Assembly (NCBI GenBank): GCA_944331935.1
Contig: CALVIV010000005.1
Coordinates: forward strand, 1-44,699
DNA length: 44,699 bases
Direction of reading: 5' to 3'
DNA from: an uncultured Bacilli bacterium
GTDB lineage: Bacteria > Bacillota_I > Bacilli_A > RF39 > UBA660
Under the pieces are notes generated by a model that saw nothing but the letters and a program-made list of their open reading frames with translations, was not told the DNA's origin and searched no databases. Below, piece by piece: positions 1 through 44,699 of this stretch. Numbering within the stretch: position 1 is the stretch's first letter; each line of letters opens with the position of its first letter. Both the position numbers and the translations under genes were made by a program.

Positions 1-4
1 GCCT

Positions 5-43
5 AAAAAAGTGAATCTGTGGATAACACATTTTCACTTTTTT
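5..43. terminator. Bidirectional hairpin terminator at window edge
   Basis: A-rich arm AAAAAAGTGAA (5-15) pairs with TTTCACTTTTTT (32-43) around a 16-base loop, so it ends in a U-run on both strands. It would close whatever gene lies upstream of the window. The loop contains a perfect DnaA-box sequence on the minus strand (18-26), noted separately. Confidence 0.6.
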
Positions 44-94
44 CTTGTCAACTATTTTTTTCACCGAAACTCAAAACCTGTATGTTAATTATTA

Positions 95-123
95 TTGATA
101 AATCAAAGTCACCAAGTTATAAT
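95..123 (+). promoter_or_regulatory. Sigma-A promoter for the 152 gene
   Basis: TTGATA (95-100), 17-base spacer, TATAAT (118-123). Transcription would begin near base 130, about 20 bases before the start codon of the next gene. Confidence 0.75.
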
Positions 124-151
124 AAGTAATATATGAAAAGAGGAAGTATTT

Positions 152-610
152 ATGTTAGAACTTATTAAGGAAAGAAAAGTATTAAAAGATAATGGTACAT
201 TCTTTAACCTATTAAGACTATCACTTGAAAGAGAATTAAATGAAAAAGAAAAGAGCAAATTCTTAGAATCTTCTTATAGAAATATAACTTATTTAGAAGA
301 AGAGTTTAAAAATGCTCAAGAAAATGTTATTGGTAACTTAATTATCTATAATTCTCTTATCTATAATGGTATTACATTAGTTAATGATTTAAGAAATGGC
401 CTTAATATAACTAAAGATAACTTTATCAAGGAAAATATAAAGCAGTTTAGTGCCCATTATCAAACAGTTAAAGAATATGAAGAAGCTTTTTTAGAATATA
501 GAGAAAGCAGTACTAATGAAAGTTATGATAAGACAATAGAAAAGTTTGAAGAAGCGATAGATTATAGTGAAGGATATACTTTAGAAAAGACTTTAACTAA
601 AACGAGTTAA
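152..610 (+). CDS. Unknown small helical protein
   Basis: 152 residues, not recognised. The protein is Glu/Lys/Asn-rich with no hydrophobic segment, so it is probably cytoplasmic. The middle (about residues 35-80) and the C-terminal third, with repeated FEEA/YEEA-like patches, look alpha-helical or coiled-coil. The start is set by AGAGGAAG five bases before ATG and by a consensus promoter at 95-123. It is a single-gene unit converging on the minus-strand gene that ends six bases further on. No function can be assigned. Confidence 0.6.
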   Translation: MLELIKERKVLKDNGTFFNLLRLSLERELNEKEKSKFLESSYRNITYLEEEFKNAQENVIGNLIIYNSLIYNGITLVNDLRNGLNITKDNFIKENIKQFSAHYQTVKEYEEAFLEYRESSTNESYDKTIEKFEEAIDYSEGYTLEKTLTKTS

Positions 611-616
611 GGTCTT

Positions 617-1426
617 TTAAAATTCGCTCCCCCTATTAAGATTTGCAAGTTCTATTAGATAACTATTTTCTATACTATCTTTTGTTTCAAAGATATAAGT
701 GTAACTAGTTAACTTATCTTTATATGGTTTTATTAAAGCATTAATATCACTAGATTCATAATCATTATCTTCTTCATATAAATCTACTACTAAGTTTTTA
801 TTATTTACTAAATCAGTATAACTACCAAAATAAGATGAAGTATTAGGATAAGCGAAAGCTTTTTTTAAGGTTATAAAATAGATTAATTTATCTCCATCAA
901 CAATTCTTTTTCCTTCTACATAATAGTTTTCTATAGATAAAGAAGTATAAGCACTATGGGCATGATAATCATTATCTGCTTTATACATATTAGTAGTACT
1001 ATCATAGATTAGATAATCTCCATCATCTAGAAAACAGGTAGAATTAACAGGAGTAAAGGTTGTTTTAGGGCCAAAATATTTCTTTAAGACTCTTTTTACT
1101 CTATCTAGACTAACTCCAGCATCAAAATCTAAATTAAGGTCTTTTTTTACACCAATAGGTAATCTATCTATAAAGTTAATCTTTTCTTTATCTGTTAAAG
1201 TACTCAAATCTTTAGTACCATCAAAAGTAATTATATAACTGTCATAAATATTAACTAATTCTAATAAAGAAGTGACTTCTTTATTAGAAAGACTACTACT
1301 ATCTTCATTAAATGTTTCCCTACTTTCATCTTTTAGATTAATATTAACTATAAATATGATGGATGCTACTATTATGAGGGTTATTAAGGCAATAAATAAC
1401 ATCCCTACTCTTCTTGCATTTTCCAT
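617..1426 (-). CDS. Unknown membrane-anchored extracytoplasmic protein
   Basis: 269 residues. A short positive N-terminus (MENARR) is followed by one hydrophobic segment, about residues 8-30, and then an acidic, Asn/Ser/Tyr-rich domain. The topology is therefore N-in with the bulk outside the membrane. The start has AAAGGAAG eight bases upstream. The domain is not recognised; the style (one anchor plus a small globular Tyr-rich domain) matches other unknown anchored proteins in this window. It lies downstream of the aspS terminator and converges on the plus-strand gene at 152. Confidence 0.6.
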   Translation of the reverse strand: MENARRVGMLFIALITLIIVASIIFIVNINLKDESRETFNEDSSSLSNKEVTSLLELVNIYDSYIITFDGTKDLSTLTDKEKINFIDRLPIGVKKDLNLDFDAGVSLDRVKRVLKKYFGPKTTFTPVNSTCFLDDGDYLIYDSTTNMYKADNDYHAHSAYTSLSIENYYVEGKRIVDGDKLIYFITLKKAFAYPNTSSYFGSYTDLVNNKNLVVDLYEEDNDYESSDINALIKPYKDKLTSYTYIFETKDSIENSYLIELANLNRGSEF

Positions 1427-1484
1427 AAGCTTAGCTTCCTTTCTTACTTAGAGTATAAAGGAAGAATAAAAAATATTCTATAAA

Positions 1485-1516
1485 AAAAGAAAAAAGACAT
1501 GTAAATTTACACGTCT
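1485..1516 (-). terminator. Terminator of the hisS-aspS operon
   Basis: On the minus strand an 11-base-pair arm AGACGTGTAAA pairs with TTTACATGTCT (one G-U) and is followed by TTTTTTC. The hairpin starts at the aspS stop codon. Confidence 0.75.
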
Positions 1517-2832
1517 TATGGATTTAATCTATTAGGGCCTCTAAATATCATCATTGACTCTTTAACACTAGGTAATCCTAATACTAACATAGTAAGTCTA
1601 TCTACTCCAAGTCCAAAGCCACCATGAGGAGGACATCCATATTTAAAGAACTCTAAATAGAACTCTACATCTTTATCAAGACCTTTTTCTTTGGCTTGTT
1701 TAACTAAAACATCATATCTATGCTCACGTTCTGCTCCTGTAGTTATTTCAACACCACGATAAATTAAATCATAACCTTCAGGAATACCATCTTTACGCAT
1801 ATGATAGAAAGCACGTTTTTCTTTAGGATAATCTGTAACAAAGATAAACTCTGAGTTAAACTCATCCATTGCATAACGATAACTTAGTCTCTCTGCTTCA
1901 GTAGTTAAATCATTTTTTTCACTTTCATCTACTTTATAGTCATATCTTTTTTCAAGTTCATCATATAAATCTGCTAATTTTACTCTTGGAAACTTCTCTT
2001 TAGGAACAACTATTTCTTTTCCATAAAGATTTTTAACTAATTCTCCATACTTTTCATTTAACTTCTCTAGAGTATAAGTTAATAGTTCTTCTTCAAAGTC
2101 CATAACATCACGGTAAGAGTCAATATAGGCAAACTCTACATCGAAACCGGTAAACTCTGTTGTGTGTCTTGAAGTATTAGAGTTTTCAGCACGGAAAACA
2201 GGGGCAACTTCAAAGACTCTATCATAACCACTAGCGATAGCCATTTGTTTATAAAATTGAGGTGATTGGGCAAGATATGCTTTTCTATCAAAGTATTTTA
2301 CTTCAAAGACATCTGCCCCACTCTCACTGGCCGCTCCTATTAGTTTAGGGGTATGGATTTCTGTAAAGTCATGAGAATACATAAACTCACGCATATATTT
2401 AACCATATCACTTTGAATCTTAAAGATATTAAAGTTATATTCGTTTCTTAAGTCTAACCAACGATAATCTAGTCTTTGGTCAAGTAGTTGAGCATCTTTA
2501 TCATGAATATTAATAGGAAGTTCTGCATCACTTTTACTTGTAACTTCTATTTTCGTAGGAATAAACTCCATTCCTCTTAATCTAACATTTTCATTTTTCT
2601 TTAGAGTACCTGTTACTTTAATAGTAGATTCTACAGTTAAGTTATTAACTAACTCTATCATCTCAGCATTATTTTCATCACTCTTTTCAATAGTTACTTG
2701 TACTTTATCAGTAGAGTCTCTAAGTACTAAGAACTGGACCCATTTAATATTCCTAATATTTTCAACAAAACCACTAAGTTCTATTTCTTTATCAAAATAA
2801 TTTTCTAAGTCTTTAAAAAATATCTTATTCAT
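1516..2832 (-). CDS. aspS: Aspartyl-tRNA synthetase, archaeal type (likely non-discriminating)
   Basis: Charges tRNA with aspartate. The N-terminal OB-fold anticodon-binding domain (about residues 1-100) is followed by the class II catalytic core. Motif 2 is seen around VFRAENSNTSRH and motif 3 as GFGLGVDRLTMLVLG near the C-terminus. At about 438 residues it lacks the GAD insertion of the usual bacterial AspRS (about 590 residues), which places it in the shorter archaeal/eukaryal-type group (AspS2). Members in Bacillota are often non-discriminating and feed Asp-tRNA(Asn) to GatCAB; that is family knowledge, not shown here. I chose the ATG at 2832, which overlaps the hisS stop by 8 bases and has AAGGA ten bases upstream, over an in-frame ATG at 2853. 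Translational coupling to hisS is likely. Confidence 0.9.
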   Translation of the reverse strand: MNKIFFKDLENYFDKEIELSGFVENIRNIKWVQFLVLRDSTDKVQVTIEKSDENNAEMIELVNNLTVESTIKVTGTLKKNENVRLRGMEFIPTKIEVTSKSDAELPINIHDKDAQLLDQRLDYRWLDLRNEYNFNIFKIQSDMVKYMREFMYSHDFTEIHTPKLIGAASESGADVFEVKYFDRKAYLAQSPQFYKQMAIASGYDRVFEVAPVFRAENSNTSRHTTEFTGFDVEFAYIDSYRDVMDFEEELLTYTLEKLNEKYGELVKNLYGKEIVVPKEKFPRVKLADLYDELEKRYDYKVDESEKNDLTTEAERLSYRYAMDEFNSEFIFVTDYPKEKRAFYHMRKDGIPEGYDLIYRGVEITTGAEREHRYDVLVKQAKEKGLDKDVEFYLEFFKYGCPPHGGFGLGVDRLTMLVLGLPSVKESMMIFRGPNRLNP

Positions 2833-4141
2833 CACAGTCACATCCTTCTTCATGATTATGAAAATCTGCTTCTATAGGCAAGTTATCATCACTTATATGT
2901 TCATCAAAGTAATAGATAATATATTCCATCATAATCTTTTCTTCTTCTTTAGTCTTATTATTCTTAATAGTAATTAAGCCTTCGTTTAAGTCATCACTGT
3001 TAAGTAGTATTAAATATTTACTATTAAAGTAATCTGCTCTTTTAAACTGACTCTTTAAGCTTCTTCCTGTATACTCTGTTTCTACTACAAAGCCTGACAT
3101 TCTAAGTTCATTTGCAAGGTAGATAGCATTTTTCTTTTCATCTTCATTAACATACATAATAAAAGCATCTATATCATCTCTAACGTTTTCTATATCTCTA
3201 TCCATTATCTCTTCAACTAATCTATCAAGTCCAACAGCATAACCTACACATGGTGTTTCTGGTCCACCTAGCATACTAACTAAGTTATCATATCTTCCTC
3301 CACCACCTAAAGCAAGGTTATTATTTTCCGCCATTAGTTCAAAAACAGTATGATTATAATAGTCAAGTCCTCTAACTATCTTAGGGTCTATTTCATATTT
3401 AACTTCTAATAAATCAAGATATTCACACACCTTATCAAAGTGTTCCTTACTTTCAACACTAAGATAATCTAATATATTAGGAGCATCTTTAAAGTAGTCT
3501 TTATTACTATCTACTTTACAGTCTATAATCCTTAAAGGGTTCTTATCAAACCTTTCCTTACAATCATCACATAAGTCGTCTAAATGAGGCTTAAAATAGC
3601 TTTTTAAGGCTTCTCTATATTTATCACGAGACTCTTTATCTCCTATGCTATTAATATGTACTATAGTATCTGTTAGTCCTAACATTTTATTGATATTGTA
3701 AGCAAGAGAGATAACTTCAGCATCCATCATAGGATCACTACTACCTAGAACCTCTACTCCATATTGACTAAGTTCTCTATATCTTCCCTTTTGTGGTCTT
3801 TCATAACGATACATTGTTCCATTATAATAAACTTTAACAGGTAAGTTATGAGTACCATACATTTTATTTTCTATATAACTTCTAACTACTCCTGCCGTTC
3901 CTTCTGGTCTTAAGGTAATAGACCTATCTCCTCTATCTTTAAAGTCATATGTTTCTTTAGTAACTATATCAGTAGAATCTCCTATTCCTCTATGAAATAA
4001 TTCAGTAGATTCAAATATAGGAGTTCTAATATAATTATAGTTATATTTTTCCATTACAGAATCAATTACTTCTTCTACATATTTCCAAGTTCTTGCCTTC
4101 TTATCAGTTAAATCAACTGTTCCTTTTGGTTTACTAATCAT
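2825..4141 (-). CDS. hisS: Histidyl-tRNA synthetase
   Basis: Class II synthetase of about 438 residues. Visible signatures are RPEGTAGVVR (motif 2 region), RGLDYYNHTVFEL (histidine A motif), GGGGRYDNL and GYAVGLDRLV (motif 3), followed by the C-terminal anticodon-binding domain and an unusual acidic Cys/His tail (HNHEEGCDCDE). The start at 4141 (MISKPKGTVDL) has GAAAGGGA just upstream; the longer in-frame start at 4207 adds 22 unrelated residues and is unlikely. First gene of a two-gene operon with aspS, a common Bacillota pairing. A roughly 190-base leader with a terminator-like hairpin precedes it (see 4227-4314). Confidence 0.95.
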   Translation of the reverse strand: MISKPKGTVDLTDKKARTWKYVEEVIDSVMEKYNYNYIRTPIFESTELFHRGIGDSTDIVTKETYDFKDRGDRSITLRPEGTAGVVRSYIENKMYGTHNLPVKVYYNGTMYRYERPQKGRYRELSQYGVEVLGSSDPMMDAEVISLAYNINKMLGLTDTIVHINSIGDKESRDKYREALKSYFKPHLDDLCDDCKERFDKNPLRIIDCKVDSNKDYFKDAPNILDYLSVESKEHFDKVCEYLDLLEVKYEIDPKIVRGLDYYNHTVFELMAENNNLALGGGGRYDNLVSMLGGPETPCVGYAVGLDRLVEEIMDRDIENVRDDIDAFIMYVNEDEKKNAIYLANELRMSGFVVETEYTGRSLKSQFKRADYFNSKYLILLNSDDLNEGLITIKNNKTKEEEKIMMEYIIYYFDEHISDDNLPIEADFHNHEEGCDCDE

Positions 4142-4226
4142 ATTAATCCCTTTCTTTCTAAGCTTTATTATACAGTAAAATTCTTCTTTAGAAAAGATAA
4201 ACCTCAAATTTTATTTAATTTATAAC

Positions 4227-4314
4227 AAAAGAAAAAGTCACCTAAGCTCTTCTTTTTTTGTTTATTTGGGCGACTATAAAACAAAATAAGATGGTAAAGA
4301 GAGTCAGATGACTT
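4227..4314 (-). terminator. Terminator/attenuator-like hairpin in hisS leader
   Basis: Minus-strand RNA: AAGUCAUC (4307-4314) pairs over 8 bases with GGUGACUU (4235-4242), which runs into UUUUUCUUUU. An inner arm CUCUCUUU (4296-4303) can pair with AAGAAGAG (4247-4254). The one non-Watson-Crick pair is G-U on the minus strand but A-C on the plus strand, so the structure belongs to minus-strand RNA. It lies between a promoter at 4337-4365 and hisS. It could instead simply end the 4429 gene. Confidence 0.5.
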
Positions 4315-4332
4315 AGGAAATTTCTTTCCTAA
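4313..4332 (-). promoter_or_regulatory. Perfect GAAA-capped 5' hairpin of hisS leader
   Basis: TTAGGAAA-GAAA-TTTCCTAA on the minus strand: an 8-base-pair stem with a GNRA tetraloop starting at about the predicted +1. Its 3' arm overlaps the left arm of the downstream terminator hairpin by two bases. Its CCTAAG also complements CTTAGG inside the terminator's 3' side, so alternative folds are possible. Confidence 0.5.
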
Positions 4333-4336
4333 TACA

Positions 4337-4365
4337 AATATATAATAAAACTTCAAAAGTTACAA
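4337..4365 (-). promoter_or_regulatory. Promoter of hisS leader
   Basis: Minus strand TTGTAA (4360-4365), 17-base spacer, TATATT (4337-4342). It predicts a start near 4330, exactly at the base of the 5' hairpin. Confidence 0.5.
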
Positions 4366-4428
4366 GTACGAGTTTTCGTAAATGCCTTCAAACCCTTTAA
4401 TATCAACGAAAATTTATTATTATTTTTT

Positions 4429-6324
4429 TTAAGACTCTAATATTACTTTCTCTGTTCTTCTAATTTCATCTAAAATTTTATTAATTTTTACTATTACTAA
4501 GTCTTCTTTATTATTTAATAGTTCTTCTACTCTTTCCGCCTTATCACTAGTACTATCTAAATAATCATAATCAAAATTAGTAATAGATGTAATTAATAAA
4601 TTATTATCTGCTAGTAAAGAATTTACTATATCTTTAATACTTATAGAATCTTTAGATAAAATAGACTCTATAAAACTATTATTATCTTTATTTAATAAGT
4701 ATCTCTTAAAGATATTTTCAAGCAACAGCTTTAAATAATTATCTCTATTAACACTACTTGCTAAGTCTCTAGCTTTATATTTAGAAGTAAATTTTAAAGT
4801 ATTACCCGTCTTTAAATAATCTATAACAGCATACTCTCCTTGACCTTTCTTATAAACTTTATCACAAATAGATATAGCAGTATTTAAATCAAGAACTGTA
4901 TTAATATCTTTAAAAATATTATTATCATCTTTAGTTATAGTTACATTTATTTTAGGACTAGCTTCTAATAGTTTTAACTCTTCTACTCGCATATTTAGAT
5001 AATCTTTAATCTTATCATAATTAGTTTTAATATTAGATGTTACTTCTAAATCATTATTAATGTTATCACTAGTATTAACAAGAGGAGTATTATCTTCTTT
5101 AATATAGTTACTAGTTAAAAGAGAGTCTATTGTACTAGAATCATATAAAGTCTTTAAAATACTTTTAGTATTAAACTCACTTTTTATATTAGGATTTAAT
5201 AAAACTTCCATGATAAGACGTTCTATTTCTTTTAATTTAGAATCAGACTCTAAATTATAGTTAGGAAAATACTTATCAACATCAATATCATTATAATTAA
5301 TATTAGGATACTTATCACATGGTTTATAATTTACTAATAATGCTATATCATCGATAAAAGATAATTGATTTATAATAGCATCTTCTAATTCCTGTAATCT
5401 TGTTTTATATTTTAATATTACTTCATCTATTTCTTTAGTCATTTTATTTTTATAACTTTTTTCAATATATCTCATATATTCATTAATATCATAATATATT
5501 CCAGCATTTTTAATAATAATTTTACAGGTTTCTATAATATTATCTTTAGTTAAAACTAAATTAGGAAGATTAGTAAAGCTTTGATTTAATATTTCTATCT
5601 CTTTTTCATCTTTTATAATAGCATAATATTTACTATTATCTTCAAGAATATATAAAGCATACACTAAATTTTCATTATCTATGAAAATAGAATCTATTAT
5701 TTGATCATTTATTTTAGCGAACAAGGAGAACATTCTTTCACTATATTTACCTTTTTTATCATCAATATTATTATTTATATTATTTGCTAATAAAGCATTT
5801 GTCTTATTTAAAAACTCATCTAACTTAGAAGTATTCTTACTATTTTTTATCTCTTCATATAAAGGTAACAAACTATCTAAAACTGCCTCAGAAAAATCTT
5901 GATTATTTATTCTTATAATATTATCATTAATTTTCTTAATTATACTATTACATTTTAAAATAGTATTATTATCTTTTATAAAATCTCTAACCTTATCTAC
6001 TAAATTATTATAATTTTCTCTTAAATCGTTATAAATATTATCTAATTCTTTAATTTTTTTTATATTATCGTCTTTTACTGTTAAACTATCTATCTTTTTA
6101 GTTATCTCCTTTTGCAAATTTATATTATTATTAAAATCATCTAAAGTAATAATATCCTGCACTCTAAAAATTAATTGATTATAATGGCCCAATAATTGTT
6201 TTATTAGTTGATTTTTAGCATTAACTTCTTCAGTATTTATAGAATTACTAGTAGTTTTAATAAAATTTTCAATATCAGGCCTAATATCATCTAATTCCCT
6301 TAATAAATCAAGAGTTCTATTCAT
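4429..6324 (-). CDS. Unknown Asn/Ile/Lys-rich coiled-coil protein
   Basis: About 631 residues, not recognised. It has no signal peptide or membrane segment and is extremely Asn-, Asp-, Ile- and Lys-rich with many heptad-like stretches (about residues 1-180 and 300-330). This suggests a long alpha-helical cytoplasmic protein. I prefer ATG at 6324 (MNRTLDLL), with AGGAAG eight bases upstream, over a GTG three codons earlier. It has its own extended -10 promoter (6350-6358) and no close downstream partner. The next 190 bases lead into the hisS leader. A structural or surface-tethering role is possible but not shown. Confidence 0.6.
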   Translation of the reverse strand: MNRTLDLLRELDDIRPDIENFIKTTSNSINTEEVNAKNQLIKQLLGHYNQLIFRVQDIITLDDFNNNINLQKEITKKIDSLTVKDDNIKKIKELDNIYNDLRENYNNLVDKVRDFIKDNNTILKCNSIIKKINDNIIRINNQDFSEAVLDSLLPLYEEIKNSKNTSKLDEFLNKTNALLANNINNNIDDKKGKYSERMFSLFAKINDQIIDSIFIDNENLVYALYILEDNSKYYAIIKDEKEIEILNQSFTNLPNLVLTKDNIIETCKIIIKNAGIYYDINEYMRYIEKSYKNKMTKEIDEVILKYKTRLQELEDAIINQLSFIDDIALLVNYKPCDKYPNINYNDIDVDKYFPNYNLESDSKLKEIERLIMEVLLNPNIKSEFNTKSILKTLYDSSTIDSLLTSNYIKEDNTPLVNTSDNINNDLEVTSNIKTNYDKIKDYLNMRVEELKLLEASPKINVTITKDDNNIFKDINTVLDLNTAISICDKVYKKGQGEYAVIDYLKTGNTLKFTSKYKARDLASSVNRDNYLKLLLENIFKRYLLNKDNNSFIESILSKDSISIKDIVNSLLADNNLLITSITNFDYDYLDSTSDKAERVEELLNNKEDLVIVKINKILDEIRRTEKVILES

Positions 6325-6349
6325 AATAACCACTTCCTATTCTACAAAA

Positions 6350-6358
6350 ATTATACCA
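6350..6358 (-). promoter_or_regulatory. Extended -10 promoter for the 4429-6324 gene
   Basis: Minus strand TGGTATAAT, an extended -10 element, about 25 bases before the start codon. There is no convincing -35; the upstream bases are the U-run of the neighbouring terminator. Confidence 0.5.
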
Positions 6359-6402
6359 GAAAAAAAACAAATAGTAAAACTATTTAGTCATACTATTTGT
6401 TT
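6359..6402 (-). terminator. Terminator of the 6380-7858 gene
   Basis: AAACAAATAGTA (6391-6402 on the plus strand, reversed) pairs over 12 bases with TACTATTTGTTT and continues into a run of T on the minus strand. The stop codon lies in the loop. Confidence 0.75.
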
Positions 6403-7858
6403 CAACATCAGCGCTAACACTTGGCTCAGTACTTAAAGTATTAGTATCTGCATCATAAACAAGATTAACATCTTCACCATTTTCCATAGCGGCAATTGCT
6501 TGGTCAACAGCTTGTTCATTAGAAATAGTAGTATCTTCTTGATATACAGGAACTACGTCTATAACTTGCTGGCTATTATCTATAGATGCAGCATCATTAG
6601 TAGTTGTATTATCTATATTCTGCATTTGTTGTAAATCTTCTTCTGTTGTTACATAGTCATCACTATTATCAGCCGTAAAATTAGGATCAGGTAACTCATC
6701 TGTTGGTGCATACTCAACTTCATAATCATCACTAGTACCATCAGTTTCATAAACTAAATCATAACTTACATCATCATCAATAGCATCTATATTACCAACA
6801 AGTTCATCTTTTAAATCAACATCTTCTTTATTTAAATCCTCAGAACTTTCATTTTCTTCTGGCTCATCTTTAACATCAGTTGGCTCATCATCAGTTACAG
6901 CCGGTACCTCTAACTCTTGACTATAGTCTTCTTCAACTTTATTAGGAGTATTCTCTTCTTCAACGACAGGTGTTTCTTCTTCAGTTACATCTTCATAAAT
7001 ATCTGTAGAATTATTATTAGTATTATCTGAGTTATTATTTGAATTATCTATACTAGTAGGCTCCTGATATTCAGGTACACTTTCATTAATACTTCCTGGT
7101 TTCTTAGTTGTATTACTAGATGAAGAATTATGAGTACTTGTTGAAGATGAACTATAATTAGTTGGTTCATTATAACTATTAGCAGGAGTACTTGTAGATG
7201 CTACTGTAGTTACAGTATCTGCTTCTTCTTTACTTTCTTCCTCTTTAGTTTCTTCACTTTTCTCTTTTTCATCATCTTTAGTTTTATCAGCATCATCAGC
7301 ATCAGCATCATCTGCTTTATTTTTATCTACACTATCATCCATAGCAGTTTCATTATTAACGACATTATCTGGTCCTTTAACAAGTTTTAAAGTTACACCA
7401 GAAGCGATTAAAGTAGCAAGAGCTGCTGCAGCAATAGTAATATTTCTAACTTTCTTATGTTTTGAAAAATATGAAACTATTCTCGAAAAGACATTATCTT
7501 TCTTTTCCTCGCTATTATATTTTCTTCCATAAGTATCTAAAAATTCATTACCATCAAGCTTCTCTTTACTATTAGCTTTTTGAATTCTATTATAGACATC
7601 AGAAAGAGTTTTACAATTAATATTAGCTTTATCTAAATTATCAGTAAAGATTCTATTTTTATTAGACTTATTATAGTCATTATCCTTACAATATCTAGAT
7701 AAATACTTTGCAGCCTCTTCCTTAGTATCAGTAAAGTAATAACTTAATTTCCCAGTTTCTTTATCTTTACCAACAGCACAATACTTCTTAATGCTATTAC
7801 CATCTTTATCTAAATCATCAAATCCATAAAAACCTATTATTTTCTCATTATAATTCAT
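6380..7858 (-). CDS. Unknown one-pass membrane protein with long acidic tail
   Basis: 492 residues. Residues 1-135 form a small charged cytoplasmic domain rich in Tyr, Lys and Asp (MNYNEKIIGFYGFDDLD at the start). A basic patch (KHKKVR) precedes a single hydrophobic segment at about 137-160. The remaining 330 residues are low-complexity, very acidic, Ser/Thr/Asn/Glu-rich, and probably extracytoplasmic and disordered. RBS GGGGG lies seven bases before the ATG. It follows the 7871-8872 gene by 12 bases and shares its promoter at 8903-8931. The pairing suggests a cell-envelope function, but no family is recognised. Confidence 0.6.
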   Translation of the reverse strand: MNYNEKIIGFYGFDDLDKDGNSIKKYCAVGKDKETGKLSYYFTDTKEEAAKYLSRYCKDNDYNKSNKNRIFTDNLDKANINCKTLSDVYNRIQKANSKEKLDGNEFLDTYGRKYNSEEKKDNVFSRIVSYFSKHKKVRNITIAAAALATLIASGVTLKLVKGPDNVVNNETAMDDSVDKNKADDADADDADKTKDDEKEKSEETKEEESKEEADTVTTVASTSTPANSYNEPTNYSSSSTSTHNSSSSNTTKKPGSINESVPEYQEPTSIDNSNNNSDNTNNNSTDIYEDVTEEETPVVEEENTPNKVEEDYSQELEVPAVTDDEPTDVKDEPEENESSEDLNKEDVDLKDELVGNIDAIDDDVSYDLVYETDGTSDDYEVEYAPTDELPDPNFTADNSDDYVTTEEDLQQMQNIDNTTTNDAASIDNSQQVIDVVPVYQEDTTISNEQAVDQAIAAMENGEDVNLVYDADTNTLSTEPSVSADVETNSMTK

Positions 7859-7870
7859 AATTATTCCCCC

Positions 7871-8872
7871 TTATCTTACATTACCTGTATAAGTATATCC
7901 TTGATTTAATAAGTTTATATCATTATAAGTACTCCACTTAATATCTGTAGAGCCACTACTAATTAATGTTCTAGTTCTATAACTATAATAATTAACTGTA
8001 GCATATGCTGCTTTACCATCTATTGTTCCAATATATTCTCTTCTTGAAAACAATTGTACTTCTCTTAAACAATTAGCATCATCGCTAGCACATTTTATAG
8101 CACTGTATCTTTCATTATTATATTGCCAACTACTCCAAGCACTCCAAGATGATAATACAGGAGATGATACTTTTCTATATTCATATGTCGTTGTTACTTG
8201 AGGAGTATCATTAGTTGTATTATTAGAATTATTAGAATTACTATAATTAGTACCAGTACTACTAGTTGTATTATTTGTAGTACTATTACTTGTAGAGCCA
8301 TTAGAAGAGCGAGTTGTAGTTGTAGTTTCTTCTGTAATTTCTACTTCTTTAACTTCTTCCTGCTGCTTCTCTTCCTTTTTCTCTTTAGCATTTTCCTTAC
8401 TACTATCTCGTTTACAAATATCATGTTCACAATAATCATATTCCCCAACTTTAGTTAAAGAATAGTCTTTCTTATTATTACATTCTAGATTAACTCTTAA
8501 TGTATAATCATCATCATTCTTAGTTAATCTAATAAAGCTATTGTTAACATCACAAGCTTTACCATCAGCATCAGTAAAAGCATCTAGAAGATTAGAATTA
8601 AACATCTCTCTTAATGTTAATTCATTAACATCTCCTACTTCTTTAGGTAATCTATCAGTAGTAAAATAACTATAAGCAGCATTTTCCATCGCTTCTAAAT
8701 TTTCACTAAAAACTTTATCATAGTTAGAACTTGATTTACTTGTCTTATTATCAGGCTCAGTTACTTTAGTAATTATAAAAACAATTAAAATTAAAAATAT
8801 TATAACTACAATAGCTTTTAATAAAATATCACGAAGTGGAAATCTACCACGAGCATTCTCCTCTGTATACAT
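7871..8872 (-). CDS. Membrane-anchored protein with thrombospondin-like Trp motif
   Basis: About 333 residues. A cytoplasmic basic N-terminus is followed by a hydrophobic segment at about 19-40. A folded domain (about 50-145) contains four or five Cys, including CEHDIC. A Glu/Lys then Thr/Ser/Asn linker (about 150-235) leads to a C-terminal domain beginning SSWSAWSSW and ending near YYSYRTRT. That Trp pattern resembles thrombospondin type 1-like repeats and the W-x-x-W/YRYRTR modules of Bacillota surface proteins. The start at 8872 has AGGGGG upstream; the ATG/TTG further upstream lacks this. It has a perfect consensus promoter and leads the 6380 gene. Confidence 0.6.
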   Translation of the reverse strand: MYTEENARGRFPLRDILLKAIVVIIFLILIVFIITKVTEPDNKTSKSSSNYDKVFSENLEAMENAAYSYFTTDRLPKEVGDVNELTLREMFNSNLLDAFTDADGKACDVNNSFIRLTKNDDDYTLRVNLECNNKKDYSLTKVGEYDYCEHDICKRDSSKENAKEKKEEKQQEEVKEVEITEETTTTTRSSNGSTSNSTTNNTTSSTGTNYSNSNNSNNTTNDTPQVTTTYEYRKVSSPVLSSWSAWSSWQYNNERYSAIKCASDDANCLREVQLFSRREYIGTIDGKAAYATVNYYSYRTRTLISSGSTDIKWSTYNDINLLNQGYTYTGNVR

Positions 8873-8902
8873 ATAAAATCCCCCTTCCCTTAAGATGGCC
8901 AT

Positions 8903-8931
8903 ATTATACCATATTACTTAAGAAATGTCAA
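8903..8931 (-). promoter_or_regulatory. Perfect consensus sigma-A promoter
   Basis: Minus strand TTGACA (8926-8931), 17-base spacer ending in TGG, TATAAT (8903-8908). Its -35 lies inside the 3' end of the Smr gene (stop at 8918). One of the two strongest promoters in the window, driving the two unknown envelope proteins. Confidence 0.85.
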
Positions 8932-9175
8932 ATTTTAGTCTCACCAAAGTACAACCTGGGTTCATAAAATCTAGTTTATATTCTAACACACGTCTATCTT
9001 TTTTTAAATAGTCATTTATAGCATTTCTTAAAATACCTTTACCAATACCATGAATAATAACAATATATTCATTTCTAAGTTGATAGCACTCATCTATAAA
9101 CTCTTTTACTTTAAAAATTGCATATTCCCTATCCATGCCATGTAAATCAATGCTAGGATAACTAGATAGTATCAA
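8918..9175 (-). CDS. Stand-alone Smr-domain protein
   Basis: 85 residues comprising almost only an Smr domain, the fold found at the C-terminus of MutS2 and in small nicking or RNA/DNA-binding proteins. The two hallmark motifs are present: DLHG near residue 10 and HGIGKG near 42, followed by LRNAINDYL. It probably starts at TTG (9175), with AGAAGAG six to seven bases upstream, and overlaps the end of the kinase gene by 14 bases, suggesting coupled translation. The substrate cannot be told from sequence. Confidence 0.8.
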   Translation of the reverse strand: MILSSYPSIDLHGMDREYAIFKVKEFIDECYQLRNEYIVIIHGIGKGILRNAINDYLKKDRRVLEYKLDFMNPGCTLVRLKFDIS

Positions 9176-10064
9176 TTAAATCTCTTCTTTCTAAAACAGC
9201 ATCTAACTTAGGCATAGAAAAACGTCCACCTACCCTTAAAGTTGATAAAGCACCTGTTAAATTTGCTAATTTACATGTATCTTCTAAAGAATATCCATGT
9301 GTTATAAAGTAAGTAAAAGCTCCATGGAATATATCTCCTGCACCAGTTGTATCAACTGATTTAACTTTAATACTAGGTATTAATTTATAAGTATCTCCTA
9401 TCTTAGTAAAACATCCTTTATCTTCCAAAGTAATCACTACTATATTATGAAAATCACTAGCTAATTTATCATGTATTTTAATAAGACTGTCTATACTTTC
9501 ATCATATTCTAATTTAGTATAGTCTAAAGCAAAGTTTTTAGAACAAACAAGATAATCCACATATGGACATAAATTAACAGTTCCCGGTTTAAAACTACCA
9601 GCATCTATTATTTTAACAGCAGATTTATTATTAAGAAGAACCTTCTTACTCATTTCTTCCTCTTCACCATCTACTAAAATAACATCATAGTTATTATCAT
9701 TAGAAATACTACATTTAGGTACAGTCTCATCTTGACTAGTCAAAATCGTTCTACTAGCATTAGTAGAATTCGCCATAATAAAACTAAGCATCGTATCAAA
9801 ATTAGAAACCATCTCTAAATATGTAGTATCAACACCTACAGTTTTAAATTCAGCTTTAATCATTTCTCCATAAAAATCTTTACCCACTACTCCTTGGAAA
9901 GACACATCACATCCCCACAAAGCTAACAAATAACCGGCATTACTAGCAGGCCCTCCTCCACAATCTATATGTTTTTTTACTCTTTGTTTAGTATTTTCTA
10001 TTGGAAACTTATCTAATCTAAAAGTAATATCATAAGAAGCATGTCCTATTGTTAAATATTTCAT
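9162..10064 (-). CDS. PfkB/ribokinase-family sugar or nucleoside kinase
   Basis: About 300 residues with the full ribokinase fold. The N-terminal GGGPASNAG substrate-binding signature is near residue 36, and the C-terminal DTTGAGDIFHGAF signature carries the catalytic Asp and anion hole. It phosphorylates a hydroxymethyl group of a sugar or nucleoside using ATP; the substrate cannot be assigned. The start at 10064 (MKYLTIG) is supported by GGTGAT seven bases upstream; longer TTG, GTG and ATG starts sit inside that RBS. Extended -10 TGGTATACT lies at 10084-10092. It is followed by the overlapping Smr gene. Confidence 0.85.
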   Translation of the reverse strand: MKYLTIGHASYDITFRLDKFPIENTKQRVKKHIDCGGGPASNAGYLLALWGCDVSFQGVVGKDFYGEMIKAEFKTVGVDTTYLEMVSNFDTMLSFIMANSTNASRTILTSQDETVPKCSISNDNNYDVILVDGEEEEMSKKVLLNNKSAVKIIDAGSFKPGTVNLCPYVDYLVCSKNFALDYTKLEYDESIDSLIKIHDKLASDFHNIVVITLEDKGCFTKIGDTYKLIPSIKVKSVDTTGAGDIFHGAFTYFITHGYSLEDTCKLANLTGALSTLRVGGRFSMPKLDAVLERRDLIDTI

Positions 10065-10083
10065 ATCATTCATCACCAATATT

Positions 10084-10092
10084 AGTATACCA
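10084..10092 (-). promoter_or_regulatory. Extended -10 promoter of the kinase-Smr operon
   Basis: TGGTATACT on the minus strand, 20 bases before the kinase start codon; no clear -35. Confidence 0.45.
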
Positions 10093-10144
10093 GTATTTTA
10101 TTAAAAAATATAGAAAAAGAAAGGACTATAATGTAAATATCTGT

Positions 10145-10150
10145 TATAAT
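10145..10150 (+). promoter_or_regulatory. -10 element for the 10174 gene
   Basis: TATAAT on the plus strand, 24 bases before the ATG. The -35 region (around 10122) is poor. Confidence 0.4.
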
Positions 10151-10173
10151 TAAAAAGAAAGGCTGTGATATTA

Positions 10174-10812
10174 ATGAAAAAGAAAGAAAAACAAAAATTA
10201 ACTAAGAAACAAATTATTATACTTATAATAGTTACAATTGTCTTGGAAATATTATGTTATGCTATTTCAACAGAGATAACTAAGTCAATAATTGATCATA
10301 GAACAATGGAAGAAAAATATCAGAATGAAGACTTTAGTGATTTAACAGAGCTTGATACTATAAGTGATATTTCATTACAAGATTTTATAAATAATTTTAA
10401 TGAAATTAGTGATGATGAGATTGATATAAACAATATTATTGATAATGTAGTTACAATAAAGGATACAGAAATAGAATTTAATTTAAAGGATGATAATAAT
10501 ATAAATATTATAAGTATTAACTTTGATAATAAAAGTAATGATATAAAAGATTTAATTAATGATATGATAAGATCTAGCAATGATGAAATAACAGAAGAAA
10601 CAGCAGATTTAATTTATGATAGAGTCTTTGAAACTTTAGGAAATACAAAAGATGAAAATAGTAGAACATCAGAGTTTTTCCAATATCAAGGTTTAGAATT
10701 CAGTCTAAAAGAATATAAAGATAGTGATTATAAGTACAGTTTTAGGATAGGAAGAATAGTAGAAGAAGAAAGTAATAATACAGAAGACAATCAAACAAAT
10801 GAAGAAGAGTGA
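10174..10812 (+). CDS. Unknown membrane-anchored acidic protein
   Basis: About 212 residues. A strongly basic N-terminus (KKKEKQKLTKKQ) is followed by one hydrophobic segment at about 15-35 and a long Asp/Asn/Ile/Glu-rich extracytoplasmic region with an acidic tail. I chose ATG 10174, with AAAGG eleven bases upstream, over the GTG at 10165, which is too close to that RBS. It stands alone between the divergent kinase and the convergent surface gene A, and shares a bidirectional terminator with A. No family recognised. Confidence 0.6.
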   Translation: MKKKEKQKLTKKQIIILIIVTIVLEILCYAISTEITKSIIDHRTMEEKYQNEDFSDLTELDTISDISLQDFINNFNEISDDEIDINNIIDNVVTIKDTEIEFNLKDDNNINIISINFDNKSNDIKDLINDMIRSSNDEITEETADLIYDRVFETLGNTKDENSRTSEFFQYQGLEFSLKEYKDSDYKYSFRIGRIVEEESNNTEDNQTNEEE

Positions 10813-10835
10813 TGGACAAAAAATTCATCACTCTT
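10805..10835. terminator. Convergent hairpin terminator
   Basis: AAGAGTGATG (10805-10814) pairs with CATCACTCTT (10826-10835) around an 11-base loop, between the stop codons of the 10174 gene and surface gene A. The T-runs are short on both sides. Confidence 0.55.
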
Positions 10836-10837
10836 TA

Positions 10838-12676
10838 CTATTGTAAGGCAATTTCAAATGGATTTTCTCTAGTTCCATCACCAGATGTTATAATAACATT
10901 TGATTTTAGGTTTAAGGATGGTTTAATACCCCGCATAATCAGACCAGGTGTATTAACGGCTATATCACTTGTATTGCTAACATTACATACATTAGGATTA
11001 AATGGTGTTAACAACCAATAATATGCATTATTACCACTTTTATTAAATTGCCCTGACATTAACTCTCCTATCCTTAATAGTCCTACTTTAGATTCTGTAC
11101 TTGTTGTATATCCAGTCATATCAGTATCTGTGTATTTGGCTAGTTTATATGAAGTACCATTTCCTACTATTCCTAAATACCAAGTACTACTTTCTTCTAT
11201 TATATCACTATAACTGCTATCTATATAATTTATTAAATATTCTCCATTTAAAAATGTACCTATTGTATTTGTACTTGAATATATTAGATTTCCAAAAGTA
11301 ATTGTTTTAAAAGTCCCCGAGTCTTTTAAAGGTTCGGCACTAGTTATTTTTGTTCCTATTCCGTTTTCATGGCTTACTATTCTATATAAATTATTTTCAT
11401 CATTTCCAAATCTTATGTATTCTCCACTATATCTTGTATTTAATAGTGTTCCAGATAGATTGGTATCATTGTCTCCTTCTAGACGATATGGATTATCTTC
11501 TGTTCCAGTTCCCGATACTATTTTTATCTCACTTCTTAAAATTATTGCAGGACGTATGCCATAGGAATTTGAAGAACTACGATTACGTAAATAACCATTG
11601 TAATCCAAAATATTTATATTAGACACATTGTATGGGGTCAATGTCCAAAAATAAAGATTATTATTTAAATAACTATAGACGTTACCATTATTACTAGATT
11701 GATATTCATATATATTAATTAACCCCACAGGATCTTCTACAATGTTAGTACCATTAGGTCTTGTTACACTGCCTAATTCTGCAGTACTTTCTGTGGCATC
11801 CCACTTTGCATCTGTCACTATAAAGTTTTCATAATCTCTTAAGTTACCAAGAAAGCCATCGACACTGGTATCGTTTAACCACTCTTCCATATAACTTCCT
11901 GCAAAGGAACTACTATCATCATCATAGGATATTGCACTTATATCCCATTGTGTTACTAATTTAACAGTCTTCTCTTCATTATTAATAAGCACCGCTCTCC
12001 ATAATTTACCAGAGTACCATATATAGTTATTAGGGTCAGTTCCTGTGATAAAGGTATCGACTCCATCATCATACTTATTTTCTCCAGGTATATTTTCAAG
12101 TAATACAGCTCCTGCTTCCTTCGCTCTTTCTTGAGATACTTCTACTCTTAACTTACCACTAAATACTTGCCCAGAATAGTTTCCATCTACCTCATCTGTT
12201 ATCCAAAGATTTAAACTATATGCGTTAGTTCCTCCTCCTTCTATAGTTCCAGAGTCTAACACTCTATTTGAATTAGATCCTGTTCTAGTAAGTAAAGTTG
12301 CACCACTATTCTTTCCATTTTTATTTAGATTATATTTTAAAAACATATCATCTATTCTTGTATCTGTATCACCAATAGTATTATCATCTAAGTAAATAGT
12401 ATAATCTACAGCATTATTTCCATTATTTCTTAATTCAAATGTTGATGGTGTTAAATTCATACCATCTTCATCACTTATTCCTATAGCATTATCCAAAGTT
12501 ATTCCTTCACTTGTTTCATTTAATACTAGTTCTAATTCTCCTACCTTTACTATTTGATCTGATCCATCTAATCTAGTAGAAAAGTAAGCATAACTTATCG
12601 TAAGTACTAAAATCAATATTATGAATATACTTATTACTAAAGTAATTATCTTCTTGTTTTTATTATCTTTTTTCAT
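10838..12676 (-). CDS. Surface protein A: SipW-type signal plus tandem DUF6273-like domains
   Basis: 612 residues. A basic start and hydrophobic segment (about 8-30) end in the ISYAYFST motif of SipW-cognate signal peptides. A TasA/CalY-like beta region (about 34-190) follows. Two copies of a DUF6273-like domain come next: domain 1 (about 195-400) has WYSGKLWRA, WTLTPY and GIRPA; domain 2 (about 405-612) has TWYLGIVG, YWLLTPF and GIKPSLNLKS. The 30 residues between each LTPY and RPx block differ sharply between domains and paralogues, as expected for an exposed binding loop. It is the second gene of an operon, 13 bases after B, and shares a perfect 310-bp block with B. Function unknown; a displayed ligand-binding protein is inference. 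Confidence 0.7.
   Translation of the reverse strand: MKKDNKNKKIITLVISIFIILILVLTISYAYFSTRLDGSDQIVKVGELELVLNETSEGITLDNAIGISDEDGMNLTPSTFELRNNGNNAVDYTIYLDDNTIGDTDTRIDDMFLKYNLNKNGKNSGATLLTRTGSNSNRVLDSGTIEGGGTNAYSLNLWITDEVDGNYSGQVFSGKLRVEVSQERAKEAGAVLLENIPGENKYDDGVDTFITGTDPNNYIWYSGKLWRAVLINNEEKTVKLVTQWDISAISYDDDSSSFAGSYMEEWLNDTSVDGFLGNLRDYENFIVTDAKWDATESTAELGSVTRPNGTNIVEDPVGLINIYEYQSSNNGNVYSYLNNNLYFWTLTPYNVSNINILDYNGYLRNRSSSNSYGIRPAIILRSEIKIVSGTGTEDNPYRLEGDNDTNLSGTLLNTRYSGEYIRFGNDENNLYRIVSHENGIGTKITSAEPLKDSGTFKTITFGNLIYSSTNTIGTFLNGEYLINYIDSSYSDIIEESSTWYLGIVGNGTSYKLAKYTDTDMTGYTTSTESKVGLLRIGELMSGQFNKSGNNAYYWLLTPFNPNVCNVSNTSDIAVNTPGLIMRGIKPSLNLKSNVIITSGDGTRENPFEIALQ
12210..12519 (-). repeat. 310-bp exact duplicate, copy in gene A
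   Basis: Identical base for base by eye to 14080-14389 in gene B. It covers the TasA-like region after the signal segment. Flanking sequence on both sides diverges at once. Confidence 0.85.
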
Positions 12677-12689
12677 TATTTACTCCTTT

Positions 12690-14546
12690 CTACTCTACTA
12701 AAGCAATTTCAAATGGATCTTCTTTTGTACCTGTTCCTGATGATATAATAACATTTGATTTAAGATTTAAAGCAGGCTTAACGGCATATGAATTTGTAGG
12801 CAACGAATAAAGAGTACGAGCATTCTGACTTAAATAATTAGTTTCGGACGATGAAGAAGCCGTTAATGTCCAGTAAGACATTCCTCGAGTATTATTAACT
12901 ACATCAAATTGACCTAGCATTAATTCGCCTAATCTTAACAAACCTACTTTTGCTTCTGTACTTGTAGTATATCCTGACATAGTAGTATCTGTATATTTGG
13001 CTAGTTTATATGAAGTTCCTCTTCCGACAACTCCAAGATACCAAGTATTATTTTCTTCTATCATTTTCCTATATTCACTATTTACATAATTTATTAAGTA
13101 ATCTCCATTCAAGAAAGTACCTATTATATTTGCACTTGAATAATTAACATCTTCTCCAAAAGCCATATTTTTAAAATTACCATTTTCTTTTAAAGGTTCA
13201 GCACTAGTTATTTTTGTTAAGCCTTCCGTCTCATGACTTACTATTCTATATAAATTGTTTTCTCCAGTTCCAAATCTTATATATTCTCCACTATATCTGG
13301 TATTAAACTTAGTTCCAGACAAATCTTGATCACAATCTCTATACAACCTATAAGGTTCATCTTTAGTACCTTTACCGCCTTGAATTGTTATAATATCTTT
13401 CAAAACAATTGTTGGTCTTATTCCAAACGAACTAGATAAAGAAAAATAACTATCATAACCTCCATCTGCACCAATACTAACCATATTCTTTGAGTTATAG
13501 GGAGTTAAAGTTACCCAGTCAGCTTTATTATTTAAATAACAGTCTTTGTAATTTTCACCTTTATAACTGGATTGATATTCATATATATTAAGTAAACCAA
13601 CTGCATTTTCTACTATAGATGCACCATTTGGCCTTGTTATATTGCCTAAGCCTCGATTATCCATAGTTGCGTCCCACTTAGCATCTGTTACAATAAAATT
13701 CTTATAATCTCTTAAATTACCTAAGAAACCATCTACACTGGTATCATTTAACCATTCCTCCATATAACTACCATCAAAAGCACTACTATCATTATCATAT
13801 GGAATAGCACTTATATTCCACTGTGTTACTAATTTAACTGTCTTTGCTTCATTATTAACTGATACCGCTCGCCATAATTTACCACTGTACCAAATATAGT
13901 TATCTGGATTTTCTCCTGTTATAAATGTATCTTCTCCATCATCATACTGATTTTCTTCTGATATATTTGCTAACAATGTTTCTGAAACTGTTGGTCTTTC
14001 TTGACTAACCTCTACTCTTAATTTACCACTAAATACTTGACCTGAGTAATTACCATCCACTTCATCTGTTATCCATAAGTTTAAACTATATGCGTTAGTT
14101 CCTCCTCCTTCTATAGTTCCAGAGTCTAACACTCTATTTGAATTAGATCCTGTTCTAGTAAGTAAAGTTGCACCACTATTCTTTCCATTTTTATTTAGAT
14201 TATATTTTAAAAACATATCATCTATTCTTGTATCTGTATCACCAATAGTATTATCATCTAAGTAAATAGTATAATCTACAGCATTATTTCCATTATTTCT
14301 TAATTCAAATGTTGATGGTGTTAAATTCATACCATCTTCATCACTTATTCCTATAGCATTATCCAAAGTTATTCCTTCACTTGTTTCATCTAAAACAAGT
14401 TCTAATTCTCCTACCTTTACTATTTGATCTGATCCATTTAACTTAGTAGAAAAGTAAGCATAGCTTATCGTAAGTACTAAGATTAATATTATTAATATAC
14501 TTATTACTAAAGTAATTATTTTTTTCTTCTTATTATCTTTCTCCAT
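12690..14546 (-). CDS. Surface protein B: SipW-type signal plus tandem DUF6273-like domains
   Basis: 618 residues, same architecture as A: hydrophobic signal to about residue 30 with ISYAYFST, a TasA-like region, then two DUF6273-like domains. The first has WYSGKLWRAV, VTLTPY and GIRPT; the second has TWYLGVVG, YWTLTAS and VKPALNLKS. The signal and TasA-like part is nearly identical to A, while the variable loops of both domains are different. RBS AAGGAG. It leads the B-A operon from a promoter at 14611-14639 that shares an unusual sequence block with the promoter of surface gene E. It probably acts at the cell surface or in the matrix; its ligand is unknown. Confidence 0.7.
   Translation of the reverse strand: MEKDNKKKKIITLVISILIILILVLTISYAYFSTKLNGSDQIVKVGELELVLDETSEGITLDNAIGISDEDGMNLTPSTFELRNNGNNAVDYTIYLDDNTIGDTDTRIDDMFLKYNLNKNGKNSGATLLTRTGSNSNRVLDSGTIEGGGTNAYSLNLWITDEVDGNYSGQVFSGKLRVEVSQERPTVSETLLANISEENQYDDGEDTFITGENPDNYIWYSGKLWRAVSVNNEAKTVKLVTQWNISAIPYDNDSSAFDGSYMEEWLNDTSVDGFLGNLRDYKNFIVTDAKWDATMDNRGLGNITRPNGASIVENAVGLLNIYEYQSSYKGENYKDCYLNNKADWVTLTPYNSKNMVSIGADGGYDSYFSLSSSFGIRPTIVLKDIITIQGGKGTKDEPYRLYRDCDQDLSGTKFNTRYSGEYIRFGTGENNLYRIVSHETEGLTKITSAEPLKENGNFKNMAFGEDVNYSSANIIGTFLNGDYLINYVNSEYRKMIEENNTWYLGVVGRGTSYKLAKYTDTTMSGYTTSTEAKVGLLRLGELMLGQFDVVNNTRGMSYWTLTASSSSETNYLSQNARTLYSLPTNSYAVKPALNLKSNVIISSGTGTKEDPFEIALVE
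14080..14389 (-). repeat. 310-bp exact duplicate, copy in gene B
   Basis: Partner of 12210-12519. Third-codon positions are also identical, so the copies were homogenised recently. Confidence 0.85.
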
Positions 14547-14610
14547 AGTTAGACTCCTTATTAGTTAGAATGGCCATATATTAGTTTTACCATTCTATTA
14601 TCTAATAAAA

Positions 14611-14639
14611 ATATTACCACATAGAGCCCTGTAAATCAA
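14611..14639 (-). promoter_or_regulatory. Promoter of surface operon B-A with shared box
   Basis: Minus strand TTGATT (14634-14639), 17-base spacer, TAATAT (14611-14616). The spacer and -10 contain CTCTATGTG-G-TAATATTTT, nearly the same as the promoter of surface gene E (35452-35480). Confidence 0.6.
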
Positions 14640-14650
14640 TTGTAGAAAAG

Positions 14651-14678
14651 AAAAAAACAATAACAACTAGTTACTGTT
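14651..14678 (-). terminator. Terminator of efp
   Basis: AACAGTAAC pairs with GTTATTGTT (one G-U), followed by TTTTTT on the minus strand, just after the efp stop. Confidence 0.7.
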
Positions 14679-14688
14679 TTACATTTTT

Positions 14689-15246
14689 TTAAGCACGAGA
14701 CACATATTTGCCATCTTTAGTACTTACTAAGATATCTTCATCTTGTTTAATAAATAATGGCACTTGAATAGTCATACCTGTCTCTAACTCAGCATTTTTC
14801 ATCGCACCGCTTGAAGTATTACCTTTAACAGCATCTTCTGTCTTAACTACTTTCATAACTACTTTATCTGGTAAAGATAATCCTAACATCTCTCCTTCAA
14901 AGAAAGTAATCTCAACTTCTAAGTTCTCTTTTAAATACTTAGCATCTTCTCCTATAACACTTTTATCAAGTTCTATTTGTTCATAGTCTGACATACTCAT
15001 GAAGTAATAAGTATCTCCCATACTATATAAGAATTGCATTGTCTTCTTAGAGATATGAGCAGTTTCTACTTTAACTCCTGCATTAAATGTTTTCTCTACA
15101 ATAGAACCTGTTCTTAAGTTTTTCATCTTAGCTTTTACTATAGCAGCACCTTTACCTGGTTTAACATGTTGACTTTCAATTATAGTATAGATTCCTCCCT
15201 CAAATTGAATAGTCATACCTGGTTTAAAATCATTAGAATTAACCAT
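14689..15246 (-). CDS. efp: Translation elongation factor P
   Basis: 185 residues, the normal length. Relieves ribosome stalling at polyproline by binding between the P and E sites. The KOW-like N-terminal domain carries the modifiable loop KPGKGAA with Lys32 at the tip, followed by the two OB-fold domains; the C-terminal signature is recognisable in KNAELETGMTIQVPLFI. RBS AAAGGAG eight bases before ATG. It lies downstream of rpmG, separated by a hairpin. A lysine at position 32 fits the Bacillus-type or unmodified class rather than the arginine-rhamnosylated class. Confidence 0.95.
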   Translation of the reverse strand: MVNSNDFKPGMTIQFEGGIYTIIESQHVKPGKGAAIVKAKMKNLRTGSIVEKTFNAGVKVETAHISKKTMQFLYSMGDTYYFMSMSDYEQIELDKSVIGEDAKYLKENLEVEITFFEGEMLGLSLPDKVVMKVVKTEDAVKGNTSSGAMKNAELETGMTIQVPLFIKQDEDILVSTKDGKYVSRA

Positions 15247-15274
15247 TTTACTTACTCCTTTCTTATAGACTTAA

Positions 15275-15295
15275 AACAGTCATTAAATGACTGTT
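15275..15295 (-). terminator. Hairpin between rpmG and efp
   Basis: Near-perfect palindrome with arms AACAGTCA and TGACTGTT. The following minus-strand sequence TTAAG is a poor U-run, so it may be a weak terminator or processing hairpin that adjusts efp relative to rpmG. Confidence 0.45.
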
Positions 15296-15301
15296 ATATT
15301 A

Positions 15302-15469
15302 CTATTTCTTCTCTTTATGAGTTGTGTGTTTACCACAGAATTTACAATACTTACTAATCTCCATTCTTCCTGGAGTATTATTTACATTTTTTTCTTCTCT
15401 ATAATTCTCATTACCACAAACTGAGCATACAAAAGTCTTCTTTTGTCTATGTCCAAGCTTTTTTGCCAT
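15302..15469 (-). CDS. rpmG: 50S ribosomal protein L33
   Basis: 55 residues. It begins MAKKLGHRQKKTFVC and carries two CxxC knuckles (CSVC and CKFC) of the zinc-binding C+ form of L33, ending in a basic HTTHKEKK tail. RBS GGAGG lies eight bases before the ATG, and it has its own promoter at 15497-15525. The zinc-binding form suggests a zinc-replete lineage; paralogues without Cys, if any, lie elsewhere. Confidence 0.92.
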   Translation of the reverse strand: MAKKLGHRQKKTFVCSVCGNENYREEKNVNNTPGRMEISKYCKFCGKHTTHKEKK

Positions 15470-15496
15470 AAGTTATCCCTCCTTTTTTCTTTAGTA

Positions 15497-15525
15497 ATTT
15501 TACCAAATATTTTAAAAAGTATCAA
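15497..15525 (-). promoter_or_regulatory. Promoter of rpmG
   Basis: Minus strand TTGATA (15520-15525), 17-base spacer ending TGG, TAAAAT (15497-15502). It begins at the tig stop codon. Confidence 0.65.
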
Positions 15526-16812
15526 CTATTTATTTAATTCTTTTAATAATTCAATAGTTTTTCTCATCTCTTGATCATATTGAACCATCTCAATACCACC
15601 AAATTGATTTAAGAAATCATCTAGTTCCATATTATAACGTTCAGCAAGACGTTTAGCTTCTTCCATAGCTTCATCTTCACTTACTTCAATCTTTTCCATA
15701 TTCATAATCTCTTCAAGCATTAAACGATATAATACGTTTTGATAAGCTTCTTTTTCAAGTTGATCTCTTAAGTCTTTTTCAGTAGATTTAGTAACTTGAT
15801 AATATAAATCTAAACTAATTCCTTGCATAGCCATTTGTTGTTCTGTTCTTCTAAGTAGTCTATCTACTTCTTCATTAACCATCTCTTCTGGAATATCAAC
15901 TTCTACATTCTTAGATACTTCTTCAAGTAGTTTATCGATATATTTATTTTCTTCTTCCATATCTTTATTAGCTTTTATATTAGCTTCTACTTCTTTTCTA
16001 AGGCTTTCTTCATCATTAACACCTTCAATACCAAGGTCAAAGAAGAAGTCTTCATCTAATTCTCTTTTTTCTTTAGTTTTAATTTCATGTACTTTTACTT
16101 TAAAGGTAACTTCTTGTCCCTTTAGAGACTCTTCCATATAATCATCAGGGAATGTTACTTTAATATCTTTCTCATCACCTGACTTCATACCAATTAATTG
16201 TTCTTCAAAACCAGGAATAAAAGTACCACTACCTATTTCTAGGGAATAGTTTTCTTCTTTACCACCATCAAAAGGCTCTCCATCTTTAAATCCTTCAAAG
16301 TCAATAACGGCAACATCACCGTTTTCAACTTTACCGTTTTCATCTTTATTAACTAATTCTTCATATCTTTCAAGTAAATAATCTATTTCATGGTCTATTT
16401 CTTCTTTAGTTACTTTAACTTCGTTAGGTTTAACTCCTAAATCTCTATATTTTTTAATCTTAACTTCTGGTTTAGTTATAATTTTGAATGTAAATGTAAC
16501 ACTATTTTCATCTAAACTCTTTAAATTAGGCTCAGGTTGTACAACTGGTACTAAATCATTATCTTTTAAAGCTTTAGTATAAGCATCTTGAATTACTAAG
16601 TCTGCTGCATCTAATAAATAGTTTTGTCCAAACTTCTTATCATAGATATTCTTAGGACATTTACCTTTTCTAAAACCATCTACTTCAACTTTTTTAATTC
16701 TATCTTTAAAAGCCTTATCAACAGCATCAGCCCACTCTTTTCCTTCTACTTTTATTTCAATATTATGATAATTTTTCTTATTTGTTTCTTTTTTAGTTTC
16801 TTTTTTTTCCAT
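15526..16812 (-). CDS. tig: Trigger factor
   Basis: 428 residues. Ribosome-bound chaperone with peptidyl-prolyl isomerase activity. The N-terminal tail-docking signature is GFRKGKCPK at about 47-55. The FKBP-type domain spans about 160-245 (GDVAVIDFEGFKDGEPF, then GSGTFIPGFEEQLIGM). The helical C-terminal arms complete the protein. A Lys/Glu-rich extension of about 14 residues precedes the usual start; ATG 16812 has GGAGGAAG upstream, so the extension is probably real. It has its own promoter at 16837-16865. It is not followed by clpP/clpX as in many relatives. Confidence 0.95.
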   Translation of the reverse strand: MEKKETKKETNKKNYHNIEIKVEGKEWADAVDKAFKDRIKKVEVDGFRKGKCPKNIYDKKFGQNYLLDAADLVIQDAYTKALKDNDLVPVVQPEPNLKSLDENSVTFTFKIITKPEVKIKKYRDLGVKPNEVKVTKEEIDHEIDYLLERYEELVNKDENGKVENGDVAVIDFEGFKDGEPFDGGKEENYSLEIGSGTFIPGFEEQLIGMKSGDEKDIKVTFPDDYMEESLKGQEVTFKVKVHEIKTKEKRELDEDFFFDLGIEGVNDEESLRKEVEANIKANKDMEEENKYIDKLLEEVSKNVEVDIPEEMVNEEVDRLLRRTEQQMAMQGISLDLYYQVTKSTEKDLRDQLEKEAYQNVLYRLMLEEIMNMEKIEVSEDEAMEEAKRLAERYNMELDDFLNQFGGIEMVQYDQEMRKTIELLKELNK

Positions 16813-16836
16813 ATTTCTTCCTCCAATACGTTTCTT

Positions 16837-16865
16837 ATTATATCTGATAAAATCAAGTTTTTCAA
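16837..16865 (-). promoter_or_regulatory. Promoter of tig
   Basis: Minus strand TTGAAA (16860-16865), 17-base spacer, TATAAT (16837-16842). Confidence 0.75.
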
Positions 16866-16951
16866 CAATAAATGCCTAACTTTTCCATAAAAAGTGCAAA
16901 ATAGAAAGAGGCTTCTAAAGTTTCCCTGGTTTTAATCATAATTGATATACC

Positions 16952-16980
16952 GTAAATAGCTATCAGTGCTAGTTATTTAC
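16952..16980. terminator. Hairpin after queA
   Basis: GTAAATAGCTA (16952-16962) and TAGTTATTTAC (16970-16980) form an 11-base-pair stem directly after the queA stop. On the minus strand one pair is A-C and no U-run follows, so termination strength is doubtful. Confidence 0.35.
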
Positions 16981-16981
16981 A

Positions 16982-18007
16982 TCATTTTATAAACATAGCA
17001 TCTCCAAAGGAGAAGAATCTATATTTTTCTTTAACGGCAATGTTATAAGCATTTAAGATATTATCTTTCCCTGCTATAGCAGATACTAACATAATAAGAG
17101 TTGATTTAGGTAAATGAAAATTAGTAATAAGGCCATCTATACTCTTAACTTCTTTACCTGGATAAATAAAGATATCAGTAAAGCCACTATCTTCTCTAAA
17201 CTCTCCAAACTTTTGATATATTGTCTCCAATGTTCTAGTAGAAGTTGTTCCAACAGCAATTATTCTTTTACCATTTTCTCTTGTTTTATTTAAAGTATCG
17301 GCAACACTTTTACTTAAAGAATAAAACTCACTATGCATCTTATGTTTAGTAACATCTTCTACTTTAACAGGTCTAAACGTACCAAGTCCAACATGAAGAG
17401 TTAGATATACGATATTTATACCTTTCTCTTTTATTTTTTCAAGTAACTCTTTCGTAAAATGAAGTCCTGCAGTAGGAGCAGCAGCACTACCTACTTCTTT
17501 AGCATACACCGTCTGATATCTATCTTTATCTTCTAGTTTTTCATGAATATATGGTGGTAGTGGCATAGTACCAAGTTTATCTAATAGTTCATAGAATATT
17601 CCTTCATAACTTGCCTCAAATACTCTAATACCTTCATCTTTAACTTCAGTACATGTTAACTTTAATAACCCCTCACCAAAAGATACAACATCACCTACAT
17701 GAATACGTCTAGCAGGTTTAACTAAAGTCTCCCAAGTATCACCTTCAACATTCTTTAATAATAGAACTTCTATAACGGCTTTAGTACTCATCTTTTCACC
17801 AATTAATCTAGCAGGTAGGACTTTAGTATCATTTAAAACTAAAGTGTCCCCTGGATTAAGATAATCTATAATATCATAGAAATGTTTATGTTCAATTTCT
17901 CCTGTTTTCTTATCAAGCACCATAAGCCTTGAAGCATCTCTTTGTTTTATTGGTGTCTGAGCGATTAACTCTTCTGGTAAATTATAATCAAATTCTTCTA
18001 ATTTCAT
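16982..18007 (-). CDS. queA: S-adenosylmethionine:tRNA ribosyltransferase-isomerase
   Basis: 341 residues. Converts preQ1-modified tRNA to epoxyqueuosine tRNA, using the ribosyl group of SAM, in queuosine biosynthesis. Typical QueA blocks are seen: [21 protein letters not shown] at the N-terminus, [30 protein letters not shown] and [10 protein letters not shown]. The start at 18007 has GGGGG seven bases upstream and overlaps the preceding unknown gene by 20 bases. It belongs to the yebC-ruvA-ruvB-queA run; tgt, often next, is not here. Confidence 0.95.
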
Positions 18008-18521
18008 GAGTATACCCCCTATCAAAACTAGCATTTTCATTAAAACATATTTTTTCTCTTATTTCATTACTACTTTTATTGTCAAAATCATCTATTATTT
18101 CTTTATCTTTATCAAAGTAATAATCTAAATAACTACTTTTTTCGTATAAACTATCTACTTTTGCAACAATTACATTTATGATCTTAGGTGATACTTTAGC
18201 ACTAACAAATTCATCCAACTCTTTATTATCATAATCACAAAAATAAAAGCCTAGAAAATAAAAACTAAAAAGAGAATAGTCATCATAATTTTTTATTTTA
18301 TTTAAAAAGGAGATTAATCCTAACAAGAAACTAACTTTAGAATGATGTTCTATCTTCTCTTTTTTATACATTTCATTTACTTTAAGGATTATTTTTTGTT
18401 TATCTTCATTATAATCTCTACTACACTTTAAATTTCCTAACCAAAAGGGTATTAATTTCTCATTATATTTATTTATTAATATCTCATTTTGTAATAAGTT
18501 AATCAATTCATTATACATCAT
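17988..18521 (-). CDS. Unknown protein between ruvB and queA
   Basis: About 178 residues, rich in Lys, Tyr, Phe and Asp. A hydrophobic aromatic helix at about 62-97 ([11 protein letters not shown], then [11 protein letters not shown]) could be buried or membrane-associated. ATG 18521 has GGAG six bases upstream and lies inside the ruvB 3' end; its own 3' end overlaps queA. Such overlaps on both sides show it is translated with the operon. Not recognised. Confidence 0.55.
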
Positions 18522-19533
18522 AGTCAGCTCCAAAAAGGCCTCCTTGGTAATTTATATTAAGCTCTTTATATGCTTTTTCTGTTACCATTCTACCTCTACT
18601 TGTTCTTTTTAAATAGCCTTCTTGTAATAAGTATGGTTCTATTACATCTTCAATAGTAGATGTTTCTTCACCAATTGATGAAGCTAGAGCATCAATTCCT
18701 ACAGGGCCTCCATTAAAACGTTCAATAATCGCTCTTAATAATTGATGGTCTGTCTCATCTAGTCCACTCTTACCGACTTTTAGTCTCTCTAAAGCTTTTT
18801 CCATTACTTCTAAATCAATAGATTCTTTCTTATCTACTAGAGCAAAGTCACGTACTCTTTTAAAGAGACGATTAGCAATACGAGGAGTTCCTCTACTTCT
18901 TTTAGCAAGTTCAACTGCTGCTTCATCATCTATTGGCATATCTAAGACTCTACTTGTTCTTTTAATAATTTCTGTTAACTCTTCTGTTGTATAGAATTTT
19001 AATTTAGAAATAATACCAAAACGGTCTCTAAGCGGTGCCGATAAATCTCCTGCTCTTGTTGTCGCTCCAACTAAGGTAAATGGAGGTAGGTCTATTTTAA
19101 TACTACGAGAACTTCCTTCCCCACCGATTATTATATCTAAAGTAAAGTCTTCCATAGCAGGATATAGTATTTCTTCAATATATCTTGGCATTCTATGAAT
19201 CTCATCTATAAATAAGACATCTCCTGGTTCAAGAGTTGATAGTATCGCTGCTAAATCCCCACTTTTTTCAATTGATGGACCACTAGCAGTTTTAATATTA
19301 ACACCAAGTTCTCTTGCAATAATAAAGGCAAGAGTAGTTTTACCTAATCCAGGAGGACCATATAATAAAACATGGTCTAATACTTCTCCTCTTATCTTAC
19401 TAGCTTCTATAAAGACTCTAATATTTTCTTTAACTTCACCCTGTCCAACATATTCATCTAGGACCTCAGGTCTAATAGTATTATCAACAATACCATCATC
19501 TTCTAACTCTTCTCCTGTTACAACACGTTCCAT
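18511..19533 (-). CDS. ruvB: Holliday junction branch-migration ATPase RuvB
   Basis: 340 residues. Hexameric AAA+ motor that drives branch migration with RuvA. Walker [10 protein letters not shown] near residue 60, Walker B FIDEIHRM near 110, sensor 1 GATTRAG near 155 and the arginine region LRDRFGI. A winged-helix C-terminal domain ends [14 protein letters not shown]. It follows ruvA by 8 bases in the usual order. Confidence 0.97.
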
Positions 19534-19541
19534 TTAATCAC

Positions 19542-20102
19542 CTACTTCAATAATAATTTTAAGGCTTCTTTTATTTGGTCTTCTATACTTAAAGAATTAT
19601 CTACTTTCAAGATTATACTCTTAATCTCTTTATCTTTATAACCAAGTCCAAGTAAAGCTTCTCTTAACTCTTCACTTGTATCTTTAACAATTTCATCACC
19701 CGTAGTTAAGTCATCAAGTTTACCTTTTAAGTCAAGTATCATTTGTTTAGCAAGTTTCTCACCTATCTTAGGGAACTTCTTTAGATAAAGAATATTTTCT
19801 CTATTAATCGCATCACTAATACCATTAATAGAACCTGTGGCAATTATTGGTAGAGCCATCTTAGGTCCAAGGCCCTTAACACCAATAAGTTTTAAGAATA
19901 GTTCTTTTTCTTCTTTAGTTTTAAAGCCAAATAGGCTATGTTCATCTTCTTTTATTTGTTGATATAAATAGACTTTATAGTCATTTCCTTCTTCAAAGGC
20001 AAAAGGATTAGGTGTATTGATAAGATAACCTATCCCATTATTTTCTAAGACAATAGCATTAGACATAACTTCTGTTACTTTTCCTATAATATAACTATAC
20101 AT
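19542..20102 (-). CDS. ruvA: Holliday junction DNA-binding protein RuvA
   Basis: 186 residues. N-terminal OB fold (MYSYIIGKVTEV, then LFGFKTKEEKELF), tandem helix-hairpin-helix motifs (LIGVKGLGPKMAL and LKKFPKIGEKLAKQMILDLK), and the mobile C-terminal domain III that contacts RuvB. Its ATG lies just before the yebC stop region with GAGGAC upstream, so translation is coupled to yebC. Confidence 0.95.
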   Translation of the reverse strand: MYSYIIGKVTEVMSNAIVLENNGIGYLINTPNPFAFEEGNDYKVYLYQQIKEDEHSLFGFKTKEEKELFLKLIGVKGLGPKMALPIIATGSINGISDAINRENILYLKKFPKIGEKLAKQMILDLKGKLDDLTTGDEIVKDTSEELREALLGLGYKDKEIKSIILKVDNSLSIEDQIKEALKLLLK

Positions 20103-20103
20103 C

Positions 20104-20826
20104 TTAGTCCTCTTTCATATTATGATGAACATCTTGTACATCATCGATATCTTCTAAAGCCTCTATTAGATTATATACTTTTTCTTTAGTTTCATCGTCA
20201 AGTTCAACTTCATTATTTGGAACAAATGTAACCTCACTAGTAAGGAATTCGGCAACACCGATGTTAGCAAGAGCATCTTTTACAGCGATAAACTTATCAC
20301 TAGGTGTTGTAATTAAATAAGTATCACCATTATTTTCCATATCTAGAGCACCTGCATCTAAGGCTGTTAACATTACTTCATCTTCATCATAATCACTTGG
20401 AATAACAATAATACCCTTACGTTCAAAAATATAACTAACAGAACCATCAGTACCTAAATTACCACCACGTTTAGAAAATGTACTACGTACAGATGAAGCT
20501 GTTCTATTACGATTATCAGTAAGACAATCTACCATAATAGCAACACCACCTGGTCCATAACCTTCATAACGAATGCTTTCATAATTCTCACCATTACCTG
20601 CACCTTTAGCTTTATCAATAGCTTTTTGGATATTATCTTTAGGCATATTAGCAGCTTTAGCTTTCTCAACAACTAATCTTAAAGCAGCATTACTATCAGG
20701 GTCTGGTGCACCTGACTTAGCAGCAACATATAATTCTTTAGCAAGTTTTTGAAAGACTTTACCACGTGCTGCATCTATTAATCCTTTCTTTCTATGAATA
20801 GTAGCCCATTTTGAATGTCCACTCAT
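20104..20826 (-). CDS. yebC: YebC/PmpR-family protein
   Basis: 240 residues starting MSGHSKWATIHRKKG, the invariant N-terminus of the family, with YEGYGPGGVAIMVDCLTDN later. Members are transcriptional regulators or, by recent work, ribosome-associated factors easing stalled proline motifs. RBS GGGAGG lies six to nine bases before ATG 20826; an in-frame upstream start at 20853 includes the RBS and is rejected. First gene of the yebC-ruvA-ruvB-unknown-queA operon. EF-P is encoded about 5 kb away. Confidence 0.93.
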   Translation of the reverse strand: MSGHSKWATIHRKKGLIDAARGKVFQKLAKELYVAAKSGAPDPDSNAALRLVVEKAKAANMPKDNIQKAIDKAKGAGNGENYESIRYEGYGPGGVAIMVDCLTDNRNRTASSVRSTFSKRGGNLGTDGSVSYIFERKGIIVIPSDYDEDEVMLTALDAGALDMENNGDTYLITTPSDKFIAVKDALANIGVAEFLTSEVTFVPNNEVELDDETKEKVYNLIEALEDIDDVQDVHHNMKED

Positions 20827-20927
20827 TTTTATTACCTCCCTTTCTTTCTTCACTATAATAACACAAATATATTATTTATTCTAGCTTTAACTTAAAATTA
20901 ATGTTATTATACATCTAGGTGAATTAC

Positions 20928-21269
20928 ATGGAAAAATATATAAAGAATGGTAATAAGAAAATTAAGTTTAAAACAGTTACAAAATTTACAGATAGATTAA
21001 AAGGCTTTAGATTTTATCTTTATCCTATTAAAGAAGGATTATGTTATCCTAAAAAGAAAATGATTAACACTTATTTTGTCTGTCAGAAGTTAGATATTGT
21101 TGTAACTGATAAAGAAAATAATATATTAGCGATATATCCAAGTATTAGAACAGAGAATTTTATAAGACCAAGATTAAAGGCTTATTATATATATCTATTA
21201 CCAGAAGGTAGTTCTAAAGGATTAGAAAATTATGATAAGTTAAGAATAATGACTAAAGGAAATAACTAA
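20928..21269 (+). CDS. DUF192-like small protein
   Basis: 113 residues. The pattern TKFTDRLKGFRF, then INTYFVCQKLDIVVTD, then YIYLLPEGSSKGLENYDKL follows the DUF192 layout (RLxGLMF, NTxxxLDVxFLD, ExxxGxxxxxGxxL). DUF192 proteins are small beta-rich proteins of unclear function. AGGTGA five bases before ATG 20928 sets the start. It is a divergent single gene upstream of yebC and ends at a strong hairpin. No signal peptide, so probably cytoplasmic here. Confidence 0.6.
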   Translation: MEKYIKNGNKKIKFKTVTKFTDRLKGFRFYLYPIKEGLCYPKKKMINTYFVCQKLDIVVTDKENNILAIYPSIRTENFIRPRLKAYYIYLLPEGSSKGLENYDKLRIMTKGNN

Positions 21270-21273
21270 ATAT

Positions 21274-21296
21274 TCCCCATAGTTCTACTATGGGGA
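21274..21296 (+). terminator. Strong hairpin after the DUF192-like gene
   Basis: TCCCCATAGT-TCT-ACTATGGGGA: a perfect 10-base-pair stem with a three-base loop, then TTAATTG. It may serve both converging genes; the U-run is weak. Confidence 0.6.
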
Positions 21297-21341
21297 TTAA
21301 TTGTGAAACCAAGACTTCTTTTTGGTATTTAAAAGCTTATT

Positions 21342-22250
21342 CTACATAAGCCTTGCAATTTGTTTTTTAGATAGTCCAGTTAGTTCACTTATTAAAGGTA
21401 TATCCATCTTTTTGGCGAGCATTGATTTAGCAATAGATTTTTTCTCATTACTAGCACCTTGCTTAACTCCTTGCTTAACACCTTGCTTAACACCTTGTTT
21501 TTTAGCAGTAATTTTTATACTGTTTTCTATTAATCTTCTTTCCTCTTCTTCATCATAAAGTCCAATAGTATAAGCATCATTTGTTAATCTTTTTAATTCT
21601 TTTGCAACTTTCATCAACTCAACATCTCCTTTCGCTAATGCTTCTATTTCATCAACTTTTGTTAAAGTTAATATTAATAGTTCTTTTTCTAATTTACTTA
21701 ACTTTAATCCTCTATCATACTTTTCTCTTATTAATTTTAAATTAACATAAATTTTGCCCCATTTATCACTTTCTATTATTCCATATTTATCTCTTGATTT
21801 AAACTCTAATAGATTTTCTTTACTTAAGAAACAATAAAAGTTATTTATATTTATCTGTATAACTTTAGGTAAACTTACATAACTTTTTGTTCTTCTTATC
21901 AAATCGTTTTTTACTTTACCTAAATAAGCATCATTTCTCTCTATTAAGCCATCCCATTTTCTATTATTAAACTCATAATTAAGAACATAACCTTTTACTG
22001 CAAATAAAACATCTGATACTTTACCTCTTTCTAAAACATTATCAACTACATACTCAGTATTCATTTCTTTATATGTATTTAATATTAGTTTTTTAGGTAT
22101 TCCTGTTAATCTAGAAGTTAAATCTGCTCTATACTTAGGACATTTTTTCATAATAGCTTTAAAAATACAGTCATAGGTAGCAGGAACAATCTCACCTTTT
22201 CTTTTTAATTCTTTAACTATTTCTTCAAATCTTTTCCTTGTAATAGGCAT
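21342..22250 (-). CDS. Rpn-like PD-(D/E)XK nuclease family protein
   Basis: 302 residues, related to the recombination-promoting nuclease / PDDEXK transposase family (COG5464 type). A nuclease-like core has VSDVLFAVKG followed by YEFNNRK, the likely Asp...Glu-x-x positions. The C-terminus has the family's repeat-rich tail KKQGVKQGVKQGVKQG followed by KSMLAKKMDIPLISELTGLSKKQI. Such proteins are common in gut Bacillota and often multicopy. AAGGAGG six to nine bases before ATG 22250 sets the start, and a good promoter lies at 22271-22299. The canonical ExK/Q is not clean, so activity is uncertain. Confidence 0.7.
   Translation of the reverse strand: MPITRKRFEEIVKELKRKGEIVPATYDCIFKAIMKKCPKYRADLTSRLTGIPKKLILNTYKEMNTEYVVDNVLERGKVSDVLFAVKGYVLNYEFNNRKWDGLIERNDAYLGKVKNDLIRRTKSYVSLPKVIQININNFYCFLSKENLLEFKSRDKYGIIESDKWGKIYVNLKLIREKYDRGLKLSKLEKELLILTLTKVDEIEALAKGDVELMKVAKELKRLTNDAYTIGLYDEEEERRLIENSIKITAKKQGVKQGVKQGVKQGASNEKKSIAKSMLAKKMDIPLISELTGLSKKQIARLM
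21457..21497 (-). repeat. 12-bp tandem repeat in the Rpn-like gene
   Basis: CCTTGCTTAACW repeated three times plus a partial copy on the plus strand. It encodes KQGV repeats in the tail and keeps frame, so copy number could change without breaking the protein. Confidence 0.75.
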
Positions 22251-22270
22251 TAAAGCACCTCCTTGCAAGT

Positions 22271-22299
22271 GTTATAGCATAGTCTATAAATGATTGCAA
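22271..22299 (-). promoter_or_regulatory. Promoter of the Rpn-like gene
   Basis: Minus strand TTGCAA (22294-22299), 17-base spacer, TATAAC (22271-22276), 21 bases before the start codon. Confidence 0.65.
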
Positions 22300-22305
22300 A
22301 AAGGC

Positions 22306-22404
22306 AATTTTAAAAATTCAAAGAAAATAAGGCTTCAATTTACTATTTTCTCTAGGGGAATTTTAAATATTCATATCAAAAGATGCTTGAATTTTAAAAA
22401 TTCA
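22306..22404. repeat. Three A/T palindromes upstream of the Rpn-like gene
   Basis: Near-identical copies of (G)AATTTTAAAWATTCA at 22306-22320, 22358-22373 and 22389-22404. The last reads GAATTTT-A-AAAATTC, a perfect inverted repeat. The gene-free stretch 22405-22544 otherwise shows only A/T-rich sequence and a second weak hairpin near 22510-22530. Confidence 0.5.
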
Positions 22405-22544
22405 TACTTTTTTTTAAAAATTTCATTTTCTCTCCTTTCCCCATCTATTTTAAAGTCGCTCTTCTATCCATAATGTATCATAATAGATAGGCTAAGTCAA
22501 GAGAAAAAGAGCAACTAATTTGTAGCTTACTTTTATCAAAATAA

Positions 22545-22576
22545 AATCTAGCATGTTTTTATTTACACACTAGATT
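22545..22576 (-). terminator. Terminator of surface gene C
   Basis: AATCTAGTGTG pairs with CATGCTAGATT (two G-U pairs) and is followed by TTATTTT on the minus strand, 16 bases after the stop of gene C. Confidence 0.65.
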
Positions 22577-22591
22577 ATACACTGTCATATC

Positions 22592-24466
22592 CTAACTACC
22601 CATAGTCAGAACAAACGGATCTGATTTAGTCCCTGTACCTGAAGTTATCTGCACACTAGATTTCAGATTCATGGATGGTCGAGCCCCGAGCGAATAACTC
22701 GAAGGCGAATAGTAGTAAGCATTACCACTGCCGCCGACACACCAAACACTCGACGAACTATATGGTGTTAAAGTCCAATAAGATATTGTTAATCCTGTAC
22801 TAGATGTTCCTCCCTTTACCGCATATCTATCAAATTGTCCTGACATTAATTCTCCAAATCTCAATAACCCTACTTTAGCTTCCGCTACATTTGAGGTTGT
22901 AGCAGTTCCACTTGCATCTGTATATTTTGCATTCTTATATGAGTAGGAACTACCGCTTCCTACAGTTCCAAGGTACCATGTAGTACTATCTTCTATCATA
23001 TTAGCATAACTACTATCTACATAGTTTGTTAGATATTCTCCATTTAAAAATGTACCTACTGTATTTGTACTTGAGAATGTTGTATTACTTCCAAAATTCA
23101 TTGTTATAAATGTACCAGAACTTTTTAGTGATTCAGCACTGACTATCTTTGTTCCTGTTCCATTTTCGTGGCTTACTATTCTGTATAAATTATTTTCATC
23201 ATTTCCAAATTTTATATATTCTCCACTGTATCTACTTGACAACAATGTTCCTGAAAGGTTATTATCATTATCTCCGTTTAAGCGATAAGGATTATCTATT
23301 GTTCCATCACCATCTACAATACGAATGCTAGATTTTAGATTTATAGATGGCCGAGCCCCGTACGAATAACCCGAAGGCGAATAGTAGAGTGCAAGACCAT
23401 TGTAGTTGACATTCCGAACACTTGACGAACTATATGGGGTTAAAGTCCACCACCATAAACCATTATTTAAATACCCATTACTATAAGTTGTTCCTGTATA
23501 ACTAGATTGATACTCATACATATTTAAAAGTCCTACTGCATCTGTTACTATCATACCATCGTCCCTTGGTCTTGTTATGCTTCCTAAATCAGTAGCATCC
23601 ATTGTCGCATTCCACTTAGCATCTGTTACAATAAAGTTTTCGTAATCTCTTAAATTACCTAAGAAACCATCTACACTGGGATCATTTAACCACTCTTCCA
23701 TATAGCTTTCTTCAAAAGCTGTATTCCCACTTGCATTATAAGAAATAGCACTTATATTCCATTGTGTTACTAATTTAGTTGTTCCTGCTTCATTATTAAC
23801 AGACACTGCTCTCCATAATTTACCACTATACCAGATATAGTTATTAGGGTCAGTTCCTGTTATAAAGGTATCTGTTCCATCATCATAAGTACTTCCATTA
23901 TCTCCCACATTACCAAGTACCACATCACTTACTGGGTTACCTTGATACTCCTCAAATAAATGCCCATTACTAGGTAAACTTAAATCATTATAATCTAGTC
24001 CTACTTGCACCCCTAAAGTAATTGTTACACTACTACTAGAGTCATTATTTACTCTTATCTTATAAATATTACTAGAACCTGCTGTTCCACTCTTCTCCAA
24101 ATTAACTCCTACTGCAGCAGGAGGGGTATTTAGGCCTTCTCCTGTTACATATCCAGCAGTTACTCCACTAGGTAGACTTCCTTCATAATAAAAATTAAAT
24201 CTTGCTATTCTATTATTAGGATTAGATAGTGTTACTGTAAACTCTTTTGTCTCTCCTGTTCCTACTGTTAACTTATTCCCTTCAGTACCGTCTATATCTA
24301 ATTTATATACTAAATTACCTGTTATTATCGTTATAGCATTACTCTTCTCCTTACTAACTGTAAACATAGCATAAGAAAAATATACTCCTAACATTATAAA
24401 TGTTATTATTATCATTACTATCATATATATCTTACTAAAACTTGTCTCTAATAATAATCTTTTCAT
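22592..24466 (-). CDS. Surface protein C: tandem DUF6273-like domains with two related variable patches
   Basis: About 624 residues. The N-terminus MKRLLLETSFSKIYMIV and the hydrophobic segment to about residue 30 end in YFSYAMFTVSKEKSN, a SipW-type signal shared with protein E. A TasA-like beta region (about 35-190) precedes two DUF6273-like domains. Both end in the same scaffold, WTLTPYSSSSV followed by a variable stretch, then YYSPS-YS-GARPS and NLKSS. These two segments are encoded by 104-bp GC-rich blocks that are alike, while the rest of the two domains is diverged. AAAGGAG eight bases before ATG 24466 sets the start. It sits behind a terminator and a short G9-containing ORF, suggesting attenuated expression. 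A displayed, diversified binding protein is the best guess. Confidence 0.75.
   Translation of the reverse strand: MKRLLLETSFSKIYMIVMIIITFIMLGVYFSYAMFTVSKEKSNAITIITGNLVYKLDIDGTEGNKLTVGTGETKEFTVTLSNPNNRIARFNFYYEGSLPSGVTAGYVTGEGLNTPPAAVGVNLEKSGTAGSSNIYKIRVNNDSSSSVTITLGVQVGLDYNDLSLPSNGHLFEEYQGNPVSDVVLGNVGDNGSTYDDGTDTFITGTDPNNYIWYSGKLWRAVSVNNEAGTTKLVTQWNISAISYNASGNTAFEESYMEEWLNDPSVDGFLGNLRDYENFIVTDAKWNATMDATDLGSITRPRDDGMIVTDAVGLLNMYEYQSSYTGTTYSNGYLNNGLWWWTLTPYSSSSVRNVNYNGLALYYSPSGYSYGARPSINLKSSIRIVDGDGTIDNPYRLNGDNDNNLSGTLLSSRYSGEYIKFGNDENNLYRIVSHENGTGTKIVSAESLKSSGTFITMNFGSNTTFSSTNTVGTFLNGEYLTNYVDSSYANMIEDSTTWYLGTVGSGSSYSYKNAKYTDASGTATTSNVAEAKVGLLRFGELMSGQFDRYAVKGGTSSTGLTISYWTLTPYSSSSVWCVGGSGNAYYYSPSSYSLGARPSMNLKSSVQITSGTGTKSDPFVLTMGS
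22673..22776 (-). repeat. Variable-region-like block 2 in gene C
   Basis: Aligns without gaps to 23345-23448 with 20 differences in 104 positions. 42 of the 80 bases at 22681-22760 are G or C, against roughly a third or less in the surrounding gene. Rare codons (TCG, GGC, CTC, GGG) are concentrated here. Confidence 0.7.
23345..23448 (-). repeat. Variable-region-like block 1 in gene C
   Basis: Partner of 22673-22776. The invariant scaffold includes sense TTCGTC, TACTATTCGCCTTCG and GGGGCTCG. The differing codons encode residues between LTPYSSSSV and ARPS. Confidence 0.7.
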
Positions 24467-24494
24467 TATTAATACTCCTTTCATTATTTAACTC

Positions 24495-24523
24495 AAAAAA
24501 GAATAGAGTATCCCTATTCTTTT
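24495..24523. terminator. Terminator between short ORF and gene C
   Basis: AAAGAATAG (24498-24506) pairs with CTATTCTTT (24514-24522); on the minus strand it runs into TTTTTTG. It ends only about 30 bases before gene C's start codon, so gene C must be read through it unless a promoter is hidden inside. Confidence 0.65.
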
Positions 24524-24556
24524 AAGTCATAATGAAAGAAAGTAACTAAACTACTA

Positions 24557-24652
24557 CTAAACTGCCCCCCCCCAGGTAACAAATTGTAAACATAAATTCT
24601 TCATATTTTTACATTCTTCCTCTGTAGATTGACGAATTATTTTACACTGCAT
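24557..24652 (-). CDS. Short Cys-rich ORF with G9 tract upstream of gene C
   Basis: 31 codons: start MQCKIIRQSTEEECKN, end CLQFVTWGGAV. GAGGG eight bases before ATG 24652 is a good RBS, and a plausible promoter (TTGATT, 18 bases, TAAAAT) lies at 24685-24714. Its 3' part contains nine consecutive G (C on the plus strand, 24565-24573). One G less would extend the frame well past the present stop to the terminator, and one G more gives yet another ending. It may be a phase-variable peptide or a leader ORF for the terminator and gene C. No homologue recognised. Confidence 0.4.
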   Translation of the reverse strand: MQCKIIRQSTEEECKNMKNLCLQFVTWGGAV

Positions 24653-24684
24653 AATCATTACCCTCTTTCTACTTTGCTACCTTA

Positions 24685-24714
24685 ATTTTATCACAAGCAT
24701 TACTAATAAATCAA
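24685..24714 (-). promoter_or_regulatory. Probable promoter of the short ORF and gene C
   Basis: Minus strand TTGATT (24709-24714), 18-base spacer containing TGTG, TAAAAT (24685-24690). Confidence 0.45.
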
Positions 24715-24717
24715 TAA

Positions 24718-25599
24718 TTATTTTTTACATCTTGGAAAACTATGTAAATAAACTTCTTTCAATCTATCATTAGTAATATGAGTATATATCTGAGTAGAGG
24801 AAATACTCTCATGTCCTAATAATTCTTTTACTGATAATATGTCACATCCTTCATTTAAAAGATGTGTTGCAAAAGAATGTCTCAACATATGAGGAGATAT
24901 ATTTTTATGTAAAGATGTTTTCTTAATTAAATTAGTAAGTATATATCTAATACCTCGCTCTGTTATTACTCTACCTTGATTATTAAGAACTAGATAATCA
25001 CTATTAAACTTATTTAATTCTTTATAACCATTATTTAAATATAAATCTAATATATCACTAGCATACTCTCCATAATTAACAATTCTCTCCTTACTACCTT
25101 TACCATGAATAAGAATAGTTCTTTCACTCCTATTAATGTCTTTTAATCTAATCTTAACTAACTCTCCTACTCTTATCCCTGTCGCATACATAATCTCTAG
25201 TACTAATCTATCTCTTTGTCCTAAAGCAGTATTTAAATCAGGAACACTAAATAATTCTTCTAGCTCATTATATTCAAAGTATCTAGGCAACTTCTGTTCT
25301 TTCTTAGGAGATGATATTAAATTAAATAAATTAGTCTTTACTTTATTATTACTACAAAGATATTTATAATAACTTCTAAGAGCGCTAAGCTTTCTACTAA
25401 TAGAAGTAGACTTCTCATGTTTTTCATCTTTTAGATACATTAAATAAAGTCTTATATCACTATATTCTAGTTTTAAATAATTAAGCCCTTCTTTATCTAA
25501 ATAATCTAAGAACTCTTCTATATCTCTTTCATAGTTATCTATAGTATATTTAGAATAATGTCTTTCATATTCTAGATATTCTAAATATTCATTTAGCAT
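24718..25599 (-). CDS. xerC: XerC/XerD-like tyrosine recombinase
   Basis: 293 residues, full length. The N-terminal SAM-like core-binding domain (YSKYTIDNYERDIEEFLDYL, then LSALRSYYKYL) is followed by the catalytic domain. Its tetrad is visible: Arg in ATGIRVGEL, Lys in HGKGSKER, HMLRHSFATHLL and LLGHESISSTQIYTH, whose Tyr is the nucleophile. The ending VYLHSFPRCKK resembles the XerC tail. The housekeeping role is chromosome dimer resolution at dif, but the position next to a toxin-antitoxin island leaves open a mobile-element integrase. It overlaps the preceding unknown gene by one base (TAATG). Confidence 0.85.
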   Translation of the reverse strand: MLNEYLEYLEYERHYSKYTIDNYERDIEEFLDYLDKEGLNYLKLEYSDIRLYLMYLKDEKHEKSTSISRKLSALRSYYKYLCSNNKVKTNLFNLISSPKKEQKLPRYFEYNELEELFSVPDLNTALGQRDRLVLEIMYATGIRVGELVKIRLKDINRSERTILIHGKGSKERIVNYGEYASDILDLYLNNGYKELNKFNSDYLVLNNQGRVITERGIRYILTNLIKKTSLHKNISPHMLRHSFATHLLNEGCDILSVKELLGHESISSTQIYTHITNDRLKEVYLHSFPRCKK

Positions 25600-26432
25600 T
25601 AATGTTTTCTCCCTATACCTGTACTATATTTTGTATTTTGCCCCTTAAATGTATTACCAGGGCCTGCAGTCATTTGCTCTAACTCTTCGGGAGATAAAGT
25701 TAAATACTCATCAGGGTCATAAACGTCTTCATCTTCATCATCATCACTATCTAAAGGAACATAACTAATATCACTACCTAATTTATCTTCTATTACATCT
25801 AAATTAGTTTTGACTGGAATATTGGAAGATGTAACATTTACATTAGATATTATATTTTTTTTATCTTTATTAGTTAAATACTTACGAAATACTTCATAAT
25901 TTCTAAAAGCCTCTTCTAATTCCAATATTAAATAACCATTTTCAAAAGGGTCTCCTTTAATATATCTATTAATTAAAGTATAATAACTGCTATTTTCTCC
26001 AAATACTCTAGATAGCCATTCACTATCTTTTTCTATTATCTTTTTTTCCACGTCAAGCCAAGCATCTAAAAAAAGTGGATTATTACCATTGTACATCTTA
26101 TTAGTACGGTAACCATGAGTAGTATAAACCGAATCTCTTTTTAAAGATTCTATTATTTTAATTAAATCAGGATTATTGTAAATAATACTTTTATAATAAA
26201 AACTCTTATCATTATTATTAACACGAATAGAAAAAGTGTTTTTTTCTTGATACTTGTCATCTAATCTATTGCTTAAATCATAAGCCCCAGTAAGACCTGC
26301 TGTAAATTTATCTATATCTTCCAAAGAATTAAAGGTAACTCCAGGTATTTTAATTATCTCTTCTTCTTTATATTTATTACCTTTAGCATATTTGTCATAA
26401 ACTGAACCTACTAAATCATAATGTTTTGCCAT
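25599..26432 (-). CDS. Unknown protein preceding xerC
   Basis: 277 residues, not recognised. A mixed alpha/beta-looking region (1-190; YDLVGSVYDKYAKGNKY at the start, FYYKSIIYNNPDLIKII in the middle) is followed by a very acidic linker (DSDDDEDEDVYDPDEY at about 228-243). A conserved-looking tail, LSPEELEQMTAGPGNTFKG, ends the protein. No signal or membrane segment. Translationally coupled to xerC. Its promoter (26457-26485) overlaps the antitoxin promoter of the first type III locus. Confidence 0.6.
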   Translation of the reverse strand: MAKHYDLVGSVYDKYAKGNKYKEEEIIKIPGVTFNSLEDIDKFTAGLTGAYDLSNRLDDKYQEKNTFSIRVNNNDKSFYYKSIIYNNPDLIKIIESLKRDSVYTTHGYRTNKMYNGNNPLFLDAWLDVEKKIIEKDSEWLSRVFGENSSYYTLINRYIKGDPFENGYLILELEEAFRNYEVFRKYLTNKDKKNIISNVNVTSSNIPVKTNLDVIEDKLGSDISYVPLDSDDDEDEDVYDPDEYLTLSPEELEQMTAGPGNTFKGQNTKYSTGIGRKH

Positions 26433-26456
26433 ATTGTCATCTCGCTTTCTAAATAA

Positions 26457-26485
26457 ATTATAACAAAATTCTTTACAAAGTACAA
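26457..26485 (-). promoter_or_regulatory. Promoter of the unknown-xerC operon
   Basis: Minus strand TTGTAC (26480-26485), 17-base spacer, TATAAT (26457-26462) with upstream TGT (extended -10). Confidence 0.65.
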
Positions 26486-26500
26486 TTTATTTGATACTAT
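26472..26500 (+). promoter_or_regulatory. Promoter of antitoxin RNA 1
   Basis: TTTACA (26472-26477), 17-base spacer, TACTAT (26495-26500). The same layout is present at 27184-27212 ahead of the second locus. Confidence 0.65.
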
Positions 26501-26522
26501 ATATTTGTATCGAAAAAGTGGG

Positions 26523-26630
26523 AATACCCTTGCCAAAGTAGGGACTGAAAAAAGTCGGCATACCCTTGCCAAAGTAGGGACTAAAAAAAGTCGGAATACC
26601 CTTGCCAAAGTAGGGACTGAAAAAAGTGGG
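26523..26630 (+). repeat. 36-bp x 3 tandem repeats of antitoxin 1
   Basis: Units 26523-26558, 26559-26594 and 26595-26630. Unit 2 differs in its first base (C for A) and has A for G after GGACT; unit 3 ends GTGGG instead of GTCGG. Confidence 0.9.
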
Positions 26631-26656
26631 CGATTTTTAATTAAGTCGCCCTTTTA
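26628..26656 (+). terminator. Terminator between antitoxin 1 and toxin 1
   Basis: GGGCGATTT pairs with AAGTCGCCC (one U-G) and is followed by TTTTATTATTAT. Leaky read-through would supply the toxin mRNA. Confidence 0.85.
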
Positions 26657-26678
26657 TTATTATAATCAGGAGGTTCAA

Positions 26679-27176
26679 ATGAAAACATTAAAAATATACT
26701 ATATTGATAATAATTATATCGATTATTTAAGAAAATTTGATAATAGAGTTGCCTATAATAAAAGTAAAGCTAGACCTTATGTAGGAGTTGTCTATACTTT
26801 TAATAATCAAACTTACTTTGCCCCACTTTCAAGTCCTAAACCAAAACATTTAACAATGAATGAAAAAGCAGTTGACATATTTAAAATCAAAGATGGAGAA
26901 CTTGGTATAGTTAATATTAATAATATGATTCCTACTCCTATTAATTGTTTAACAGAAGTACTTCCTTTAGTAAAAGATAAACATTATAGAAAACTAATTA
27001 TTGAACAAACTACTTATTTAAATGATCATAAAAGAGAATTATTAGATAAAGTTAAACAATTTAAATTAAGGTATGACAAAGGGCACTTATCTAGTAGATT
27101 AAGAAACAGATGTTGTGACTTCAATTTATTAGAAGAAAAATGTAAGGAATATGAAAAAGAAGAGGTTGCTATTTAA
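26679..27176 (+). CDS. toxN: ToxN/AbiQ-family type III toxin endoribonuclease
   Basis: 165 residues, normal size. Family landmarks: an N-terminal KIYYIDNNYIDYLRKFDN strand-helix; PYVGVVYTFNNQTYFAPLSSPKPKH, where the PLSSPK motif is characteristic of ToxN/AbiQ/CptN; GELGIVNINNMIPTP; and the C-terminal RCCDFNLLEEKCKEYEKE. ToxN cuts mRNA and its own antitoxin RNA at A-rich sites and is held in a ring by antitoxin pseudoknots; many members give phage defence by abortive infection. AGGAGG five bases before ATG 26679 sets the start, so the longer frame reaching back through the repeats is not coding. It looks intact. Confidence 0.9.
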   Translation: MKTLKIYYIDNNYIDYLRKFDNRVAYNKSKARPYVGVVYTFNNQTYFAPLSSPKPKHLTMNEKAVDIFKIKDGELGIVNINNMIPTPINCLTEVLPLVKDKHYRKLIIEQTTYLNDHKRELLDKVKQFKLRYDKGHLSSRLRNRCCDFNLLEEKCKEYEKEEVAI

Positions 27177-27183
27177 AAAATGC

Positions 27184-27212
27184 TTTACAAAATGTAATTC
27201 ATTTGATATTAT
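27184..27212 (+). promoter_or_regulatory. Promoter of antitoxin RNA 2
   Basis: TTTACA (27184-27189), 17-base spacer, TATTAT (27207-27212); same architecture as the promoter of locus 1. Confidence 0.65.
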
Positions 27213-27218
27213 ATTGTT

Positions 27219-27330
27219 GTAACGAAAAAGTGGAATACCCTTGCCGTAGTAGGGACTGAAAAAAGTGGAATACCCTTGCCGCAGTAGGGACTGAAAAAAG
27301 CGGGCGATTTTTAATTAAATCGTCCTTTTA
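27219..27330 (+). ncRNA. ToxI-like type III antitoxin RNA 2
   Basis: Two contiguous 35-base repeats (27234-27268 and 27269-27303) and a terminator. Compared with locus 1, AAAG in the loop is GTAG or GCAG and the unit is one base shorter (GTGG). The CCCT/AGGG pairing and GG...CC are kept. Promoter and terminator are both intact, so this RNA is probably still made although its own toxin is broken. Confidence 0.8.
27234..27303 (+). repeat. 35-bp x 2 tandem repeats of antitoxin 2
   Basis: The units differ at one loop base (GCCGTAG versus GCCGCAG) and at the last few bases (GTGG versus GCGG). Confidence 0.9.
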
Positions 27331-27331
27331 T
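27302..27331 (+). terminator. Terminator between antitoxin 2 and toxin remnant
   Basis: GGGCGATTT pairs with AAATCGTCC and is followed by TTTTATTAT. Relative to locus 1 a G-C has become G-U and a U-G has become U-A, so pairing is conserved while the sequence has drifted. Confidence 0.8.
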
Positions 27332-27352
27332 TATCTATTTTAGGAGGTTCAA

Positions 27353-27836
27353 ATGAAAATATATTGATAATAATTACATTAACTATTTAAGAAAATTTGA
27401 TAATAGAGTTGCTTATAATAAAACCAAAACTAGACCTTATGTAGGGGTTGTCTATACTTTTAATAATCAAACTTATTTCGCTCCACTTTCAAGTCCTAAA
27501 CCAAAACATTTAACTATGAATAATAGAGCTCTTGATATGTTTAAAATCAAAGATGGTGAACTTGGCATAGTTAATATTAATAACATGATACCTACCCCAA
27601 TATCTTGTTTAACTGAAGTACTTCCTTTAGTAAAAGATAAACAATATAGAAAATTAATTATAGAACAAACTACTTATTTAAATAATCATAAAAGAGAATT
27701 ATTAGATAAAGTTAATTTCTTTATGTTAAAATATGATACTAATAAACTTTCTAAAAGAACTAAAGATAGATGTTGTAATTTTAGGCTCTTAGAAGAAAAA
27801 TGTAAGGAATATGAAAAAGAAGAGATTGCTATTTAA
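27353..27836 (+). pseudogene. Frameshifted ToxN/AbiQ toxin 2
   Basis: Strongly similar to toxin 1 over its whole length and keeps AGGAGG and ATG at 27353. It lacks 14 bases right after ATGAAAA, so the frame meets TGA at codon 5. The rest of the toxin frame is open to 27836 and includes PLSSPKPKH and CCNFRLLEEKCKEYEKE. The only in-frame ATG is at 27516, which would remove about a third of the protein including the PLSSPK strand. It most likely yields no active toxin. Its 3' end overlaps the convergent minus-strand gene by 8 bases. Confidence 0.85.
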
Positions 27837-28239
27837 CCTCTTCTATTAATTTTCTGGTCTTATCATATAAAGATTCTTTAGTATTAATATCATAACAATT
27901 TGGATAATAAAATATTCTAGATTCAAGTTTTCCAAAAACAGCTGAATAACCATCTCGTGTAGGAATACATTCATACTCTTTATTAATTATTTCTTCTTGG
28001 ACAAATTTTAGAATCTCATCATACTCATCACTTGTTAATTCTTTTATTAAATATATATTTTCTAATGGAATATTATTTTTCTCCAAAAATGGAGTCATAA
28101 AACTATATAAAGAGTAACCATATACTTTCTTATCTTTTGTTATGATTGTTCCACTTGTACCAGGACATACACTCAAATTAGCTTTATCCTCTACTCCTAA
28201 AATACTTTTTTCTTTTAACTTATCTATTTTTTCTTGCAT
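27829..28239 (-). CDS. Unknown small protein next to the toxin loci
   Basis: 136 residues, not recognised. Probably a compact alpha/beta protein: KIDKLKEKSILGV, then SVCPGTSGTIITKDKKVYGY, and a C-terminal FYYPNCYDINT. Start ATG 28239 with AAGGAG six bases upstream. It converges on the toxin remnant. It could be part of the defence or mobile island or an unrelated cytoplasmic protein; nothing in the sequence decides. Confidence 0.5.
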   Translation of the reverse strand: MQEKIDKLKEKSILGVEDKANLSVCPGTSGTIITKDKKVYGYSLYSFMTPFLEKNNIPLENIYLIKELTSDEYDEILKFVQEEIINKEYECIPTRDGYSAVFGKLESRIFYYPNCYDINTKESLYDKTRKLIEEVK

Positions 28240-28256
28240 ACACATCTCCTTCTTTC

Positions 28257-28265
28257 TGGTATAAT
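28257..28265 (+). promoter_or_regulatory. Extended -10 for the 28313 gene
   Basis: TGGTATAAT on the plus strand, about 48 bases before the start codon; no good -35. Confidence 0.45.
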
Positions 28266-28312
28266 TGTATTATATTTAATAATTAATTTGGTCGCATTGA
28301 AGGAGACAATTT

Positions 28313-28771
28313 ATGAAAGAAAGATTAAATGAATATATTAATGAAAATTTAGAAGCACTACCTCGTATAAGAAGAAGATTAAGTAATTATCAGACTTCTA
28401 AAGTAGATAAATATATTAATGAAAGTAATAAGGAAAGTCATTTTCAAGAATTGTTATTTAAGTATATTGATGATAGGGCCTTAAAAGATAGTGATGTTTA
28501 TAATAAAGTTCATATTGATAGGAGATTATTTTCTAAAATTAGAAGTGATATTAATTATCATCCAAGTAAAGAAACCGTTATATTATTAGGATTATCTTTA
28601 AAGTTAAATGAAGAAGAAATAGATAAATTACTTAATAGTGCCTCTTATTCTTTGCCTAAAAACAGTATCTATGATTTAATTATTAGATTTTGTTTTAGTG
28701 AAGGAATATATGAACTTAAAGATGTTAATGACTTATTAGAGACATATAATTGTAAGTCGTTTTCATACTAA
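28313..28771 (+). CDS. Helix-turn-helix-like protein of unknown role
   Basis: 152 residues, all-alpha. The C-terminal block (VYNKVHIDRRLFSKIRSD, then HPSKETVILLGLSLKL, then LLNSASYSLPKNSIYDLII) matches a widespread XRE-like helical domain that often sits alone or after other domains in Bacillota accessory genes. DNA binding is inferred from the fold resemblance, not from a recognised target. AAGGAG seven bases before ATG sets the start. It shares a bidirectional terminator with pnp. Confidence 0.65.
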   Translation: MKERLNEYINENLEALPRIRRRLSNYQTSKVDKYINESNKESHFQELLFKYIDDRALKDSDVYNKVHIDRRLFSKIRSDINYHPSKETVILLGLSLKLNEEEIDKLLNSASYSLPKNSIYDLIIRFCFSEGIYELKDVNDLLETYNCKSFSY

Positions 28772-28803
28772 AAGAAGAAATCTTTACTTAGACTTCTTCT
28801 TTT
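28770..28803. terminator. Bidirectional terminator between 28313 gene and pnp
   Basis: AAAAGAAGAA (28770-28779) pairs with TTCTTCTTTT (28794-28803) and lies inside the extreme 3' end of pnp, whose last residues KKKKSK come from the A/T-rich arm. Confidence 0.65.
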
Positions 28804-30940
28804 TCATATCAAGTAATACTTCTTTTCTTGAGAAGTTTTCTTTACCTTTCTTATCTTTACCTATCGCTTTTACTAAGATAGTATCTCCTACTTTTACAAC
28901 ATCTTCTACTTTGTCAATATGTTTAGTATCTAGTTGTGATACATGAACTAATCCTTCACAGCCTGGCCATACTTCTACAAAACATCCAAAATCATGAACA
29001 GCGACTACTTTCGCTTCATAGACTTTACCAACTTCTACTTCTCTTGCTACATCTTCGATCATCTTAACTGTTTTATCAATGATATCTTGATCACTATGAT
29101 ATACAATTACTCTACCATCATCTTCTAAGTCTACTTTAACTGCATTAATGTTATTGACATCAGTTACATTACTACAATCACATATAATCTTAGTAATCAT
29201 CTCTCCACCTTTACCAATAACATCACGAATCTTAGAAGGATTAATATAGAATACTTTAGTCTTAGGAGCATATTTAGATACTTCCTTACGAGGTTCAGGT
29301 ATTTGCTTTTTAATAACTTCAAGTATTTCAAGTCTTGCTTTCTTTGCTTGTTCTAAAGCTTCTTTTAATATTTCTTTAGTAACTCCTTTTATTTTAATAT
29401 CCATTTGTAAAGCTGTAATACCGTTAGCAGTACCTGCTACTTTAAAGTCCATATCTCCTAAATGGTCTTCCATTCCAGCGATATCTGTTAGAATTGTATA
29501 ATCATCATCACTTGTAATAAGACCCATAGCAATACCTGCAACTGGAGCCTTTATAGGAACACCAGCAGCCATTAGACTCATACATCCTGCACAGATTGAA
29601 GCTTGTGAACTACTACCATTACTTTCTAGTATTTCTGAGACAACACGAATTGTATAAGGAAACTCATCTTCACTAGGTATAACTTGAAGTAAAGCTCTTT
29701 CCCCTAAAGCCCCATGACCAATCTCACGTCTGCCTGGTGCCCCATATCTACCTGTCTCACCTACTGAAAATTGTGGAAAGTTATAGTGTAACATAAATCT
29801 CTTTTCATCTTCTAAACTTAAACCATCAAGAATTTGATGCTCGCCTAAAGCTCCTAAAGTTGTAACAGCAAGACACTGTGTTTCACCTCTTGTAAATAAA
29901 GCAGAGCCATGAGTTCTAGGAAGTAAATCTATATCAGTTGAAAGTGGTCTAATCTCATCCATTTTCCTACCATCACTTCTGATTTTTTCTTTAACAACAA
30001 TATTTCTAAATAAACGATATTCTACATCACTAAATATCTTCTCTACTTTAACAAGTAATAAATCTAACTCTTCATCTTCAAGGTCTTTATTATCTTCCCT
30101 ATATTTTTCTAATAAATTATCTTTTATTTCATCAATTTTACCATAACGCTCTAACTTTTCTTTAATCCTTAAAGCTTCATCTAAATCTTTCTCTATTAGT
30201 TTAGTTACTTCGTCTCTTAAATCATCTTCAATAGTTAAGCTTTCATATTCAAAAGGAGTAACACCAATATCAGAGATTATCTCACTTTCCCACTTACACA
30301 ACTCTTTAACTGCTTCATGACCTTTCATTAAACCTTCAAGCATAATCTCTTCACTAACTTGTTTAGCACCTGCTTCTACCATGTTAATGGCATCAAATGT
30401 ACCAGCGACAGTAAGGTCAAGCTCACTTTTCTCTAACTCTTCTACAGTTGGATTAATGATATACTCTCCATCAACATACCCTACTTTAACACCAGCGATA
30501 GGGCCTAAGAAAGGTGCTCCACTAATCATAGTTGCTAAAGATGATCCTAACATTGCTGTTAGTTCAGGAGAACAATCTTGATCAACTGATAGAACTGTAT
30601 TAATAACTTGTACTTCATTCTTAAAATCTTCCTTAAATAAAGGCCTCATTGGTCTATCAATCATTCTTGCTGCCAACGTTGCAGCCTCAGTTGGTCTTCC
30701 TTCTCTTTTAATAAAACCTCCCGGAATCTTTCCAACAGAATAAAGTTTCTCTTGATAGTTTACTGTTAATGGAAAGAAATCACTTAATAAATTAGCTTTC
30801 TTATTAATAACAGTCGCCGTTAATATAACAGTATCATTATATCTAACTAAAACAGAACCACTAGCTTGTTTAGCAAGTTCCCCATGTTCTACTACTATCT
30901 TCTTTCCATAAAAATCATATTCATATACTTTCTTACTCAT
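28784..30940 (-). CDS. pnp: Polynucleotide phosphorylase
   Basis: 718 residues. Phosphorolytic 3'-5' exoribonuclease and polymerase. Two RNase PH-like domains (about 1-225 and 315-550, with the second-core signature SVGETGRYGAPGRREIGHG), a linking helical domain, a KH domain with GKGGEMI (about 565-590) and an S1 domain beginning GKVYEAKVVAVHDFGCFVEV. Last gene of the nusA-infB-rpsO-pnp series, here separated from rpsO by three foreign genes. RBS GAGGGAAG before ATG 30940. Two bases separate it from the upstream unknown gene. Confidence 0.97.
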   Translation of the reverse strand: MSKKVYEYDFYGKKIVVEHGELAKQASGSVLVRYNDTVILTATVINKKANLLSDFFPLTVNYQEKLYSVGKIPGGFIKREGRPTEAATLAARMIDRPMRPLFKEDFKNEVQVINTVLSVDQDCSPELTAMLGSSLATMISGAPFLGPIAGVKVGYVDGEYIINPTVEELEKSELDLTVAGTFDAINMVEAGAKQVSEEIMLEGLMKGHEAVKELCKWESEIISDIGVTPFEYESLTIEDDLRDEVTKLIEKDLDEALRIKEKLERYGKIDEIKDNLLEKYREDNKDLEDEELDLLLVKVEKIFSDVEYRLFRNIVVKEKIRSDGRKMDEIRPLSTDIDLLPRTHGSALFTRGETQCLAVTTLGALGEHQILDGLSLEDEKRFMLHYNFPQFSVGETGRYGAPGRREIGHGALGERALLQVIPSEDEFPYTIRVVSEILESNGSSSQASICAGCMSLMAAGVPIKAPVAGIAMGLITSDDDYTILTDIAGMEDHLGDMDFKVAGTANGITALQMDIKIKGVTKEILKEALEQAKKARLEILEVIKKQIPEPRKEVSKYAPKTKVFYINPSKIRDVIGKGGEMITKIICDCSNVTDVNNINAVKVDLEDDGRVIVYHSDQDIIDKTVKMIEDVAREVEVGKVYEAKVVAVHDFGCFVEVWPGCEGLVHVSQLDTKHIDKVEDVVKVGDTILVKAIGKDKKGKENFSRKEVLLDMKKKKSK

Positions 30941-30941
30941 C

Positions 30942-31532
30942 TTACTTCCCTCTTCTTTCTCTATATTTCTTTAATACCATTCTTTTCTCTTCAATAGGTC
31001 CATCATACTTTACTACTGATAAATAAGGTTTCATTGTAGGATAAATAAATAGTCCACCTACTTTTTCTTCGCCCTTATTATCATATATCATACAGGTTTC
31101 TAAATCCATAAATTTGCTTTCATAAAAATCTCTATCATTTATAGTTGTATATGTATCTCCCTTGTGTAAAAGATATAGCAAAGCATCTTTTTTAATACGA
31201 TTAGAATGAACCTTCCAGCTCCTGCAACCAAAATTATCATATCCTAAAAATGTTTTGCTTGCTGTTTGGCAAATATCTCCTATAAAAATATTACTAACAT
31301 CAAGCTTTTTACTTCTATCTTTTTCAAATGTTCTAATTATTGTACCCTTTAGTTGATGTTGATACTTTTTTAATCTTTTATAAGGAATTAATTTATCTTT
31401 ATCTACCTGAATATCACTAGGTTCTACATATTCTTTAGTCATTAAATTAATAACTTTATTACTAGATTCTCTATAAAGTAATATTTCTTTATTATCTAAA
31501 GTAACTCCTATATAAACATTATTAGCATTCAT
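30942..31532 (-). CDS. Unknown protein upstream of pnp
   Basis: About 196 residues, not recognised. Rich in Lys, Tyr and Arg, without a signal or membrane segment. It looks beta-rich at the start (NNVYIGVTLDNKEILLYRES) and ends with a basic tail (KKYRERRGK), which could bind nucleic acid. I prefer ATG 31532 (MNANNV) with GGAGGAAG upstream over TTG 31553, which would place the RBS inside the gene. It is closely spaced to pnp, so probably co-transcribed with it. Confidence 0.55.
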   Translation of the reverse strand: MNANNVYIGVTLDNKEILLYRESSNKVINLMTKEYVEPSDIQVDKDKLIPYKRLKKYQHQLKGTIIRTFEKDRSKKLDVSNIFIGDICQTASKTFLGYDNFGCRSWKVHSNRIKKDALLYLLHKGDTYTTINDRDFYESKFMDLETCMIYDNKGEEKVGGLFIYPTMKPYLSVVKYDGPIEEKRMVLKKYRERRGK

Positions 31533-31572
31533 ACATTTATACTTCCTCCACAAATCTATTATATAATAACAG

Positions 31573-31615
31573 AAAAAAAGAGAAAATTCTACTGTTTACT
31601 TAATATTTCCTCTTT
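31573..31615 (-). terminator. Terminator of the E-D operon
   Basis: AAAGAGGAAAT pairs with ATTTTCTCTTT over 11 bases (one G-U) and continues into a T-run on the minus strand. Confidence 0.7.
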
Positions 31616-31617
31616 TA

Positions 31618-33546
31618 CTAGTTTAAAGCAATTTGAAATGGTGAATTTTTAGTCCCATTTCCTCCTGTTATTACTACATTAGATTTTAGATTTAGGGATG
31701 GTTTAATACCAAAATCAGCTATAGATTCAGAACTACCAGAGAAACTATCACCATATATGTAGTGTATACCAGATGTACTATATGGAGTTAAAACCCAATA
31801 ATTAAACGTTAAATTACTAATTGTATCGCTTCCTTTTAAAGCATTTCTTTCAAATTGTCCGCTCATTAGTTCTCCTATTCTAAGTAGTCCTACTTTAGCA
31901 TCTGTACTTGTAGCATAACTTGACATACTTGTATCTACATATTTTGCTAACCTATAACTTGTTCCACCTCCAACAGTCCCAAGATACCATGTAGTACTAT
32001 CTTCTATCGTATTACTATAATTACTTCCTACATAATTTGTTAAGTATTCCCCATTTAAGAAAGTGCCTATTGTATTTTTATTTGAATAATTTACATTTCT
32101 ACTACTATTAAAAGCACTGCTTATAAAACTTTCTCCACTTTTTAATGGTTCTGCACTTGTTATTTTTGTTAATCCTTCTGTCTCATGACTTACTATTCTG
32201 TATAAATTGTTTTCATCATTCCCAAATCTTATATATTCTCCACTATATCTTGTATTAAGCATTGTTCCTAATAAGTCTTTATCATTATCTCCTTCTAAGC
32301 GATATGGATCATTTTTTTTACCACTTCCTGATACTATTTTTACATCACTTTTTAAATTTATTGATGGACGAACTCCAACAACTGCTCCTGGAGAACTAGT
32401 ATACATATTTCCACTATATAAAATACGATAAACAGAAGAAACATCATTAGGTGTTAAAGTCCACCAAGTAAGACCATTATTCAAATAACCATTACTGTAA
32501 TCTGTTCCTCTAAAACTCTCCTGATATTCATACATATTTAAGAGTCCTACAGTATCTGTTACAGTTGTCGTTCCATTTGGTCTTGTTATACTTCCTAATT
32601 CTCTATCATCCATTGTAGCATCCCATACTGCATCTATTACGATAAACTTATCTGATTCTCTTAAATTTCCTAAGAATCCATCTACTGTTGTATCATTTAA
32701 CCACTCTTCCATATGACTACCTTCGAAGTCGGTACTATTATCATTATATGGTACCGTAGTTATATTCCACTGTGTTACTAACTTAACTGTCTTAGTTTTA
32801 TTATTAGTAAGTACCGCCCTCCATAACTTTCCACTATACCAGATATAGTTATTTGGATCTTCTCCAGTTATAAAGGTATCTACTCCATCATCATATTGAT
32901 TTTCTTCTGGTATATTTGCAAGTAAGACATCACTTACTGGTTCTGCTGTTCTATCTTTTCCATAGACATTTACTCTTACACTAAATGACAAGTTCCCTCC
33001 ATCTCCCTGAGGATTATATTCTTCATCAACCCACATTCTAAGTCTATATCTATTACTTTCACTAGAGTTCATACTACTTGTATATAAACTCATCTCATTA
33101 GCAAGTCTTCCTGTATAGTCATTGGCACTTGCTTCTTCATTGTAAGTCTCTGGTGTCATTAATTCTTCTTCGCCACTATCTGTTAATTTTGTTAGATATA
33201 GCTTTATATTAGAACCATCTATCTTTCTTTCGCTAGTTGTTACATCTTTTGCACTGATCTCGTAATTTATATTAGTATTTCCACTTATCTCACTACTAAC
33301 AGTAAAATCAAAATATTCTCCATCGTTTAATCTTACCTTTCCTGTCGCATCAGTTGTAGGTAGAGCACCACTCATACTGATTATGTTATCATCTTCAGTA
33401 TAAGTCATCTTTATCGCTCCTGTTGTTATAGTATTTACTTTAGTACCCAAACCACTATAGTTAAAGGCGGCATAACTTATCCCTATTATTGCAATTACCA
33501 TTATTATTAAAACTACTACTATTATTATTTTTTCTTTCTTCTTCAT
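31618..33546 (-). CDS. Surface protein D: SipW-like signal plus tandem DUF6273-like domains
   Basis: 642 residues. N-terminal KKKEK and a hydrophobic segment to about residue 28 ending GISYAAFNYSG. A TasA-like beta region of about 170 residues has a different sequence from A/B and C/E. Domain 1 carries WYSGKLWRAV, WWTLTPND and GVRPSINLKS; domain 2 carries TWYLGTVGGG, YWVLTPYST and GIKPSLNLKS. The loop between each LTP and RPS block is unlike all paralogues, and its codons are ordinary A/T-rich ones, unlike gene C. It lies 15 bases after E in the same operon, inserted between rpsO and pnp. Confidence 0.7.
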   Translation of the reverse strand: MKKKEKIIIVVVLIIMVIAIIGISYAAFNYSGLGTKVNTITTGAIKMTYTEDDNIISMSGALPTTDATGKVRLNDGEYFDFTVSSEISGNTNINYEISAKDVTTSERKIDGSNIKLYLTKLTDSGEEELMTPETYNEEASANDYTGRLANEMSLYTSSMNSSESNRYRLRMWVDEEYNPQGDGGNLSFSVRVNVYGKDRTAEPVSDVLLANIPEENQYDDGVDTFITGEDPNNYIWYSGKLWRAVLTNNKTKTVKLVTQWNITTVPYNDNSTDFEGSHMEEWLNDTTVDGFLGNLRESDKFIVIDAVWDATMDDRELGSITRPNGTTTVTDTVGLLNMYEYQESFRGTDYSNGYLNNGLTWWTLTPNDVSSVYRILYSGNMYTSSPGAVVGVRPSINLKSDVKIVSGSGKKNDPYRLEGDNDKDLLGTMLNTRYSGEYIRFGNDENNLYRIVSHETEGLTKITSAEPLKSGESFISSAFNSSRNVNYSNKNTIGTFLNGEYLTNYVGSNYSNTIEDSTTWYLGTVGGGTSYRLAKYVDTSMSSYATSTDAKVGLLRIGELMSGQFERNALKGSDTISNLTFNYWVLTPYSTSGIHYIYGDSFSGSSESIADFGIKPSLNLKSNVVITGGNGTKNSPFQIALN

Positions 33547-33561
33547 AGTTACACCAACTTT

Positions 33562-35349
33562 CTACATATTTGGACTAATAACAAGACGGAAGGAATCACT
33601 CAAATTAGGTCCTCCTACAAAAAAGCTATTTAAACCAAAACTAAATACTCCCGAAGTTTTACCATTACTATATGCACCACCACGCAACATCCATGGATAT
33701 TCTTCACTAACTATTTTAGATGAATCACTATACCATCCTGCTGTTTCTGATAAACCATGACTTAAGCATATATTACCATTACAGGCTGTATTTATATTAT
33801 CACTTGTATATTTATCATAATATTTAGACTCTGGCATTGTAACAAATCCTGAGATTGCAATTGTATCATTATAATTGGCTATTACATAATCCCAAGAACC
33901 TCCACTCATATCATATATTCCATAGATATTGCCTGTAGTTGAGGCTCCTGTTCCATTAATGTCCGCATCATATGTATATTGACAACCAAAACCGGAATCA
34001 CCAACATTTGGTGCTCCATAACTACAACCTGTTATAAACTGATTACTTTTATTTTCATATATTTCTTTATTAACTCCTGTAAAATTAATATTTCCTAATT
34101 TTCCATATTTACTTTGAGATAAATAGGCAACTATAGACCATTCACTATTCTTCATCATATGAGTATCTACATTACTACTAAAACCATATCTATTTCCTTC
34201 ATCATTCATTTTTAAACTTACATTAAAAGCATTACTTACACTTATTCCTCTCCAACTAGTTACATTCGGTTTTATCATTGCATCTAGCTCTGTTGTATTG
34301 CCTCCTCCATTTTCAGCTTCAGGGTTACTACTTGAAGTTTCAAACTTTCCTACCCAGATTCCTGATAGTTCTTGATCTCCAAAGGTGAAGGCATCTGGGG
34401 TATACCAACTATTGTCTTCTATTCCATTACTTACTATATACTTGGCTGTTCCTATATCTTTTATATTAGTATCTACAAATCTTATATCTATTTCTCCTGG
34501 TAAAGCTTGGGTTGGATCTGTGTCTAAATAGCATCCTTTCTTTCCATAGTAATTTGTTCCATCTTCGCTTCCTATAGAGTAACTATATCTTGGTATCCAT
34601 ACCCACATTGTCTCTATATCATCCATTGATATTGTTGTTCCTACAGCAGCACTCTTATATGTATCTCTTGTTGATTCTGTTACAGTTACAGCATTAGCCC
34701 ACATCAAATCATTATAGTTATACCAGTTATTATCTGTATTATTAGTATCAGCTTTTACCCAGTTACTTCCATCATATGACACTGGGATCATTCCTTCATC
34801 CAACTCTGGTACATTAGGTTCATTTACATACTCACTAAATAAATGTCCATTACTTGGTATTTCTAAATCATTATAATCTAATCCTACATTTACCCCTAAC
34901 TCTATACTTACTTCATTATCACTATTATTCTCTACCATTATCTTATAGATATTACTAGAACCTGCAGTACCATCTTTCTCTAAATTAACTCCCTTCGCTT
35001 CAGGTAATGTATTCGTCTCACAATCTCCTACATATCCTACCTTTACATTATTTGATATTTCATTTAGATAATAAAAATTATATCTTGCTATTCTATTATT
35101 AGGATTACTTAATCTTACTATAAACTCTTTACTACTATTAGACTCTACTACTAACGTATTTCCTTCAGTACCATCTACTTCTAATTTATATTCTAAATTA
35201 CCTGTTATTATCGTTATAGCATTACTTTTCTCTTTACTTACCGTAAACATTGCATATGAAAAGTATCCACCTAATACTAATAACGTTATTATAACCATTA
35301 CTATCATATATATCTTACTAAAACTAGTCTCTAGTAATAATCTTTTCAT
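33562..35349 (-). CDS. Surface protein E: SipW-like signal plus formylglycine-enzyme-like domain
   Basis: 595 residues. The N-terminal 190 or so residues (MKRLLLETSFSKIYMIV, YFSYAMFTVSKEKSN, TasA-like region) are closely related to protein C. The rest is a different module of the FGE-sulfatase/C-type-lectin type: MWVWIPRYSYSI early, GNIYGIYDMSGGSWDYV in the middle, and a C-terminus PWMLRGGAYSNGKTSGVF ... SFRLVISPNM. Many variable proteins of diversity-generating retroelements end with this RGG...GVF...SFRLV layout, and the variable residues sit between those blocks. I see no catalytic evidence. RBS AGGAG. It leads the E-D operon from a promoter sharing a box with B's. Confidence 0.7.
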   Translation of the reverse strand: MKRLLLETSFSKIYMIVMVIITLLVLGGYFSYAMFTVSKEKSNAITIITGNLEYKLEVDGTEGNTLVVESNSSKEFIVRLSNPNNRIARYNFYYLNEISNNVKVGYVGDCETNTLPEAKGVNLEKDGTAGSSNIYKIMVENNSDNEVSIELGVNVGLDYNDLEIPSNGHLFSEYVNEPNVPELDEGMIPVSYDGSNWVKADTNNTDNNWYNYNDLMWANAVTVTESTRDTYKSAAVGTTISMDDIETMWVWIPRYSYSIGSEDGTNYYGKKGCYLDTDPTQALPGEIDIRFVDTNIKDIGTAKYIVSNGIEDNSWYTPDAFTFGDQELSGIWVGKFETSSSNPEAENGGGNTTELDAMIKPNVTSWRGISVSNAFNVSLKMNDEGNRYGFSSNVDTHMMKNSEWSIVAYLSQSKYGKLGNINFTGVNKEIYENKSNQFITGCSYGAPNVGDSGFGCQYTYDADINGTGASTTGNIYGIYDMSGGSWDYVIANYNDTIAISGFVTMPESKYYDKYTSDNINTACNGNICLSHGLSETAGWYSDSSKIVSEEYPWMLRGGAYSNGKTSGVFSFGLNSFFVGGPNLSDSFRLVISPNM

Positions 35350-35451
35350 TAGACTTCACTCCTACTACTTAGTATGTACTAACTTATAAGAATCATACTT
35401 ATCCAATAAATATCTATTTTAGGGGGTAATGTAAATACCCTATCTATTAAA

Positions 35452-35480
35452 ATATTAACACATAGAGTCCACTTATTCAA
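35452..35480 (-). promoter_or_regulatory. Promoter of surface operon E-D with shared box
   Basis: Minus strand TTGAAT (35475-35480), 17-base spacer, TAATAT (35452-35457). It contains GGACTCTATGTG-T-TAATATTTT, nearly identical to the B-A promoter. A leader of about 100 bases follows, with a GGGTA/TACCC pairing (35419-35440) of unknown role. Confidence 0.6.
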
Positions 35481-35482
35481 AT

Positions 35483-35520
35483 AAAAAAAATAATGATTAT
35501 TGTTATTTAACCATTATTTT
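35483..35520 (-). terminator. Terminator of rpsO
   Basis: AAAATAATG pairs with CATTATTTT and runs on into TTTT on the minus strand, immediately before the E-D promoter. Confidence 0.65.
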
Positions 35521-35528
35521 ACATTAGA

Positions 35529-35798
35529 TTACTTTCTTAAACCTAGTTTCTTAACTACTTCACGATATTTTGCAACATCTTTTTTAGCTAAGTAATTAAG
35601 CATATTTCTTCTTTGTCCAACTTTCATTAAAAGACCACGACGTGAGTGATGATCATGGATATGAGTCTTTAAATGCTCTGTTAAATTTTCAATTTCTTTA
35701 GTTAAAATTGCTATTTGAACAGGAGCAGATCCAGTATCATGTTCATTAACACCAAAGTCTTTAATTATTTGTTGTTTCTCTTCTTTTGTTAAAGCCAT
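35529..35798 (-). CDS. rpsO: 30S ribosomal protein S15
   Basis: 89 residues, the usual length. Binds the 16S rRNA central domain early in assembly. Signatures: [17 protein letters not shown], then [32 protein letters not shown]. It has its own promoter (35887-35915) and a leader of about 80 bases. The usual upstream neighbour ribF is missing and the usual downstream neighbour pnp is displaced by E, D and an unknown gene. Confidence 0.96.
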
Positions 35799-35880
35799 AT
35801 TAACCTTCCTTTCTTAAATTTATTCACCTTATTCTTGGTAATTGGTGTAAGGAAGAACTCCAACTACTAGGAATAGGTAT
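35799..35880 (-). promoter_or_regulatory. rpsO leader, possible S15 autoregulatory site
   Basis: The 5' leader contains CTTACACC and AAGGTGAAT, which can pair over about five bases shortly before the RBS, and further short complementary patches. Several Bacillota have S15-binding leaders here; I cannot fold this one to a known class. Confidence 0.3.
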
Positions 35881-35886
35881 GCATAT

Positions 35887-35915
35887 AATATACCATAAAT
35901 CTCTTAGTCTGTCTA
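35887..35915 (-). promoter_or_regulatory. Promoter of rpsO
   Basis: Minus strand TAGACA (35910-35915), 17-base spacer ending TGG, TATATT (35887-35892). Confidence 0.65.
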
Positions 35916-35957
35916 TTATTTTCAAAAAAATTATGATAAAATGTCTATGGTGATAAT

Positions 35958-36587
35958 ATGGCAAGTGCAATTATACATATAGCAGTCGCAAAAGAAATTA
36001 ATAAAGAATTACACATGAATGAAAAAGAACTATTCTTAGGAACAATCGCTCCAGATATCAGTAAACAAATAGGAGAATCTAAAGTAAAAAGCCATTTCTT
36101 AACTAATAAAGATAGTGATTTACCTAATCTTGAAGCCTTTTTAGATAAGTATCAATCTAATCTAACTAATCCTTTTATTATGGGCTATTATATTCATTTA
36201 TTTACAGACTACTTATGGTTTAAATATTTTATGCCGGAAATAACTAATAGTAATGATTATATTAAATTATTAAATGGAAATAAAATAAAGTGTAATAAAG
36301 AAGAACTTACGAAAATCATTTATAATGATTATAGTAATTTAAATATCTTACTAATAGAAGAATATAACTTAGACTTATCTTTATTCTATGAAGATATAGA
36401 AATACCTAATATTAAGTTTGATGAGATTCCTCTTGATAAATTACAAATTATTGTAGACCAAATGGGAATAATAGTAGAAAATAGTAAAAAAGGATATACA
36501 TATTCTTTTAATATAGATAATGTTAAAAGCTTTATAAAACTATGTACAGAAATAATTTCTAATGATATAAAAACGAGACTTAACTAG
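35958..36587 (+). CDS. Zinc-dependent phospholipase C-like protein
   Basis: 209 residues. The pattern MASAIIHIAVAKEIN, then LFLGTIAPDISK, then FIMGYYIHLFTDYLWF places His and Asp residues as in the zinc-dependent phospholipase C / S1-P1-like helical family (His7, Asp33, His79, Asp83 as metal ligands, by analogy). Such proteins are common, poorly characterised putative hydrolases. No signal peptide. RBS GGTGAT before ATG 35958. It lies on the opposite strand, splitting truB from rpsO, and its stop overlaps the convergent VanY-TruB gene by 8 bases within a hairpin. Confidence 0.6.
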   Translation: MASAIIHIAVAKEINKELHMNEKELFLGTIAPDISKQIGESKVKSHFLTNKDSDLPNLEAFLDKYQSNLTNPFIMGYYIHLFTDYLWFKYFMPEITNSNDYIKLLNGNKIKCNKEELTKIIYNDYSNLNILLIEEYNLDLSLFYEDIEIPNIKFDEIPLDKLQIIVDQMGIIVENSKKGYTYSFNIDNVKSFIKLCTEIISNDIKTRLN

Positions 36588-36595
36588 TCTCGTTT
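36571..36595. terminator. Convergent hairpin over two stop codons
   Basis: AAACGAGACT-TAACT-AGTCTCGTTT: a perfect 10-base-pair stem that includes the stop codons of both converging genes. U-runs are short. Confidence 0.6.
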
Positions 36596-37989
36596 AACAT
36601 TTTAAAGCATTTTAATTTATTATTAACATTCTGATAAATAGCCACTACTCTATTATCTTTCATAAATAGAACTTTATTTTTAATATTATAACTATTATCA
36701 ATAACTGCCCCATTAACTATCCTTTTATAATCCACACTATCTATTTCTTTTGTTTCTATATCTAAAGCATTGTTTATACTAATTAACTTACTATTTATAG
36801 TTACATCTTCTAAATCAACAGCATCACTTAACTTAAACTTACCTTGTCTCGTTCTTATTAAACTACTCATAGTACATGGTATATCTAAAAACTCTCCCAT
36901 ATCTTTAATTAAACTTCTAATATAAGTTCCTTTAGAAACAACACATCTAAACTTAAAAGAGTCTTCTTTATAATCTAAAAGTTCCAACTCTTTAATTATA
37001 ACCTTTCTCTTAGGTAGTTCCACATCTTTATTACTTCTAGCATATTCATATAACTTCTTACCATTAACTTTAATAGCAGAGTACTTTGGTACTTCTTGAA
37101 GATATTCTCTAATAAACTCTTTAAATAAATTATCTAACATATCTTTAGATATTTTTTTATCACTTGTCTTTACAATATTACCTTCTAAATCTAAAGTATC
37201 TGTTTCTACTCCTACTTTAACACTAGCGATATACTCTTTATCAGTACACGTTAATAATTCATTTATCTTTGTAGCCCTATTAATAGTAATAACTAAAAGT
37301 CCTTCAGCCATAGGATCCAAAGTTCCATTATGGCCTATTTTCTTAGTATCAAAAACTTTCTCTAACTTATTAACAACATCTCTTGAAGTTATTCCCTTAG
37401 GTTTATTTACTAATAAAACACCACTTTTATTATATAACTTATCATACTCTTCTAAAGTTAAATTATTATCTGTTATGATATTAGCAGTAGACTTACCTAC
37501 ATATCTATAATGCCATGGCTCATAACTATAACCTGTTATATCTTCTTTACCTTTAGGATACCTAAGTATTAGACCATAATCTTTTAATCTCATAATTATC
37601 TTATTAAAAATATTCATATATGGTGTTAAATCTTGATATTCATCTACCACTTTACCATTAACAATAATATCTATATCAAAACAAAGCCCAGTATGATGTT
37701 CAGAAAAACCTGGTTCTGCAACATATTTTTTAGTATATGAACTACCAAAAATTCTTAAATATTTACTTTTAGTTTCTTCTTGTTCTTCTATTGTTCTATA
37801 ACCACTATTAATAGATATTTCAATATTATCTTTTTCTAAATCTTTTTTTAAATCTAAATAAGCTTTTAAAGTCTTTTTTTCAAGTAGATACTCTTTGCCA
37901 CCACTATCTTTTACTTTTTGAAAACTAAAATTATTAAAGTAATCTTTATTATAAGGATGAGTTTTATTAACCAAAGTTTTATAATTCAT
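36580..37989 (-). CDS. truB: Fusion of VanY-type D,D-carboxypeptidase and tRNA pseudouridine-55 synthase TruB
   Basis: 469 residues. Residues 1-185 are a VanY/DacB-like zinc carboxypeptidase: SGYRT (62-66), SEHHTGLCFDID with His98 and Asp105 as likely zinc ligands, and EPWHYRYVG with Glu157 and His160. No signal peptide. Residues 188-469 are a complete TruB: SGVLLVNKPKGITSRDVV, then GHNGTLDPMAEGLLV with catalytic Asp225, KYSAIKVNGKKLYEYAR and SKGTYIRSLIKDMG. The junction (LEEYDKLYNKSGVLL) joins the natural end of one to the natural start of the other, with no internal ATG. It follows rbfA, the normal truB position. A single in-frame protein is what the sequence shows; processing into two is possible. 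Confidence 0.85.
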   Translation of the reverse strand: MNYKTLVNKTHPYNKDYFNNFSFQKVKDSGGKEYLLEKKTLKAYLDLKKDLEKDNIEISINSGYRTIEEQEETKSKYLRIFGSSYTKKYVAEPGFSEHHTGLCFDIDIIVNGKVVDEYQDLTPYMNIFNKIIMRLKDYGLILRYPKGKEDITGYSYEPWHYRYVGKSTANIITDNNLTLEEYDKLYNKSGVLLVNKPKGITSRDVVNKLEKVFDTKKIGHNGTLDPMAEGLLVITINRATKINELLTCTDKEYIASVKVGVETDTLDLEGNIVKTSDKKISKDMLDNLFKEFIREYLQEVPKYSAIKVNGKKLYEYARSNKDVELPKRKVIIKELELLDYKEDSFKFRCVVSKGTYIRSLIKDMGEFLDIPCTMSSLIRTRQGKFKLSDAVDLEDVTINSKLISINNALDIETKEIDSVDYKRIVNGAVIDNSYNIKNKVLFMKDNRVVAIYQNVNNKLKCFKMLNETS

Positions 37990-37990
37990 C

Positions 37991-38329
37991 TTATTCCCCT
38001 TTTATCTTATCTATAATACTATCAATATGCTCTCCATAAGAAATAGATTCATCATATAAGAATTTTAATTCTGGAATATTTCTAATCTCTATTCTTTTAG
38101 CAAGTTCTCCTCTTATAAAACTACTCGCTTTATTTAAGGCTTTTAAAGTCTCCTCTTTTTTTTCTTGCTCTAAAACAGTTACATATATCTTAGAGTAACT
38201 TAAGTCATTAGAAGTATCACAATCAGTAACGGTTACAAACTTAAATCTCTCATCTTTTACTTCTAACATTAATATTTTACTTACTTCTTCCATAATCATA
38301 TGATTAATTCTTTCTATTTTAATATTCAT
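37991..38329 (-). CDS. rbfA: Ribosome-binding factor A
   Basis: 112 residues, a KH-like fold assisting 30S maturation. Recognisable blocks: INHMIMEEVSKILMLEVKDERF, then VTDCDTSNDLSYSKIYVTV, and RIEIRNIPELKFLYDESISYGEHID. It keeps its usual position before truB but is separated from infB by an opposite-strand gene, so it needs its own promoter; TATACT with upstream TATGC is seen near 38360. RBS GAAAGGA. Confidence 0.93.
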   Translation of the reverse strand: MNIKIERINHMIMEEVSKILMLEVKDERFKFVTVTDCDTSNDLSYSKIYVTVLEQEKKEETLKALNKASSFIRGELAKRIEIRNIPELKFLYDESISYGEHIDSIIDKIKGE

Positions 38330-38381
38330 AATATCAGTCCTTTCTTTTTAATTAAGTATAGCATATTTTTTAAATTTTAGG

Positions 38382-38387
38382 TATAAT
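38382..38387 (+). promoter_or_regulatory. -10 element of the sigma-like repeat gene
   Basis: TATAAT preceded by TTTTAGG, 24 bases before the start codon; AGGGGG RBS seven bases before ATG. Confidence 0.45.
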
Positions 38388-38410
38388 ATGCTTTGTTAGG
38401 GGGAATTTAA

Positions 38411-40627
38411 ATGCTAAATAACAAAGAACTAATAAACGAATTAAAAAGTGGCAATAGTAATAAATATATTTTTTTTAAAGAAAAAATTAAAGAAGAATTA
38501 AAAAAATATAATATTGAAGGAAATGATCCTATTATTAATGATATCTTTAATAAGGCTTTAGAAACATATACTGAAGATATTAAGATACCTTTTTTATTTC
38601 ATATAAAAGCGACTGTTAAAAATATACTTTTTCCTAAAGAAGATATCAATACTGGGATATTTACCAAATATGAATATGAGATAATTTCTTTATACTTAAA
38701 GAAAGATAATAATAAATATTTATCTAAAGAAGAAATTATTACTAAGTCTAAATGTAGTACTAAAGAATTTCTTAAAATAATTGATAAGTTAAATAATAGT
38801 GAAAGTAGTGAAATTATAAAGGTATTCCCTAATTATAAAGATATTATTAAAGACCGTAAAAATTATTTTTTTCTTAAGTCTACAACTCTCTCTGATACTC
38901 AATTATCCATGCTAGAATACTATACTGGTGCCTTAAATAATAATCCATTATCTACTAAAGAGTTATCTATTAAGTTTAATATGAGTAGAACTGATATTAC
39001 AGATGAATTATTTAAAATTTTCAGAATATTACAGCGAGGTAATGAGTTAGAAAAATTTATATCTAAATATCCTAAGGCTAAGAAAACATTAATGAGAAAA
39101 GCAAAATATTTTAATATATCATTAGAAAAAGAGAAAGAAAAAATAGTTACAAGAAATGTTAATAATGATAAAAAAGAACATCTAAGTAAAAATAATATAA
39201 AAGTATTAAATGTCCTTACAAAGACAAATGGAAAACTTATTAGTAATGAAGAAGCGATCAAAGAAGGTTTTGAAGACATATTTGATCTTATAAAGAAAAG
39301 AGATAAAGTTTATTATAAACTTAAAAATAGTTATATACTTTTAGAAGAAGCTAGTAAAATGTATCCTCACTGTAATATAAAAGGACTTTTAACACGCCCT
39401 TCTTTAAATGAAAGAGATATTAAAATTCTAATGTTTTTAGAAAATACTCATAATGAAATACTAACAGACGAAGAGAAAGCAATTAAAGGCCATTTTAAAA
39501 GTGTTAAAGCCTATAAAATGGGAATTAATAAATTTTATGCTAAATTAAATAAAAATAATATTTTAATAGACGAAGCCATGATATTTTATAAAGATCTTGA
39601 TTTATCAGATAAACCGATAACTTTAAGCAATGAAGATATTAAATTAATTACTTTATTAAGCGAACATAAGGGACTTAGTGGTAAAAAATTAGCAGTTATA
39701 GGTGGTTATAGAGATGATACTGAATTTAATAATAAAAAATATCAATTACTAAAGAAGATAGATAGAAATAAAGCTTTAGAGAAAAAAATTAAAGATGAGT
39801 ATCCAGACTTTGAAAGGAAAAACGATAGAAAAAAAGATAAATTAACAAAAGGTAATATAGAAATGATTTCTCTACTAGTAAAACATAAAGATAATCCTAT
39901 AAGTAGTAAGGAAATGGCTAAAGAATTAGGCATTATTAATGCTAATAGTTATAATGCTTCCAAAACAGCTCTTTATAAACAATTAAAAAATAATGAAACT
40001 TTAAAAAGAGAAGCTTTAACATTATTTCCAGACTTTACTATAGAAGGTACTGTTAATGGCCTTACTACCAGATATACAAAAAATGAAATAATCTTTTTAC
40101 AAGAATTTTGCTTAGTAAAAAATAATGAACTTATATATCAATCTCCAGATACTATATGTAAGAACTTAAATATACAACCGACAACATTTGAAATGATTAA
40201 GAAAAGTTCTACTATAAAAGTAGTTAAAAATATGATTGTTGGTACCAATCTAGATCTTATCTTGTGGCCTAACTTTACTAATGAATTTATTACTAGAGAT
40301 ACTTTTAAAGAAGAAAATAGTATTGAATTAGAAGAAGATGATTTAAACTATATTGATAAACCTAGAAGTAAAGATAACTTATTAAATGCTTTAATTGCTT
40401 TAGATAATTCTATCTTTAATGATTATGTTAGAGACTGTAATGATATAGAAAGAATAATACTTGCATTAAGATTGGGATACTTTAACAAGAAATTTTTTAC
40501 TGCTAAAGAAGTTGCTAATATTCTTAATGAAAAGGAAGAAAAAATTATTTTTTTAACAAAAGAATGTTTAAAGGCATCTAAAAATAACTACATAGATGAA
40601 AAACAGAAGCAAAAAATTTTAATTTAA
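38411..40627 (+). CDS. Sigma-factor-like protein with seven internal repeats
   Basis: 738 residues, no known family named with confidence. Residues 1-75 (LINELKSGNSNKYIFFKEKI, then FLFHIKATVKNIL) resemble sigma-70 region 2 of ECF-type factors. About seven repeats of 65-70 residues follow, starting near 84, 159, 257, 331, 404, 477 and 554. Each has the form (L/F)(S/T)xxxIxxLxxL, a polar turn, a helix-turn-helix-like ls-keia, and an ending near yPdf. The C-terminus (670-730; DIERIILALRLGYFNKKFF, then AKEVANILNEKEEKIIFL) resembles sigma region 4. No membrane segment. It is inserted on the opposite strand between infB and rbfA. A DNA-binding regulator or scaffold is inference. Confidence 0.6.
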   Translation: MLNNKELINELKSGNSNKYIFFKEKIKEELKKYNIEGNDPIINDIFNKALETYTEDIKIPFLFHIKATVKNILFPKEDINTGIFTKYEYEIISLYLKKDNNKYLSKEEIITKSKCSTKEFLKIIDKLNNSESSEIIKVFPNYKDIIKDRKNYFFLKSTTLSDTQLSMLEYYTGALNNNPLSTKELSIKFNMSRTDITDELFKIFRILQRGNELEKFISKYPKAKKTLMRKAKYFNISLEKEKEKIVTRNVNNDKKEHLSKNNIKVLNVLTKTNGKLISNEEAIKEGFEDIFDLIKKRDKVYYKLKNSYILLEEASKMYPHCNIKGLLTRPSLNERDIKILMFLENTHNEILTDEEKAIKGHFKSVKAYKMGINKFYAKLNKNNILIDEAMIFYKDLDLSDKPITLSNEDIKLITLLSEHKGLSGKKLAVIGGYRDDTEFNNKKYQLLKKIDRNKALEKKIKDEYPDFERKNDRKKDKLTKGNIEMISLLVKHKDNPISSKEMAKELGIINANSYNASKTALYKQLKNNETLKREALTLFPDFTIEGTVNGLTTRYTKNEIIFLQEFCLVKNNELIYQSPDTICKNLNIQPTTFEMIKKSSTIKVVKNMIVGTNLDLILWPNFTNEFITRDTFKEENSIELEEDDLNYIDKPRSKDNLLNALIALDNSIFNDYVRDCNDIERIILALRLGYFNKKFFTAKEVANILNEKEEKIIFLTKECLKASKNNYIDEKQKQKILI

Positions 40628-40629
40628 AC

Positions 40630-40656
40630 TAAAAAGTAGGAATCTCTCCTACTTTT
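40630..40656. terminator. Bidirectional terminator after infB and the sigma-like gene
   Basis: AAAAAGTAGGA (40630-40640), five-base loop, TCCTACTTTTT (40646-40656): a perfect 11-base-pair stem with U-runs on both strands. Confidence 0.85.
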
Positions 40657-42779
40657 TATCTTTCTACTTCTACAAGTTCATATACTTCTATAGTATCTCC
40701 TTCTTTATAATCTTGGAAGTTATCTAAAGTAAGTCCACAATCATGATCTTTAGATATTTCCTTAACTTGGTCTTTTTCATGTTGAAGTGACTTTATAGAG
40801 CCATTATAAATAACAATACCATCTCTTATTACTCTAGCTTTATCATTATTTTTAATAATACCTGAAGTTACATGACAACCTGCAATCATACCAACTTTAG
40901 AAAATTTAAATAATTGACGTATTTCAGCTGTACCAGTAACTTTTTCTTCATAAATTGGCTCTAACATACCTTTCATAGCTTTTTCCATATCTTCAACAAC
41001 TTTATATATAATATCGTATGTTCTAATTTCGATACCATATTCTTTTGCCATGTCTTGAACTTTATTGCTTCCTCTAACATTAAAGCCAATAACTATAGCA
41101 TTAGAAGCCCCTGCAAGAACAATATCACTTTCTGTAATACCGCCAACTGCACCACGAATAATATTTATTTTAACACCTTCTACGTCAATCTTTTCTAAAG
41201 ATGACCTAACAGCTTCTAAACTACCATTAGTATCTGCTTTTAATATAACATTTATCTCTTTTAAACCTTCATTAATTCTACCAAATAACTCCTCTAAACT
41301 CATACCAGTTCTATTAGTGTCAGCTTGTTTTTCTCTTAAAGCTCTATCACTTGCTATTTGTTTAGCTTGTTTTTCCGTTTCAAAAGCCATAAATTTATCT
41401 CCAGCACTTGGAACACTAGATAGTCCTGTTATCTCTACTGGCATAGATGGAGGAGCAGTGGTTATGTTTCTTCCTAAATCATCTTTAAGAGTTCTAACTT
41501 TACCAAAAGCTGTTCCTACAACAATAGGATCACCTAATCTTAAAGTACCATTTTGGATTAACAAAGTTGCAACTGCCCCTACATGTTTATCCATTTTACT
41601 TTCAAGAACAGCCCCAGTTGCATAACGATTAGGATTAGCTTTTAATTCACTCATCTCAGCGATTAATAAAATGTTTTCAAGTAATTCATCAACACCTTCT
41701 CCAGTTTTAGCAGAGATTTTAGTAACAATCGTATCTCCACCCCACTCCTCTGGAGTAAGACCTGCTTCGACTAAACCAGTCATTACCCTATCTACATTAG
41801 CTTCAGGTTTATCTATTTTATTGATACAAACAATGATAGGAACTTTAGCAGCTTTAGCATGATCAATTGCTTCCTTAGTCTGAGGCATAACCCCATCATC
41901 TGCTGCTACGATAATGATAACTATATCAGTTACACTAGCTCCTCTTGCTCTCATCTCCGTAAAAGCAGCATGTCCTGGTGTATCAATAAAGGTTATCTTC
42001 TTACCTTTACATTCCACTTGATATGCTCCAATCTCTTGAGTAATACCACCAGCTTCTCCACCTGCTACATTACTTTCTCTAATGTAGTCTAAAAGAGTTG
42101 TCTTACCATGATCAACATGTCCCATAATAGTAACAACAGGAGGACGTTCTACTAAGTCTTCTTCCTTATCTTCAATCTCATAATTTTCAAAATTAGAAAT
42201 ATCTGCTGTCTCTTCTTTTTTTACTGTTTTATTATAATCTAAAGCAAGTACTTCTACATCTTCAAAACTAAGAGAATTGTTTAAGGTTGCCATAATACCT
42301 AGCCCCATTAATTTCTTAATAATTTCCCCTGTAGAAACATCTAAAAGATCTGCAAGTTCTTTAACAGTCATACCTTCTTTATATAGTAAAACATTCTCAT
42401 CTACTACTTGTTCATTACTTTGTAGTTTCTCTTTATGTTTATAGATTTTCTTTCTTTCTTGTCTAAAATTACTCTTATCTTTATCTTGCTTCTTAACTTT
42501 CTTTACTTTACTTGTCTTAATCTCGTGGTCATTTGTAAGATTAGCTTCATAAGCAATTTGTTCAGCTTTCTCATCTAAAGAGAAGTCTTTAATCATCTCT
42601 TCATCTGGAGTATCTTCTACATAATCTTCTTCATCTTGAAAAGAATTATCTAGAAGGATAATCTCATCATCACTAAGAAATCTATCTAAATCACTTGTAT
42701 CCATAGAAAGACTTTCCATATGTTTAACTATATCTTCAACACTTCTATTAACATCTTCTGCATATTCTCTTATTGTCAT
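40656..42779 (-). CDS. infB: Translation initiation factor IF-2
   Basis: 707 residues. GTPase that brings initiator tRNA to the 30S subunit. A charged N-terminal region includes a small IF2N helical domain ([21 protein letters not shown]). The G domain has [25 protein letters not shown] and NKIDKP, followed by domains II-IV with the typical [15 protein letters not shown] and FNVRGSNK. Within the usual length range for Bacillota. It follows ylxR by about 10 bases. The strong terminator at its end cuts off the normal continuation to rbfA. Confidence 0.97.
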
Positions 42780-42788
42780 ATAATCACC

Positions 42789-43049
42789 TCACTCTAATAT
42801 TTTTCTTATTTCATCATATACCTCATTACTAATATTACATTCTAATTTTCTCTCTAAGCTCTTTTTCTTAATCGCTTCATCTAAGACTTTTACATCTCTT
42901 TTAATATATGCACCTCTACCGTTCATTTTTCCAGTTAAATCAACTTTTACTTCGCCTTCTTTATTTTTAACTACTCTAAGAAGGTCTCTTTTATCTAATT
43001 TTTCTCCTGTAACAACACAGGTTCTAAGAGGAATCTTTCTAGTTTTCAT
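42789..43049 (-). CDS. ylxR: YlxR-family protein (DUF448)
   Basis: 86 residues. Conserved RTCVVTGEKLDKRDLLRVV and GRGAYI are the family hallmarks; proposed nucleoid or RNA-binding role, with RNase P regulation reported in some species. It sits in its classical place between nusA and infB. The usual next gene ylxQ (L7Ae-like) is absent, with only ten bases to infB. Confidence 0.93.
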   Translation of the reverse strand: MKTRKIPLRTCVVTGEKLDKRDLLRVVKNKEGEVKVDLTGKMNGRGAYIKRDVKVLDEAIKKKSLERKLECNISNEVYDEIRKILE

Positions 43050-43058
43050 AACTACCTC

Positions 43059-44279
43059 CTATTCTTCTGATTTTATACTAATACCCATCTCTTTAGCTTG
43101 TTCACTAGTTTTAATATCTATTTTATATTTAGTAAGTCTAGTAGCAAGTTTAGCATTAAGGCCTTTTTTGCCGATAGCAAGTGAGAAGTTATCTCCATCT
43201 GCAATTACTAAAGCTTCCTTCTTCTTAGGATCAGTAATTAACACTGTTAAATCTTTAGCAGGACTTAAGGCATTAGCGATAAATACTGCAGGATCACTAT
43301 CATATTTAACAATATCTACTTTCTCACCGTTAAGTTCTGTTATGATAGAAGCGATACGGCTACCACGTTCTCCTATACATGCTCCAATAGGATCAACTTT
43401 AGGATTCTCTGAGTATACTGCTACTTTACTTCTAACCCCTGCTTCTCTTGCAACACTATATAAAAGTACTGTTCCATCAACAAGCTCTGGTATTTCAATT
43501 TCAAATAGTCTTTTAACAAAACCATAATTTCTTCTACTTAAAAGTACAAGTAAACTTCTACCATTATTATCTACTTTAGTAACATAGACTTTAATCTGAC
43601 TACCCATCTTTATCTTTTCACCAGGTATAATATCTTTCTTAGGTAAGATACCATTAGTACGTCCTAAGTCTATAAAGTAGTTATCAGTATCTTCAAGAGC
43701 AACTGTACCAACAAGTAATTCATCTTGTTTATCCCCAAACTCATCTGTAATACTACTTCTTTCTGCTTCTCTAATCTTTTGAATAACTACTTGTTTAGCA
43801 GTAGATGCTGCAACTCTACCAAAGTCTTTAGGAGTAACTTCAGTATCAATAGTATCTCCAACATTAACAGTCTTATCTATTTTTCTAGCATCACTAAGTT
43901 TAATCTCAGTACCAGGATTAAAGAAACTAATCTTTTCTTTATCATCCTCTTCCTTCTCCTTAGCTTTCTCTTCTTCTTTAAACTCTTTTTCACTGATTTC
44001 AGTATCTAAATCATCATCTTCTGCATAACGTTCAAATAAAGCATCTTCATACTCTTCTTTAGTCATCTTATCATCAGGTACAACAGTTAAATATGAATAT
44101 ACTTTAATATCACCATTATTTTCATTAATTAGAACTTTTACATTATTATTTTTACTTTTAGCATTCTTCTTATAAGCACTAGTTAAAGCATTTCTCATCG
44201 CTTCAAAGATAACCTCTTTATCTATATGTTTTTCTTTAACTACTAAGTCAACTGCTTTAAGAAACTCTTTTCCATCCAT
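43059..44279 (-). CDS. nusA: Transcription termination/antitermination factor NusA
   Basis: About 406 residues. N-terminal RNA polymerase-binding domain (MDGKEFLKAVDLVVKEKHI), extended by an acidic Glu/Asp/Lys insertion (about 95-125) that is longer than usual. An S1 domain (ELLVGTVALEDTDNYFIDLG) and two KH domains (GACIGERGSRIASI and DNFSLAIGKKGLNAKLATRL) follow. It lacks the C-terminal acidic repeats of E. coli NusA, normal for Bacillota. The start at 44279 has GGGAGATG upstream and lies one base after the rimP stop; a longer in-frame start at 44348 runs through rimP and is rejected. Confidence 0.96.
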   Translation of the reverse strand: MDGKEFLKAVDLVVKEKHIDKEVIFEAMRNALTSAYKKNAKSKNNNVKVLINENNGDIKVYSYLTVVPDDKMTKEEYEDALFERYAEDDDLDTEISEKEFKEEEKAKEKEEDDKEKISFFNPGTEIKLSDARKIDKTVNVGDTIDTEVTPKDFGRVAASTAKQVVIQKIREAERSSITDEFGDKQDELLVGTVALEDTDNYFIDLGRTNGILPKKDIIPGEKIKMGSQIKVYVTKVDNNGRSLLVLLSRRNYGFVKRLFEIEIPELVDGTVLLYSVAREAGVRSKVAVYSENPKVDPIGACIGERGSRIASIITELNGEKVDIVKYDSDPAVFIANALSPAKDLTVLITDPKKKEALVIADGDNFSLAIGKKGLNAKLATRLTKYKIDIKTSEQAKEMGISIKSEE

Positions 44280-44280
44280 T

Positions 44281-44529
44281 TTACACATCTCCCTTCTCTT
44301 TAGAATGAATATCAAGTACATCGATATCATCACATAAATTATTCTCATCCATAATAGGATTAATTATTTTAGTCGCTTCTGTTATTTTATTAACATCAAT
44401 AACTTCATCGCTATCAAGTTCAATATTTAATGATTTAACTCCCTCTTCAGTAGAATAATAAACACTACTAACAAAGAGTCCTAAGTCTTTAATTTTTTCT
44501 CCTACTAAAGCTTTTACTTTATCTTCCAT
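44281..44529 (-). CDS. rimP: Short ribosome maturation factor RimP (N-terminal domain only)
   Basis: 82 residues from ATG 44529, which has AAGGAGG upstream. The N-terminal RimP domain is recognisable by position and pattern (GLFVSSVYYSTEEGVKSLNIELDSDEVIDVNKI...), but the C-terminal SH3-like domain of normal RimP (about 150 residues) is missing. The stop is one base before nusA. Either a reduced form typical of this lineage or a protein only distantly equivalent to RimP. A longer start at 44619 lies in the promoter and is rejected. Confidence 0.75.
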   Translation of the reverse strand: MEDKVKALVGEKIKDLGLFVSSVYYSTEEGVKSLNIELDSDEVIDVNKITEATKIINPIMDENNLCDDIDVLDIHSKEKGDV

Positions 44530-44551
44530 TACTACCTCCTTACAAATTAAA

Positions 44552-44576
44552 GAGCGAAGTTTTTTAAACTTCACTC
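44552..44576 (-). promoter_or_regulatory. Hairpin in rimP-nusA leader
   Basis: Minus-strand GAGTGAAGTTT pairs with AAACTTCGCTC over 11 bases (one U-G), with a three-base loop, followed by TTTAATTTG. It lies between the promoter and the rimP RBS and could act as a leader attenuator or RNA stabiliser. Confidence 0.5.
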
Positions 44577-44590
44577 CTTTCTTGAAATTA

Positions 44591-44619
44591 ATTATACTAT
44601 ATAAAATTATTTTTGTCAA
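44591..44619 (-). promoter_or_regulatory. Perfect consensus promoter of the rimP-nusA-ylxR-infB operon
   Basis: Minus strand TTGACA (44614-44619), 17-base spacer, TATAAT (44591-44596). Confidence 0.85.
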
Positions 44620-44632
44620 AACTGTGATTAAT

Positions 44633-44681
44633 AAAACAAAATGTCCGCTTTTTTCATAAGTATTTACAAAACAAAATGTCC
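44633..44681 (-). repeat. 14-bp direct repeats upstream of the nusA-operon promoter
   Basis: AAAACAAAATGTCC occurs exactly at 44633-44646 and 44668-44681, a 35-base period. It may be an operator or the end of an element lying beyond the window. Confidence 0.6.
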
Positions 44682-44699
44682 TATTATAAAGTAGCTATA

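Follow-up and report, generated by a model that had tools for sequence, protein, structure and literature searches.

In diversity-generating retroelements (DGRs), a reverse transcriptase (RT) miscopies the adenines of a template, and the cDNA then replaces a variable region (VR). The DGR of Bordetella phage BPP-1 resembles the system described here in having an RT with an SQ motif, a candidate Avd-like partner, adenine-specific change and a presumably lectin-like target whose VR lies close to the domain end. DUF6273 has been published as a DGR target domain whose C-terminal end holds the VR and for which a C-type-lectin-like model was given (PMC11792537, PMC10743442). Targets distant from the RT, use of a template in trans and a target whose diversification has stopped were reported from cyanobacteria and Thiohalocapsa, so that an RT adjoining its target is no strict requirement (PMC7517822, PMC10907252), and more than one DGR template per genome has also been published (PMC6642488).

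The window analysed here (the whole stretch of DNA, 44,699 nucleotides) is contig C5 of the 1.48-Mb draft genome of a gut bacterium (G000, 83 contigs). Its two-domain DUF6273 gene is a further instance of the already known remote DGR targets, and it is useful as an example of a target left alone after having been written; the main weight of the finding is carried by a second, array-based system uncovered by the genome search for an RT and a template. Compared with BPP-1, the RT and the template of the first system lie on different contigs, there are several chromosomal targets with two VRs per protein, and the match of the Avd-like protein is weak. In the DUF6273 targets known from Faecalibacterium prophages and crAss-like phages the VR likewise lies at the C-terminal end of the domain (PMC11792537, PMC10743442), whereas here the targets form a bacterial family of ~ 20 members with two DUF6273 domains per protein and no phage context was seen; two scans of viral contigs yielded no relatives. 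As in cyanobacteria and Thiohalocapsa, VR genes are distant from the RT, but here the template, too, stands apart from the RT, and in the genus several targets are followed by a copy of it.

Table 1 Location of the features described in the text
Feature	Location	Strand	Basis
DUF6273 target gene, 630 aa, N-terminal hydrophobic segment and two DUF6273 domains	window 22592..24484	(-)	ORF, translation, PF19789
Domain 2 VR core, 79 bp (in the first block of the original prediction)	window 22678..22756	(-)	homology to C20:962-1040
Domain 1 VR core, 79 bp (in the second block of the original prediction)	window 23350..23428	(-)	homology to C20:962-1040
Whole block homology, domain 2 VR	window 22656..22779	(-)	BLAST with inferred template
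Whole block homology, domain 1 VR	window 23328..23449	(-)	BLAST
Segment common with G014:C9, 95.7%, both VRs almost unaltered	window 22613..23887	(-)	
A-rich template, TCGTCAAACGTTCGGTGTGTCAACAACAATGGTAACACGAACAACAATTCGCCTTCGAGTAATTCGAACGGCATGCGGC	C20:962-1040		outside any ORF
Elements inserted in templates	L025 about 4411-4435; L110 12495-15899; L125 75; L129 1464		
Group II intron in C1 DGR RT	L014 7240-9160	(-)	Rfam; joined flanks
C1 template array, one FGE/lectin-like target beside it	L014 10333-12175 (G000:C1)		
Congener array stretches, likewise with one FGE/lectin-like target	L149, L150 with L244, L151, L152, L154, L155, L157, L158		
Stop-carrying templates nearest the target, and target VRs occupied by such a sequence	L014 about 12060-12175; L151 10895 and 9737; L152 2621 and 3272		

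The PF19789 (DUF6273) profile matched the window gene in two stretches with 32.7 bits, against a curated cut-off of 23.5, and each of the two domains terminates in one VR. The original prediction, made from the window alone, had singled out two blocks in this gene (22673-22776 and 23345-23448, minus strand) as likely DGR targets. These were found to align without gaps, with 84 of 104 positions identical, and the counts given at that time were reproduced (20 differences, 15 of them with A in one copy). The blocks are GC-rich (51% and 48%, compared with gene-wide and window-wide values of 34% and 29%), and the remainder of the domains has diverged as described, the 570 nt upstream of the blocks being just 68% identical with gaps allowed. 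Two of the 20 differences fall outside the 79-bp cores, and block homology runs slightly past the 104-bp blocks. The further proposal that the differences arose from A was borne out for most of the core, where they coincide with template A; five of the 18 core sites, however, lie on non-A template bases. With the template at C20:962-1040 taken as an independent reference, the two VR cores differed from each other at 13/24 template-A columns and 5/55 others (p = 3.4e-5).

Over a stretch of 40 codons, 11 of the codons changed between the two VRs were non-synonymous and six synonymous, and every changed codon with AAC or AAT in the template was non-synonymous. The proposed placement of the variable codons in a lectin-type loop agrees with the published identification of DUF6273 as a DGR target, modelled as C-type-lectin-like (PMC10743442, PMC11792537), and the putative fold of this type is taken from PMC10743442. 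Fold prediction for domain 2 with 14 close relatives reached a pLDDT of 35, too low for use, and a PDB profile search returned zero matches. Three more DUF6273 genes are present in the window (10838-12676, 12690-14546 and 31618-33546, minus strand) with VR-like ends that do not have the template scaffold; these ends are perhaps much older than, or unrelated to, the C20-type template.

Searching the window confirmed that it holds neither an RT nor a template. The whole-genome search recommended with the original prediction yielded both, an RT on contig C78 with an Avd-like neighbour and a template of the same scaffold on contig C20. Five matches to REVERSE TRANSCRIPTASE (RT) were present in the genome. 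The C78 RT (317 aa, reading frame open) is of the DGR type, with motifs IGNYTSQ and YMDD, and its nearest solved structure is PDB 8ub7 (2.9e-19), which we take to be the RT of the Bordetella phage BPP-1 DGR. It is accompanied by the Avd-like protein, which matched the bAvd profile weakly and under the cut-off (E = 0.002) but keeps its position and size in congeners, and by a third small protein. Two other RTs were set aside as sources, namely that of C2, which is of the group II intron type with a maturase domain, and that of C10, which lies beside helicase and ATPase genes and is devoid of the DGR SQ motif.

Close relatives of the C78 RT were found throughout the genus. In five congeners (G001, G006, G022, G026 and G030) an RT 85-95% identical to it (79% in G006) stands behind a template and a DUF6273 target, unlike in this genome, where RT and template are on separate contigs and the region upstream of the RT operon holds, instead of a template and target, a repeat also found at the end of C26. 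Some congeners likewise have templates on contigs other than that of the RT. Because the draft comprises 83 contigs and its contamination is estimated at 2.3%, the assignment of RT, template and window gene to one cell rests on binning; RT, template and window-type gene co-occur in congeners. A third DGR-like RT lineage was also observed in congeners (L159-L163, L245), ~ 45% identical to the C78 RT and with small Avd-like neighbours.

The C20 template sits ~ 100 bp behind a DUF6273 gene with two VRs, and comparison with these gave a clean result: 13/24 and 11/24 A-sites were changed, and 0/55 other sites in each (24/48 and 0/110 when pooled). Change between template and VR at this locus is thus restricted to template A, which is the A-specific signature of a DGR. 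The template is preceded by a leader (TATAATTAGTTTAAA..ATTATAGTAGGGAAT) and followed by a trailer (CATTTCCTTTTAAACCTAGCATTAT), a terminator-like hairpin and then a DedA gene, with no RT after the template at this locus. Leader, trailer and hairpin are common to many congeners, the trailer being present in 23 of 35 genomes of the genus. Another template preceded by this leader lies on contig C4, where a recombinase element cuts it short. Elements with inverted repeats of ~ 45 bp at their ends were inserted at the identical template position in four cases (G000:C4, G015:C8, G020:C82 and G009:C20), and the one in L110 encodes three tyrosine recombinases.

Taken together, the blocks in the window are almost certainly DGR variable regions by origin, and since an RT and a template are present in the genome and RT, template and target occur together in congeners, we regard the window gene as a remote target with two VRs. 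The rival view that the blocks are ordinary conserved ends of paralogous domains, shaped by drift under selection or by gene conversion with no retroelement, could draw on the large DUF6273 family in the genome (21 matches) and on the likelihood of recombination among its members, but it can be dismissed as practically untenable because a non-coding A-rich template forms exact A-only pairs with VRs, and also in view of the adjoining RT in congeners and the saturation of template-A columns across homologues.

The C20 template is, however, a poor fit to the window gene itself: 15/24 template-A and 8/55 other sites were changed in the domain 2 VR, and 13/24 and 8/55 in the domain 1 VR. As each VR thus shows eight non-A mismatches, the window VRs appear to derive from a template version absent from the assembly. 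They share with the VRs of C38 and C72 a common ending, GGGGCTCGGC (GGGGCTCGAC in one copy), which therefore points to another template version. A whole-genome search with the C20 template found none that fits the window VRs (ending AACGGGGCTCGGC), returning just VRs (~ 20 relatives of those in the window, several of them at contig ends), C20 itself and short matches at chance level. Among ~ 20 templates of congeners, the nearest to the window VRs was an orphan template of the sister species G014 (C8:57288), with four non-A mismatches per VR. We attribute the writing of the window VRs to an older or missing version of the template.

The same sister species also has a copy of the final 1.27 kb of the window gene, 95.7% identical and joined to a different N-terminal part. 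Between the two copies 45/1115 sites differed outside the VRs (4%), while within the VRs the differences amounted to 1/48 template-A and 5/110 other sites. In comparisons of the window VRs with 18 other homologues, 45-73% of template-A sites differed, versus 11-20% outside the VRs; about half of the A-sites should therefore differ had either copy been rewritten. The conservation of 47 of the 48 template-A sites implies that both VRs predate the split of the window and G014 copies, and the VRs look frozen, with no rewriting since the copies separated, a reading based on one sister copy. The strain comparison proposed earlier consequently turned up no ongoing diversification, its single near-identical copy keeping these sites, and of the original DGR reading the origin stands, on the strength of the RT, the template and the clean A-only pairs at C20, while a present-day process in the window gene is not supported. 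DGR origin and a frozen state jointly are highly probable.

The limitation of the 95.7% identity to the 3' part of the gene, together with the occurrence in G014 of the nearest template, leaves some room for a gain of this part, its VRs already written in another lineage, by recombination with a G014 relative. This would be a sub-case of DGR origin, and we consider it possible, if rather doubtful, given that transfer could run in either direction and that C38 and C72 of this genome have VRs of the same template version. Much less likely is present-day activity of the window VRs, with the C78 RT rewriting them in trans on the basis of the C20 template. The RT frame is open, the template is intact and shares its scaffold with the window VRs, and other VRs in the genome match it exactly; against this stand the non-A mismatches of each window VR and the near-identity of the G014 VRs although the flanks have drifted by 4%. 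A C78-type RT was absent from the G014 assembly.

Under the preferred reading of DGR origin followed by a frozen state, the C78 RT, its Avd-like neighbour and the other small protein would constitute the machinery for a remote two-domain target. The C20 template, having no adjoining RT, would act in trans in this genome, for which there is a precedent in another system (PMC10907252). Mutagenesis would mostly hit AAC/AAT codons in a loop of the DUF6273 domain of a protein that is probably displayed on the cell surface and may bind a ligand. The window VRs would have been written in this manner from the older or missing template and left unrewritten since the copies split.

The second DGR of the same genome, on contig C1, shows a strong bAvd match. 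A group II intron, both parts of which gave Rfam matches, interrupts the YMDD motif of its RT, and the joined flanks give an open frame resembling the intact 355-aa RT of G012. Between Avd and target lie six template-like repeats spaced by ~ 350 bp, each delimited by CGGCGGT and TCGTTCCGCCTCGTGATGAG, and arrays of 3, 3, 5, 5, 5, 6, 11 and 25 members were found in eight congeners. At each of the nine loci the target VR matched one array member. Comparison of the seven stop-free targets with the fitting member showed differences at 82/190 A-sites and 2/389 other sites (p = 2e-43), whereas runner-up members had at least 12 non-A differences, plus gaps. The position of the fitting member, counted from the target, varied among species (2, 2, 3, 3, 3, 6 and 19), and the sequence alone thus identifies which member last wrote each target. 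A paralogue of the C1 target is present in the window (33562-35349, minus strand), its VR-like end being unmatched to the C1 templates.

The template nearest to the target was A-poor and carried an in-frame stop at seven of nine loci (A content 8-16%, compared with a mean of 30%), while in-frame stops were found in 0/62 other array templates. In G028 and G032 the target VR equals the stop-carrying template sequence, shortening the G028 target protein to 594 aa (628 in this genome), with short-read misassembly over ~ 113 identical bases a possible source of these two VRs. We lean, with moderate confidence, towards a second DGR that combines choice of a template from the array with A-mutagenesis and in which the nearest, stop-carrying template would act as a built-in off switch, the latter because its sequence was found in the target VR of two species. 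Template choice would then switch the target protein, and the stop copy would arrive via retrohoming rather than by recombination or assembly error. If true, this amounts to cassette switching of the antigenic-variation kind carried out by reverse transcription, and a DGR would be capable of programmed switching and shut-off besides random diversification. Multi-template DGRs have been reported, and in the literature covered, which was incomplete, neither a tandem array nor a stop template was found; compared with those systems (PMC6642488), the second DGR differs in its tandem array, where each target fits one member at non-A sites, and in its stop-carrying template. A row of ~ ten template-like repeats with a different scaffold was also seen next to a DGR RT in G198, from another genus of the family (L277, G198:C58, about 177-3482), where it lies on the opposite side of the RT.
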